From Flavobacteriia bacterium (lineage in GTDB: Bacteria; Bacteroidota; Bacteroidia; Flavobacteriales_D; Crocinitomicaceae): 41,291 nt of DNA. The translations under genes were made by a program, and so were the position numbers. The notes under the pieces are model-generated. The model did no database searches. It was given only the letters and a program-made list of their open reading frames with translations, and was not told the origin of the DNA. The stretch covers positions 1 to 41,291 of the forward strand of contig CANHVK010000013.1 of assembly GCA_947464135.1 (NCBI GenBank). The letters run 5' to 3'. The number at the start of each line of letters is the position of its first letter. The first letter of the stretch is position 1. Of the stretch, positions 1 to 41,291 are shown piece by piece.

Positions 1-1
1 C

Positions 2-313
2 AAAACAAATTGGCAAAAAATGCTTAAAAATGAAGTGGATGAATCGATAGATTTAGCTTCAGAAAAATGGGAATTAGAAGAATTATTGCCATCCGACTTA
101 ACTCAATATTTTACCGATGATGAAGATATTGAAAGCTTTGAATACCCTGTTCTAAATTACCCTTCAAAAATTAAAAGTATCGCATTAGAAAAAATCGGAA
201 CTTTTACAGGTAATTTAATCGGGATAAAAGGACAATACCTACTATTTGATGATAATCACGTTATTAATTTGCGAAAGTATACAGGATATAATGTAGAATT
301 TAGTGTAATATAA
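2..313 (+). CDS. DUF2797 family protein, C-terminal fragment (5' truncated by window)
   Basis: The reading frame is open from the first bases of the window, so the true start lies upstream. The first internal ATG is at 20. The fragment (about 103 codons) is acidic in its first half. It ends with a stretch containing LIGIKGQYLLFDD and INLRKYTGYNVEF, which I recall as the conserved C-terminal end of DUF2797 proteins. These are found across Bacteroidota and Actinobacteria and have no settled biochemical role. The gene stops about 95 bases before clpP on the same strand. The gap contains a TAnnTTTG-type -7 box, so clpP probably has its own promoter. Family assignment is from recognition of the C-terminal pattern only. 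Confidence 0.6.
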   Translation, partial: KTNWQKMLKNEVDESIDLASEKWELEELLPSDLTQYFTDDEDIESFEYPVLNYPSKIKSIALEKIGTFTGNLIGIKGQYLLFDDNHVINLRKYTGYNVEFSVI

Positions 314-363
314 TTTTCAACAATCATCATTCGACAATTTTTCTTAAAAAAAGTATCTATCCA

Positions 364-371
364 TATTTTTG
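364..371 (+). promoter_or_regulatory. Putative Bacteroidota -7 box upstream of clpP
   Basis: The octamer TATTTTTG fits the Bacteroidota -7 consensus TAnnTTTG and lies 38 bases before the clpP ATG. No good TTTG-like -33 element is visible about 19 bases upstream, so this is a tentative call. Confidence 0.35.
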
Positions 372-408
372 CGCTAACTTTAAACCTTCAAAATAAAACC
401 CTATAATT

Positions 409-1077
409 ATGTTTGGAAAAGACGAATTTAGAAAATATGCTACAAAACACGTTGGAATCAACAGTATGCATGTAGAAAATTATATTGAATCTTCATTAAC
501 ACCTTATATCATTGAAGAACGTCATTTGAATATGACTCAAATGGATGTATTCTCTCGTTTGATGATGGATAGAATTATTTTCTTAGGAACTGGTATTAAT
601 GACCAGGTAGCTAATATTATCAACGCACAGTTATTGTTTTTAGAATCAGTAGATGCTAAAAAAGATATTCAAATCTACTTAAACTCTCCTGGAGGTTCTG
701 TTTATGCAGGTTTAGGAATTTATGATACAATGCAATATATTAAACCAGATGTTGCAACAATTTGTACAGGTATGGCTGCTTCTATGGGTGCAGTATTGAT
801 GTGTGCAGGTGCTGAAGGTAAAAGAACTGCATTAAAACATTCACGAGTAATGATTCACCAACCATTAGGAGGTGCTCAAGGACAAGCTTCTGATATCGAA
901 ATCACAGCACGTGAAATTCAAAAATTGAAAAAAGAACTTTACGATATTATTGCACACCATTCTAAACAAGATTACGAAAAAGTGTGGGCTGATTCTGACC
1001 GTGATTACTGGATGACAGCAGAAGAAGCAAAAGCTTACGGTATGGTAGATGAAGTTTTGGTAAGAAATCCAAGATAA
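409..1077 (+). CDS. clpP: ATP-dependent Clp protease proteolytic subunit ClpP
   Basis: Serine peptidase of family S14. It forms the double-heptameric cytoplasmic chamber that degrades substrates unfolded by ClpX. The catalytic triad is visible: Ser125 in GMAASMGAV, His150 in MIHQP and Asp199 in DSDRDYW. The oxyanion-loop motif SPGGSV is at residues 93-98. At 222 residues it is slightly longer than E. coli ClpP, because of an N-terminal stretch of about 30 residues that may be a processed propeptide. clpX follows 23 bases downstream, so both are probably transcribed together. All key residues are present and the identification is secure. Confidence 0.97.
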   Translation: MFGKDEFRKYATKHVGINSMHVENYIESSLTPYIIEERHLNMTQMDVFSRLMMDRIIFLGTGINDQVANIINAQLLFLESVDAKKDIQIYLNSPGGSVYAGLGIYDTMQYIKPDVATICTGMAASMGAVLMCAGAEGKRTALKHSRVMIHQPLGGAQGQASDIEITAREIQKLKKELYDIIAHHSKQDYEKVWADSDRDYWMTAEEAKAYGMVDEVLVRNPR

Positions 1078-1100
1078 TTCACCAAACAGAAATTTAATTT

Positions 1101-2330
1101 ATGGCTAAAAAAGATTCAAATTGCTCATTTTGTGGAAGGTCGCGCAATCAAGTTGGTATGCTGATTGCGGGAATTTCTGGGCACATTTGTGAAAATTGTA
1201 TAACACAAGGGTTTTCTATAGTTCAAGAAGAGTTTAATCTTCAAAAAACTACAGATAAAAAACCTCAAGACCTTACAATTTTAAAACCGAAAGAAATCAA
1301 AGAAAAACTCGACGAATACGTTATAGGTCAAGAAGATGCAAAAAAAGTTCTTTCCGTTGCTGTTTATAATCACTACAAAAGATTAAATCAAAAGGTAAAA
1401 AAAGATGAAGTTGAAATTGAAAAATCGAACCTTATCTTAGTTGGAAGAACTGGTACAGGTAAAACTTTGTTGGCAAAAACAATTGCTAAAATGTTAAATG
1501 TACCTTTTTGTATTGCTGACGCAACAGTCTTAACAGAAGCAGGTTATGTTGGTGAAGATGTAGAAAGTATACTTTCTCGTCTTTTACAAGCAGCTGATTA
1601 TGATGTAGACTCTGCTCAACGAGGGATAGTATTTATTGATGAAATTGATAAAATTGCTCGTAAAAGCGATAATCCTTCTATTACGCGAGATGTTTCAGGT
1701 GAAGGTGTTCAACAAGCACTTTTAAAATTATTAGAAGGTACAGTTGTAAATGTTCCACCTCAAGGAGGAAGAAAACATCCTGATCAAAAAATGATTCAAG
1801 TAGAAACAAAAAATATACTTTTCATTTGTGGGGGGGCATTTGATGGAATCGAAAAAATTATCTCAAGAAGAATTAATCGTCAAACAATCGGTTTTAACAC
1901 AGAAGAAACTGAAAAAATTGATGGTGATAATTTTTTGAAATACATCAATCCTACAGATATAAAATCTTATGGATTAATTCCTGAATTAATTGGTCGTTTC
2001 CCTTCATTGACATATTTAGAACCTCTAGATGCTAAAAGTCTGAAACGAATACTGACAGAACCTAAAAACGCACTTGTTAAACAATACATTCGTCTCTTTG
2101 AAATAGATGGAACAAAACTAAGTTTTGACGGGGCAGTTTTAGATTTTATTGTTGATAAAGCAATTGAATTTAAACTTGGCGCGCGTGGACTTCGTTCTAT
2201 ATGTGAAGCGATATTAAACGATGCTATGTATGATATTCCTTCAGAACAATTAGCTGAATTTAAAGTAACTGTTGATTACGCAAAAGAAAAGTTCTCAAAA
2301 TCAAATGTTGCAAAATTATCAGTTGCATAA
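1101..2330 (+). CDS. clpX: ATP-dependent Clp protease ATP-binding subunit ClpX
   Basis: AAA+ unfoldase that selects substrates and feeds them to ClpP. The N-terminal zinc-binding domain has four cysteines (Cys8, Cys11, Cys30, Cys33). The AAA+ module follows, with Walker A GRTGTGKT at 115-122, Walker B IVFIDE at 176-181, the pore-1 loop GYVG at 148-151 and the RKH pore loop at 224-226. The ClpP-docking IGF loop at 263-265 confirms it is a partner for ClpP rather than an HslU-like protein. A sensor-2 motif GARGLRS lies near the C-terminus. Length (409) is typical. It sits directly behind clpP and is followed by a strong hairpin terminator. Confidence 0.97.
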
Positions 2331-2350
2331 ATTTTATTTTTTAATTTTTT

Positions 2351-2384
2351 TAATTAAGGCTATCCATTTGGGTAGCCTTAATTA
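2351..2384. terminator. Terminator hairpin after clpX
   Basis: TAATTAAGGCTA (2351-2362) and TAGCCTTAATTA (2373-2384) are perfect inverted copies. The stem extends inward by one G-U and two G-C pairs, leaving a 4-base loop. It lies 21 bases after the clpX stop and ends the clpPX unit. A/T-rich flanks on both sides would allow bidirectional use. Confidence 0.8.
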
Positions 2385-2480
2385 TTTGTATATCAACAAT
2401 ATTAATAAATACGTAACATTACCTTAAATAGATTAACACAAGGATAAATTTAACTTAAAGAGATTAGAAAAGTACTCTCC

Positions 2481-2488
2481 TACTTTTG
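2481..2488 (+). promoter_or_regulatory. Putative -7 box of the two-component operon
   Basis: TACTTTTG matches TAnnTTTG and lies 20 bases upstream of the response-regulator ATG. A convincing -33 element is not visible. Confidence 0.4.
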
Positions 2489-2507
2489 CTTTGTAAAAAA
2501 AGATTCT

Positions 2508-3218
2508 ATGGAAACATTGACAAACAAAGACAAAAGTAACATTCACATTTTATTAGTAGATGATGAACAAGACATCCTTGAATTTTTGAAATATAACCTT
2601 GAAAGAGAAGGATATAAAATTCATACAGCAAAAAATGGTCAACAAGCTGTAGAAATATTCCAATCTGTAAGACCATCCTTAATTATAATGGATGTTATGA
2701 TGCCAGTGATGGATGGAATAGAGGCCTGTTATGCAATTCGTAAATTAAATTTATTTCCTCAACCAGTAATCGCTTTCTTAACTTCAAGAAATGAAGATTA
2801 TTCGCAGGTAGCTGGATTTGAAGCAGGTGCTGATGATTATATAGCCAAACCAATAAGACCAAGACTTTTAATTAGCAAAGTAGAAGCATTGTTAAGAAGA
2901 ATTATCAAACCTGTTAGACTTCCGAAAATAACAGAAGTTGGAAATATTAAGGTAGATAGAGACAAATATGTTGTTATTTCACAAGATAAAGAGATACAAC
3001 TTCCTAAAAAAGAATTTGAACTTTTAGAACTGCTATTAAGTAAGCCTCAAAAAGTATTTACTAGAGATGAAATCTTAACCAATGTTTGGGGAAATGAAAC
3101 AATTGTCGGAGAAAGAACAATTGATGTTCATATAAGAAAATTACGAGAAAAACTTGGAGATGATTATATTCGCACTATTAAAGGTGTCGGTTATACATTT
3201 GTAGATAGTGAAAAATAG
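2508..3218 (+). CDS. OmpR/PhoB-family response regulator
   Basis: DNA-binding response regulator. The receiver domain (about residues 12-130) has the acidic pair Asp18/Asp19, phospho-acceptor Asp62 in IIMDVMMP, switch Thr92 and Lys114 in YIAKP. A winged-helix output domain follows (about 140-233) with the typical RTIDVHIRKLREKLG and IKGVGY motifs. Its partner kinase starts at a GTG inside its last codons, so the two are translationally coupled. The pair resembles the PhoB/PhoR- or RprY/RprX-type systems of Bacteroidota. The signal and target genes cannot be read from the sequence. Confidence 0.93.
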   Translation: METLTNKDKSNIHILLVDDEQDILEFLKYNLEREGYKIHTAKNGQQAVEIFQSVRPSLIIMDVMMPVMDGIEACYAIRKLNLFPQPVIAFLTSRNEDYSQVAGFEAGADDYIAKPIRPRLLISKVEALLRRIIKPVRLPKITEVGNIKVDRDKYVVISQDKEIQLPKKEFELLELLLSKPQKVFTRDEILTNVWGNETIVGERTIDVHIRKLREKLGDDYIRTIKGVGYTFVDSEK

Positions 3219-4293
3219 AAAACCAATTTATTTTGTTTATACAGGTAGTGGAATTATAGCTACTACCTCACTAATAACATTACTTTTTATACATCTAATT
3301 TTTTTCAAACTATCAATTTGGATATTCATCATTACTCCATTAATTACATTTACCGTATCTTATTTTATTTTTCATAATTTCATTGTAAAATTCATCAACG
3401 AAAAATTAAAGGTTCTTTATCGTTCAATTCAAAAAGAGAAAACGAAACCAAACGAAAAATTTTCGATCAAAATAACGGATGACGTTTTTACAGCTGCTGA
3501 AAAAGCAACACAAAATTTCGCTGAAGAGAGCAAAAAAGAAATTTCAACCCTAAAAGAACAAGAAGAATTCAGAAAAGAATTCCTAGGGAATTTAGCCCAC
3601 GAACTTAAGACTCCTTTATTTTCAATTCAAGGATACATCCTAACCCTACTTGAAGGTGGTTTAGAAGATGAGAAAGTAAATCGTATGTTTTTAGAAAGAG
3701 CATCTATTTCTGTTGATAGAATGGTCAACCTAATAGAAGATTTAGACCAAATCAACAAACTCGAAGTAAACTCCCTACAAATGGATTTTACAAATTTTGA
3801 TCTTATTCAACTAGTATCTGAAATTTTTGAAACATTAGAATTAAAAGCGCAAGAAAAAAATATAACACTTTCTTTTTCAAAAACATATTCTTCAATCTAT
3901 GTTTATGCCGACAGATCAAGAATAGCTCAAGTTTTTACCAATCTTATCAGTAATTCAATTAATTACGGGAACGAAAATGGAGAAACAATCATTCGTTTTC
4001 ATGAAATGAACGATGTATTACTGATTGAAGTTTCTGATAATGGACCAGGAATAGACAAAAAAGATATTCCTAGACTATTCGAAAGATTTTATAGAGTTGA
4101 GAAAAGTAGAGCAAGAAATGAAGGTGGTTCTGGCTTAGGTTTAGCTATCGTAAAACACATCATTGAATCTCACAAACATTCCATTCAAGTAAGAAGTACA
4201 GTTGGTATTGGATGTACATTTTCTTTCACTTTAGATTTAACTAAAGACAAAGAAGAAAAACTTGTAACGAGTAAAGGCATTACTATCAGATAA
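3208..4293 (+). CDS. Membrane sensor histidine kinase (PhoR-like)
   Basis: Partner kinase of the preceding response regulator. The likely start is GTG at 3208, overlapping the regulator gene by 11 bases. Two membrane segments (about residues 8-33 and 37-56) are joined by a very short loop, so there is almost no periplasmic sensor domain. A charged helical linker leads to the HisKA domain with His131 in LAHELKTP. The ATPase domain shows the N box (around Asn249), the G1 box DNGPGI (277-282), the F box LFERFY and the G2 box GGSGLGL (306-312). The small sensor suggests detection within the membrane or through another protein. This last point is inference. Confidence 0.92.
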   Translation: MKNRKPIYFVYTGSGIIATTSLITLLFIHLIFFKLSIWIFIITPLITFTVSYFIFHNFIVKFINEKLKVLYRSIQKEKTKPNEKFSIKITDDVFTAAEKATQNFAEESKKEISTLKEQEEFRKEFLGNLAHELKTPLFSIQGYILTLLEGGLEDEKVNRMFLERASISVDRMVNLIEDLDQINKLEVNSLQMDFTNFDLIQLVSEIFETLELKAQEKNITLSFSKTYSSIYVYADRSRIAQVFTNLISNSINYGNENGETIIRFHEMNDVLLIEVSDNGPGIDKKDIPRLFERFYRVEKSRARNEGGSGLGLAIVKHIIESHKHSIQVRSTVGIGCTFSFTLDLTKDKEEKLVTSKGITIR

Positions 4294-4365
4294 TTATTTC
4301 CTGAGAAATATCTACCCTGTTAAATATTTATTAAAAAGAGAAAATAAATCTGTTTTAATTTGGTT

Positions 4366-4430
4366 TTTGTTTAATCTTTTTATTCCTTTGTTAAACAAAA
4401 CTGTTTAATGTTTTATTAATTTCATTAAAC
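4366..4430. promoter_or_regulatory. Cluster of GTTTAAT-type repeats upstream of the carotenoid/photolyase operon
   Basis: In 65 bases there are GTTTAATC (4369-4376), the odd palindrome TTTGTTAAACAAA (4387-4399), GTTTAATG (4403-4410) and its exact inverse CATTAAAC (4423-4430). They lie 16-80 bases before the ECF sigma factor start, in the only sizeable gap ahead of the operon. Repeated, inverted half-sites at a promoter suggest binding of a dimeric regulator, perhaps a MerR-type (CarH/LitR-like) light repressor or the ECF factor itself. The regulator is not encoded in this window, so its identity is inference. Confidence 0.5.
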
Positions 4431-4445
4431 AAAAAACAAAGGGTT

Positions 4446-4955
4446 ATGTCAACTATAGAGTTTAACGATTCCTTGATAAGTCTTGAAGCAAAACTTATCT
4501 CATTTGCAAAAAGCTTCACTAGAAGTGAAGAAGATGCTCGCGATCTTACGCAAGAAACAATGTTAAAGGCATTAGTCTATAAAGACTACTACAAACCTCA
4601 AACAAACTTCAAAGCGTGGGTATTTACTATTATGAGAAATGTATTTATTAATCAATACAGAAGAAATAGTAAGTCAAAAACTTTGTTTGATTATAGTAAA
4701 GACTTATATTTACTAGCAAACTCTGTCGCTAATTACGACACACCTAATAATTACATTTACGATAAAGAAATAAATGCTCAAATAAATGCGCTTCACGATG
4801 AATATAAAAAGCCATTTATGATGCATCATGAGGGATTTAAATACAAAGAAATCTCTGATAAACTAGACATTCCAATTGGAACAGTTAAAAGTAGAATTTT
4901 CATAGCTAGAAAGAAGCTAATGGAAAAGCTACCAGAATACGAATCAGCAATATAA
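4446..4955 (+). CDS. ECF-type RNA polymerase sigma factor, first gene of carotenoid/photolyase operon
   Basis: Sigma-70 factor of the extracytoplasmic-function class (169 residues). Sigma region 2 spans about 17-77, with the DLTQETMLKA and FKAWVFTIMRNVFIN stretches. Region 4 spans about 107-162, with a helix-turn-helix including YKEISDKLDIPIGTVKSR. No anti-sigma factor gene is next to it, which is unusual for classical ECF control. Instead crtI begins six bases after its stop. Placement suggests that the factor drives its own operon, and perhaps other light or oxidative-stress genes elsewhere. The upstream region is rich in GTTTAAT repeats. Confidence 0.93.
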   Translation: MSTIEFNDSLISLEAKLISFAKSFTRSEEDARDLTQETMLKALVYKDYYKPQTNFKAWVFTIMRNVFINQYRRNSKSKTLFDYSKDLYLLANSVANYDTPNNYIYDKEINAQINALHDEYKKPFMMHHEGFKYKEISDKLDIPIGTVKSRIFIARKKLMEKLPEYESAI

Positions 4956-4961
4956 CATACT

Positions 4962-6428
4962 ATGAAGAAAAACGTTACCATAATCGGTGCGGGGATTTCG
5001 AGTCTTTCAACTGCTTGCTTTTTAGCAAAAGAAGGATATCAAGTTACAATCCTTGAGAAAAACAAAACAATCGGAGGACGTGCTCGTCAATTCTATACAG
5101 ATGGTTTTGTATTCGATATGGGACCTAGCTGGTATTGGATGCCAGATGTGTTTGAACGTTTTTACAATCAATTTGGTTATACAACTGCTGATTTCTACGA
5201 ATTAAAAAGATTAGATCCATCCTACCGTGTTTTTTGGGATGACGACTCATTCGATGACATTCCTTCTGATCTTGAAACCTATAAAAATTGGTTTGAAAAA
5301 TTAGAGCCAGGAAGTAGCAAACACCTTGAACAGTTTTTAAAGGAAGCGAAGTATAAGTATGAAGTTGGTATGAATGATTTAGTACACAAACCTAGTCTTT
5401 CTTGGTCTGAATTTTTAGATGGAAGAATTATTTCGGGAATGTTCAAACTACATTTATTCTCTTCATTTGCTAAATATATTCGCAAATATTTTTCTCATAA
5501 AAAGATTATTTCTCTTTTAGAATTTCCAGTTCTATTTTTAGGTGCAACACCAAACGAAACTCCCGCACTGTATTCATTAATGAACTATGCTGACATTGAA
5601 TTGGGAACTTGGTATCCAATGGGTGGAATGTATAAAATAATTGAATCATTCGAAAAAATAGCAAAAGGATTAGGTGTTACAATATTAACAGATGAAGAAG
5701 TAATTGGATTTAATTATTCGAACAATACAATTACTCACACAAACACTAAAAATCAAAGTATACAAACTGACATTTTAATTTCTGGAGCTGATTACAATCA
5801 TACAGACAAGAAACTCGTTCCTGATTATGCTAATTACTCTGAAAATTATTGGGATAAAAGAGTTATGGCTCCATCGAGTTTGTTATTTTACGTGGGTGTA
5901 AACAAAAAAATAGAGAATCTTCAACATCATAATTTATTTTTTGATGCTGATTTTGAAGAACATGCACATAATATTTACAAAGACCCAGCTTGGCCAAACA
6001 ATCCTCTTTTTTATGTTTGTTGTCCTTCCAAAACGGATACAACTGTAGCGCCAGAAGGAAAAGAAAACTTATTTATACTTGTCCCAATCGCGTCAAACAT
6101 TAATGATGATGAATCGATTAGACAAAAATATTTTAATTCTTTAATTGAACGTATTGAAAAACACACAGGTTGTTCAATTAAAAATGATATAATCTATCAA
6201 AAAAGCTACTGTATTAGTGATTTCAAAAAAGACTACCATGCATTTAAAGGAAATGCATATGGTTTAGCAAATACGCTATTACAAACGGCTATATTAAAGC
6301 CTACACTTAAAAATAAAAAGTTGAAAAATATGTTTTATACTGGCCAACTTACTGTTCCAGGACCTGGTGTCCCACCTTCAATAATCTCTGGTGAAGTTGT
6401 TGCAAAACAAGTATTAAAACAGTTTTAA
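4962..6428 (+). CDS. crtI: Phytoene desaturase (CrtI-type carotenoid oxidoreductase)
   Basis: FAD-dependent carotene desaturase of the CrtI family, converting phytoene to more unsaturated carotenes such as lycopene. The N-terminal dinucleotide fold VTIIGAGISSLSTA (residues 5-18) and IGGRARQF are typical. The C-terminal bacterial-type phytoene dehydrogenase signature is seen in GQLTVPGPGVPPSIISGE. Length (488) is standard. The gene begins six bases after the ECF sigma gene, and crtB follows after 29 bases. No cyclase, hydroxylase or ketolase gene is nearby, so the final pigment cannot be predicted. Related desaturases with other substrates (CrtN, CrtD) are possible, but the adjacent crtB favours CrtI. 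Confidence 0.92.
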   Translation: MKKNVTIIGAGISSLSTACFLAKEGYQVTILEKNKTIGGRARQFYTDGFVFDMGPSWYWMPDVFERFYNQFGYTTADFYELKRLDPSYRVFWDDDSFDDIPSDLETYKNWFEKLEPGSSKHLEQFLKEAKYKYEVGMNDLVHKPSLSWSEFLDGRIISGMFKLHLFSSFAKYIRKYFSHKKIISLLEFPVLFLGATPNETPALYSLMNYADIELGTWYPMGGMYKIIESFEKIAKGLGVTILTDEEVIGFNYSNNTITHTNTKNQSIQTDILISGADYNHTDKKLVPDYANYSENYWDKRVMAPSSLLFYVGVNKKIENLQHHNLFFDADFEEHAHNIYKDPAWPNNPLFYVCCPSKTDTTVAPEGKENLFILVPIASNINDDESIRQKYFNSLIERIEKHTGCSIKNDIIYQKSYCISDFKKDYHAFKGNAYGLANTLLQTAILKPTLKNKKLKNMFYTGQLTVPGPGVPPSIISGEVVAKQVLKQF

Positions 6429-6457
6429 ACTTTAATTAACCCACTAAATCTACCACT

Positions 6458-7294
6458 ATGAAGAGTATTTTTGACAATCTTTCTTATGAAATGAGTAAAA
6501 CTACCACCAAAAGGTATAGCACCTCATTTTCTTTGGGAATACGTTTTCTTCATAAGAAAATACATAAACCGATTTATGCTATTTATGGTTTTGTTCGCTT
6601 TGCGGATGAAATTGTAGATAGTTTCCATGGTTTTGATAAAAATCACTTATTAATTGACTTCAAAAAACAAACTTTTGAAGCAATTGAACAAGGAATTTCT
6701 TTAAATCCAATTTTAAATTCTTTTCAAGATACGGTAAACAAATACCAAATTCCGCATGAATTAATTCATACTTTTTTGAATAGTATGGAAATGGATTTAA
6801 ACAAGCAAATTTACGATCAATCTAAATACGAAGAATATATTCTTGGTTCTGCTGAAGTTGTTGGTTTAATGTGTTTGAAAGTTTTTGTAAATGGCGATAA
6901 AGACACTTATGAAGACCTAAAATATTATGCCATGAAACTTGGTTCAGCCTTTCAAAAAATCAACTTTTTACGTGACTTAAAGGCTGATTACAAAGAATTA
7001 GGAAGAACTTATTTTCCAAACGTTGACATGACTTTTTTTAACGATAAGACTAAAAAAGAAATAGAAAAAGACATTGAAATTGATTTTAATTTAGGATTAG
7101 AAGGAATTAAAAAACTACCGAATTCTTCTCGTTTTGGTGTATATGTTGCTTATGTTTACTACCACAATTTATTTGTGAAAATTAAAAAGCAAAGTGCTAA
7201 AACAATTTTAAACGAAAGAGTAAGAATACCAAACAATAAAAAGTTAAGTTTACTATTTTATTCTTATATTAAACATAATTTGAATTGGATATAA
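6458..7294 (+). CDS. crtB: Phytoene synthase
   Basis: Trans-isoprenyl diphosphate synthase of the squalene/phytoene synthase family. It joins two geranylgeranyl diphosphates head to head to make phytoene, the substrate for the preceding desaturase. The first Asp-rich metal-binding motif is DEIVD at 50-54. The second motif region is INFLRDLKAD (168-177), followed by the conserved GRTYFP. Length (278) is typical. Its stop codon shares one base with the ATG of idi (TAATG), indicating translational coupling. Confidence 0.93.
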   Translation: MKSIFDNLSYEMSKTTTKRYSTSFSLGIRFLHKKIHKPIYAIYGFVRFADEIVDSFHGFDKNHLLIDFKKQTFEAIEQGISLNPILNSFQDTVNKYQIPHELIHTFLNSMEMDLNKQIYDQSKYEEYILGSAEVVGLMCLKVFVNGDKDTYEDLKYYAMKLGSAFQKINFLRDLKADYKELGRTYFPNVDMTFFNDKTKKEIEKDIEIDFNLGLEGIKKLPNSSRFGVYVAYVYYHNLFVKIKKQSAKTILNERVRIPNNKKLSLLFYSYIKHNLNWI

Positions 7295-7827
7295 TGGAAG
7301 AACATGTAATTTTAGTAGATGAAAATGACCACGTATTAGGTACAATGCCTAAAATGGAAGCTCATTTACAAAATAAATTACACAGAGCCTTTTCTGTTTT
7401 TATATTCAATTCAAACAATGAATTACTAATTCATCAACGGGCTGCTGACAAATACCACTCTGCTAACCTGTGGACGAATACCTGTTGTTCGCATCAAAGA
7501 CCTAATGAAAATAACATTGAAGCTGCAGAAAGAAGGTTAGAAGAAGAAATGGGAATGCAGGCAGAAAACTTGGTTGACAAATTTCATTTTATATATCAAG
7601 TTAAATTAGAAAATGATTTATATGAGCACGAATTAGACCATGTGCTTGTTGGAGTATCAAATGAAGATCCTAATCCCAACCCAAATGAAGCACAAGATTA
7701 TAGATGGATAAACATAGATGATCTTAAAAAAGAAATTGAACAAAAGCCTGAAGATTTTACCTTTTGGTTTAAGAAAATTATAACTGAATATAGCGAATCC
7801 TTATCTCCAGAATATGAAAGTTTGTAG
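7294..7827 (+). CDS. idi: Isopentenyl-diphosphate delta-isomerase, type I
   Basis: Nudix-fold isomerase that interconverts IPP and DMAPP, supplying the allylic starter for carotenoid synthesis. I chose ATG 7294 rather than the in-frame TTG at 7285, because ATG overlaps the crtB stop by one base and gives the usual N-terminus MEEHVILVDE. Active-site Cys65 lies in TNTCCSH. The catalytic Glu is probably Glu113 in EHELDHV. The Nudix-like helix includes AAERRLEEEMG. The protein has 177 residues. It overlaps the following pterin-synthase gene by 14 bases. Confidence 0.95.
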   Translation: MEEHVILVDENDHVLGTMPKMEAHLQNKLHRAFSVFIFNSNNELLIHQRAADKYHSANLWTNTCCSHQRPNENNIEAAERRLEEEMGMQAENLVDKFHFIYQVKLENDLYEHELDHVLVGVSNEDPNPNPNEAQDYRWINIDDLKKEIEQKPEDFTFWFKKIITEYSESLSPEYESL

Positions 7828-8218
7828 AAGAGAAACATTTAATGCGGCACATCGCCTTTTTAATCCAACTTTTGATGATGCTAAAAATCAAGCAATTTTT
7901 GGAAAATGTAACAACCCAAACTATCATGGTCATAATTATGCTTTATTAGTATGTGTTGACGGGCCTATTGATCCTGAAACAGGCTATGTTATTGATTTAA
8001 AAATTCTCGCTGATATTATTGATGAGGAGGTGCACAATCCTTTTGATCATAAAAATCTAAATTTAGATTGTCCTGAATTTGAAAATATTATTCCTACTGC
8101 AGAAAATATAGCTGTAGTGATTTGGAATAAGATAAGAAAACGCTTAGACTCATCCTATGAACTTGAATTAACGCTTTGGGAAACAGAAAGAAATAGCGTT
8201 TTTTATAATGGAAAATAA
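7814..8218 (+). CDS. 6-pyruvoyl-tetrahydropterin synthase (PTPS/QueD superfamily, C-X5-HGH type)
   Basis: Small zinc enzyme acting on dihydroneopterin triphosphate. Zinc ligands are His13 (NAAHRL), His38 and His40 (YHGHNY). The catalytic Cys32 lies five residues before HGH (CNNPNYHGH). Asp78-His79 and the pterin-anchoring Glu123 (LWETERN) are present. As I recall the family, C-X5-HGH marks the animal-type PTPS that makes 6-pyruvoyl-tetrahydropterin for biopterin, whereas queuosine-pathway QueD has C-X3-HGH. The sequence around FGKCNNPN and DHKNL is also very like animal PTPS. It overlaps idi and phr, so it probably serves the same response, perhaps as a source of a pterin cofactor or light-harvesting chromophore. 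That role is inference. Confidence 0.88.
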   Translation: MKVCRRETFNAAHRLFNPTFDDAKNQAIFGKCNNPNYHGHNYALLVCVDGPIDPETGYVIDLKILADIIDEEVHNPFDHKNLNLDCPEFENIIPTAENIAVVIWNKIRKRLDSSYELELTLWETERNSVFYNGK

Positions 8219-9515
8219 TACTGTTCTTTTTTGGCATCGTCGAGATTTACGAATTCACGACAATCATGGCTTATACAAATCATTAACATCTGGATATAAA
8301 GTTGTTCCCATTTTCATTTTTGATACAACAATTTTATCAAAACTGAAATCAGATGACCAACGAGTTATCTTCATTCATCAATTTGTCAAAAAACTTAAAA
8401 ATCAATATCAATCATTTGGATCAGATCTACATGTTTATGTTGGAAATCCAATTGATTTAATACCTAGTCTTGCTCAAAAATACAAGGCTAAAAAAGTATT
8501 TACAAACAGAGATTATGAGCCTTATGCTTTAGAGAGAGATAAAACTATTTTTGAAAAATTAAAATTATCAGAAATTGATTTTATAGGCTCCAAAGACCAT
8601 GTAATCTCTGAAAAAAATGAGGTCATCAAAGATGATGGTAAACCTTATACTGTATTCACTCCTTATTCTAAAAAATGGAAGTCAATACTTTCTGATGAAC
8701 ATCTTAAAAGTTACGAAACAACAAAACATACAAATCAACTTTTATCATTTTCTGAAAAATCAACATTAATTTCTTTAGAAGAATTAGGCTTTCAAAAAGA
8801 AGCAAAAGTAAATTTTCCTGAAGATAGAACAGCAATTTCAGTTTTATCTAACTATAGCGAACAACGTGATTTTCCAGCTGTAAATGGGACATCGAAATTA
8901 GGTGTTCACCTACGTTTTGGAACAATTAGCATCAGAGAATTAGCAAATCAAGCCAAACAAACAAATGAAACTTACCTTAATGAATTAATTTGGCGCGATT
9001 TTTATCAAATGATAATTTATCATTTTCCACATTCAGCTGAAAATTCATTCAGACCTGCTTACGACAGAATTCCTTGGGAAAATAATGAAACGCTATTCAA
9101 AGCATGGTGTGAAGGTAAAACAGGTTACCCTTTGGTAGATGCTGGTATGAGAGAATTGAATACTACGGGCCATATGCATAACCGTGTTCGTATGGTTGTA
9201 GCTAGTTTTTTAACAAAACATTTGCTTATTGATTGGCGTTGGGGAGCTGCTTATTTTGCAGAAAAATTACTCGACTTTGAATTAGCTAGTAATTCTGGTG
9301 GATGGCAATGGGCCGCAGGATCTGGTTGTGATGCGGCACCCTATTTTAGAATTTTTAATCCAACTTTGCAATTAGAAAAATTTGACAAAGAACTACGTTA
9401 TGTTAAACATTGGGTTCCTGAATACGGCACTGCATCGTATGTCAAACCAATTGTAGAACATGCAATCGTAACGAAACGAACAATTGCCGTATTCAAGGAA
9501 ACACTAAATAGTTGA
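8208..9515 (+). CDS. phr: Deoxyribodipyrimidine photolyase (class I cryptochrome/photolyase family)
   Basis: FAD-dependent flavoprotein that splits UV-induced pyrimidine dimers with blue light. The N-terminal antenna-binding domain begins with VLFWHRRDLRIHDN. The C-terminal FAD domain shows GYPLVDAGMREL, HMHNRVRM, LLIDWRWG and SGGWQWAAGSGCDAAPYFRIFNP in order, as in class I CPD photolyases. Length is 435 residues. It starts 11 bases inside the PTPS gene and is the last gene of the sigma-crt-idi-PTPS operon. It stops one base before the convergent SSB gene. A cryptochrome-like sensory role cannot be excluded. Confidence 0.95.
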   Translation: MENNTVLFWHRRDLRIHDNHGLYKSLTSGYKVVPIFIFDTTILSKLKSDDQRVIFIHQFVKKLKNQYQSFGSDLHVYVGNPIDLIPSLAQKYKAKKVFTNRDYEPYALERDKTIFEKLKLSEIDFIGSKDHVISEKNEVIKDDGKPYTVFTPYSKKWKSILSDEHLKSYETTKHTNQLLSFSEKSTLISLEELGFQKEAKVNFPEDRTAISVLSNYSEQRDFPAVNGTSKLGVHLRFGTISIRELANQAKQTNETYLNELIWRDFYQMIIYHFPHSAENSFRPAYDRIPWENNETLFKAWCEGKTGYPLVDAGMRELNTTGHMHNRVRMVVASFLTKHLLIDWRWGAAYFAEKLLDFELASNSGGWQWAAGSGCDAAPYFRIFNPTLQLEKFDKELRYVKHWVPEYGTASYVKPIVEHAIVTKRTIAVFKETLNS

Positions 9516-9806
9516 TTAATATAAACCGATTATTTCTCTTACTTCTATTTCTTCTATTTGTTTTTGAATTCCTTCTCTATCCAAGTAGGTTCTGACAACT
9601 TTTCTACCTTTAATTATCATCTTTTTCCCTTTTGCTCCAAAACGTTCAATAAAAAGAGCAACGGTTCCCCAGGCAAACATACGATGCCAAATTGTATCCT
9701 CTCCCAAATGCGATGCAAATTGAAATCGCGCCACTTTAGCACCGTTTTCAAATTGGGTGACTTTTGCAAAGTCACCCATATTTCCAATAATTGTAATCGT
9801 TTCCAT
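9516..9806 (-). CDS. Short single-stranded DNA-binding protein, third of three tandem copies
   Basis: A 96-residue OB-fold protein of the SSB family with the core WHRMFAWG motif. It starts METITIIGNMG and ends at EIREIIGLY-like beta strand sequence with no acidic C-terminal tail. It therefore lacks the DDDIPF-type tip that recruits repair proteins. It is the most diverged of the three tandem copies and lacks much of the loop between the first strands. It lies 3 bases behind the middle copy and its stop abuts the photolyase stop on the other strand. Function beyond ssDNA binding is not visible. Confidence 0.85.
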   Translation of the reverse strand: METITIIGNMGDFAKVTQFENGAKVARFQFASHLGEDTIWHRMFAWGTVALFIERFGAKGKKMIIKGRKVVRTYLDREGIQKQIEEIEVREIIGLY

Positions 9807-9809
9807 AAT

Positions 9810-10124
9810 TTATAATAATATTAAATCATTCACTTCAACCTCAACTACAAACCTTCGGTCTCCAGACTTACCCTTATAAAAACGAGACACCAATCTACCC
9901 TCTACCGCAAGATTTAACCCTTTTTGACCAAATTTTTCCAAAACACTAACCCATCTTCCCCAAGCGGATATGCGATGCCACTGTTTTCTTTCTTTTGTGT
10001 TTCCTTCTCCATCTAAATAAACTTCAGTAGTTGACAATGAAAATTGAGCTATTTTTCTTCCATTTTCTAGTTCTAATACTTTTGGTTCAGAACTAATTTT
10101 TCCTATTAGATTTACATGATTCAT
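9810..10124 (-). CDS. Short single-stranded DNA-binding protein, second of three tandem copies
   Basis: A 104-residue SSB with N-terminal MNHVNLIGKI, the WHRISAWG motif and VEGRLVSRFY. It ends right after the OB fold (VEVNDLILL) and has no disordered linker or acidic tip. It lies 27 bases behind the first copy and 3 bases before the third, so the trio is very likely one transcript. Housekeeping SSB proteins are longer, so these are extra paralogues, perhaps for DNA uptake, plasmid/phage processes or repair. Confidence 0.88.
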   Translation of the reverse strand: MNHVNLIGKISSEPKVLELENGRKIAQFSLSTTEVYLDGEGNTKERKQWHRISAWGRWVSVLEKFGQKGLNLAVEGRLVSRFYKGKSGDRRFVVEVEVNDLILL

Positions 10125-10151
10125 AATGTGTTTGTTTTTAAAAATTAATAA

Positions 10152-10502
10152 TTAGTTAATTGATTTTCGTTGGATCATCATAAAATCCTGGATTTCGATT
10201 TCAACTGAATTTTTTGTCGTTCCGTCTTTTAATTGATATTCTTTTTGCACTAATCTTCCTTCAACTGCAATTTCAACTCCTTTATCTAATGTGTTACAAA
10301 TTCGTTCCGCAACTTTACCCCATGCAGTAATTGCATGCCATACCGTATTATTATTCCACTCACCAGTAGTTTTATCTTTAATTCCTTCACTTACGGCTAA
10401 CGAAAAACGTGTCAACGAATACTCTTTTTCGCCTACTTTTCGCATCTCTGGTTTAGCACCTAATCGTCCGATCAAATTCACTTTGTTTTTTAAATTGTTC
10501 AT
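10152..10502 (-). CDS. ssb: Short single-stranded DNA-binding protein, first of three tandem copies
   Basis: The most canonical of the three SSB copies. I chose the ATG at 10502 (MNNLKNKVNLIGRLG), giving 116 residues. A longer frame from 10586 adds 28 residues with no SSB character. The OB fold includes TVWHAITAWGKVAE and VEGRLVQKEY. It ends at FMMIQRKSIN without the acidic tail used for protein recruitment. It is the promoter-proximal gene of the trio. About 480 bases of non-coding DNA separate it from the divergent hydrolase gene. Confidence 0.9.
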   Translation of the reverse strand: MNNLKNKVNLIGRLGAKPEMRKVGEKEYSLTRFSLAVSEGIKDKTTGEWNNNTVWHAITAWGKVAERICNTLDKGVEIAVEGRLVQKEYQLKDGTTKNSVEIEIQDFMMIQRKSIN

Positions 10503-10981
10503 GTGTTTGTTTTTTAAAATGAATACTAATTTGTTTGTTCGTGTCGTTTGTTTGTTTCGACTCTGCAAAGTTGTGAAGGGTGTCAAATCTTATTCGATTA
10601 TTAACCATTTAATTTCGAATGTTATTCGTTTGTAATCGTTTAAAAATGGATATAACATTATATAACAAATAGTTAAATAAAATTCCATTTACATATTTTA
10701 TTGTGTATAATTAAAAAATTTGACTTTAAAAGAAATAACTTCAGCAAGAAACTATTCATTATTCCAGAGATTAAAAAACAATAATTTGATAGTTAGATCC
10801 ATGAATAATCCAATACAGCTTTTGATATTTATCGCATAACAAGTATATTAGTATTCTATTGGATCGATTGACTATTAAAAAAATGGTATTCTAACATAAT
10901 AGAAATTTAGGCAATTGGGTATAGCGACAAGTTAGGAGAAAGCGTAGTGGACGAAACACCATAAACAAAGAACAGACATCT
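10503..10981. other. Long non-coding gap between ssb trio and hydrolase
   Basis: About 480 bases with no convincing gene. It should contain the promoter of the minus-strand ssb trio, but no perfect TAnnTTTG box is evident. CGAAT (10616-10620) and ATTCG (10624-10628) form a short inverted repeat. ATCCAATA (10808-10815) and TATTGGAT (10857-10864) form a looser one. The stretch just before the hydrolase ATG (about 10905-10981) is less A/T-rich than its surroundings. It may be the edge of a mobile or cassette-like unit. Confidence 0.4.
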
Positions 10982-11914
10982 ATGAATAGACTTTTAATAA
11001 TTCTGACTTTTTCACTTTTTGCTATTAATTGTAATGGACAGAAAGCATCTAACCCAAAAATCGAGAAAGTCTTTCTTGACAAATCTGACTCAACAAAAAA
11101 CTGTTATACAATAATATACCCACCAAAACTACCTTGGACAGGATATTTGTTCCTTATTCCAGGTTTTGGTGAAACAGCAGAAGATGTTTTACAACAAACA
11201 GAGCTACCAAAGAAGTTAGCTCAAAGCGGAATACTAACAATTATCCCAACTTTTCAAGATGGTGTTTTATCTTTAGGGGTAGATAGTTTAAGTCAACAAA
11301 CCTTTGACAGAATTTTAAAAGATGCAACTTCTAAACATAAACTTCTTGATCTAAAATTTTATGTTGGTGGATTTTCAATTGGTGGTAGTTGTGCGATTAA
11401 ATATGCCGAAAACTCGACTGTAAAACCAACAGCAGTTTTTGCTATTGACCCACCACTCGACTGGGAAAAATTTTATAATTCTTCCAAAAGAAATATTAGA
11501 CTTTCAAAAGACAGCGAAGCCAATCAGGAAAGTTTGTATATGATAGACAGACTTGAAAAAGAAACAGGCGGAAGTCCAACAACTAACCTTTCTGAATATT
11601 ACAAACTTTCTCCTTATTCATTTTCCGACACAACACAAGCAGCAATTAAAAAAATAATCACGATACCTTTAAGAATTTACACAGAACCCGACATTAATTG
11701 GTGGTTAAAAGAACGTGGTGCCGACTATACCGGTATGAATTCGACCGAATGTTCAGCAATGATAAATGAACTGAATAGACTCGGAAATCAAAAAGCGGAA
11801 TTGATAGCGACACAAAATAAAGGTTATAGAAAACCCGACAATAGAAGACATCCACATTCTTGGAGTATTGTGGACAATGACGAATTAATAAAATGGTTGC
11901 TAAAACAAAAATAA
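10982..11914 (+). CDS. Alpha/beta-hydrolase-fold protein, exported
   Basis: A 310-residue protein with an N-terminal hydrophobic segment (about 3-16) ending in INCNGQ, which could be a signal peptide or a poor lipobox. LFLIPGFGE resembles the oxyanion region. GGFSIGGSC carries a nucleophile-elbow GxSxG motif, and a late His in RRHPHSW could complete the triad. The substrate is unknown; esterase or dienelactone-hydrolase-like activity is plausible. The gene stands alone, with long non-coding DNA on both sides and a large stem-loop repeat right after its stop. These are signs of an accessory gene acquired on its own. Confidence 0.75.
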   Translation: MNRLLIILTFSLFAINCNGQKASNPKIEKVFLDKSDSTKNCYTIIYPPKLPWTGYLFLIPGFGETAEDVLQQTELPKKLAQSGILTIIPTFQDGVLSLGVDSLSQQTFDRILKDATSKHKLLDLKFYVGGFSIGGSCAIKYAENSTVKPTAVFAIDPPLDWEKFYNSSKRNIRLSKDSEANQESLYMIDRLEKETGGSPTTNLSEYYKLSPYSFSDTTQAAIKKIITIPLRIYTEPDINWWLKERGADYTGMNSTECSAMINELNRLGNQKAELIATQNKGYRKPDNRRHPHSWSIVDNDELIKWLLKQK

Positions 11915-11928
11915 CACCAGTAGGTAAC

Positions 11929-12042
11929 TGCCGTTTTACAAAAGCGGGGGTTTCGTGCTTTTATGACAGTGAATTGCTAAATTCAAGTTTAGTGCATCTA
12001 ATTAAGTTTATTGCTAAAAATCCCCGCCTTCGCAAAACAGCA
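11929..12042. repeat. Large imperfect inverted repeat (stem-loop) after the hydrolase gene
   Basis: The arms 11929-11949 and 12022-12042 pair over 21 positions, 17 identical and four differing by transitions. The G/C-rich part is AGCGGGG against CCCCGCC. The roughly 70-base loop holds a direct repeat ATTGCTAAA (11973-11981 and 12010-12018). It begins 15 bases after the hydrolase stop and its G/C-rich arms stand out from the A/T-rich surroundings. It looks like a member of a dispersed repeat family flanking single accessory genes in Bacteroidota. That statement is from memory and needs a genome search. Confidence 0.6.
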
Positions 12043-12288
12043 AAACGTTAAACAAATAAATTCAATTAATCTATGTATAAAAAATTCTTCACAATTTAAA
12101 TTATCCACTTGTAATTCCACTTTTCCGAAAAAATATATTTAGATTCAATTTGCTGAAAATTGCAAACAAATTATTTTATCCTAAAAAACTATTTTTTGAA
12201 AAGAATCATTTTTAGAATTAAAATATCCCATTTAAACTGATTTTTCTTGCAATAAGATTACTTTTAGAAACTAATTCAATAAAAGAAC
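12043..12288. other. Non-coding gap before the 545-residue membrane protein
   Basis: About 245 very A/T-rich bases with no recognisable gene. It should contain the promoter of the following gene, but no TAnnTTTG box stands out. Confidence 0.4.
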
Positions 12289-13926
12289 ATGCAAAAAATA
12301 AAACAACTCTCATTCATTTATTTACTTCTAATTGTTTCCATCTATTGGACGATGCCAATTTTCAACTTTGGATTTTGGGGAGTTCCAGCTTATTTGTTAA
12401 TTGCTATCCTTATTTATATACTATTTAGTAATAAAATTTCATTTCAAGTTCAAGGAAAGAACAATCAGAAAATAAACTACTCATTTAATATCCACAAAGG
12501 ATTTTATATTTTGATTGGTTCGATTATTTTTTACATGACTATTATTCCAATTATAACTTCCTGGTCTTTAATTCACAACCAATCTTACAAAAAATTAATA
12601 GGGAAAATAGAAATTGGAAAAAACTTTTCAGACCATATGGAACCTATATCAATTAAAAATGTTCGTGTTGTTGATCAAGAACTTGCGGCAATTTTAGGGG
12701 ATAAAGTATTAGGTAGTCAACCAGCATTGGGTAGCCAAGTGAATTTAGGAGAATTTACAATTCAAAAAGTAAAAGATGAGCTATATTGGGTTGCTCCACT
12801 AGAACATTCAGGATTTTTTAAATGGAATAAAAACAAACAAGGAACTCCTGGATATGTAATGGTAAATGCTACCAACGAAAGAGATGTGAAATTGGTAAAT
12901 CAAATAAACGGTAAAAACGTAAAAATCAAATATCAACCTAATGCTTATTTTCAAGATAATTTAGAACGATATATTTATTTTAATGGATATATGACATCTG
13001 GAATGACAGACTACTCATTTGAAATTGATGACGTTGGAAATCCATATTGGGTGGTAACTAAATATACAAAGAAAATAGGTTTTTACGGATCAGATGCATC
13101 AAGTGTGTTGGTTGTAAATGCTACAACTGGTGCGATTACTGAATATGCAATAAACAACGTTCCTGAATGGATAGATCGTCTACAACCTCAAAAATTTATT
13201 GAAGAACAATTAAATGATTGGGGAGAATATATCAACGGATATTGGAATTTTTCAAATGAAGGGAAATTACAAATCACTGAAGAATTAACCCTAGTTTATG
13301 GTGAAGACAACAAATCTTATTGGTATACAGGTTTAACATCCGTTGGCTCAGATGAATCAACAGTTGGTTTCATTTTAGTTGATACTCGAACAAAAAAAGC
13401 AGTTTGGTACAAACAAAGTGGTGCAACAGAAACAGCAGCAATGGGTTCTGCTGAAGGGAAAGTACAAGAAAAAGGATATACCGCTACTATCCCTACACCA
13501 TACAATATCAATAACATCCCAACTTACGTCATGACTTTAAAAGACAATGGTGGATTAGTTAAAATGTATGCAATGGTTTCAATTCAAGATTATACGATCG
13601 TTGGTGTTGGGAATTCATTACAAGAAACATTGATGGCGTATAAAAATGCTTTCAATGCTACTGGGAATAAATTTAGCACTTCAACTAAATCAAATAAAAT
13701 TAAATTGAAAACAATCATAAATAGAATTAATTCTGATGTGAAGAATGGAAATTCATTTTATTATTTCATTGTAAATGGTAGTAATAAAACATTCATCGGA
13801 AGTACTCAAATTTCCAATGACATTCCTATATCTATGATTGGTGATAGTATCGAGATAATTTATGAAGAAGATTCAGAGAAATTAATTGGTGTATCTAGTT
13901 TTAAAAACTTAATGCTAAAAAACTAA
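12289..13926 (+). CDS. Membrane-anchored protein of unknown function (545 residues)
   Basis: The N-terminus has two closely spaced hydrophobic stretches (about 8-25 and 31-47) and a third (about 70-92). A long, soluble and probably extracytoplasmic region follows, with blocks such as PLEHSGFFKW, GTPGYVMV, YWVVTKYTKK and GSDESTVGF. The two segments around NPYWVV and KSYWYTGLT, each followed by VLVVNATTG- or ILVDTRTK-like strands, look like related PepSY-like beta units repeated within the protein. I recall similar unnamed proteins in several phyla. No catalytic motif is visible and no neighbour suggests a role. The gene ends tail to tail with the cupin gene, overlapping by 4 bases. Confidence 0.75.
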   Translation: MQKIKQLSFIYLLLIVSIYWTMPIFNFGFWGVPAYLLIAILIYILFSNKISFQVQGKNNQKINYSFNIHKGFYILIGSIIFYMTIIPIITSWSLIHNQSYKKLIGKIEIGKNFSDHMEPISIKNVRVVDQELAAILGDKVLGSQPALGSQVNLGEFTIQKVKDELYWVAPLEHSGFFKWNKNKQGTPGYVMVNATNERDVKLVNQINGKNVKIKYQPNAYFQDNLERYIYFNGYMTSGMTDYSFEIDDVGNPYWVVTKYTKKIGFYGSDASSVLVVNATTGAITEYAINNVPEWIDRLQPQKFIEEQLNDWGEYINGYWNFSNEGKLQITEELTLVYGEDNKSYWYTGLTSVGSDESTVGFILVDTRTKKAVWYKQSGATETAAMGSAEGKVQEKGYTATIPTPYNINNIPTYVMTLKDNGGLVKMYAMVSIQDYTIVGVGNSLQETLMAYKNAFNATGNKFSTSTKSNKIKLKTIINRINSDVKNGNSFYYFIVNGSNKTFIGSTQISNDIPISMIGDSIEIIYEEDSEKLIGVSSFKNLMLKN

Positions 13927-14300
13927 TCTTCTCTTAAAGTATCGTCTATATGTTCCTGTAAACTATTAAGTTCTAACATTACAGAATCTTTTAGGGCAGT
14001 AACTCGATGCACTACATTTGGATAAATATCGACTTTAGCAGGTTGGTCAAGAATAATTTCACTCCATTCATTTTGGCCAACTTGCTTGTATTCAAACTTT
14101 AACTTACCAAAAAGCAAATAAAATTTTTCAGGATTCTTGGTAATTTCTTTTCCCTCGTGATAATGATTTCCAAAGACGGTCCCCTCTTTTCTATAAATTG
14201 ACAAAGTTTTTCCTGAACGATCTAATACAATTTCTGCTGTTGTTCCTCGTTCATCTTGACCGATATAATCAAATTTGGTTATTTCTATCCTTTTATTCAT
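13923..14300 (-). CDS. Small cupin-fold protein
   Basis: About 125 residues. I chose ATG 14300 (MNKRIEITKF), which overlaps the rlmH stop by 8 bases; an ATG at 14315 would add five residues. The cupin signature is seen in GNHYHEGKEITKNPEKFYLLFGKL, where the His pair and Glu could bind metal. A second part follows in KVDIYPNVVHRVTAL. Single-domain cupins like this include sugar-nucleotide epimerase-like and dioxygenase-like proteins, and the substrate cannot be told. It is the last gene of the GT87-topB-rlmH operon. Confidence 0.75.
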   Translation of the reverse strand: MNKRIEITKFDYIGQDERGTTAEIVLDRSGKTLSIYRKEGTVFGNHYHEGKEITKNPEKFYLLFGKLKFEYKQVGQNEWSEIILDQPAKVDIYPNVVHRVTALKDSVMLELNSLQEHIDDTLRED

Positions 14301-14763
14301 GGTGATAAGGTTCATTATTAAGTATCGTCATTGCACGATATAATTGTTCAAAAAAGATCATACGAATCATTTGATGCGAAAAAGTCATTGTGGAAAGTGA
14401 AATTTTACCGGATGCTTTTGCATACACATCATCAGAAAATCCATACGCACCACCAATTACAAATACAATTGCTTTACCGCCAAGGTTAAATTGTTGCTGT
14501 ATAAATTGAGAAAAAGAAACAGAAGAAAATGTTTTCCCTCTTTCATCTAATAAATAGATTTTATCATTACCTGCTTTTGTTAAAATCTCTTTTCCCTCGG
14601 CATCTTTTACTTGTTGGAAAGTCAATTTTTTGGCGTTTTTAATATCAGGGATTTCGATACGTTCTAACTGCACATAATGCTTCAATCGATTGATATATTC
14701 ATTTTCACCTGCAACTAAAAAATCCTTTCCTGTTTTACCGATACAAATCAACTTGACTTTCAT
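14293..14763 (-). CDS. rlmH: 23S rRNA (pseudouridine1915-N3)-methyltransferase RlmH
   Basis: SPOUT-class (trefoil knot) methyltransferase that uses SAM to methylate pseudouridine 1915 in helix 69 of 23S rRNA. It has the RlmH hallmarks: N-terminal MKVKLICIGKT, LLDERGKTFSS, the SAM-binding knot FVIGGAYGF, SLSTMTFSHQ and the C-terminal RAMTILNNEPYHHE with the terminal YHHE. Length (156) is as expected. It starts 5 bases after topB stops and overlaps the cupin gene. Confidence 0.96.
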   Translation of the reverse strand: MKVKLICIGKTGKDFLVAGENEYINRLKHYVQLERIEIPDIKNAKKLTFQQVKDAEGKEILTKAGNDKIYLLDERGKTFSSVSFSQFIQQQFNLGGKAIVFVIGGAYGFSDDVYAKASGKISLSTMTFSHQMIRMIFFEQLYRAMTILNNEPYHHE

Positions 14764-14768
14764 GGTAA

Positions 14769-16904
14769 TTAATTTTCGATTTCGATTTCAAATTCACTAT
14801 TCAATACAAATCGACCTTCAAAAGATTTTTCAGATCCAGGCATTTCAAGTCCTTTTATTTTGGAAGTCTTTCCTGAAAGAATCAAATCAACTACTTGTTT
14901 ATCTGTTAATTTCTTATTTAGTAATCCAAATGGAATTTTAAACCCACACATACCAAAGTTCCCACAACCATAAGCAGTTTTCCCTTTTTTTATTGGTGCT
15001 TGTTTACATTTTGGACAAGTTAATTCTTCAGGATTTTCAACTTTTTTAGGCTTAGGTTCTCTTGGTTTTCGCTCCACTTTAGGCGCTGCTACTTTTTCTG
15101 GTTCTAAATTAATTACACGACGCGTATTAAAAATAACTTCATCAGTAAGTTCCCGCACCATTTGAATTAATTCCGTTTTGAATGTTTCTAATTCGTATTC
15201 TCCTTTTTCAATCAATCGTAATTTTCTTTCCCAATCACCTGTTAATTCAGCACTTTTTAATAATTCATTTTGAATTGTATCTATTAAATCTACTCCTGTT
15301 TGCGTAGGAACAATATTTTTCTTTTTACGTTCTATATATTTTCTTTTGAATAAAGTCTCTATGATATTTGCTCGGGTTGATGGTCTTCCTATACCATTAT
15401 CTTTCAATAATTCTCGCATTTCTTCATCCTCCACTTGCTTACCAGCTGTTTCCATAGCTCGTAATAAAGTTGCCTCTGTATAATATTTCGGTGGTGAAGT
15501 TTTACCATGATGAATTTTTGGTATATGTGGACCACTTTCCCCTTCAACAAATACTGGCATTACTCTTTCTTCCTCTTCTTTTTTTACATTTTCATCCCCT
15601 TGAACTTGTCGAAGGTTATCATTTTGATAAACCTCTCTCCATCCTGGCTCTAAAATTTGTTTACCTGTAGCTTTAAACTCAACTTGTCCGACTTTTCCCA
15701 ATACTGTAGTATTTGAAACTTTACATTCCGGATAGAAAACTGAAATGAATCGCTTAGCAATGAGATCATAAATATGTTCTTCAATTAATGGAAGTGTCCC
15801 TGGATTGATTCCAGTAGGAATAATCGCATGGTGATCTGTTACTTTCTTATCATCAAATACCGCTTTTGATTTTGGAATTGGTTTAGTTAATAATGGCGCT
15901 ATTAATCCTTCGTATTGTTTCATTCCTTGTAAAATACCTGGAACTTTAGGGTAAATATCTTCTGATAAGTAGGTTGTATCAACGCGAGGATAAGTGACTA
16001 ACTTTTTCTCATAAAGATTTTGGATTCCTTTCAAGGTGTCTTCGGCTGAATAAGCAAACTTCTTGTTAGCTTCTACTTGTAAAGCAGTCAAATCAAATAA
16101 TCTCGGATTCCCTTCTTTTCCTTCTTTTTGTTCAAAAGATGTAATTTCAAAAGGATGATTTTGAAGATAGCTTAAACCTTTGTCTGCTTTATCTAAAGAC
16201 TTTAGCCTATCAATAGTTGCGGAAAACTCAACTTCTCGATAAAGGGTTTTTAATTCCCAATATTCTTCCGAATTAAATACGACTATTTCTTTATGACGCG
16301 CAACAATCATTGCCAACGTAGGAGTTTGTACTCTACCGATTGATAACGTTGCTTTTCCTTGACCAAATTTTTTAGTAAACAAACGTGTAGCATTCATTCC
16401 TAACATCCAATCTCCAATAGCACGCGCGCTACCCGCAGCATACAAATTATCGTATTTTTTGGCTTCAACTAATTTTTGAAAACCCTCTTTGATCGCTTCT
16501 TCAGTTAAAGATGAAATCCAAAGTCTTTTAATGGGCGCTTTACATTTTGCCTTTAATAATACCCAACGCTGAATTAGTTCTCCCTCTTGACCAGCATCCC
16601 CACAATTTATGACTTCTTCGGCTGCTTGAACTAATCTTTCTATTGTATGAAATTGTTTTGCTACTCCTTGATTATCTATTAGTTTAATCCCAAAACTTGA
16701 TGGAACCATTGGTAGATCTTCTAAACGCCAATATTTCCATTTTTCTGTATAATCCTGAGGTTCTTTTAATGTACATAAATGACCGAAAGTCCACGTTACT
16801 TGATACCCGTTTCCCTCCATATACCCATCTTTGGCTTGATTTGCACCAATAACCTTCGCTATATCTCTCGCTACACTTGGCTTTTCAGCAATACAGACTA
16901 TCAT
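14769..16904 (-). CDS. topB: DNA topoisomerase III
   Basis: Type IA topoisomerase that cuts and passes single DNA strands, acting in decatenation and recombination intermediates. The Toprim domain has Glu7 (AEKPS) and DxE-type acidic residues Asp103 and Glu107 in GDAGQEGEL. Active-site Tyr305 is in VTYPRVDT. The C-terminus carries a four-cysteine zinc module (Cys630, Cys633, Cys647, Cys653). Residues about 427-440 (NDNLRQVQGDENV) look like an in-frame insertion encoded by a REP-like sequence. Length is 711. It starts 4 bases from the stop of the glycosyltransferase gene. Confidence 0.95.
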   Translation of the reverse strand: MIVCIAEKPSVARDIAKVIGANQAKDGYMEGNGYQVTWTFGHLCTLKEPQDYTEKWKYWRLEDLPMVPSSFGIKLIDNQGVAKQFHTIERLVQAAEEVINCGDAGQEGELIQRWVLLKAKCKAPIKRLWISSLTEEAIKEGFQKLVEAKKYDNLYAAGSARAIGDWMLGMNATRLFTKKFGQGKATLSIGRVQTPTLAMIVARHKEIVVFNSEEYWELKTLYREVEFSATIDRLKSLDKADKGLSYLQNHPFEITSFEQKEGKEGNPRLFDLTALQVEANKKFAYSAEDTLKGIQNLYEKKLVTYPRVDTTYLSEDIYPKVPGILQGMKQYEGLIAPLLTKPIPKSKAVFDDKKVTDHHAIIPTGINPGTLPLIEEHIYDLIAKRFISVFYPECKVSNTTVLGKVGQVEFKATGKQILEPGWREVYQNDNLRQVQGDENVKKEEEERVMPVFVEGESGPHIPKIHHGKTSPPKYYTEATLLRAMETAGKQVEDEEMRELLKDNGIGRPSTRANIIETLFKRKYIERKKKNIVPTQTGVDLIDTIQNELLKSAELTGDWERKLRLIEKGEYELETFKTELIQMVRELTDEVIFNTRRVINLEPEKVAAPKVERKPREPKPKKVENPEELTCPKCKQAPIKKGKTAYGCGNFGMCGFKIPFGLLNKKLTDKQVVDLILSGKTSKIKGLEMPGSEKSFEGRFVLNSEFEIEIEN
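15598..15615. repeat. REP-like element inside topB
   Basis: CCTTGAACTTGTCGAAGG closely resembles the CCTTGAGCTTGTCGAAGG element that I recall as scattered through many flavobacterial genomes. Here it lies in frame within topB and encodes the LRQVQG part of a variable loop. Its outer CCTT/AAGG bases can pair. Confidence 0.5.
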
Positions 16905-16908
16905 AGTT

Positions 16909-18171
16909 TCAATTAAGCTTTTGTAAATTAAGTTTTTTGGGAGTGCTAAATGCTAAAATCGGTATAAATAACAACACTCCATAAGTAAGCACTTTAAAAT
17001 GATCGTAATATTCATTAAAAGTCCCTAAAATCAAATGACAATTCGTTAAAAAATAAAGTATTACTATATATGTTATAAAAAAATAAAACTTAAAATTCTT
17101 TTTATTATTCCCCAATTTATCAAAGTAATGAGTCCAATAAAAAGACAAATAAACAATTGATGGGAAAAGAAAATAAAATGCATAGTGCTGTTGATGTGGA
17201 AAAATCAATGGAACCAAAATAAAAATATAACTCAATTCATACAAAGAAATAAATTTGTCTTCTTGTTTTTTGAAAAAATTGAATTTCAAAAAAAATAATG
17301 TAAAAGCTATTAAAATCAATCTAACTATTTGAATAGTAAAATGTAATTTATCGATTGAAACATTAACAATATTTCTTTTTATTGGTAGCGCATAGAAATC
17401 ACCACTATTCTCGACTAAAAGTATTGATAATAAAGTAGTCAAAGAATGAAAGCTTCTTTCAGCTGTGTCTAAAATGTGAATTGAGTTATTTGGATTAAGT
17501 GAAATCCATCTTTCATTCAATAAGAATAAAACATGATCTAAATCCATAAATATAATCGGTGTAAATTGTAAAAATAAAATTAGAATTACAATCAATAAAG
17601 ACTCCTTAAAATAAGATCTATATAGCAAGTAAGGGATTAATACAATTGGTAAAATTTTAATTGAAATACCTATTGCAATTAATAAACTTCCTAAATATAT
17701 TTTCCTTTTTTGAATTAACTCAATCCCCTTTAAACTTAAAAACAAAATTGATATAGTCATTTGACATAGATGTAGATTGTCTCTTAAAAATCGTAAGATA
17801 AAAAGCCAACATACTACTTTAAAAATGAAAAAACTTTTTTTACTTAAAAATTCAATAGGTACCCACCGACAAAGCAACTGCCATGTTTTATAAAACAAAA
17901 AAATATTAAAGGAAATCCATATAAATTTCGCAAAATAAAGCGGCAAAAAACTTAAAGGATAAATAAGTATTGCAAAAAATAAGTCGTAATAATAATGAAA
18001 TGATATATTATAAAATTCAGTATAAATATTTTTTCCTTTAAACAAATCTTTTGAAGCATCAAGAAAAATTTTAAAATCTCCTCCTCCTTTAGATTCTATA
18101 AGTGTGAAAATGAAAAGAAACAAATAAAAAATAAGAGATTTATAATTAATTTTATGCATAATCGATATCAT
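16909..18171 (-). CDS. Multi-spanning GT87/DUF2029-like glycosyltransferase
   Basis: A 420-residue integral membrane protein with about 9-11 hydrophobic helices. The early sequence GGGDFKIFLDASKDLFKGKNIYTE is typical of polyprenol-phosphate-mannose-dependent (GT87, DUF2029) transferases, which have an acidic residue in the first extracytoplasmic loop. It would add a sugar from a lipid carrier outside the membrane. A second ATG at codon 5 is an alternative start. Very lysine-, isoleucine- and phenylalanine-rich composition reflects strong A/T bias. It heads the minus-strand operon with topB and is divergent from another membrane glycosyltransferase gene. Confidence 0.75.
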   Translation of the reverse strand: MISIMHKINYKSLIFYLFLFIFTLIESKGGGDFKIFLDASKDLFKGKNIYTEFYNISFHYYYDLFFAILIYPLSFLPLYFAKFIWISFNIFLFYKTWQLLCRWVPIEFLSKKSFFIFKVVCWLFILRFLRDNLHLCQMTISILFLSLKGIELIQKRKIYLGSLLIAIGISIKILPIVLIPYLLYRSYFKESLLIVILILFLQFTPIIFMDLDHVLFLLNERWISLNPNNSIHILDTAERSFHSLTTLLSILLVENSGDFYALPIKRNIVNVSIDKLHFTIQIVRLILIAFTLFFLKFNFFKKQEDKFISLYELSYIFILVPLIFPHQQHYAFYFLFPSIVYLSFYWTHYFDKLGNNKKNFKFYFFITYIVILYFLTNCHLILGTFNEYYDHFKVLTYGVLLFIPILAFSTPKKLNLQKLN

Positions 18172-18226
18172 CTAAATAATAGAAATATTTTTGTTAAATT
18201 CTTTAAACTTTGAAATTAACAAATTT

Positions 18227-19660
18227 ATGTCTTTCAAAAATTTATACATTAAAAATAAACTCTATTTTATTTCAATTTTAACTATTTGTATTTGCTCTAT
18301 TTTTTCAATAGGATTTTTTCATCCCGATGAACATTACCAAATTTTAGAGTTTGCAAATTATAAGTTAGGCAATATTGATGAAAGTCAATTACCATGGGAA
18401 TTTCAAGAAAAAATAAGACCTACCTTACAACCAGTTTTTGCATTAATATCAATTAAGTTTCTCAATAGTTTATCTATTTTTTCTCCCTTCGCTATTACAT
18501 TCATATTTAGACTAATTTCTTCCACATTATCATGCTATACTCTTTATAGATTATATACCTATTTTAAGAATGAATTTAAATCCGAAATTATTTTGATGTG
18601 GTTCAACTACTTTTCATTTTTCTCTTGGTTTTTATTATTTATTGGTGTACGATTTTCTTCTGAAAATTGGTCGGGATGTATTTTAATAATTGGAATCTTA
18701 AATTATTTATCATCTGAAAATAAAACGATTAAAACATATTTATTACTCGGTATATTTTTTGGAATCGCTTTTCAACTTAGGTTCCAATCTGCATTTTTTA
18801 TAGTTGGATTTCTATTTTGGCTTCTTTTGATAAACAAATCAGCAATTAAATCCCTGGTCTATTTAAGCTTGGCTTTTATCACTATTTTTTCAATAGGTAT
18901 ACTATTAGATTCATGGTTTTATCAATCTTATACACTTTCTCCCTTTAATTATTTTTACCAAAATATTGTTTTAAACAAAGCAGCAAATTTCGGTACCGAA
19001 CCATGGTGGTATTATTTCAAAAGTGCTTTCGAAAAAGGAATACCTCCTCTAAGTATCTTATTTATTTTAGCAACAATTTATTTCTGTATTAAAAATCCAC
19101 GAAATGCAATCACTTGGTCTATCCTTCCTTTCATAATGATACATTTCTTCATAGGACACAAAGAACTTCGGTTTTTATTCCCTGTTTTTTATTTTTTACC
19201 TTATATTCTTATAAAATCACTTGATATGTATATCACCAAAAAACAATGGATAATCACTAATAAAAGCAACATTTATAACTCAATGAAATTTATAATTATT
19301 TTAAACTTAATTATTTATTGTGTGGTAATTTTTAGACCGATGACTACGAAAGTTTATTTATATCAATTTCTTTACACTAATTGTAAGCAAGCTTCTACTA
19401 TTTATTTTACAGACAATAATCCGTTTGAAGAGATTTCTTTTTACAAACGAAAAAATTTAACATTGAAAAAACTAGAAACAAAAATAGAAAACAACTTAAC
19501 CAATGAATATCGAAAGGAATATATAATTACAATCCCCGAAAAAAAACATTTATTTAAAAATAAAACACTGATATACCAAACTTATCCTAATTGGCTTAAA
19601 AATTTCAATATTGGAAATTGGATGGGGAAAAGCGAACAATATTTGATTTATGAAATTTAA
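18227..19660 (+). CDS. Multi-spanning GT22-like (PIG-B/ALG9-type) mannosyltransferase
   Basis: Integral membrane protein of 477 residues if started at ATG 18227. An in-frame TTG at 18191 would add 12 residues, but ATG directly before SFKNLYIK is preferred. After the first helix comes FFHPDEHYQILEFA, whose HPDE motif marks the dolichol/polyprenol-phosphate-mannose-dependent GT22 family. The following RPTLQPVF and FQLRFQSAF loops also fit. About ten hydrophobic segments are visible, with a soluble C-terminal tail. It is divergent from the GT87-like gene, so the pair may act in the same glycan pathway. Its stop is 12 bases from that of DHFR. Confidence 0.75.
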   Translation: MSFKNLYIKNKLYFISILTICICSIFSIGFFHPDEHYQILEFANYKLGNIDESQLPWEFQEKIRPTLQPVFALISIKFLNSLSIFSPFAITFIFRLISSTLSCYTLYRLYTYFKNEFKSEIILMWFNYFSFFSWFLLFIGVRFSSENWSGCILIIGILNYLSSENKTIKTYLLLGIFFGIAFQLRFQSAFFIVGFLFWLLLINKSAIKSLVYLSLAFITIFSIGILLDSWFYQSYTLSPFNYFYQNIVLNKAANFGTEPWWYYFKSAFEKGIPPLSILFILATIYFCIKNPRNAITWSILPFIMIHFFIGHKELRFLFPVFYFLPYILIKSLDMYITKKQWIITNKSNIYNSMKFIIILNLIIYCVVIFRPMTTKVYLYQFLYTNCKQASTIYFTDNNPFEEISFYKRKNLTLKKLETKIENNLTNEYRKEYIITIPEKKHLFKNKTLIYQTYPNWLKNFNIGNWMGKSEQYLIYEI

Positions 19661-19672
19661 TTTACAAATAGT

Positions 19673-20179
19673 TTATCTTTTCGAATATTTAAATATTTGA
19701 AATGAATGTACATTTTTTTCATCTGCATGGTATTGTAGCACAGATTCTTTTTTCCATTTCGTCTCATCAAAAATTGGGAAAAAAGTATCTGGTTTATATG
19801 CATAATCAATCTCAGTAATAAACATTTCTTCTAACTTCGGATGATTAATTGCTTCATTATAAATCTGTCCACCACCAATGATAAAAACGGTACGTTCATT
19901 TTCATCTGCATAATGAATTAAACATTCATCAACAGAAGTAAATACCTTACATTCTCCTGCATCAAAGTTTGAATTTCTACTTAAAATAACATTTTCTCTG
20001 TTAGGAAGTGGTCTGTATTTTAAAGGTATAGAATCGTAATTTTTCCTTCCCATTACTACAATATGACCTTTTGTAGTTTCTGTAAAAAAACGCATTTCAG
20101 CGGGTAAATGCCACATCAAATCATTGTCTTTACCGATACCTCGGTTTTTATCCATTGCTACAATTAGAGAAAGCTTCAT
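19673..20179 (-). CDS. folA: Dihydrofolate reductase
   Basis: NADPH-dependent reductase that regenerates tetrahydrofolate, needed after the thymidylate synthase reaction encoded just upstream. The N-terminus MKLSLIVAMDKNRGIGKDN and MWHLPAEMRFF contain the catalytic acidic residue (Glu28, at the E. coli Asp27 position). NADPH-binding motifs MGRKNYDSIP and FIIGGGQIY follow. Length (168) is typical. A 95-base gap with a hairpin lies between thyA and folA. Confidence 0.96.
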   Translation of the reverse strand: MKLSLIVAMDKNRGIGKDNDLMWHLPAEMRFFTETTKGHIVVMGRKNYDSIPLKYRPLPNRENVILSRNSNFDAGECKVFTSVDECLIHYADENERTVFIIGGGQIYNEAINHPKLEEMFITEIDYAYKPDTFFPIFDETKWKKESVLQYHADEKNVHSFQIFKYSKR

Positions 20180-20217
20180 ATTAATTTAAGAAAAGACTAT
20201 TAGATAAAAGATTGAAA

Positions 20218-20269
20218 GACAGATCAACAAAATAATTATTTAAACAATATGTTCTTTTGTTTATCTGTC
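20218..20269. terminator. Inverted repeat between thyA and folA
   Basis: Arms 20218-20232 and 20255-20269 pair over 15 positions with one mismatch and a 22-base A/T-rich loop. It begins 6 bases after the thyA stop on the minus strand, with T-containing sequence behind it. It may act as a weak terminator or attenuator limiting read-through into folA. Confidence 0.45.
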
Positions 20270-20274
20270 ATTTT

Positions 20275-21069
20275 CTATACCGCTACATCTCCTTTGATAT
20301 GTGGATGTGGGTCGTAATTTAGCAATTCAAAATCTTCCAATTTAAAAGAAAAAATGTCTTTTATTTCAGGATTTATTTTCATTGTTGGTAAAGGTCTAAA
20401 ATCACGTGTTAATTGCAATTTAACTTGATCAAGGTGATTATTATATAGATGTACATCTCCAAATGTATGGACAAAATCACCCAATTTTAAATCACAAACT
20501 TGAGCAATCATCATTGTCAATAAAGCATAAGAAGCAATATTAAAAGGAACTCCTAAAAATGTATCTGCACTGCGCTGATATAATTGACAACTCAATTTTC
20601 CTTCCGAAACATAAAATTGGAACAAAGAATGGCAAGGAGGCAAAGCCATTGTGTCAACATCTGCAACATTCCAGGCAGAAACAATTAATCTTCTTGAGTC
20701 AGGATTTTGTTTAATTTGGTCTATTAATTTTTTGATTTGATCTATTGTACCTCCGTTTCCGTCAGGCCAACATCTCCATTGACGACCATAAACTGGACCT
20801 AATTCACCTTCATCATCAGCCCATTCATCCCAAATGGAAACATTATTATCTTTTAGATATTTAATATTTGTTTCTCCTCTTAAAAACCATAATAACTCAA
20901 CAATGATAGAACGTAAATGTACTTTTTTAGTTGTTAACAGAGGAAACCCTTCATTCAAATCAAAGCGCATCTGATAACCAAAAGTGGAAATTGTTCCGGT
21001 TCCGGTTCTATCTCCTTTTTGTGTACCGTTTTCTAAAATATGATTTAATAAATCGTGATATTGTTTCAT
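20275..21069 (-). CDS. thyA: Thymidylate synthase
   Basis: Methylates dUMP to dTMP with methylene-tetrahydrofolate. The 264-residue length and the position of the nucleophile Cys146 in [12 protein letters not shown] match E. coli ThyA exactly. RTGTGT near residue 21, [19 protein letters not shown] and the dUMP-binding LLTMMIAQV and [12 protein letters not shown] motifs are all present. folA downstream completes the cycle. The gene starts 14 bases after the stop of the upstream BFN gene, suggesting one operon. Confidence 0.97.
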
Positions 21070-21083
21070 TAGATGAACAAATT

Positions 21084-21674
21084 TTAAGATTCAGATCGTT
21101 TATTTATCTCATCACGAATTTTTGAAGCTAATTCGTAATCTTCATTTTCAATAGCTTGTGTTAAATGCTCTTCTAATTGATCTAAATTCATTGTAGCCAT
21201 TCCTGATTTTTGTTCTACTATCGTGTTTTCTTGTTCTGGAGCATCAGCAGTTAATTCATTATTTTCATCCAATAGAATCCCCGCACTTGCAAGAATATTT
21301 TCATAAGTAAAAATTGGACATTTAAATCTTACTGCCAGAGCAATTGCATCAGAAGTTCGGGCATCTATTTCACTAAATTTACCATCTTTAGAACAAACAA
21401 TTTTAGCAAAAAAGACTCCTTCAACTAAATTATAAATTATAACTTCTTCTACACCTATTTGAAAAGATTGAGCGAAAGTTTTAAATAAATCATGAGTAAG
21501 AGGTCTAGTTGGAGTCATTTTCTCCAATTCAATAGCTATCGCCTGAGCCTCGTATCCTCCAATAATTATTGGTAAACTTCTTTTACCTCCTGCTTCACCT
21601 AAAACCAAAGCGTAAGCACCAGATTGAGTTTGACTGTATGAAAGACCAACAATATCAAGTTTAATTTTAACCAT
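21084..21674 (-). CDS. Bifunctional nuclease (BFN/DUF151) family protein with UVR domain
   Basis: A 196-residue protein. The first part (about 1-135) is the DUF151/BFN domain, with [24 protein letters not shown] and [14 protein letters not shown], a family with reported nuclease activity in some members. A C-terminal UvrB/UvrC-type helical motif follows (about 158-193; [20 protein letters not shown]). This two-domain form is common in Bacteroidota next to nucleotide or folate genes. Its exact role is unknown. A hairpin separates it from the preceding etf genes, so it probably starts the BFN-thyA-folA unit. Confidence 0.85.
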
Positions 21675-21690
21675 AAAAACTTTAAATAAA

Positions 21691-21709
21691 GTGAGGGATG
21701 TACCCTCAC
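21691..21709 (-). terminator. Terminator hairpin after etfA
   Basis: GTGAGGG (21691-21697) and CCCTCAC (21703-21709) form a perfect 7-bp stem with a 5-base loop. On the minus strand it is followed by TTTATTT. It lies 19 bases behind the etfA stop and before the BFN gene start. Confidence 0.7.
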
Positions 21710-21728
21710 CGGTATTTATTATGAACGA

Positions 21729-22670
21729 TTAGTTCGCGTTTTTGAACTTTTTAATTGCTTCAGTAAGTTTAGGAAGTACATCAAAAGCATCCCCCACTAT
21801 TCCATAATCAGCCGCTTTAAAGAAAGGAGCTTCAGGATCTGAATTAATAACTACAATCACTTTTGAACCATTGACACCTGCAAGATGTTGAATTGCACCC
21901 GAAATTCCAGCTGCAATGTACAAATTAGGTCGAATAGCTACACCTGTTTGTCCAACGTGTTCGTGATGTGGTCTCCAACCAATATCAGCAACAGGTCGTG
22001 AACAAGCTGTAGCAGCGCCTAAAGCACTAGCCAAATCTTCAACTATCCCCCAATTTTCAGGACCTTTTAATCCTCTCCCTGCAGATACAACAAGTTCTGC
22101 CTCTGGTAATGGAATGTTTCCTTCTGGTTTTTTAGTACTTACTACTTTAATTGATGATTCTCCTGTATTACCATTGAAAGTTTCAACGACAGCTGAACCT
22201 CCAATATTCTCAGGTTGTATGGAATTTGGTAATAATGAAATAATCTTAACAGTTGTTTTAACAGAAACCGTTGCAAATGCTTTTCCCGAAAAAACATTTA
22301 CCTTACAAGTAAATCCATTTGCAGTTTCTGGTAATGCAATAGCACCAGATACTAAACCTGCTTTTAATCGAACTGATAATCTAGGAGCTACTGCTTTTGC
22401 TACCAAATCATGAGAAAAAACTATAACTTCTGCACCTGTTGATTCAACTGCACTTGCGACTAAACGAGTAATTTGTTGTTCATCCGCATTTGCTAAGGAA
22501 GAATCAACCAAAACTTTCGTAGCTCCGTATGCACCTAACAATTCAGCACCAGTAGAATCTCCATAAGTTATAACAACTACTTCCCCTCCTAATTTTTTAG
22601 CGTAAGTCACTGCTTCAAAAGAAGCCTTAGCTGAAAAATGATTATTATTAATATATACTAAAGTTTTCAT
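21729..22670 (-). CDS. etfA: Electron transfer flavoprotein, alpha subunit
   Basis: FAD-binding subunit of ETF, which carries electrons from acyl-CoA dehydrogenases to the respiratory chain. The C-terminal FAD domain is clear: SAGRGLKGPENWGI, the SRPVADIGWRPHHEHVGQTG stretch, IAAGISGAIQH and INSDPEAPFF with ADYGIVGD. The N-terminal half is the ETF alpha/beta fold. Length (313) is typical. It follows etfB after 20 bases on the same strand, forming the heterodimer operon. Confidence 0.96.
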   Translation of the reverse strand: MKTLVYINNNHFSAKASFEAVTYAKKLGGEVVVITYGDSTGAELLGAYGATKVLVDSSLANADEQQITRLVASAVESTGAEVIVFSHDLVAKAVAPRLSVRLKAGLVSGAIALPETANGFTCKVNVFSGKAFATVSVKTTVKIISLLPNSIQPENIGGSAVVETFNGNTGESSIKVVSTKKPEGNIPLPEAELVVSAGRGLKGPENWGIVEDLASALGAATACSRPVADIGWRPHHEHVGQTGVAIRPNLYIAAGISGAIQHLAGVNGSKVIVVINSDPEAPFFKAADYGIVGDAFDVLPKLTEAIKKFKNAN

Positions 22671-22690
22671 ATCTTTTTTAAATCAACTAA

Positions 22691-23431
22691 TTAGATAACT
22701 TTTGCTTCGTTATGTAACAACTCAACTAATGATTCCATATTCATTGGATCAATCATTGTACATGCTTTTTTAGCATCCGGTAAAGAATATGCTTCAAACT
22801 GAGTAAAAAGATCTAATGATTCTGGGGCAATAACTTCTAACGGTTTAGTTCTAGCAGCCATGATACCTCTCATGTTAGGAATTCGTTGTTCTGCCATTCC
22901 TTTTGCACAACTAACTACAACTGGAGTAGCTACTTCTACAACTTGTACCCCTCCAACAATCTCTTGCTCTAATGTAAGTACATTACCTGCAACATCTAAT
23001 TTAGAAGCTAATGAAACATAAGGTAATTCCAAGTGTTCTGCAATCATACCACCAACTTGAGAACCATTATAGTTAATTGTTTCTTTACCGGTCAAAATCA
23101 AATCGAAATTGTTTTTCTTTGCATAAGTTGCTATTTGAGAAGCCACATAAAATGCATCTATTGGTTCAGCATCAATACGTACTGCATTATCTGCACCAAT
23201 TGCTAAGGCTTTTCGAATAATTGCCTCATCTCCTGTGTTTCCAACTGTTATAATTGTTACATTTCCTCCTAATGATTCTTTGATCTCTAAGGCTCTTACT
23301 AAAGAATACCATTCATCATAGGGATTAACAATGTACTGAACTCCATTTTCATCAAATTTTGTGTTACCATCTGTAAACGCAATTTTAGACGTTGTGTCAG
23401 GAGATTTACTAATACAAACTAATATATTCAT
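22691..23431 (-). CDS. etfB: Electron transfer flavoprotein, beta subunit
   Basis: AMP-binding beta subunit of ETF (246 residues). Motifs include MNILVCISKSPDT, VNPYDEWYSLVRALEIKE, the DLILTGKETINYNGSQVG signature and LPYVSLASKLD. It is the first gene of the etfB-etfA pair. A -7-like box lies just upstream in the divergent region shared with pdhB. Confidence 0.96.
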   Translation of the reverse strand: MNILVCISKSPDTTSKIAFTDGNTKFDENGVQYIVNPYDEWYSLVRALEIKESLGGNVTIITVGNTGDEAIIRKALAIGADNAVRIDAEPIDAFYVASQIATYAKKNNFDLILTGKETINYNGSQVGGMIAEHLELPYVSLASKLDVAGNVLTLEQEIVGGVQVVEVATPVVVSCAKGMAEQRIPNMRGIMAARTKPLEVIAPESLDLFTQFEAYSLPDAKKACTMIDPMNMESLVELLHNEAKVI

Positions 23432-23456
23432 AATAAAAAATTATTCGTAAACTATG

Positions 23457-23464
23457 CAAAATTA
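23457..23464 (-). promoter_or_regulatory. Putative -7 box for etfBA
   Basis: On the minus strand the sequence reads TAATTTTG, a match to TAnnTTTG, 26 bases upstream of the etfB ATG. No clear -33 element is seen. Confidence 0.4.
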
Positions 23465-23590
23465 AGAAGAAAAGTCGATGCTACATTGCTTATTTGAAAT
23501 TAAAATTTAATCTATCTACTTAGAATTTCAACATTAATAAAAAAACATCAAAAAGTATAATATCAATTATCTTTTTACAACTTATATTGT

Positions 23591-23598
23591 TAATTTTG
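23591..23598 (+). promoter_or_regulatory. Putative -7 box for pdhB
   Basis: TAATTTTG matches TAnnTTTG and lies 67 bases before the pdhB ATG. A TTTTTAC stretch about 19 bases upstream could be a weak -33 element. Confidence 0.4.
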
Positions 23599-23665
23599 TA
23601 GGCTGAAATGTAGTGATATACTACAATTTCTAACCAATTTAGATTAAACATTTTAACAACATATT

Positions 23666-24646
23666 ATGAAAACTGTACAGTTTAGAGAAGCACTTCGTGA
23701 AGCAATGACTGAGGAAATGCGTGCTGATTCATCCGTATTTTTGTTGGGTGAAGAAGTTGCTGAGTATAATGGAGCATACAAAGTATCTCAAGGTATGCTT
23801 GATGAATTCGGCCCAAAAAGAGTTATTGACACTCCTATTGCTGAATTAGGTTTTGCTGGTATCGCTGTTGGTGCTTCAATGAAAGGATTACGTCCTATTG
23901 TAGAATTTATGACTTGGAACTTTGCGATTCTTGCAGCAGACCAAATCATAAATAGTGCTGCTAAGATGTTACAAATGTCTGGTGGACAATACAACTGTCC
24001 TATAGTTTTTAGAGGAGGAAACGCTACAGCAGGTCAATTAGCTGCAACCCATTCTCAAAGTTTTGAAGCATTTTACGCTCATGTTCCAGGATTAAAAGTA
24101 ATCACACCATCTAATCCATACGATGCAAAAGGATTGTTAAAAGCTGCAATTAGAGATAATGATCCTGTTGTATTTTTGGAATCAGAAAAAATGTATGGTG
24201 ATAAAGGAGAAATTCCTGAAGGAGAATATATCATACCAATTGGCGTAGCTGATATCAAACGAAAAGGAACAGATGTGACGATTGTTTCTTTTGGTAAAAT
24301 CATTAAAGTTGCTTTTGAAGCAGCTGAAATCCTTGCTAAAGATGGTATTTCTTGTGAAATTATTGATTTAAGAACAGTTCGTCCAATTGATTACGCATGT
24401 GTAGTTGAATCTGTTAAGAAAACAAATCGTTGTGTAGTTGTTGAAGAATCTTGGCCTTTAGCATCCATCTCTTCAGAAATTGCTTATCATTTACAACGTT
24501 ATGCTTTCGATTATTTAGACGCACCTGTAATGCGTGTAACACAAACTGATACTCCATTTGCTTTTTCTCCAACCTTAATTGAAGAAGCATTACCAAATGC
24601 ATCTAGAGTAATTAATGCTGTAAAATCAACCTTGTATAGAAATTAA
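23666..24646 (+). CDS. pdhB: Pyruvate dehydrogenase E1 component, beta subunit
   Basis: Beta chain of the thiamine-diphosphate-dependent E1 enzyme that decarboxylates pyruvate and acetylates the E2 lipoyl group. The transketolase-like pyrimidine-binding domain contains FLLGEEVAEYNGAYKV, DTPIAELGFAGIAVGA and HSQSFEAFYAHVPGLKV. The C-terminal transketolase domain has EIIDLRTVRPID and VVVEESWP. Length (326) fits. The alpha subunit is not adjacent, so in this genome the E1 genes are split. A branched-chain keto-acid dehydrogenase E1 beta is an alternative, less likely. Confidence 0.92.
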   Translation: MKTVQFREALREAMTEEMRADSSVFLLGEEVAEYNGAYKVSQGMLDEFGPKRVIDTPIAELGFAGIAVGASMKGLRPIVEFMTWNFAILAADQIINSAAKMLQMSGGQYNCPIVFRGGNATAGQLAATHSQSFEAFYAHVPGLKVITPSNPYDAKGLLKAAIRDNDPVVFLESEKMYGDKGEIPEGEYIIPIGVADIKRKGTDVTIVSFGKIIKVAFEAAEILAKDGISCEIIDLRTVRPIDYACVVESVKKTNRCVVVEESWPLASISSEIAYHLQRYAFDYLDAPVMRVTQTDTPFAFSPTLIEEALPNASRVINAVKSTLYRN

Positions 24647-24661
24647 TTATCACATAGATTT

Positions 24662-24696
24662 AATAAAAAAGGGACTTTGAAAGTCCCTTTTTTATT
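24662..24696. terminator. Bidirectional terminator between pdhB and fabD
   Basis: Perfect 16-bp stem (24662-24677 with 24681-24696) and a 3-base loop. The core is GGGACTT/AAGTCCC, flanked by an A run and a T run so that either strand has a U tract. It lies between the convergent pdhB and fabD stops. Confidence 0.9.
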
Positions 24697-24712
24697 AAAT
24701 CTTACTTATGTT

Positions 24713-25609
24713 TTAGGCTTCTGAAGATTCAATTACTGCTGAAGATGTTTGAAATGATCTATCTACCTTTTTAAATAGCCCTTGTAACACTTTTCCAGGT
24801 CCAACTTCTGTAACTGATGTGCAACCATCTGCAATCATTTGTTGCATTGTTTGTGTCCATCTAACTGGAGCCGTTAATTGCTCTATTAAATTCTTTTTAA
24901 TTTCATCTGGATTTGAAATTGCTTTTGCTGTTACATTTTGATATACTGGACAAATAGGAGAATTGAAAGTAGTCTCTTCTATTGCTTTAGCTAATTCTTC
25001 TCTTGCTGATTCCATCAATGGCGAATGAAATGCGCCACCGACTTGTAATACAACAGCCATTTTAGCACCAACATCTTTCAATTTAGCACAAGCTATCTCA
25101 ACTGCTGTAACTTCACCAGAAATCACTAATTGACCGGGGCAATTATAATTTGCAGCAACAACTACACCGTCAATTTCTGCACAAATATCTTCTATTACTT
25201 TATCATCCAAACCAATAATTGCCGCCATTGTTGATGGAGTTGTTTCACATGCTTTTTGCATAGCTAAAGCACGTTTATATACTAAATTTAAACCATCTTC
25301 AAAACTCAATGTTTTATTAGCTACCAATGCTGAAATCTCACCTAATGAATGACCAGCAACCATGTCTGGTATAAATGAGTCACCCAAGCACGCCGCTAAA
25401 ATAGTTGAATGTAAAAATATTGCTGGCTGTGTTATTTTGGTTTGTTTCAATTCCTCATCTGTTCCATAAAACATGATTTTATGAATTTCAAAACCCAAAA
25501 TCTCATCTGCTTTTAAAAACATTTCTTTCGCAATAGGATTTGAATCAAACAAATCCTTTCCCATTCCGGAAAATTGTGCTCCTTGACCAGGAAATACATA
25601 TGCTTTCAT
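24713..25609 (-). CDS. fabD: Malonyl-CoA:ACP transacylase FabD
   Basis: Moves malonyl groups from CoA to acyl carrier protein for fatty acid synthesis. I chose ATG 25609 (MKAYVFPGQGAQFSGMG), the usual FabD N-terminus; the longer frame adds 15 hydrophobic residues of no known role. The nucleophile is Ser88 in VAGHSLGE. His193 in GGAFHSPLM is the partner, and Arg111 in VYKRALAMQ binds the malonyl carboxylate. Length is 298. It is a single gene between two terminators. Confidence 0.96.
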   Translation of the reverse strand: MKAYVFPGQGAQFSGMGKDLFDSNPIAKEMFLKADEILGFEIHKIMFYGTDEELKQTKITQPAIFLHSTILAACLGDSFIPDMVAGHSLGEISALVANKTLSFEDGLNLVYKRALAMQKACETTPSTMAAIIGLDDKVIEDICAEIDGVVVAANYNCPGQLVISGEVTAVEIACAKLKDVGAKMAVVLQVGGAFHSPLMESAREELAKAIEETTFNSPICPVYQNVTAKAISNPDEIKKNLIEQLTAPVRWTQTMQQMIADGCTSVTEVGPGKVLQGLFKKVDRSFQTSSAVIESSEA

Positions 25610-25632
25610 AATATTATTTTGTGTTATACTTA

Positions 25633-25640
25633 CAAATATA
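25633..25640 (-). promoter_or_regulatory. Putative -7 box for fabD
   Basis: TATATTTG on the minus strand matches TAnnTTTG and lies 24 bases upstream of the fabD ATG. A TTTG (25656-25659) is 15 bases further upstream, somewhat closer than usual for a -33 element. Confidence 0.4.
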
Positions 25641-25662
25641 ATCAATATGTTCAATCAAAAAA

Positions 25663-25689
25663 AAACGTCTTGCTAATAGCAAGACGTTT
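25663..25689 (-). terminator. Rho-independent terminator of the T9SS cargo gene
   Basis: A perfect 12-bp stem (25663-25674 with 25678-25689) and 3-base loop, followed on the minus strand by a run of T residues. It lies 20 bases after the stop of the 1074-residue gene. Confidence 0.9.
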
Positions 25690-25709
25690 AAAAAATTATG
25701 AAAGAAATC

Positions 25710-28700
25710 TTATTCTGTAATCTGTAATTTATGTGTTTCTGTTACACCGTTGTTTGTAATTGTAGCAACATAAACACCCGCTTCCATTCCATTTAATTCA
25801 ATAATATCGTTCCCCATAGTTATATCATTAAATTGATAAACTAATTTACCAGCAACGTCTGTTACATTAATTGATAATGAACCTGAATTCGCCTTTATAG
25901 TAAATAAACCGTTAGAAGGATTTGGACTAATCACAATATTATTAGTAGTTAAATTTGATAATGATAAATTAGTTTCAAAAGAAACAGTTACAGTGTAAGT
26001 TTTTGACGTCACACCATCTTCTGCAACTACAATATAAGAAACACTTTTTGTAAAATCATTAATCGTTTGACCTGAAACTTGTTTTACAGTATCAATTTTA
26101 ACTGTTGAATTAGTACTTGCAGTAAAAATAGCAACTAACTTTTTAATATCTACTGATTTTGCAACTTTAACACTAATGTTAGTTCCAGAAATCACTCCAT
26201 TGTAAGTAGCTATACTATCTTTCAATTTAAATGATGTTATTACGCAAGCATTGCTTTTGTTATCTTCTTCTACAAGAACGTTATATTCTTTAGAAACTCC
26301 TGCTTCTGATATAACTGTATATGTAACAGGCTTTGTAAAATCATTAGAAGTAGTTCCACTAACTTGAACTTTACCACCAACTTTAACAATTGCATCAATT
26401 GAAGCCTCAAATGTAGCTACAAGTGAAGAAAAATCAGTAGCTTTTGGTACTTTAACTGTAATATTTGAACCACTAATAACTCCTGTTACAGCTGGATCTA
26501 CAAAACCAAACTTAGTAATTAAATTTCCTTCTGATTTTAGAACATTTACAACAATTAGATATATTGCTTCACTTCCATCTTCCGCAACCACTTTATATCT
26601 TACTGTATCTGTAAAGTTATTTGGAGTAACCCCGGAAACTTGTAGTGAATCACCAATAAACACTTTTGATTTAGCTGATGATACAAATGTTGCTACTAAT
26701 CCCTTTACATCTGTACCTTTTGGCACAGAGATATTATAAATTCCATTATCAAGCACTCCAGTTGCAGCTGGTTTCAAAAATTTAAAAGAAGTCAACAATT
26801 TAGACGTACTTTTTACAATTTTAACTATTAAATCATAATACTTAACAGACCCATCTTCTGCAATAACTTTTATTTTAACCAATCCTGAAGTATTCACTTT
26901 AGTTACATCAGATGTAAAAATTGAATCCTTATCTTTTCCTAATGAATCAAAAATAAATGCTTTTGCAAGTGGAGATACTGTATACGTGAAAACTAAATTT
27001 GTTAGATCTGTTCCTGTTGGTAAATTGAATATAACTTTATCATTATCAATAAAACCAAATGAAGCTCCTTGTTTACACGAAACAATAATTTTATCAGAGC
27101 TTTTAGGAGCCTTACTAAGAATAATTTCATATGTTTTCGTTGAACCATCTTCAGCTTTAACAATAGCTGTCAATATTTTTGAAAAATTATTTTTTGAAGA
27201 ATCTGATACTTGTTTTATACCATCTATAATCATCGTTGCTTTTGGAGATAATTTGAAACTAGCAATCAAAGAGTCGATGATTGTTACATTTGGAACAGTC
27301 AATGTTATTTTATCTATTCCAACTTTCGCAGTAACGGCAGGAGAAAGGATTTTATATGAAATAATATCCTTAGAAGAACTTAGCGTAGCTTTCTCTTTAA
27401 AATTCAAAGTTATAGCAGGTATTTTATCGGATCCAAAGCCCGTTTTATAAAACGTTCCATTAGAAAATACAGGCATTAGGTATTGATTATTAAACAACAT
27501 AGCTGGCCAAAATTGAGGCTCATTTTTTGTGTTAAATCCAAATCCTATACTAGGTGTTGTTGTTGAAACACAAAACAAATACATAGCTGAAGAATCTAAT
27601 GTAATTCCATCATTTTTGAAATTATATGTTCCATAATCTGATTTGTAGGCATTTTTAAATTGGTACTCAGCAGACTCCACTTCTGGTGTTAATTCATCAA
27701 TTTTCAACGTATAATTAGGATCAAGTATTTTTCCTGCTAATGGTTTCCACTTATATACATCAATCCCTACTTTTGAATTTGCTAATGTAGCATTAGCATC
27801 AAATGCATATGCTAAAAAATCCATAGATGTAATATTTATCTTGTTAGAGTGTATATTCTTATAAACCAAACAAGATTTAAAATCTTTTAAATTTGCTCCA
27901 GTATTAGTCGCAGTTGACCAATTTCCTTTATTTGTATATACCGTGTTATTATTAGCAGCAGAAGTGTAGCTAATAGTATTTCCAATAGCTAAAGTTGAAT
28001 CAGAAATTGTGAAATATGCAAGCGCTTCATTATCATCTTTAAAATCATCATTTAACACCACTATAGAAGTATCTTTATTTTCGATTTTTAACTGTCTTAA
28101 ATAATACTTCAAAGTATAAACTCCTGTTGATAAATCAAATTTTGGACTAAAAGGTTTTCTAAATTTAAAATAAAGAGTATCTCCATTATTTACATCGCCA
28201 TTTGCTGCTAGTGAATCTATTAATATAGTGTCAGCATGAATGCTATTCCCTCCAAAGGAAATATCTGAAATAACAAATAAATTTTTAACAAAAGATTTAC
28301 CTGCATTGATAACCGAAAGACCTAAAGAATCACTAATCATTCCTTTTTTCGCTAAAAAAACGGGTCTAGTTCTATACAAAGGTGTTGATATCCATGCATC
28401 TGAAACTTTAACATCAAAATTTAACAATCTTTTTTTACCGATGTACCCTTTAACATCAGCTCCTGTTCTAATTTGATTAGTTATTAACTGACCGTCTTCT
28501 TGGCTGATAATAATAACAGGAATTTTGATACTTAATTGAGTAGTACCAGGAGGTAAAGCGATATTAAAAGTTCCTCCTTGTGCAGGATCTGTAGCAGGCC
28601 TGTTGTTTACGATAATAACTGCGAGAGCTCCAGCATCCTGCGCTCTTAACGCTATATCAGTAAACGCAGCAGCACCCCTGTATAAAACAGCGATTTTTCC

Positions 28701-28934
28701 CTTCACGTTTAACTCTAATGCTTCTCTCGCCAAGGAATCTTTTCCTAGCGCTAATGAAGCTCCTATTGATTTTTTAGAAGTATTTCCATTACCCCATCTG
28801 TAATCAATGGTGGAATCTCCCAAACCAAACTTATAAAACCCCTTTATTGACGAAGGAGTTTCAATTTCAAATACTGCTTGTGCTCTTGCGAATATAGAAG
28901 CAAAAACAATAAGCATTAGTAATAATACTCTCAT
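25710..28934 (-). CDS. Secreted T9SS cargo protein with PA domain and five tandem beta-sandwich repeats
   Basis: A 1074-residue exported protein. The signal peptide (about 1-19) is cut near ARAQA. A protease-associated (PA) domain (about 60-165) follows, containing GKIAVLYRGAAAFTDIALRAQ and AGALAVIIVNN. The next region (about 175-515) is unassigned. Five tandem repeats of about 90 residues follow (roughly 520-612, 614-709, 711-800, 802-893, 896-986), each ending with an AEDGS..Y.V-like strand; they resemble the DUF5018 or cadherin-like beta-sandwich type. The C-terminal type A sorting domain (about 998-1074) has ISPNPSNGLF, VTDVAGKLVYQ and GVYVATITNNG, directing export by the type IX system. 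No peptidase motif was seen, so the PA domain is not attached to a recognisable enzyme. Confidence 0.85.
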   Translation of the reverse strand: MRVLLLMLIVFASIFARAQAVFEIETPSSIKGFYKFGLGDSTIDYRWGNGNTSKKSIGASLALGKDSLAREALELNVKGKIAVLYRGAAAFTDIALRAQDAGALAVIIVNNRPATDPAQGGTFNIALPPGTTQLSIKIPVIIISQEDGQLITNQIRTGADVKGYIGKKRLLNFDVKVSDAWISTPLYRTRPVFLAKKGMISDSLGLSVINAGKSFVKNLFVISDISFGGNSIHADTILIDSLAANGDVNNGDTLYFKFRKPFSPKFDLSTGVYTLKYYLRQLKIENKDTSIVVLNDDFKDDNEALAYFTISDSTLAIGNTISYTSAANNNTVYTNKGNWSTATNTGANLKDFKSCLVYKNIHSNKINITSMDFLAYAFDANATLANSKVGIDVYKWKPLAGKILDPNYTLKIDELTPEVESAEYQFKNAYKSDYGTYNFKNDGITLDSSAMYLFCVSTTTPSIGFGFNTKNEPQFWPAMLFNNQYLMPVFSNGTFYKTGFGSDKIPAITLNFKEKATLSSSKDIISYKILSPAVTAKVGIDKITLTVPNVTIIDSLIASFKLSPKATMIIDGIKQVSDSSKNNFSKILTAIVKAEDGSTKTYEIILSKAPKSSDKIIVSCKQGASFGFIDNDKVIFNLPTGTDLTNLVFTYTVSPLAKAFIFDSLGKDKDSIFTSDVTKVNTSGLVKIKVIAEDGSVKYYDLIVKIVKSTSKLLTSFKFLKPAATGVLDNGIYNISVPKGTDVKGLVATFVSSAKSKVFIGDSLQVSGVTPNNFTDTVRYKVVAEDGSEAIYLIVVNVLKSEGNLITKFGFVDPAVTGVISGSNITVKVPKATDFSSLVATFEASIDAIVKVGGKVQVSGTTSNDFTKPVTYTVISEAGVSKEYNVLVEEDNKSNACVITSFKLKDSIATYNGVISGTNISVKVAKSVDIKKLVAIFTASTNSTVKIDTVKQVSGQTINDFTKSVSYIVVAEDGVTSKTYTVTVSFETNLSLSNLTTNNIVISPNPSNGLFTIKANSGSLSINVTDVAGKLVYQFNDITMGNDIIELNGMEAGVYVATITNNGVTETHKLQITE
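25977..27377 (-). repeat. Five tandem protein repeats within the T9SS cargo gene
   Basis: The coding segment for residues about 520-986 contains five diverged units of about 90 codons. Shared elements per unit are a start like ITSFKF, a middle like TVKVPKATD..LVATF and an end like VSG.T.NDFTK.V.Y.VVAEDG. Units three to five are most alike, suggesting more recent duplication. Confidence 0.75.
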
Positions 28935-28961
28935 AGATTAATTAATTTTTAGTTAACAATA

Positions 28962-28969
28962 CAAATTTA
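28962..28969 (-). promoter_or_regulatory. Putative promoter of the T9SS cargo gene
   Basis: On the minus strand, TAAATTTG (28969-28962) matches TAnnTTTG. A TTG lies 19 bases further upstream (28991-28989), the spacing expected for a Bacteroidota promoter. The -7 box is 27 bases before the ATG. Confidence 0.5.
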
Positions 28970-29097
28970 TTCAAAAAATATTAAAATCCAATTAAAAAAC
29001 ATTAGTTATTCTATAAGTTTTGTAGGAATTAAATTTTTGATAAAACTTACATTATTAACAATTAAAAAGGAAGATGGTTGCCTTGAAAAAATGAAAT

Positions 29098-30363
29098 CTA
29101 AACAACAATATTTATAAGATCTTGTACCTTAGTTGTATAAGATGGTGATTTTTTCTCCTGCTTCATCTTCCAAACACGTCGTTGATCTTGAGAAGCCAAT
29201 TTGATTTTTTGTTGACCAAGTTTGGTATTTACCTCATCCAACGTTTTCATTAATTCATGATGCCTTGGATTGCTATTTTCAAACAATGTTAACTGAACTT
29301 TATCTTCAGGAATAAAATCCATAATAATTACTCCTGCTTTTTTATATCGAAACCCTTTTCGAAAAATCGTTTTTAATGCTTCTGTTGCAAAATGAACTAA
29401 TTCTAATGTGGAGTTAGACGGATAAGGAAGATTCACGAGAGTCGCTCCCCTATATTGCTCTAAATCTTGCCTATGCGAATTCGTTTTTAGAAATAAATAA
29501 AAGGAATTACAACAACTGTTTTGCTTACGCAATTTCTCTGCACACATCACCATAAACGTAACGACTCGTTCTTTTACTTCTTCAAATTCGACCAAATTTC
29601 TTTCGAAAGAACGCGATGTAGTTATTGATTTTTTGGGATTAACTTCTTCCATTTGAATTGTAGGAATACCCAATAAATCATGTTTTAACCTGACTCCAAG
29701 CACAGACATATTTCGGCGTACCCAAGCGTCTGACAATTGGGTAAAATCAAATGCCGTTTTAACACCAACATGACAAAGTCTTTTAGCGTGTTGTCTCCCT
29801 ACTCCCCAAACATCTTCTATTTTCAACCATTTCAATGCTTTTAATCGACTTTCTTCGCTCTGAATTATGTGACAACTATTCGTTTGAACAGGATATTTCT
29901 TTGCGATTCGATTTGCTACTTTGGCCAATGCTTTCGATGGTGCAAAACCAACACTTATTGGTATCCCCGTCCATTGACGAACTTGTGACACCATCTTGTC
30001 ACCCAACACCTTTAAATCAAACTTTTCACACCCTTTAAAGAGTAAGAAAGCCTCGTCTATACTGTAAATTTCCATTTCGGGAGCAAACTGTTGTAAAATT
30101 GACATAACACGATGACTCATATCTCCATACAAGGCAAAATTGGCAGAAAACACCTCAACTTGATGCTCTCTAAACATTTGTTCATACTGAAAAGCAACAG
30201 CGCCCATCGGAATCCCTATCTCTTTGGCTTCGTTGCTACGCGCTATGACAGCACCGTCATTATTAGAGAGCACAACAATAGGCTTACCAATTAATTCAGG
30301 CCTAAAAACCCGTTCACAGGAAGCATAAAAATTGTTACAATCGACCAAGGCATACATACTCAC
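29098..30363 (-). CDS. umuC: Y-family DNA polymerase V catalytic subunit UmuC
   Basis: Error-prone translesion polymerase. Catalytic acidic residues are Asp8 in ALVDCNNFYASCERVF and Asp103-Glu104 in YSIDEAFL. The helix-hairpin-helix-like region VWGVGRQHAKRL and the C-terminal little-finger domain (about 240-360) follow. Length (421) matches UmuC rather than the shorter DinB. Its ATG overlaps the umuD stop by 4 bases. With UmuD upstream, it forms the classical damage-tolerance pair. Confidence 0.95.
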   Translation of the reverse strand: MSMYALVDCNNFYASCERVFRPELIGKPIVVLSNNDGAVIARSNEAKEIGIPMGAVAFQYEQMFREHQVEVFSANFALYGDMSHRVMSILQQFAPEMEIYSIDEAFLLFKGCEKFDLKVLGDKMVSQVRQWTGIPISVGFAPSKALAKVANRIAKKYPVQTNSCHIIQSEESRLKALKWLKIEDVWGVGRQHAKRLCHVGVKTAFDFTQLSDAWVRRNMSVLGVRLKHDLLGIPTIQMEEVNPKKSITTSRSFERNLVEFEEVKERVVTFMVMCAEKLRKQNSCCNSFYLFLKTNSHRQDLEQYRGATLVNLPYPSNSTLELVHFATEALKTIFRKGFRYKKAGVIIMDFIPEDKVQLTLFENSNPRHHELMKTLDEVNTKLGQQKIKLASQDQRRVWKMKQEKKSPSYTTKVQDLINIVV

Positions 30364-30812
30364 ACTTTTTTAATCACATGAGTGACAATTCCCCAAACTA
30401 AAAAATCGTTTTCATTGGTCACTTTGATTGGTTTATATTTTTCATTGGCAGGCAATAACCAGCAACAATCTACTTCTTTCTGAATGCGCTTGATGGTAAA
30501 TTCACCATCAATAAAACAGACCGCAATCTTATTATTTGAAGGAGATAAACTTCTATCGATAACGAGTAAATCACCATCTGAAATCCCAGCATCCAACATA
30601 GAACTGCCTTGTACGCGACCAAAAAAAGTAGCTGAAGGATGTTTTATCATCAACTGGTTTAAGTCAATCGAGACATCCATAAAATCCATCGCTGGAGAAG
30701 GAAAACCTGCACTTATACCTGCTGATAGTACAGGCAAAAATAGTTCACTACCTATCTCAAGACTAAAAATGGAAATAGATTCATTTCTCAGAAATTGATA
30801 TTTGTTTGTCAT
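30360..30812 (-). CDS. umuD: UmuD-like S24 peptidase, polymerase V accessory subunit
   Basis: A LexA/UmuD-type self-cleaving protein (150 residues) that matures to UmuD' and joins UmuC. The likely cleavage site is Ala35-Gly36 in AGFPSPAMD, equivalent to Cys-Gly in E. coli UmuD. The Ser/Lys dyad is Ser71 in GSSMLDAGI and Lys108 in GEFTIKR. There is no N-terminal DNA-binding domain, so it is not a LexA repressor. It is the first gene of umuDC. A -7 box and a perfect palindrome lie just upstream. Confidence 0.94.
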   Translation of the reverse strand: MTNKYQFLRNESISIFSLEIGSELFLPVLSAGISAGFPSPAMDFMDVSIDLNQLMIKHPSATFFGRVQGSSMLDAGISDGDLLVIDRSLSPSNNKIAVCFIDGEFTIKRIQKEVDCCWLLPANEKYKPIKVTNENDFLVWGIVTHVIKKV

Positions 30813-30835
30813 AACGATACTATTTTCAATTATGA

Positions 30836-30843
30836 CAAAAGTA
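30836..30843 (-). promoter_or_regulatory. Putative -7 box of umuDC
   Basis: TACTTTTG on the minus strand matches TAnnTTTG and lies 24 bases upstream of the umuD ATG. The expected -33 position falls inside the palindrome at 30861-30882. Confidence 0.5.
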
Positions 30844-30860
30844 TTACAAAAAGATTATTT

Positions 30861-30882
30861 TTTAATCATTAAAATGATTAAA
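30861..30882. promoter_or_regulatory. Perfect palindrome (candidate operator) over the umuDC promoter
   Basis: TTTAATCATT and AATGATTAAA are perfect inverted 10-base arms with a 2-base AA spacer. The site occupies the -33 region of the predicted umuDC promoter. It does not resemble the LexA boxes of Proteobacteria or Firmicutes. Repression by a dimeric regulator until DNA damage is an inference from its position. Confidence 0.6.
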
Positions 30883-30912
30883 TTACAAACAAAAATACAG
30901 CTACCAAAGACG

Positions 30913-30957
30913 TATATTTGTAATTACATTTAGATTCCGGAGGGAATTTCATCTAAA
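30913..30957 (+). repeat. Hairpin-forming repeat-like sequence with upstream -7-like box
   Basis: TATATTTG (30913-30920) fits TAnnTTTG on the plus strand. Just after it, TTTAGAT (30929-30935) and ATCTAAA (30951-30957) are inverted copies enclosing TTCC..GGAA. No gene follows on the plus strand. It could be a member of a dispersed palindromic repeat family or the start of a small RNA, but the evidence is slight. Confidence 0.3.
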
Positions 30958-31045
30958 CTTACAACTCATTTTTTATAATTATCAAGGATAATATTCAATA
31001 AGCAGCTTTTTATTTTTTTTTCAAATGCACAAGAGTTGAAGTTGT

Positions 31046-31618
31046 TTATTGAATCGTATTACTAGTAAAAGTAATTTCCTTTATTTGCTTACCATCAAAT
31101 AATATTTGTAATAAATATTCTGTTTTATTATTTTTAAATTTCCATTTTAAATTATTAAATAATTCATCATGTTCTCGAAGCTCAATATCATCTGGTTCAT
31201 ATGATTTAGTTTTTGGATAATTTAATTTTAACTCCTTAATAATATCATACATTATTGTTGTGTTGTAAACAGTTATGTTTGGTTCATCATATGGAACAAT
31301 ACCATCTGCGTAAATAATAGACCCATTCAACATTTTAAAATACGTAATAGAACCGAAATATTTTTTCCCATCATCTATAGATTTAAACAACTCGGAGTTA
31401 TCATCTGATAATAGAATTTGCATCATATTATTTCTTAAATGAGTATGGTCCAAAAATCTTCTTGGTTCAATAAGGTTAGCCATTAATTGACTAACTTCCA
31501 TATACAATGCTTTATACTCTATCGAATTTGTATCTATAAATGCTGTATCATTTTCTTGACCAAAAACATTAACTACTGATGCAATTACTAAACCTATTAT
31601 TAAAAGTATCTTTTTCAT
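31046..31618 (-). CDS. Small secreted protein of unknown function
   Basis: A 190-residue protein starting at ATG 31618 (MKKILLIIGLVIASVVNVFGQ), with a clear signal peptide ending near residue 20. The longer frame from 31648 adds ten residues before the signal peptide and is less likely. The mature part is polar, with FKMLNGSIIYADGIVPYDEPN and a C-terminal YLLQILFDGKQIKEI that looks like beta strands. I do not recognise a family. It probably lies in the periplasm or outside the cell. It stands alone next to a decayed gene, typical of an accessory region. Confidence 0.65.
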   Translation of the reverse strand: MKKILLIIGLVIASVVNVFGQENDTAFIDTNSIEYKALYMEVSQLMANLIEPRRFLDHTHLRNNMMQILLSDDNSELFKSIDDGKKYFGSITYFKMLNGSIIYADGIVPYDEPNITVYNTTIMYDIIKELKLNYPKTKSYEPDDIELREHDELFNNLKWKFKNNKTEYLLQILFDGKQIKEITFTSNTIQ

Positions 31619-31685
31619 AAATCTAATTTTTAATACCTTATAACACATAACGCAATAATCATCCCGATTATTATTTAGATTATGT

Positions 31686-31912
31686 TTATTTCATTGTATT
31701 GATTCAGAGAAAAATGGATGCTATATGACACATGATGAAGATTGGTATAATCATGATTTTAAAAATTTAATTTCCATTATGATAGACGAGATACCGTTGA
31801 AGATTTTGAAGAATGTTTAGCGATGAGTTGTGAGTTACATCTTACATATAATGAATATGGTAAATCAATAATTGATAATTTTAATGGAAGTAAAAGTCAT
31901 TGGGATCATTAA
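31686..31912 (+). pseudogene. Decayed small gene with a frameshift
   Basis: Two overlapping frames read as plausible protein when joined. The first gives LFHCIDSEKNGCYMTHDEDWYNHDF from 31686. After the A/T run near 31755-31775, the reading continues in another frame as FHYDRRDTVEDFEECLAMSC, on through LTYNEYGKSIIDNF to WDH and a stop at 31910-31912. No single frame is open throughout and no start is evident. This suggests a small gene, perhaps of immunity- or mobile-element type, that has lost function by an indel. The family is not recognised. Confidence 0.4.
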
Positions 31913-32082
31913 CAGATACAAATTGGAAAAAATGGGAATCCATCCATAACTGATCATTTCACATAAAAAAACAACTTTATGAGGTTAATAAAAACACTGA
32001 TAAAATCCCGTTTGAATAAAACAGAATCAGAATCATTACAAAAATGCTTAACTTAGGCACCCTTGAAAAAAAATAAAAACAC

Positions 32083-34596
32083 ATGAAATATTTACCATCG
32101 ATTTTATTGGTCATTTTTTTAGCCTTGGCAACAGGTATTACTTTTTCTCAATCAAAGGAAAAAGATAAAAAGGAAAGCAAACCTTTAAAAGAAGAAACAA
32201 AGAAAATAAAACCTTTTCGTGAAGTCATAACCAAAGATGCAAAAACAAGCAAGGGACTATTTACCGTTCATCAAGTAGGTACAAAATGGTATTTTGAAAT
32301 AGCTGATTCTATTTACAATCGTGAAATTATCGCAGTGACTCGATACGGAAAAACCGTTGCTGGTTGTGGGAAATTTGGTGGTGAAGAAGTCAATCGACAA
32401 GTTATCAAATGGGAAAAAGGACCAAATAGCAATGTGTTTCTAAAAAGCATTACATATATAGCACATTCTTCTGACAGCACGAAACCTATTTCTATTGCGG
32501 TTAAAAATAGCAACGCAGATCCAATCATCGGCGTTTTTGATATCCAAGCAATCAGAAAAGACACTTCGGTACTGATTGAAGTTACAGACTACTTCAATGG
32601 TGACAATCCAACTTTTGGGATTGGTTCAGATGGAAAAGAACAATATAAAATCGGATCATTCCAACGTGACAAATCATTCATACAATCTATTCGTTCCTAT
32701 CCTATAAATACGGAATTAAAAACAACAAAAACCTACGATGCCCCTACTTCAAGTGGCTTTGGAAAGGGAACAACTATTCCCGCAGGAAGAGATGCTGGTT
32801 TTGTTACATTTGAATTGAACACCTCCTTTTTGTTACTTCCAAAAACTCCGATGAGAAAACGTTTACACGACGAACGTGTGGGATACTTTATAAACTCAAT
32901 CACATCATTTGAAGAAGATGCGCAGCAAGTTCATAAAAAGGCATACGTGACACGCTGGAGGCTAGAACCGAAAAACAACGAAGACGCTATCAAACAAGCA
33001 AAAGGGGAAATTATTGAACCTAAAAAACCAATCGTATATTATATAGATCCTGCCACACCAGAAAAATGGAGGAAATACATGAAGGCAGGTGTTGATGATT
33101 GGTCAAAAGCATTCGAAAGAGCAGGTTGGAAAAATGCTATCCGAGCAGAATACTGGCCAGAAAAAGACAGCACTATGAGTTTGGAAGATGCACGTTTTTC
33201 AGTAATTCGTTATTTCGCTTCAAACGTAGAAAATGCATACGGCCCAAATGTAAATGACCCAAGATCGGGTGAAATTTTAGAAAGTCATATCGGATGGCAC
33301 CATAACATCATGAGTTTACTACATAATTGGTATTTCGTGCAAGCAGGACCAAACGACCCACGTGCACGCAAACGAATCTTTGACGATGAATTGATGGGGA
33401 AACTTATCCAATTTGTCGCTGCACATGAAGTTGGACATACCTTAGGATTAAGACACAATATGGGAGCAAGTTCTGCTACACCTGTAGAAAAATTGAGAGA
33501 TAGTTTATGGTGTAAAGAACACGGACACACATCATCCATTATGGATTATGCACGTTTTAATTATGTAGCGCAACCGGAAGACAAGATAAAAGATTTATTC
33601 CCTCGAGTTAATGACTACGATCAGTGGGCTATAGAATGGGGGTATAAATATTTTAACGACACAAAAAATGAGGAAGAAGACAAGAATAAATTAAACTCAA
33701 TCATTAAAGAAAGATTAAAAGATCCGAGATTAAATTTCGGAACAGAAAATAGTCCGCACGACCCACGATACCAACGTGAAGATTTGAGCGATAATGCGAT
33801 GAAAGCGTCTGAATATGGAATAAAAAATTTAAAACGAATCGTACCAAATCTCATCGATTGGACAAAAGATGATGGTGAAAATTATGAAGAATTAGCAGAA
33901 ATGTATAATCAAGTTGTTCAACAATACACCTTATACATAGGACACGTAAGCAAGAATATCGGGGGTATTTATGGAACTGCAAAAACATATGACATGGAAG
34001 GAAATGTATATACAGCCGTACCAAAACAAATACAACTAAATGCTTTGAATTTTTTAGATGCACAAGTTTTTAAAACCCCTACCTGGTTATTAGACCAAAA
34101 CATTCTAGCGAAAATCAAACCGGAATTTGGAGTGGAACGCATCAAAAATATACAAAATAGCGCTTTGACAAATATTCTTACAGGCGATAAATTAATTCGT
34201 ATTCAAGAATCAAGTACCTTATCAAAAGACAATTTGAGTTTATATGATTTATTTGGTTATTTATCGAATGTGATTTTATCGGATGCTAAACAAGGTAAAT
34301 CAATAGATATTTATAGAAGAAACCTACAACGTAATTACATACACCATCTTGGCGAATTAATACAATCAAACAACAACGTGGCTGTAGGAAGTAATCCTCC
34401 TGGAGGAAATTATACGATAGATTACAAAACAGTGAATTTGTTCCAAACAGATGTACCAGGTATTGCTAGGCAAGAATTAATTTCTATTCAAAAAGAATTA
34501 ATACGTATACTACCAACTACAACCGATATAAAAACCCGCATTCATTTGAATGAATTAATCGCGCGTTGTAAAGAACTTTTAGAACCGAAAAAATAA
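32083..34596 (+). CDS. Zinc metalloprotease of the DUF5117/DUF4953 family, secreted
   Basis: An 837-residue exported protein with a signal peptide (about 1-22). The zinc-binding motif HEVGHTLGLRH (His448, Glu449, His452, His458) is of the metzincin HExxHxxGxxH type, and SIMDYARFNY supplies the Met-turn. The N-terminal part (about 60-300), with IREIIAVTRYGKT-like strands, corresponds to DUF5117. The part around and after the zinc site is DUF4953. This architecture is common in Bacteroidota, where the enzymes are thought to act in the periplasm or outside. No T9SS C-terminal domain is seen. It stands alone and ends at a strong terminator. Confidence 0.9.
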   Translation: MKYLPSILLVIFLALATGITFSQSKEKDKKESKPLKEETKKIKPFREVITKDAKTSKGLFTVHQVGTKWYFEIADSIYNREIIAVTRYGKTVAGCGKFGGEEVNRQVIKWEKGPNSNVFLKSITYIAHSSDSTKPISIAVKNSNADPIIGVFDIQAIRKDTSVLIEVTDYFNGDNPTFGIGSDGKEQYKIGSFQRDKSFIQSIRSYPINTELKTTKTYDAPTSSGFGKGTTIPAGRDAGFVTFELNTSFLLLPKTPMRKRLHDERVGYFINSITSFEEDAQQVHKKAYVTRWRLEPKNNEDAIKQAKGEIIEPKKPIVYYIDPATPEKWRKYMKAGVDDWSKAFERAGWKNAIRAEYWPEKDSTMSLEDARFSVIRYFASNVENAYGPNVNDPRSGEILESHIGWHHNIMSLLHNWYFVQAGPNDPRARKRIFDDELMGKLIQFVAAHEVGHTLGLRHNMGASSATPVEKLRDSLWCKEHGHTSSIMDYARFNYVAQPEDKIKDLFPRVNDYDQWAIEWGYKYFNDTKNEEEDKNKLNSIIKERLKDPRLNFGTENSPHDPRYQREDLSDNAMKASEYGIKNLKRIVPNLIDWTKDDGENYEELAEMYNQVVQQYTLYIGHVSKNIGGIYGTAKTYDMEGNVYTAVPKQIQLNALNFLDAQVFKTPTWLLDQNILAKIKPEFGVERIKNIQNSALTNILTGDKLIRIQESSTLSKDNLSLYDLFGYLSNVILSDAKQGKSIDIYRRNLQRNYIHHLGELIQSNNNVAVGSNPPGGNYTIDYKTVNLFQTDVPGIARQELISIQKELIRILPTTTDIKTRIHLNELIARCKELLEPKK

Positions 34597-34633
34597 CATG
34601 ACACTATACTAACATTTCACATTGAATAACTTT

Positions 34634-34663
34634 AGCCCCTGTCCCAAAACAGGGGCTTTTTTT
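34634..34663 (+). terminator. Rho-independent terminator after the metalloprotease gene
   Basis: AGCCCCTGT (34634-34642) and ACAGGGGCT (34649-34657) form a perfect 9-bp stem with a 6-base loop, followed by a run of T residues. It is 37 bases after the stop codon. Confidence 0.95.
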
Positions 34664-34847
34664 GTTCTACTTTTGTAATGGAAAGGTTCTTTTCTAATAC
34701 AGCAACTTATTTATTATTTTACTTTAGATAATCACATGTTATACTTTGATTGTAAATTAATAATTAGCATTTATATAAAGTAATTTGAATCAAACCTAAA
34801 TAAACCGTTTTTTTTCAAATATTTAAACCAAAATACTTTATATTAAA

Positions 34848-35345
34848 TCAATTAAAATATGCTGCATTTCTTGTGTTAAATTGTTTGAAAGTAAATTTCG
34901 GATTAACTGATGAATAGATTATATGCATGATTTCTGGAAAGGTAAAATTTAATTCATCCATGCAATCGCTCATCAATTCATTAAACAATTCATTGGATAC
35001 ATCCGCACTATAATGCTCATAGTCTAAATCTGATTTAAATATCATTTTTCCACTTTCAAAAGATAAAATATATGAACCCAAACTTAAATACTCGTTTTTC
35101 TTAAAAAAGAAATCAGCCAACTCAACTCGTTTTTCTATAGGGACAATCGTTGGTAATTCAAATACAACTCGAAAACATTCTAATTCTTTCATTGTATTGA
35201 CATTTATCAAAACACGTGTTTGATTTAAATCATGATAAATAAAATAGGTTGTCATTTCATCTGTTTCTATAAAATGCCCCATTAATTTTTGTTCTTCTCG
35301 AAGCTCCTCATAAAAAGACCTTACAATTTCATCTACATATGACAT
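34848..35345 (-). CDS. YbjN-domain protein
   Basis: A 165-residue cytoplasmic protein. I chose ATG 35345 (MSYVDEIVRSFYEELRE); a TTG at 35366 would add seven residues. The middle resembles the YbjN fold, related to type III secretion chaperones: a strand run around CFRVVFELPTIVP, a helix KRVELADFFFKKNEYL, then LGSYILSFESGKMIFKSDL and a final amphipathic helix ending at IIYSSVNP. YbjN proteins are small regulators or chaperones of uncertain role. A TAnnTTTG box on the minus strand (35374-35381) may be its promoter. No operon partner is present. Confidence 0.6.
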   Translation of the reverse strand: MSYVDEIVRSFYEELREEQKLMGHFIETDEMTTYFIYHDLNQTRVLINVNTMKELECFRVVFELPTIVPIEKRVELADFFFKKNEYLSLGSYILSFESGKMIFKSDLDYEHYSADVSNELFNELMSDCMDELNFTFPEIMHIIYSSVNPKFTFKQFNTRNAAYFN

Positions 35346-35408
35346 ATATCTGTTATTTAAATTCAATAAATAACAAACATAAAGTATAAATCACGAAAGA
35401 AAAATAGA

Positions 35409-35464
35409 TAAATAGTTTATTTTCAAAGAGTAAAACTAAAGTTTAGAACGTAAATAGTTTACGT
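35409..35464. promoter_or_regulatory. Operator-like repeat array upstream of the hsd operon
   Basis: The 11-mer TAAATAGTTTA occurs at 35409-35419 and 35451-35461, exactly 42 bases (about four helical turns) apart. The second copy is the core of the perfect palindrome ACGTAAA-TAG-TTTACGT (35448-35464). Between them is CTAAAGTTTAG (35436-35446), another palindrome. The array ends 11 bases before a -7 box and so would overlap the -33 region. This suggests repression or cooperative control of the restriction operon. Confidence 0.5.
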
Positions 35465-35475
35465 ATCAAGGCTCT

Positions 35476-35483
35476 TACCTTTG
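35476..35483 (+). promoter_or_regulatory. Putative -7 box of the hsd leader
   Basis: TACCTTTG matches TAnnTTTG. It lies about 240 bases before hsdR, giving a long untranslated leader if used, and it directly follows the palindrome array. Confidence 0.45.
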
Positions 35484-35489
35484 TATATT

Positions 35490-35628
35490 TTGATTTTAAC
35501 TTGTGGGAAATTTAAGGTTAGTCACCAACTTGAATGAAATTTTTGTGTTTTGAAGAATACAAAATGGGAAGTTGAAAGTGGAGTTTAATGAAATTTAAAG
35601 CAATTCTACCATTATATATTGCTTTTTT
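35490..35628 (+). ncRNA. Possible short leader RNA ending at a hairpin before hsdR
   Basis: Starting a few bases after the -7 box, about 140 bases run to a terminator-like hairpin: AAAGCAAT (35597-35604) with ATTGCTTT (35618-35625), a 13-base loop and a T run to 35628. The stretch encodes only a 13-codon open frame (MKFLCFEEY...). It could be a small RNA, or a leader in which hsdR transcription is attenuated. The stem is A/T-rich and weak, so the call is tentative. Confidence 0.3.
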
Positions 35629-35721
35629 GATTTAAAACCAACTTTTTTTCAATCAAATTGACCCAATTTGCATCATAATAGTTAATTTATCACTCTTAAA
35701 TTTTATAATAAAGATTATCTA

Positions 35722-38115
35722 ATGGATAAAAAGAGTTTATCTGAAAGAGATATATGTACGAAATTTATTAGTCCAGCTATTGAAAAATCTGGATGGAATA
35801 AGCTTACGCAATATTTGGAAGAGGTATCTTTTACAGATGGAAAAATTCATGTTAGGGGGAAATTGACAGCTCGTGGAAGTAAAAAACGAGCAGATTACAT
35901 TTTATATTACAAGCCTAATATTCCCATTGCTATAATTGAAGCAAAAGATAATAAACATTCTATTCGTGCGGGAATACAACAAGCGCTTGATTATTCTAAA
36001 ATTTTAGATATTCCATTTGTGTTTAGTAGTAATGGAGATGGTTTTCTATTTCATGATAAAACTCAAGTGAGTGAGCAAATAGAGACTGAATTATCACTCG
36101 ATGAATTTCCTTCACCCGAACAACTATGGGAAAAATATAAAATTCACAAAGGCATTTCTACACCTGCAGCCGAAAAAATGATCGCACAAGATTATTTTTT
36201 CGATGGTACAAACAGAAGACCTCGATATTATCAACAAAATGCAATAAATAGAACGATTGAAGCTGTTTCTAAAGGACAAAATAGAATTCTTTTAGTAATG
36301 GCAACAGGAACAGGAAAAACCTATACTGCGTTTCAAATTATTCATCGTCTTTGGAAAAGTGGTGCAAAAAAACGCATACTCTTTTTAGCAGACAGAACAG
36401 CCTTGATTGACCAAACTCGTAAAGGAGATTTTAAACATTTTAAAGATAAAATGACGGTTGTAAAACAACGTCAAATTGATAAAAGTTATGAAATTTATTT
36501 AGCATTGTATCAAGGCTTGTCGGGAAATGACGATGAAGCAAATGTTTACAAACAATTTTCACCTGAATTTTTTGATTTAATTATCATTGATGAGTGTCAT
36601 AGAGGTAGTTCGAAAGAAGATAGTTCTTGGAGAGAAATATTGACTTATTTTCAAAATGCAACGCAAATTGGTTTAACCGCAACACCAAAAGAAACAGACG
36701 AAGCAAGTAATACGGAATATTTTGGAGATCCAGTATACACCTACTCGTTAAAACAAGGGATTGATGATGGTTTTTTAGCACCATATAAAGTTTTACGTGT
36801 TGGTTTAAATGTGGATACTGAAGGTTGGAGACCTGAACAAGGCAGAAGAGATAAAGATGGGTACGATATTGAAGACCGTATCTATAATCGTAAAGACTTT
36901 GATCGAAAGTTAGTTATAGAAGAACGTACAGAAATTGTTGCCAAAAAAGTCACTGAATTTTTGAAAGGTTTTGACAGATTTGCTAAGACAATTATTTTTT
37001 GTGTGGATATTGACCACGCAGAAAGAATGAGAACAGCTTTAGCAAAGTTAAATCCTGATTTGGTTGCTGAAAACTACAAGTATATCATGCAGATTACGGG
37101 TGATAATGAAGAAGGAAAAAGAGAATTAGATAATTTTATCAATCCTGAAGAAAAATACCCAGTTATTGCTACAACGTCGGAATTAATGACCACAGGAGTG
37201 GATGCTCAAACGTGTAAAGTAATTGTGTTGGATACCAATATTCAATCTATGACAAAGTTTAAGCAAATTGTAGGTCGTGGAACGCGTATCAATGAGGAAT
37301 TTGGTAAACTGTATTTTACGATTTTAGATTTTAGAAATGCTACAGATTTATTTGCAGATAAAGAATTTGATGGAGACCCAATTCATGTTAAAGTTACAGG
37401 ACAGGAAGATGATTTAGAAAAAGAACCTGAAGATGAAACTGTAGGAGATGAACCCGTAATAGATCCTGTTTCAGGAAAACCAATAATTTTTCAACCTGAA
37501 CCACCAACCTATCGTCAGCCACCTAAAGAAGATTTAACTACAAATGAACCGAGAGCAAAATATTATGTAAATGGTGTAGATGTTTCTGTATTAGTGAGTC
37601 GTGAATTGTATTTTGATTCTAATGGCAAGCCAATTACAACAAGCTTGAAAGATCATACCAAAGAAATTATCAAAGGACAATTTCATTCATTGGATGACTT
37701 TTTAACTAAATGGAATACCGCCGATAAAAAAGAAGTTTTAATTAATGAATTAATGGAACAAGGTGTAATGGTTGAAGCCTTGTATGACGCTGTTGACAAA
37801 GAGGTTGACCTATTTGATTTAATTTGCCACGTAGCATTTGATCAACCACCTTTGACTCGGAAAGAACGAGCAAACAATGTGAAAAAACGCAATTATTTCA
37901 CCAAATATGGCGAACAAGCGCGTAAAGTATTAGAAACCTTATTAGATAAATATGCTGATGAAGGTGTAGAAAATATTGAAAGTATAGAAGTGTTAAGGGT
38001 AAAACCTTTTGACGAATATGGCTCTCCCTTAGAGATTATTCAAGAATTTGGTAGTAAAGTCAAATACCTTGAAGCAGTGAAAGAATTAGAATACGAATTA
38101 TATAAAGAAGCATAA
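35722..38115 (+). CDS. hsdR: Type I restriction enzyme R subunit (EcoEI/EcoAI type, helicase-nuclease)
   Basis: Motor and nuclease subunit of a type I restriction enzyme. The N-terminal PD-(D/E)xK nuclease domain shows Asp58 (RADYIL) and Glu73-x-Lys75 (IIEAKD). The SF2 helicase core has motif I ATGTGKT (194-200), motif II DECH (290-293), GLTATPK and the late motif IVGRGTRI. The C-terminal part (about 625-797; KGQFHSLDDFLTKW, RKERANNVKKRNYFTKYG) is the EcoEI_R_C domain of type IB enzymes. The roughly 800-residue length also fits. hsdM begins one base after its stop. Confidence 0.95.
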   Translation: MDKKSLSERDICTKFISPAIEKSGWNKLTQYLEEVSFTDGKIHVRGKLTARGSKKRADYILYYKPNIPIAIIEAKDNKHSIRAGIQQALDYSKILDIPFVFSSNGDGFLFHDKTQVSEQIETELSLDEFPSPEQLWEKYKIHKGISTPAAEKMIAQDYFFDGTNRRPRYYQQNAINRTIEAVSKGQNRILLVMATGTGKTYTAFQIIHRLWKSGAKKRILFLADRTALIDQTRKGDFKHFKDKMTVVKQRQIDKSYEIYLALYQGLSGNDDEANVYKQFSPEFFDLIIIDECHRGSSKEDSSWREILTYFQNATQIGLTATPKETDEASNTEYFGDPVYTYSLKQGIDDGFLAPYKVLRVGLNVDTEGWRPEQGRRDKDGYDIEDRIYNRKDFDRKLVIEERTEIVAKKVTEFLKGFDRFAKTIIFCVDIDHAERMRTALAKLNPDLVAENYKYIMQITGDNEEGKRELDNFINPEEKYPVIATTSELMTTGVDAQTCKVIVLDTNIQSMTKFKQIVGRGTRINEEFGKLYFTILDFRNATDLFADKEFDGDPIHVKVTGQEDDLEKEPEDETVGDEPVIDPVSGKPIIFQPEPPTYRQPPKEDLTTNEPRAKYYVNGVDVSVLVSRELYFDSNGKPITTSLKDHTKEIIKGQFHSLDDFLTKWNTADKKEVLINELMEQGVMVEALYDAVDKEVDLFDLICHVAFDQPPLTRKERANNVKKRNYFTKYGEQARKVLETLLDKYADEGVENIESIEVLRVKPFDEYGSPLEIIQEFGSKVKYLEAVKELEYELYKEA

Positions 38116-38116
38116 A

Positions 38117-39553
38117 ATGAGCAATATTTCAGGAATTTTAAAAAGCATTCAAACAATTATGTGGCAAGACACTGGACTAAACGGTGATGCTCAACGTATT
38201 GAACAATTAGGTTGGATGCTTTTTTTGAAGATTTTTTCGGATAAAGACAAAGAATTAGAATTGATTGATGATAGCTATGTTTCTCCCATTCCTGATGAAT
38301 TTCATTGGGTAAAAGAAAAAGGAAACTGGGCGGGTGATGATGAAGGTATGACAGGAGATGAGTTGTTGGAATTTGTTGATCGACAATTATTTCCTGCGAT
38401 GCGTGCTATTGATATTAGCACAGGAAACAAACGTGCTTTGATTGTACGTGAAGTTTTTGAAGGAAACAACAATTACATGAAAAGTGGAATCAATATTCGT
38501 AAGGTATTAAACAAGCTGAACGAAATTGATTTTAACATCGCTAAAGACAGACACGCTTTCGGTGAATTGTATGAAACCATTTTGAAAGGCTTACAAAGTG
38601 CTGGTAAGAGTGGTGAGTTTTATACTCCAAGAGCAATTACTTCTTTTATAACAGACATTCTGAATCCGCAATTAGGAGAGAAAATTTTAGATCCTGCTTG
38701 TGGAACAGGTGGCTACTTGACGTGTGCAATTGAACACTTAAAAACACAAGCAAAAAATATAGAGGAAAGAAAAGGCATTGAAGCGAACATTGCAGGGTGG
38801 GAATATAAACCTCTTCCCTATTTATTAGCTACAACCAATTTAATTTTACACGATATTGAAATTCCAAACATTAAGTTTGGTGATGCGCTCGATCAACCAT
38901 TAAGTAATTTCACAGAAAAAGACAGAGTAAACGTAATACTTGCAAACCCTCCATTTGGCGGAATTGTTGCAAATGGAAATGAAACCAATTTCCCTACCAC
39001 TTTCCGTACCAAAGAGAGTGCAGATTTGTTTTTAATCTTGATGATTCATTTATTGAAAAAAGATGGAAGAGCAGGAATTGTTTTACCGGACGGTTCTCTA
39101 ACAGGTGATGGCGTAAAACAACGCGTGCGACAAAAGTTATTGGAAGAGTGTAATTTACACACCATTATACGTCTACCTAATTCTGTGTTTCAACCTTACG
39201 CTACAGTAGCAACCAATTTATTGTTCTTTACCAAAGGTACTCCAACTAAAGAAATTTGGTACTATGAACACCGCTTACCAGAAGGACAAAAAGCATACAA
39301 TAAAACAAAACCAATTCAAGCGAAAGAATTTGACCCGATTAAAACGTGGTGGAACGACCGCAAAGAAAGTGATATTGCTTGGAAAGTAGATATACAGACT
39401 ATTATTGACCGCAATTACGACTTGGATATCAAAAACCCAACGAAGCAAGAAGTAGTGCAAGAATATTCAAGTGCTGAATTGATGGAAATGTTACATACTT
39501 CTTTTGAAAAAAGTAACGGATTATTGAATCAATTAAAAGAAGCGGTAAAATGA
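38117..39553 (+). CDS. hsdM: Type I restriction enzyme M subunit (adenine-N6 DNA methyltransferase)
   Basis: Modification subunit that methylates adenine in the recognised site, protecting host DNA. The N-terminal helical HsdM_N domain (about 6-150) is followed by the gamma-class methyltransferase domain. SAM-binding motif I is DPACGTGGY (192-200) and the catalytic motif IV is NPPF (277-280). GEFYTPRAI before motif I is characteristic. Length is 478. The stop overlaps the DUF1016 gene by 4 bases, so that gene is part of the operon. Confidence 0.96.
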   Translation: MSNISGILKSIQTIMWQDTGLNGDAQRIEQLGWMLFLKIFSDKDKELELIDDSYVSPIPDEFHWVKEKGNWAGDDEGMTGDELLEFVDRQLFPAMRAIDISTGNKRALIVREVFEGNNNYMKSGINIRKVLNKLNEIDFNIAKDRHAFGELYETILKGLQSAGKSGEFYTPRAITSFITDILNPQLGEKILDPACGTGGYLTCAIEHLKTQAKNIEERKGIEANIAGWEYKPLPYLLATTNLILHDIEIPNIKFGDALDQPLSNFTEKDRVNVILANPPFGGIVANGNETNFPTTFRTKESADLFLILMIHLLKKDGRAGIVLPDGSLTGDGVKQRVRQKLLEECNLHTIIRLPNSVFQPYATVATNLLFFTKGTPTKEIWYYEHRLPEGQKAYNKTKPIQAKEFDPIKTWWNDRKESDIAWKVDIQTIIDRNYDLDIKNPTKQEVVQEYSSAELMEMLHTSFEKSNGLLNQLKEAVK

Positions 39554-40644
39554 GTCTGGAAGTTCAATTCTCTGAAATAAAAAATCTCATCACACAAGCT
39601 CGTAACAGAGCGTATCAAGCTGTAAACAATGAATCTATTCTATTGAATTGGAGTGTTGGTGAATATGTGAGTACTAAATTGAAGTCCGCTTCTTGGGGAG
39701 ATGGTGTTGTTGCTCAATTAGCTGATTTTTTAAAAATACAAGAGCCTTCCTTAAAAGGATTCGATAAAAGAGGTATTTATAGAATGGTTCAATTTTATGA
39801 TACTTATACGAATCCTGAATTTGTGTCGACAGTGTCGACACAATTAGAATTATTGGAAAAATCAAATGTGGTGACACTGTCACCACAAATACAAATCAAT
39901 GATAATCAATTAAATGTATTTGTGTCAACAGTGTTGACACAAATAGCGTGGTCAAACCATTTAGAGATATTAGTTTCCTGTAAAACATCCGAAGAAAAGT
40001 TGTTTTATATGTTAATGACAAAAAAAGAAAGATGGAGTGTTCGAGATTTAAGAAGGCAAATCAAAGCTTCCACATTTGAACGAACTATGTTGGGAAATCA
40101 ACAAGTAGAACAAATACAAAAACACATTCCTCAAAATATTACGAACATTTTTAGAGATACGTATGTTTTTGAATTTTTAGATATACCTGTATTACACTCG
40201 GAACAAACACTTCGCAAAACACTCCTGAAAAACTTAAGTTCTTTTATGAAAGAACTAGGCAATGACTTTCTTTTTGTTGGTGAAGAATTTAAAGTGTCTG
40301 TGGGAATGCAAGATTTTTTTATTGATTTATTATTTTACCACAGAGATTTGCAATGTTTGGTTGCGTTTGAATTGAAAACAGAACTATTTACTCCTCAAAG
40401 TTTAGCACAAATCAATTTCTATTTGGAAGCACTCGACCGTGATGTGAAAAAACCGAATGAAAACCCAAGTATTGGAATTCTATTGTGTAAAGGAAAAGAT
40501 GATTTGGTGGTAGAATATGCATTAAGTAGAAGTTTAAACCCTGCTATGATTGCGGATTACCAATTAAAATTACCCAACAAGGAAATTCTTCAGGCAAAGT
40601 GGTTGGAATTGATTGAAATGAGTGAAAATAAGGACGAGATATGA
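39550..40644 (+). CDS. DUF1016/YhcG-type PD-(D/E)xK nuclease-fold protein within the type I RM operon
   Basis: A 364-residue protein. The N-terminal DUF1016 domain (about 5-88) has the QARNRAYQAVN, WSVGEYVS and KGFDKRGIYRMVQFYDTY motifs. The C-terminal nuclease-like domain carries Asp259 (FFIDLLFY) and Glu274-x-Lys276 (AFELKTE), so the catalytic residues appear intact. A linker (about 91-132) has three copies of a short peptide like FVSTVLTQI, encoded by three palindromes. YhcG proteins often sit in or beside type I RM operons, where their role is unsettled; they may be a regulator, accessory nuclease or anti-element factor. Four-base overlaps with hsdM and hsdS indicate tight coupling. Confidence 0.9.
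   Translation: MSLEVQFSEIKNLITQARNRAYQAVNNESILLNWSVGEYVSTKLKSASWGDGVVAQLADFLKIQEPSLKGFDKRGIYRMVQFYDTYTNPEFVSTVSTQLELLEKSNVVTLSPQIQINDNQLNVFVSTVLTQIAWSNHLEILVSCKTSEEKLFYMLMTKKERWSVRDLRRQIKASTFERTMLGNQQVEQIQKHIPQNITNIFRDTYVFEFLDIPVLHSEQTLRKTLLKNLSSFMKELGNDFLFVGEEFKVSVGMQDFFIDLLFYHRDLQCLVAFELKTELFTPQSLAQINFYLEALDRDVKKPNENPSIGILLCKGKDDLVVEYALSRSLNPAMIADYQLKLPNKEILQAKWLELIEMSENKDEI
39821..39945. repeat. Three in-frame palindromes inside the DUF1016 gene
   Basis: Palindrome 1 (39821-39843) has 11-base arms around G39832, palindrome 2 (39867-39887 overall, centre 39877) has 10-base arms around C, and palindrome 3 (39917-39945) has 14-base arms around G39931. All arms are perfect. Half-sites are TGTGTCGACA, TGTGGTGACA and TGTGTCAACA. 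The three differ in the middle bases but each arm is matched by its partner. Centres are 45 and 54 bases apart, both multiples of three, so the peptide repeats stay in phase. Confidence 0.85.
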
Positions 40645-41291
40645 GTTTAACAAACCCAAAAGAGAAATTAAAATTGGAAACAAAATATTTTCCACTTTCA
40701 TTTATAAATACGGAAGAAGAAGTTTTAAAACAGATTAAAAATACATTCATATTTTCTTATCTATTAGATAAATATGATGAGACAACTTTACAGAATTATC
40801 TTGTATCAACGCAATATGGATACACAGCTTCCGCTCTAGAAAAAGGTAATCATAAATTAGTAAGAATTACAGATATAAATAACGGAACTGTAGAATGGGA
40901 AAATGTTCCTTTTTGTGATTGCGATTCAGAGGAAAAATATTTATTAAAAGAAAACGACATATTAATAGCAAGAACGGGAGGAACAACTGGAAAAAGTTTT
41001 CTAGTAAAAGATGTTCCAGAGAATGCAGTATTCGCAAGTTACTTGATTAGACTTAGATTAAAGGATGGTGTTGATTTTGAATTCATTAATAAATTTTTAA
41101 ACTCTTATGTTTTTTGGAGTCAAATTGTAGAAATGAAGTCTGGATCAGCAATGCCAAATGTTAATGCGGAAAAATTAAAAACACTTCGAATACCTAAATG
41201 CGATAATAAAGTACAACAAGAAGTATTAAAGTTATTTAATAATGAAAATGAAGACTTTTTATTTCCTGAATTAGCTTTAAAAATAAATACA
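40641..41291 (+). CDS. hsdS: Type I restriction enzyme S (specificity) subunit, 3' end beyond window
   Basis: Open from ATG 40641 (MSLTNPKEKLKLE) to the window end, 217 codons, without a stop. It overlaps the DUF1016 stop by 4 bases. The first target-recognition domain is visible: a short N-terminal region, then LVRITDINNGTVEWENV, the LKENDILIARTGGTTGKSFLV stretch, ASYLIRLRL and the GSAMPNVNAEKLKTLRIP end, which is typical of HsdS and precedes the conserved coiled-coil helix. HsdS picks the DNA sequence that HsdM methylates and HsdR restricts. The second recognition domain lies outside the window, so the target cannot be inferred. Confidence 0.92.
   Translation, partial: MSLTNPKEKLKLETKYFPLSFINTEEEVLKQIKNTFIFSYLLDKYDETTLQNYLVSTQYGYTASALEKGNHKLVRITDINNGTVEWENVPFCDCDSEEKYLLKENDILIARTGGTTGKSFLVKDVPENAVFASYLIRLRLKDGVDFEFINKFLNSYVFWSQIVEMKSGSAMPNVNAEKLKTLRIPKCDNKVQQEVLKLFNNENEDFLFPELALKINT

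Follow-up and report, generated by a model that had tools for sequence, protein, structure and literature searches.

The palindromes carried within DUF1016/YhcG genes are very likely recognition sites for the genes' own protein products, a reading that rests on covariation between site bases and protein residues and for which there are no binding data. The analysis followed up three perfect palindromes in one such gene of a 41,291-nucleotide window, the window being the whole stretch of DNA that was analysed. An earlier sequence-only reading had noticed the feature in that gene; it is in fact family-wide.

A DUF1016/YhcG gene with three perfect palindromes

Membership of the DUF1016/YhcG family was defined as a score above the gathering score for both Pfam domains, which was met by the 364-aa window protein (PF17761, 121.7 bits against a cut-off of 32.8; PF06250, 177.8 bits against a cut-off of 32.5). 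The protein is a member of the PADLOC candidate defence family PDC-S02 and of Pfam DUF1016_N + YhcG_C. A helical DNA-binding region forms the N-terminal part and a PD-(D/E)XK nuclease domain the C-terminal part, and the gene lies between hsdM and hsdS (Table 1). The catalytic residues of the nuclease domain are conserved in the alignment; nuclease and anti-phage activity are inferred. When the full protein was used in a fold search, significant matches were seen in the nuclease domain only, with NucS/EndoMS as the closest solved folds, and a search of solved structures by sequence gave no match.

Table 1. Coordinates of the DUF1016/YhcG gene, its neighbours and the features within it (positions in the window)
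Feature	Position	Strand	Remarks
hsdR	35722..38115	+	type I restriction-modification operon shared with the DUF1016 gene
hsdM	38117..39553	+	4-nt overlap with DUF1016 start
DUF1016/YhcG gene	39550..40644	+	PF17761 3.1e-35; PF06250 1.8e-52; PADLOC PDC-S02 2e-115; AF2 model pLDDT 84
Predicted recognition helix 1 codons, aa 73-87	39766..39810	+	DSSP on model, covariation
Palindrome copy 1, TTGTGTCGACAGTGTCGACACAA	39821..39843, centre 39832		arm 11; in insertion
Palindrome copy 2, TGTGGTGACACTGTCACCACA	39867..39887, centre 39877		arm 10; in insertion
Palindrome copy 3, TATTTGTGTCAACAGTGTTGACACAAATA	39917..39945, centre 39931		arm 14; family-wide site, 12 nt upstream of (L)SW codons
Predicted recognition helix 2 codons, aa 164-172	40039..40065	+	DSSP on model, covariation
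YhcG PD-(D/E)XK nuclease domain, aa 199-345	40144..40584	+	D259 and L275-K276 invariant in alignment; Foldseek matches NucS/EndoMS
hsdS	40641..41291, runs off window	+	4-nt overlap with DUF1016 stop

Arms and coordinates of the three palindromes were re-checked. In all three copies the arms pair perfectly on either side of one central base, so that the earlier claim of perfect arms of 11, 10 and 14 bases held, as did that of differing middle blocks (TCG/CGA, GTG/CAC and TCA/TGA) and that of centres spaced by multiples of three: the spacings are 45 and 54 nt, and each centre falls at codon position 1. A repeated peptide in a linker had also been claimed, and the peptides read at copies 1 to 3 are FVSTVSTQ, NVVTLSPQ and VFVSTVLTQI. 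Among 3000 synonymous-codon shuffles of the gene, 2991 contained no odd palindrome with an arm of at least 10 and 9 contained one; two or three were never obtained. The whole 41-kb window holds six perfect palindromes with arms of at least 9, three of them inside the DUF1016 gene.

The DUF1016_N match in the window protein spans 170 aa against a 137-position profile, and copies 1 and 2 therefore lie inside an insertion. Copy 3 occupies the ancestral position, copies 1 and 2 being extra.

Two perfect palindromes elsewhere in the window (24656-24702 and 25663-25689, with arms of 23 and 13) flank a minus-strand ORF at 24713-25654, and the former resembles a bidirectional terminator. The window genome contains four DUF1016 matches in all; one of these, L070 (G000:C2:61020-63427), is truncated to 224 aa and carries an imperfect palindrome of other specificity.

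Sites of the same kind across the family

For the family-wide survey, homologues were collected from sampled genomes of the window's phylum, named genomes across many phyla and viral contigs, giving 203 non-redundant genes; DUF1016_N was present in 164 of the 395 genomes sampled from the phylum. A perfect palindrome with an arm of at least 9 was found in 87 of the 203 genes, against about 2.7 expected in synonymous shuffles. All but one of these 87 were odd-length, and 83 were centred at codon position 1. Under a relaxed definition (at least 10 of 12 pairs matched), in-phase sites were present in 140 of the 203 genes, and sites in the other two phases in 8 and 4 genes. About 30% of the family genes have no site at this threshold.

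The sites are about 25 bp long. Most often they separate the coding segments of two predicted helix-turn-helix units and lie 12 nt upstream of where a conserved (L)SW[T/S]H motif is encoded. The core CA-N-TG and the ends ATT...AAT are conserved, with positions -3 to -9 variable between genes. Genes with a longer linker have displaced or additional copies, and two or more sites were found in 41 genes. A second palindrome of similar core occurs in several relatives of the window gene (among them L109, L110, L119, L132, L135, L152 and L183). It lies in the linker codons before the nuclease domain, at a distance of 183 nt (231 nt in L135) downstream from the main site; the window gene lacks this second site.

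Non-coding copies could also be observed: L033, L170, L123 and L088 have one 23-38 nt ahead of the start, and E. coli and L221 have one 27-28 nt beyond the stop. The upstream copy of L088 is unlike that gene's own intragenic sequence. Site density adjoining the gene is about 10 times background; fewer than 10 genes have an upstream copy, and for this reason operator placement could not be assessed statistically. Around the Sulfurovum DUF1016 gene L111, GTTTGGCANTGCCAAAC occurs three times (-111, +1579 and +2253 relative to the ORF), the intragenic site of that gene being different; it is perhaps part of another repeat.

Site bases covary with two helices of the protein

Covariation was computed between the palindrome bases and all protein columns except those that the palindrome encodes, using 156 genes (effective number 110). 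In the first helix, residues K73, R74, Y77 and R78 of the window protein covary with positions -9, -7, -9 and -5, respectively; in the second, V164 covaries with -3, and R165 and R169 with -2. The strongest pairs are 164/-3, 74/-7 and 78/-5, with z values of 11.8, 10.3 and 8.1 for the left arm; the right arm gave the same top three pairs at 11.4, 10.8 and 8.0. Pairs 77/-9 and 165/-2 were also high. The maximum z in eight control DNA windows was 5.6. In a run of within-cluster shuffles in which residue 74 was masked, the observed value was reached in 0 of 200 for 164/-3, 78/-5 and 165/-2.

By weighted counts, R74 occurs with G at -7 in 48 of 50 cases, R or K at 78 with C at -5 (G on the other strand) in 52 of 56, N or Q at 78 with A in 20 of 22, R or K at 164 with C at -3 in 38 of 40, and R165 with C at -2 in 67 of 68; V164 occurs with A or T. 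Such a code is chemically sensible. The base was then predicted from the residue in left-out clusters of 50% identity: accuracy was 84% for 78 to -5 (baseline 22%), 84% for 74 to -7 (49%), 75% for 164 to -3 (29%) and 62% for 77 to -9 (36%). For 165 to -2, the 72% obtained in left-out clusters is below the majority baseline of 77%. Shared ancestry in the gene set was handled by these shuffles and left-out clusters, without a full phylogenetic model.

For the window protein, R74, Y77, R78, V164 and R165 predict G at -7, G at -9, C at -5, A at -3 and C at -2, a prediction borne out by copies 1 and 3; the base at -5 of copy 2 is T. In the AlphaFold2 model the covarying residues are placed at the starts of helices 73-87 and 164-172, each of which follows a helix and a short turn. 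On our reading of the model, these are predicted to be the recognition helices of helix-turn-helix units. When only the N-terminal domain of the model was submitted to Foldseek, the top ten matches were all ParB/Noc DNA-binding domains, at weak significance (E 1.0-2.6). Where two paralogues occur together in a genome or contig (11 pairs), they never have a half-site in common.

Selection acts on the DNA

Selection on the sites at the level of DNA, family-wide, is very likely. Comparison of copies within one gene gave 69 paired two-sided changes against 13 unpaired, with 71 more that were one-sided. Among mismatched pairs in 288 sites, G.T (96) was no more frequent than A.C (113), from which we conclude that the selected molecule is DNA and not RNA. 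Between L072 and L083 a single compensated pair alters two residues (H to Q and C to S) with retention of the palindrome.

Synonymous codons were then examined in non-redundant genes. Where the codon covering -9 to -7 encodes valine, genes with R74 use GTG in 32 cases and GTC in 1, and the others GTC in 12 and GTG in 1 (p 4e-9); leucine codons covering the same positions track residue 74 too (p 2e-5), and valine codons at +3 to +5 track residue 78 (p 4e-6). It is hard to see why a synonymous codon should follow a recognition residue at a distance unless the protein reads this DNA. The sites thereby offer a rare clear case of coding sequence in which selection on a DNA site overrides codon choice, and even amino acids.

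The earlier proposal that palindromy itself rather than the peptide is selected is thus supported by the synonymous shuffles, the wrong-phase controls, the coupled changes and the residue-following codons. It would have been refuted by homologues without palindromes, or by palindromes explained by codon conservation; this was run on the family and was not met. Among the roles suggested at that time, that of a binding site for the encoded protein has strong support from the protein-DNA covariation, again without binding data; a cutting site stays a possibility only, no cleavage data being available; a recombination hot spot has circumstantial support, from E. coli alone; and an mRNA hairpin tuning hsdS translation is disfavoured, as there is no G-U excess.

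Occurrence of the sites outside the gene

No other window-type site with 0-1 mismatches was found in the window genome. For three further genomes, the site of the resident DUF1016 gene was used as query, and the only match in each was in that gene; these genes were already known beforehand. A blind scan of the 395 genomes for the window-type site TTGTGTCNNCANTGNNGACACAA returned 13 sites, 10 of them within DUF1016 ORFs. Of the remaining three, one lies about 300 nt downstream of a DUF1016 gene and two are in other places, one of them close to the end of a contig. In L254, around position 1511, an isolated site (TTGTGTCGCCAATGGTGACACAA) was seen outside long reading frames with no DUF1016 gene within 1.5 kb; it is perhaps a remnant of gene loss, as in E. 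coli.

Alleles and empty loci of E. coli yhcG

The E. coli member, yhcG, was detected in 4434 of 5426 complete genomes. Its site in O157 is AATTCGCCAGACAGTGTCTGGCGAATT and that in the divergent allele of ES7 is AATTGTGCAGACACTGTCTGCACAATT, and residue 74 and position -7 differ together (K74 with C in O157, R74 with G in ES7). K-12 yhcG has three imperfect copies, only one of which obeys the code at -7; despite K74, position -7 is G in copies 2 and 3 and also in the downstream copy. The E. coli copies differ in 3-bp blocks with complementarity kept.

In 947 of the 5426 genomes yhcG is absent and gltD is joined directly to nanQ. Four such empty loci were sampled (L228, L232, L233 and L234) and compared with filled gltD-nanQ loci (L095, L099 and L100). 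Each empty locus holds a single perfect palindrome, AAATTCGCCAGACAGTGTCTGGCGAATTT, whose core 27 bases are those of the intragenic palindrome of O157 yhcG, and in K-12 palindromes are located at each end of the gltF-yhcG segment. Insertion of yhcG into a pre-existing palindrome was initially attractive as an explanation, and was weakened by Salmonella, in which yhcG adjoins gltD. Because of this arrangement the empty locus was read as a deletion, which is the likely interpretation, possibly one between palindromes.

Relative to K-12, O157 yhcG is without 78 nt, equal to two 39-nt repeat units. Rearrangements of yhcG in other strains end at the edges of the third copy, where matches stop at nt 406 or begin at nt 385, as in the independent disruptions of L096 (4001-4406) and L097 (from 4001). 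It is possible that the E. coli copies are fragile or recombinogenic.

Proposed mode of action

In the favoured explanation, the N-terminal region of DUF1016 proteins would contain two helix-turn-helix units, the helix from aa 73 reading about -5 to -9 and the helix from aa 164 reading half-site positions -2 and -3. Two subunits would bind, one per arm, and the sites would be symmetric for that reason; dimeric binding is itself inferred from the symmetry. The sites would occupy codons of a permissive linker, and so would be kept without harm to the fold and carried with the gene into any operon. Against recognition by the gene's own protein stand the roughly 30% of genes without a site, those within-gene copies that break the code, the failure of residue 165 to exceed its baseline, and the merely weak likeness of the N-domain model to ParB/Noc DNA-binding domains.

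What follows from binding is a matter of inference. The bound protein may block or slow transcription through its own gene, making the site an intragenic, portable autorepressor; we regard this as rather less probable than its negation. Autorepression would hold a potentially toxic nuclease low, and here also the downstream hsdS, and an intragenic site would move with the gene into operons such as hsdM-DUF1016-hsdS, where the gene has no promoter of its own. A mid-gene operator is, however, less usual than a promoter operator, and upstream copies are few; autorepression is thus without direct support. By inference only, it is placed first among the consequences considered, with self-directed cleavage or recombination second and a role as tether or sensor possible.

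Alternative explanations

The nearest rival shares the binding and differs in its consequence: the protein may bind its own gene to cut it or to stimulate recombination, with gene conversion, gain and loss of copies, homing-like spread to related alleles or the keeping out of incoming elements that also carry the gene as conceivable purposes. This remains possible. It is favoured by the C-terminal PD-(D/E)XK nuclease domain with its NucS/EndoMS-like fold, by the earlier prediction that the domain is Holliday-junction-resolvase-like (PMC1189080), and by the E. coli record of 78-nt repeat loss, rearrangement at third-copy edges and genomes without the gene. On the other side, cutting one's own gene would be costly and no protection is known, the empty E. 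coli loci are more likely deletions than pre-insertion targets, and palindrome rearrangements require no cognate nuclease. A bolder reading, also no more than possible, is that of a self-addressed nuclease, one that co-evolving sites inside its own gene bring to that gene and that acts there; the action may be cutting, tethering or a self-restraint lifted on phage attack, with a private specificity for each lineage or paralogue. If this is true, a nuclease gene that targets itself would represent a class of genetic element without earlier description.

Four further rivals were considered. Template switching between the arms of chance inverted repeats is known to homogenise such arms and to yield paired multi-base changes in coding DNA (PMC8604942, PMC8794818), and could make perfect arms without selection on palindromy; the block changes seen between copies, two-sided and paired in 69 cases against 13 unpaired, could have arisen in this way. 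It does not predict one location and codon phase across phyla, conserved ends and core, a base code of recognition helices or residue-dependent synonymous codons, so that it may help to mend arms and is very unlikely as their cause. An mRNA hairpin tuning translation or termination in the operon is also very improbable: palindromic transcripts can form hairpins, and in E. coli a terminator role is possible for the copy lying between yhcG and nanQ, but no clear G-U excess was seen and the bases track protein residues. That the linker peptide packs on the two helices, the palindrome being a by-product of a conserved peptide and codon usage, would draw on the covarying residues and the linker being in one protein, with residues 133-138 adjoining the site. 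This can be all but ruled out, given that the signal is equal in both arms and present at wobble positions, that the codon still tracks residue 74 or 78 when the amino acid is fixed, and that non-coding copies exist. A dispersed selfish element that entered the gene by chance, like Rickettsia palindromic elements (RPEs), which insert in frame into coding sequences (PMC4316617), has next to nothing left in its favour, since the site type is nearly confined to the DUF1016 family and no sequence is common to the genes.

Recognition of a cruciform or of structure only, suggested by the complementary 3-bp blocks of the E. coli copies, was dropped since base identity tracks protein residues; structure could still contribute. 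An internal start codon at the central NTG was set aside, the centre being C about as often as G.

DUF1016 is widespread and is a candidate anti-phage system. In the open-access literature on DUF1016 or PDC-S02 that was searched (titles, abstracts and relevant passages), neither a mechanism nor such a DNA site was found. A DNA target and a residue-to-base code are now proposed. The code could allow cognate sites to be predicted for other DUF1016 proteins, and binding, specificity swaps and function become directly testable.

Comparison with known systems

No earlier description of an intragenic self-site was found in the literature searched; several known systems share parts of it. In its action the N-domain is like ParB/Noc, to which the weak fold matches also point and in which a dimeric helix-turn-helix protein sits on a perfect palindrome and few interface residues set specificity; four such residues determine palindrome preference (PMC7383237). 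The corresponding relation in DUF1016 is shown by covariation only, without binding data. Whereas parS is nearly invariant in sequence and clustered near the origin (PMC7022226), the DUF1016 site varies from gene to gene and sits inside the gene. The 364-aa window protein has no ParB CTPase Pfam domain and has a nuclease domain attached instead; given this absence and the variable site, the protein was not filed as a ParB.

In-frame palindromes within coding genes are also known as Rickettsia palindromic elements (PMC4316617), and coding palindromes have been described in hairworm mitochondria (PMC6649704). Those occur in many genes, whereas the DUF1016 sites belong almost only to one family, are gene-specific and are matched to the protein. 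The Rpn (YhgA-like) genes resemble DUF1016 in encoding PD-(D/E)XK anti-phage nucleases with a control element in their own reading frame and with variation in repeat number (PMC10327210); they belong to another family, and control there is exerted by an antitoxin protein translated from within the gene rather than by a DNA site. With homing endonucleases, the endonuclease's own gene interrupts and thereby protects the site, whereas the DUF1016 sites are intact inside the gene.

Autoregulatory operators, such as those of the controller (C) proteins of restriction-modification systems, offer a further parallel: a restriction-linked nuclease in need of restraint, a dimer on a symmetric site at its own locus and, in some DUF1016 genes, a copy that precedes the start by 23-38 nt. 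As stand-alone helix-turn-helix proteins of small size, C proteins act at a promoter (an example is PMC4321490). In DUF1016, by contrast, reader and nuclease are parts of one protein, and the sites lie mostly in coding sequence.
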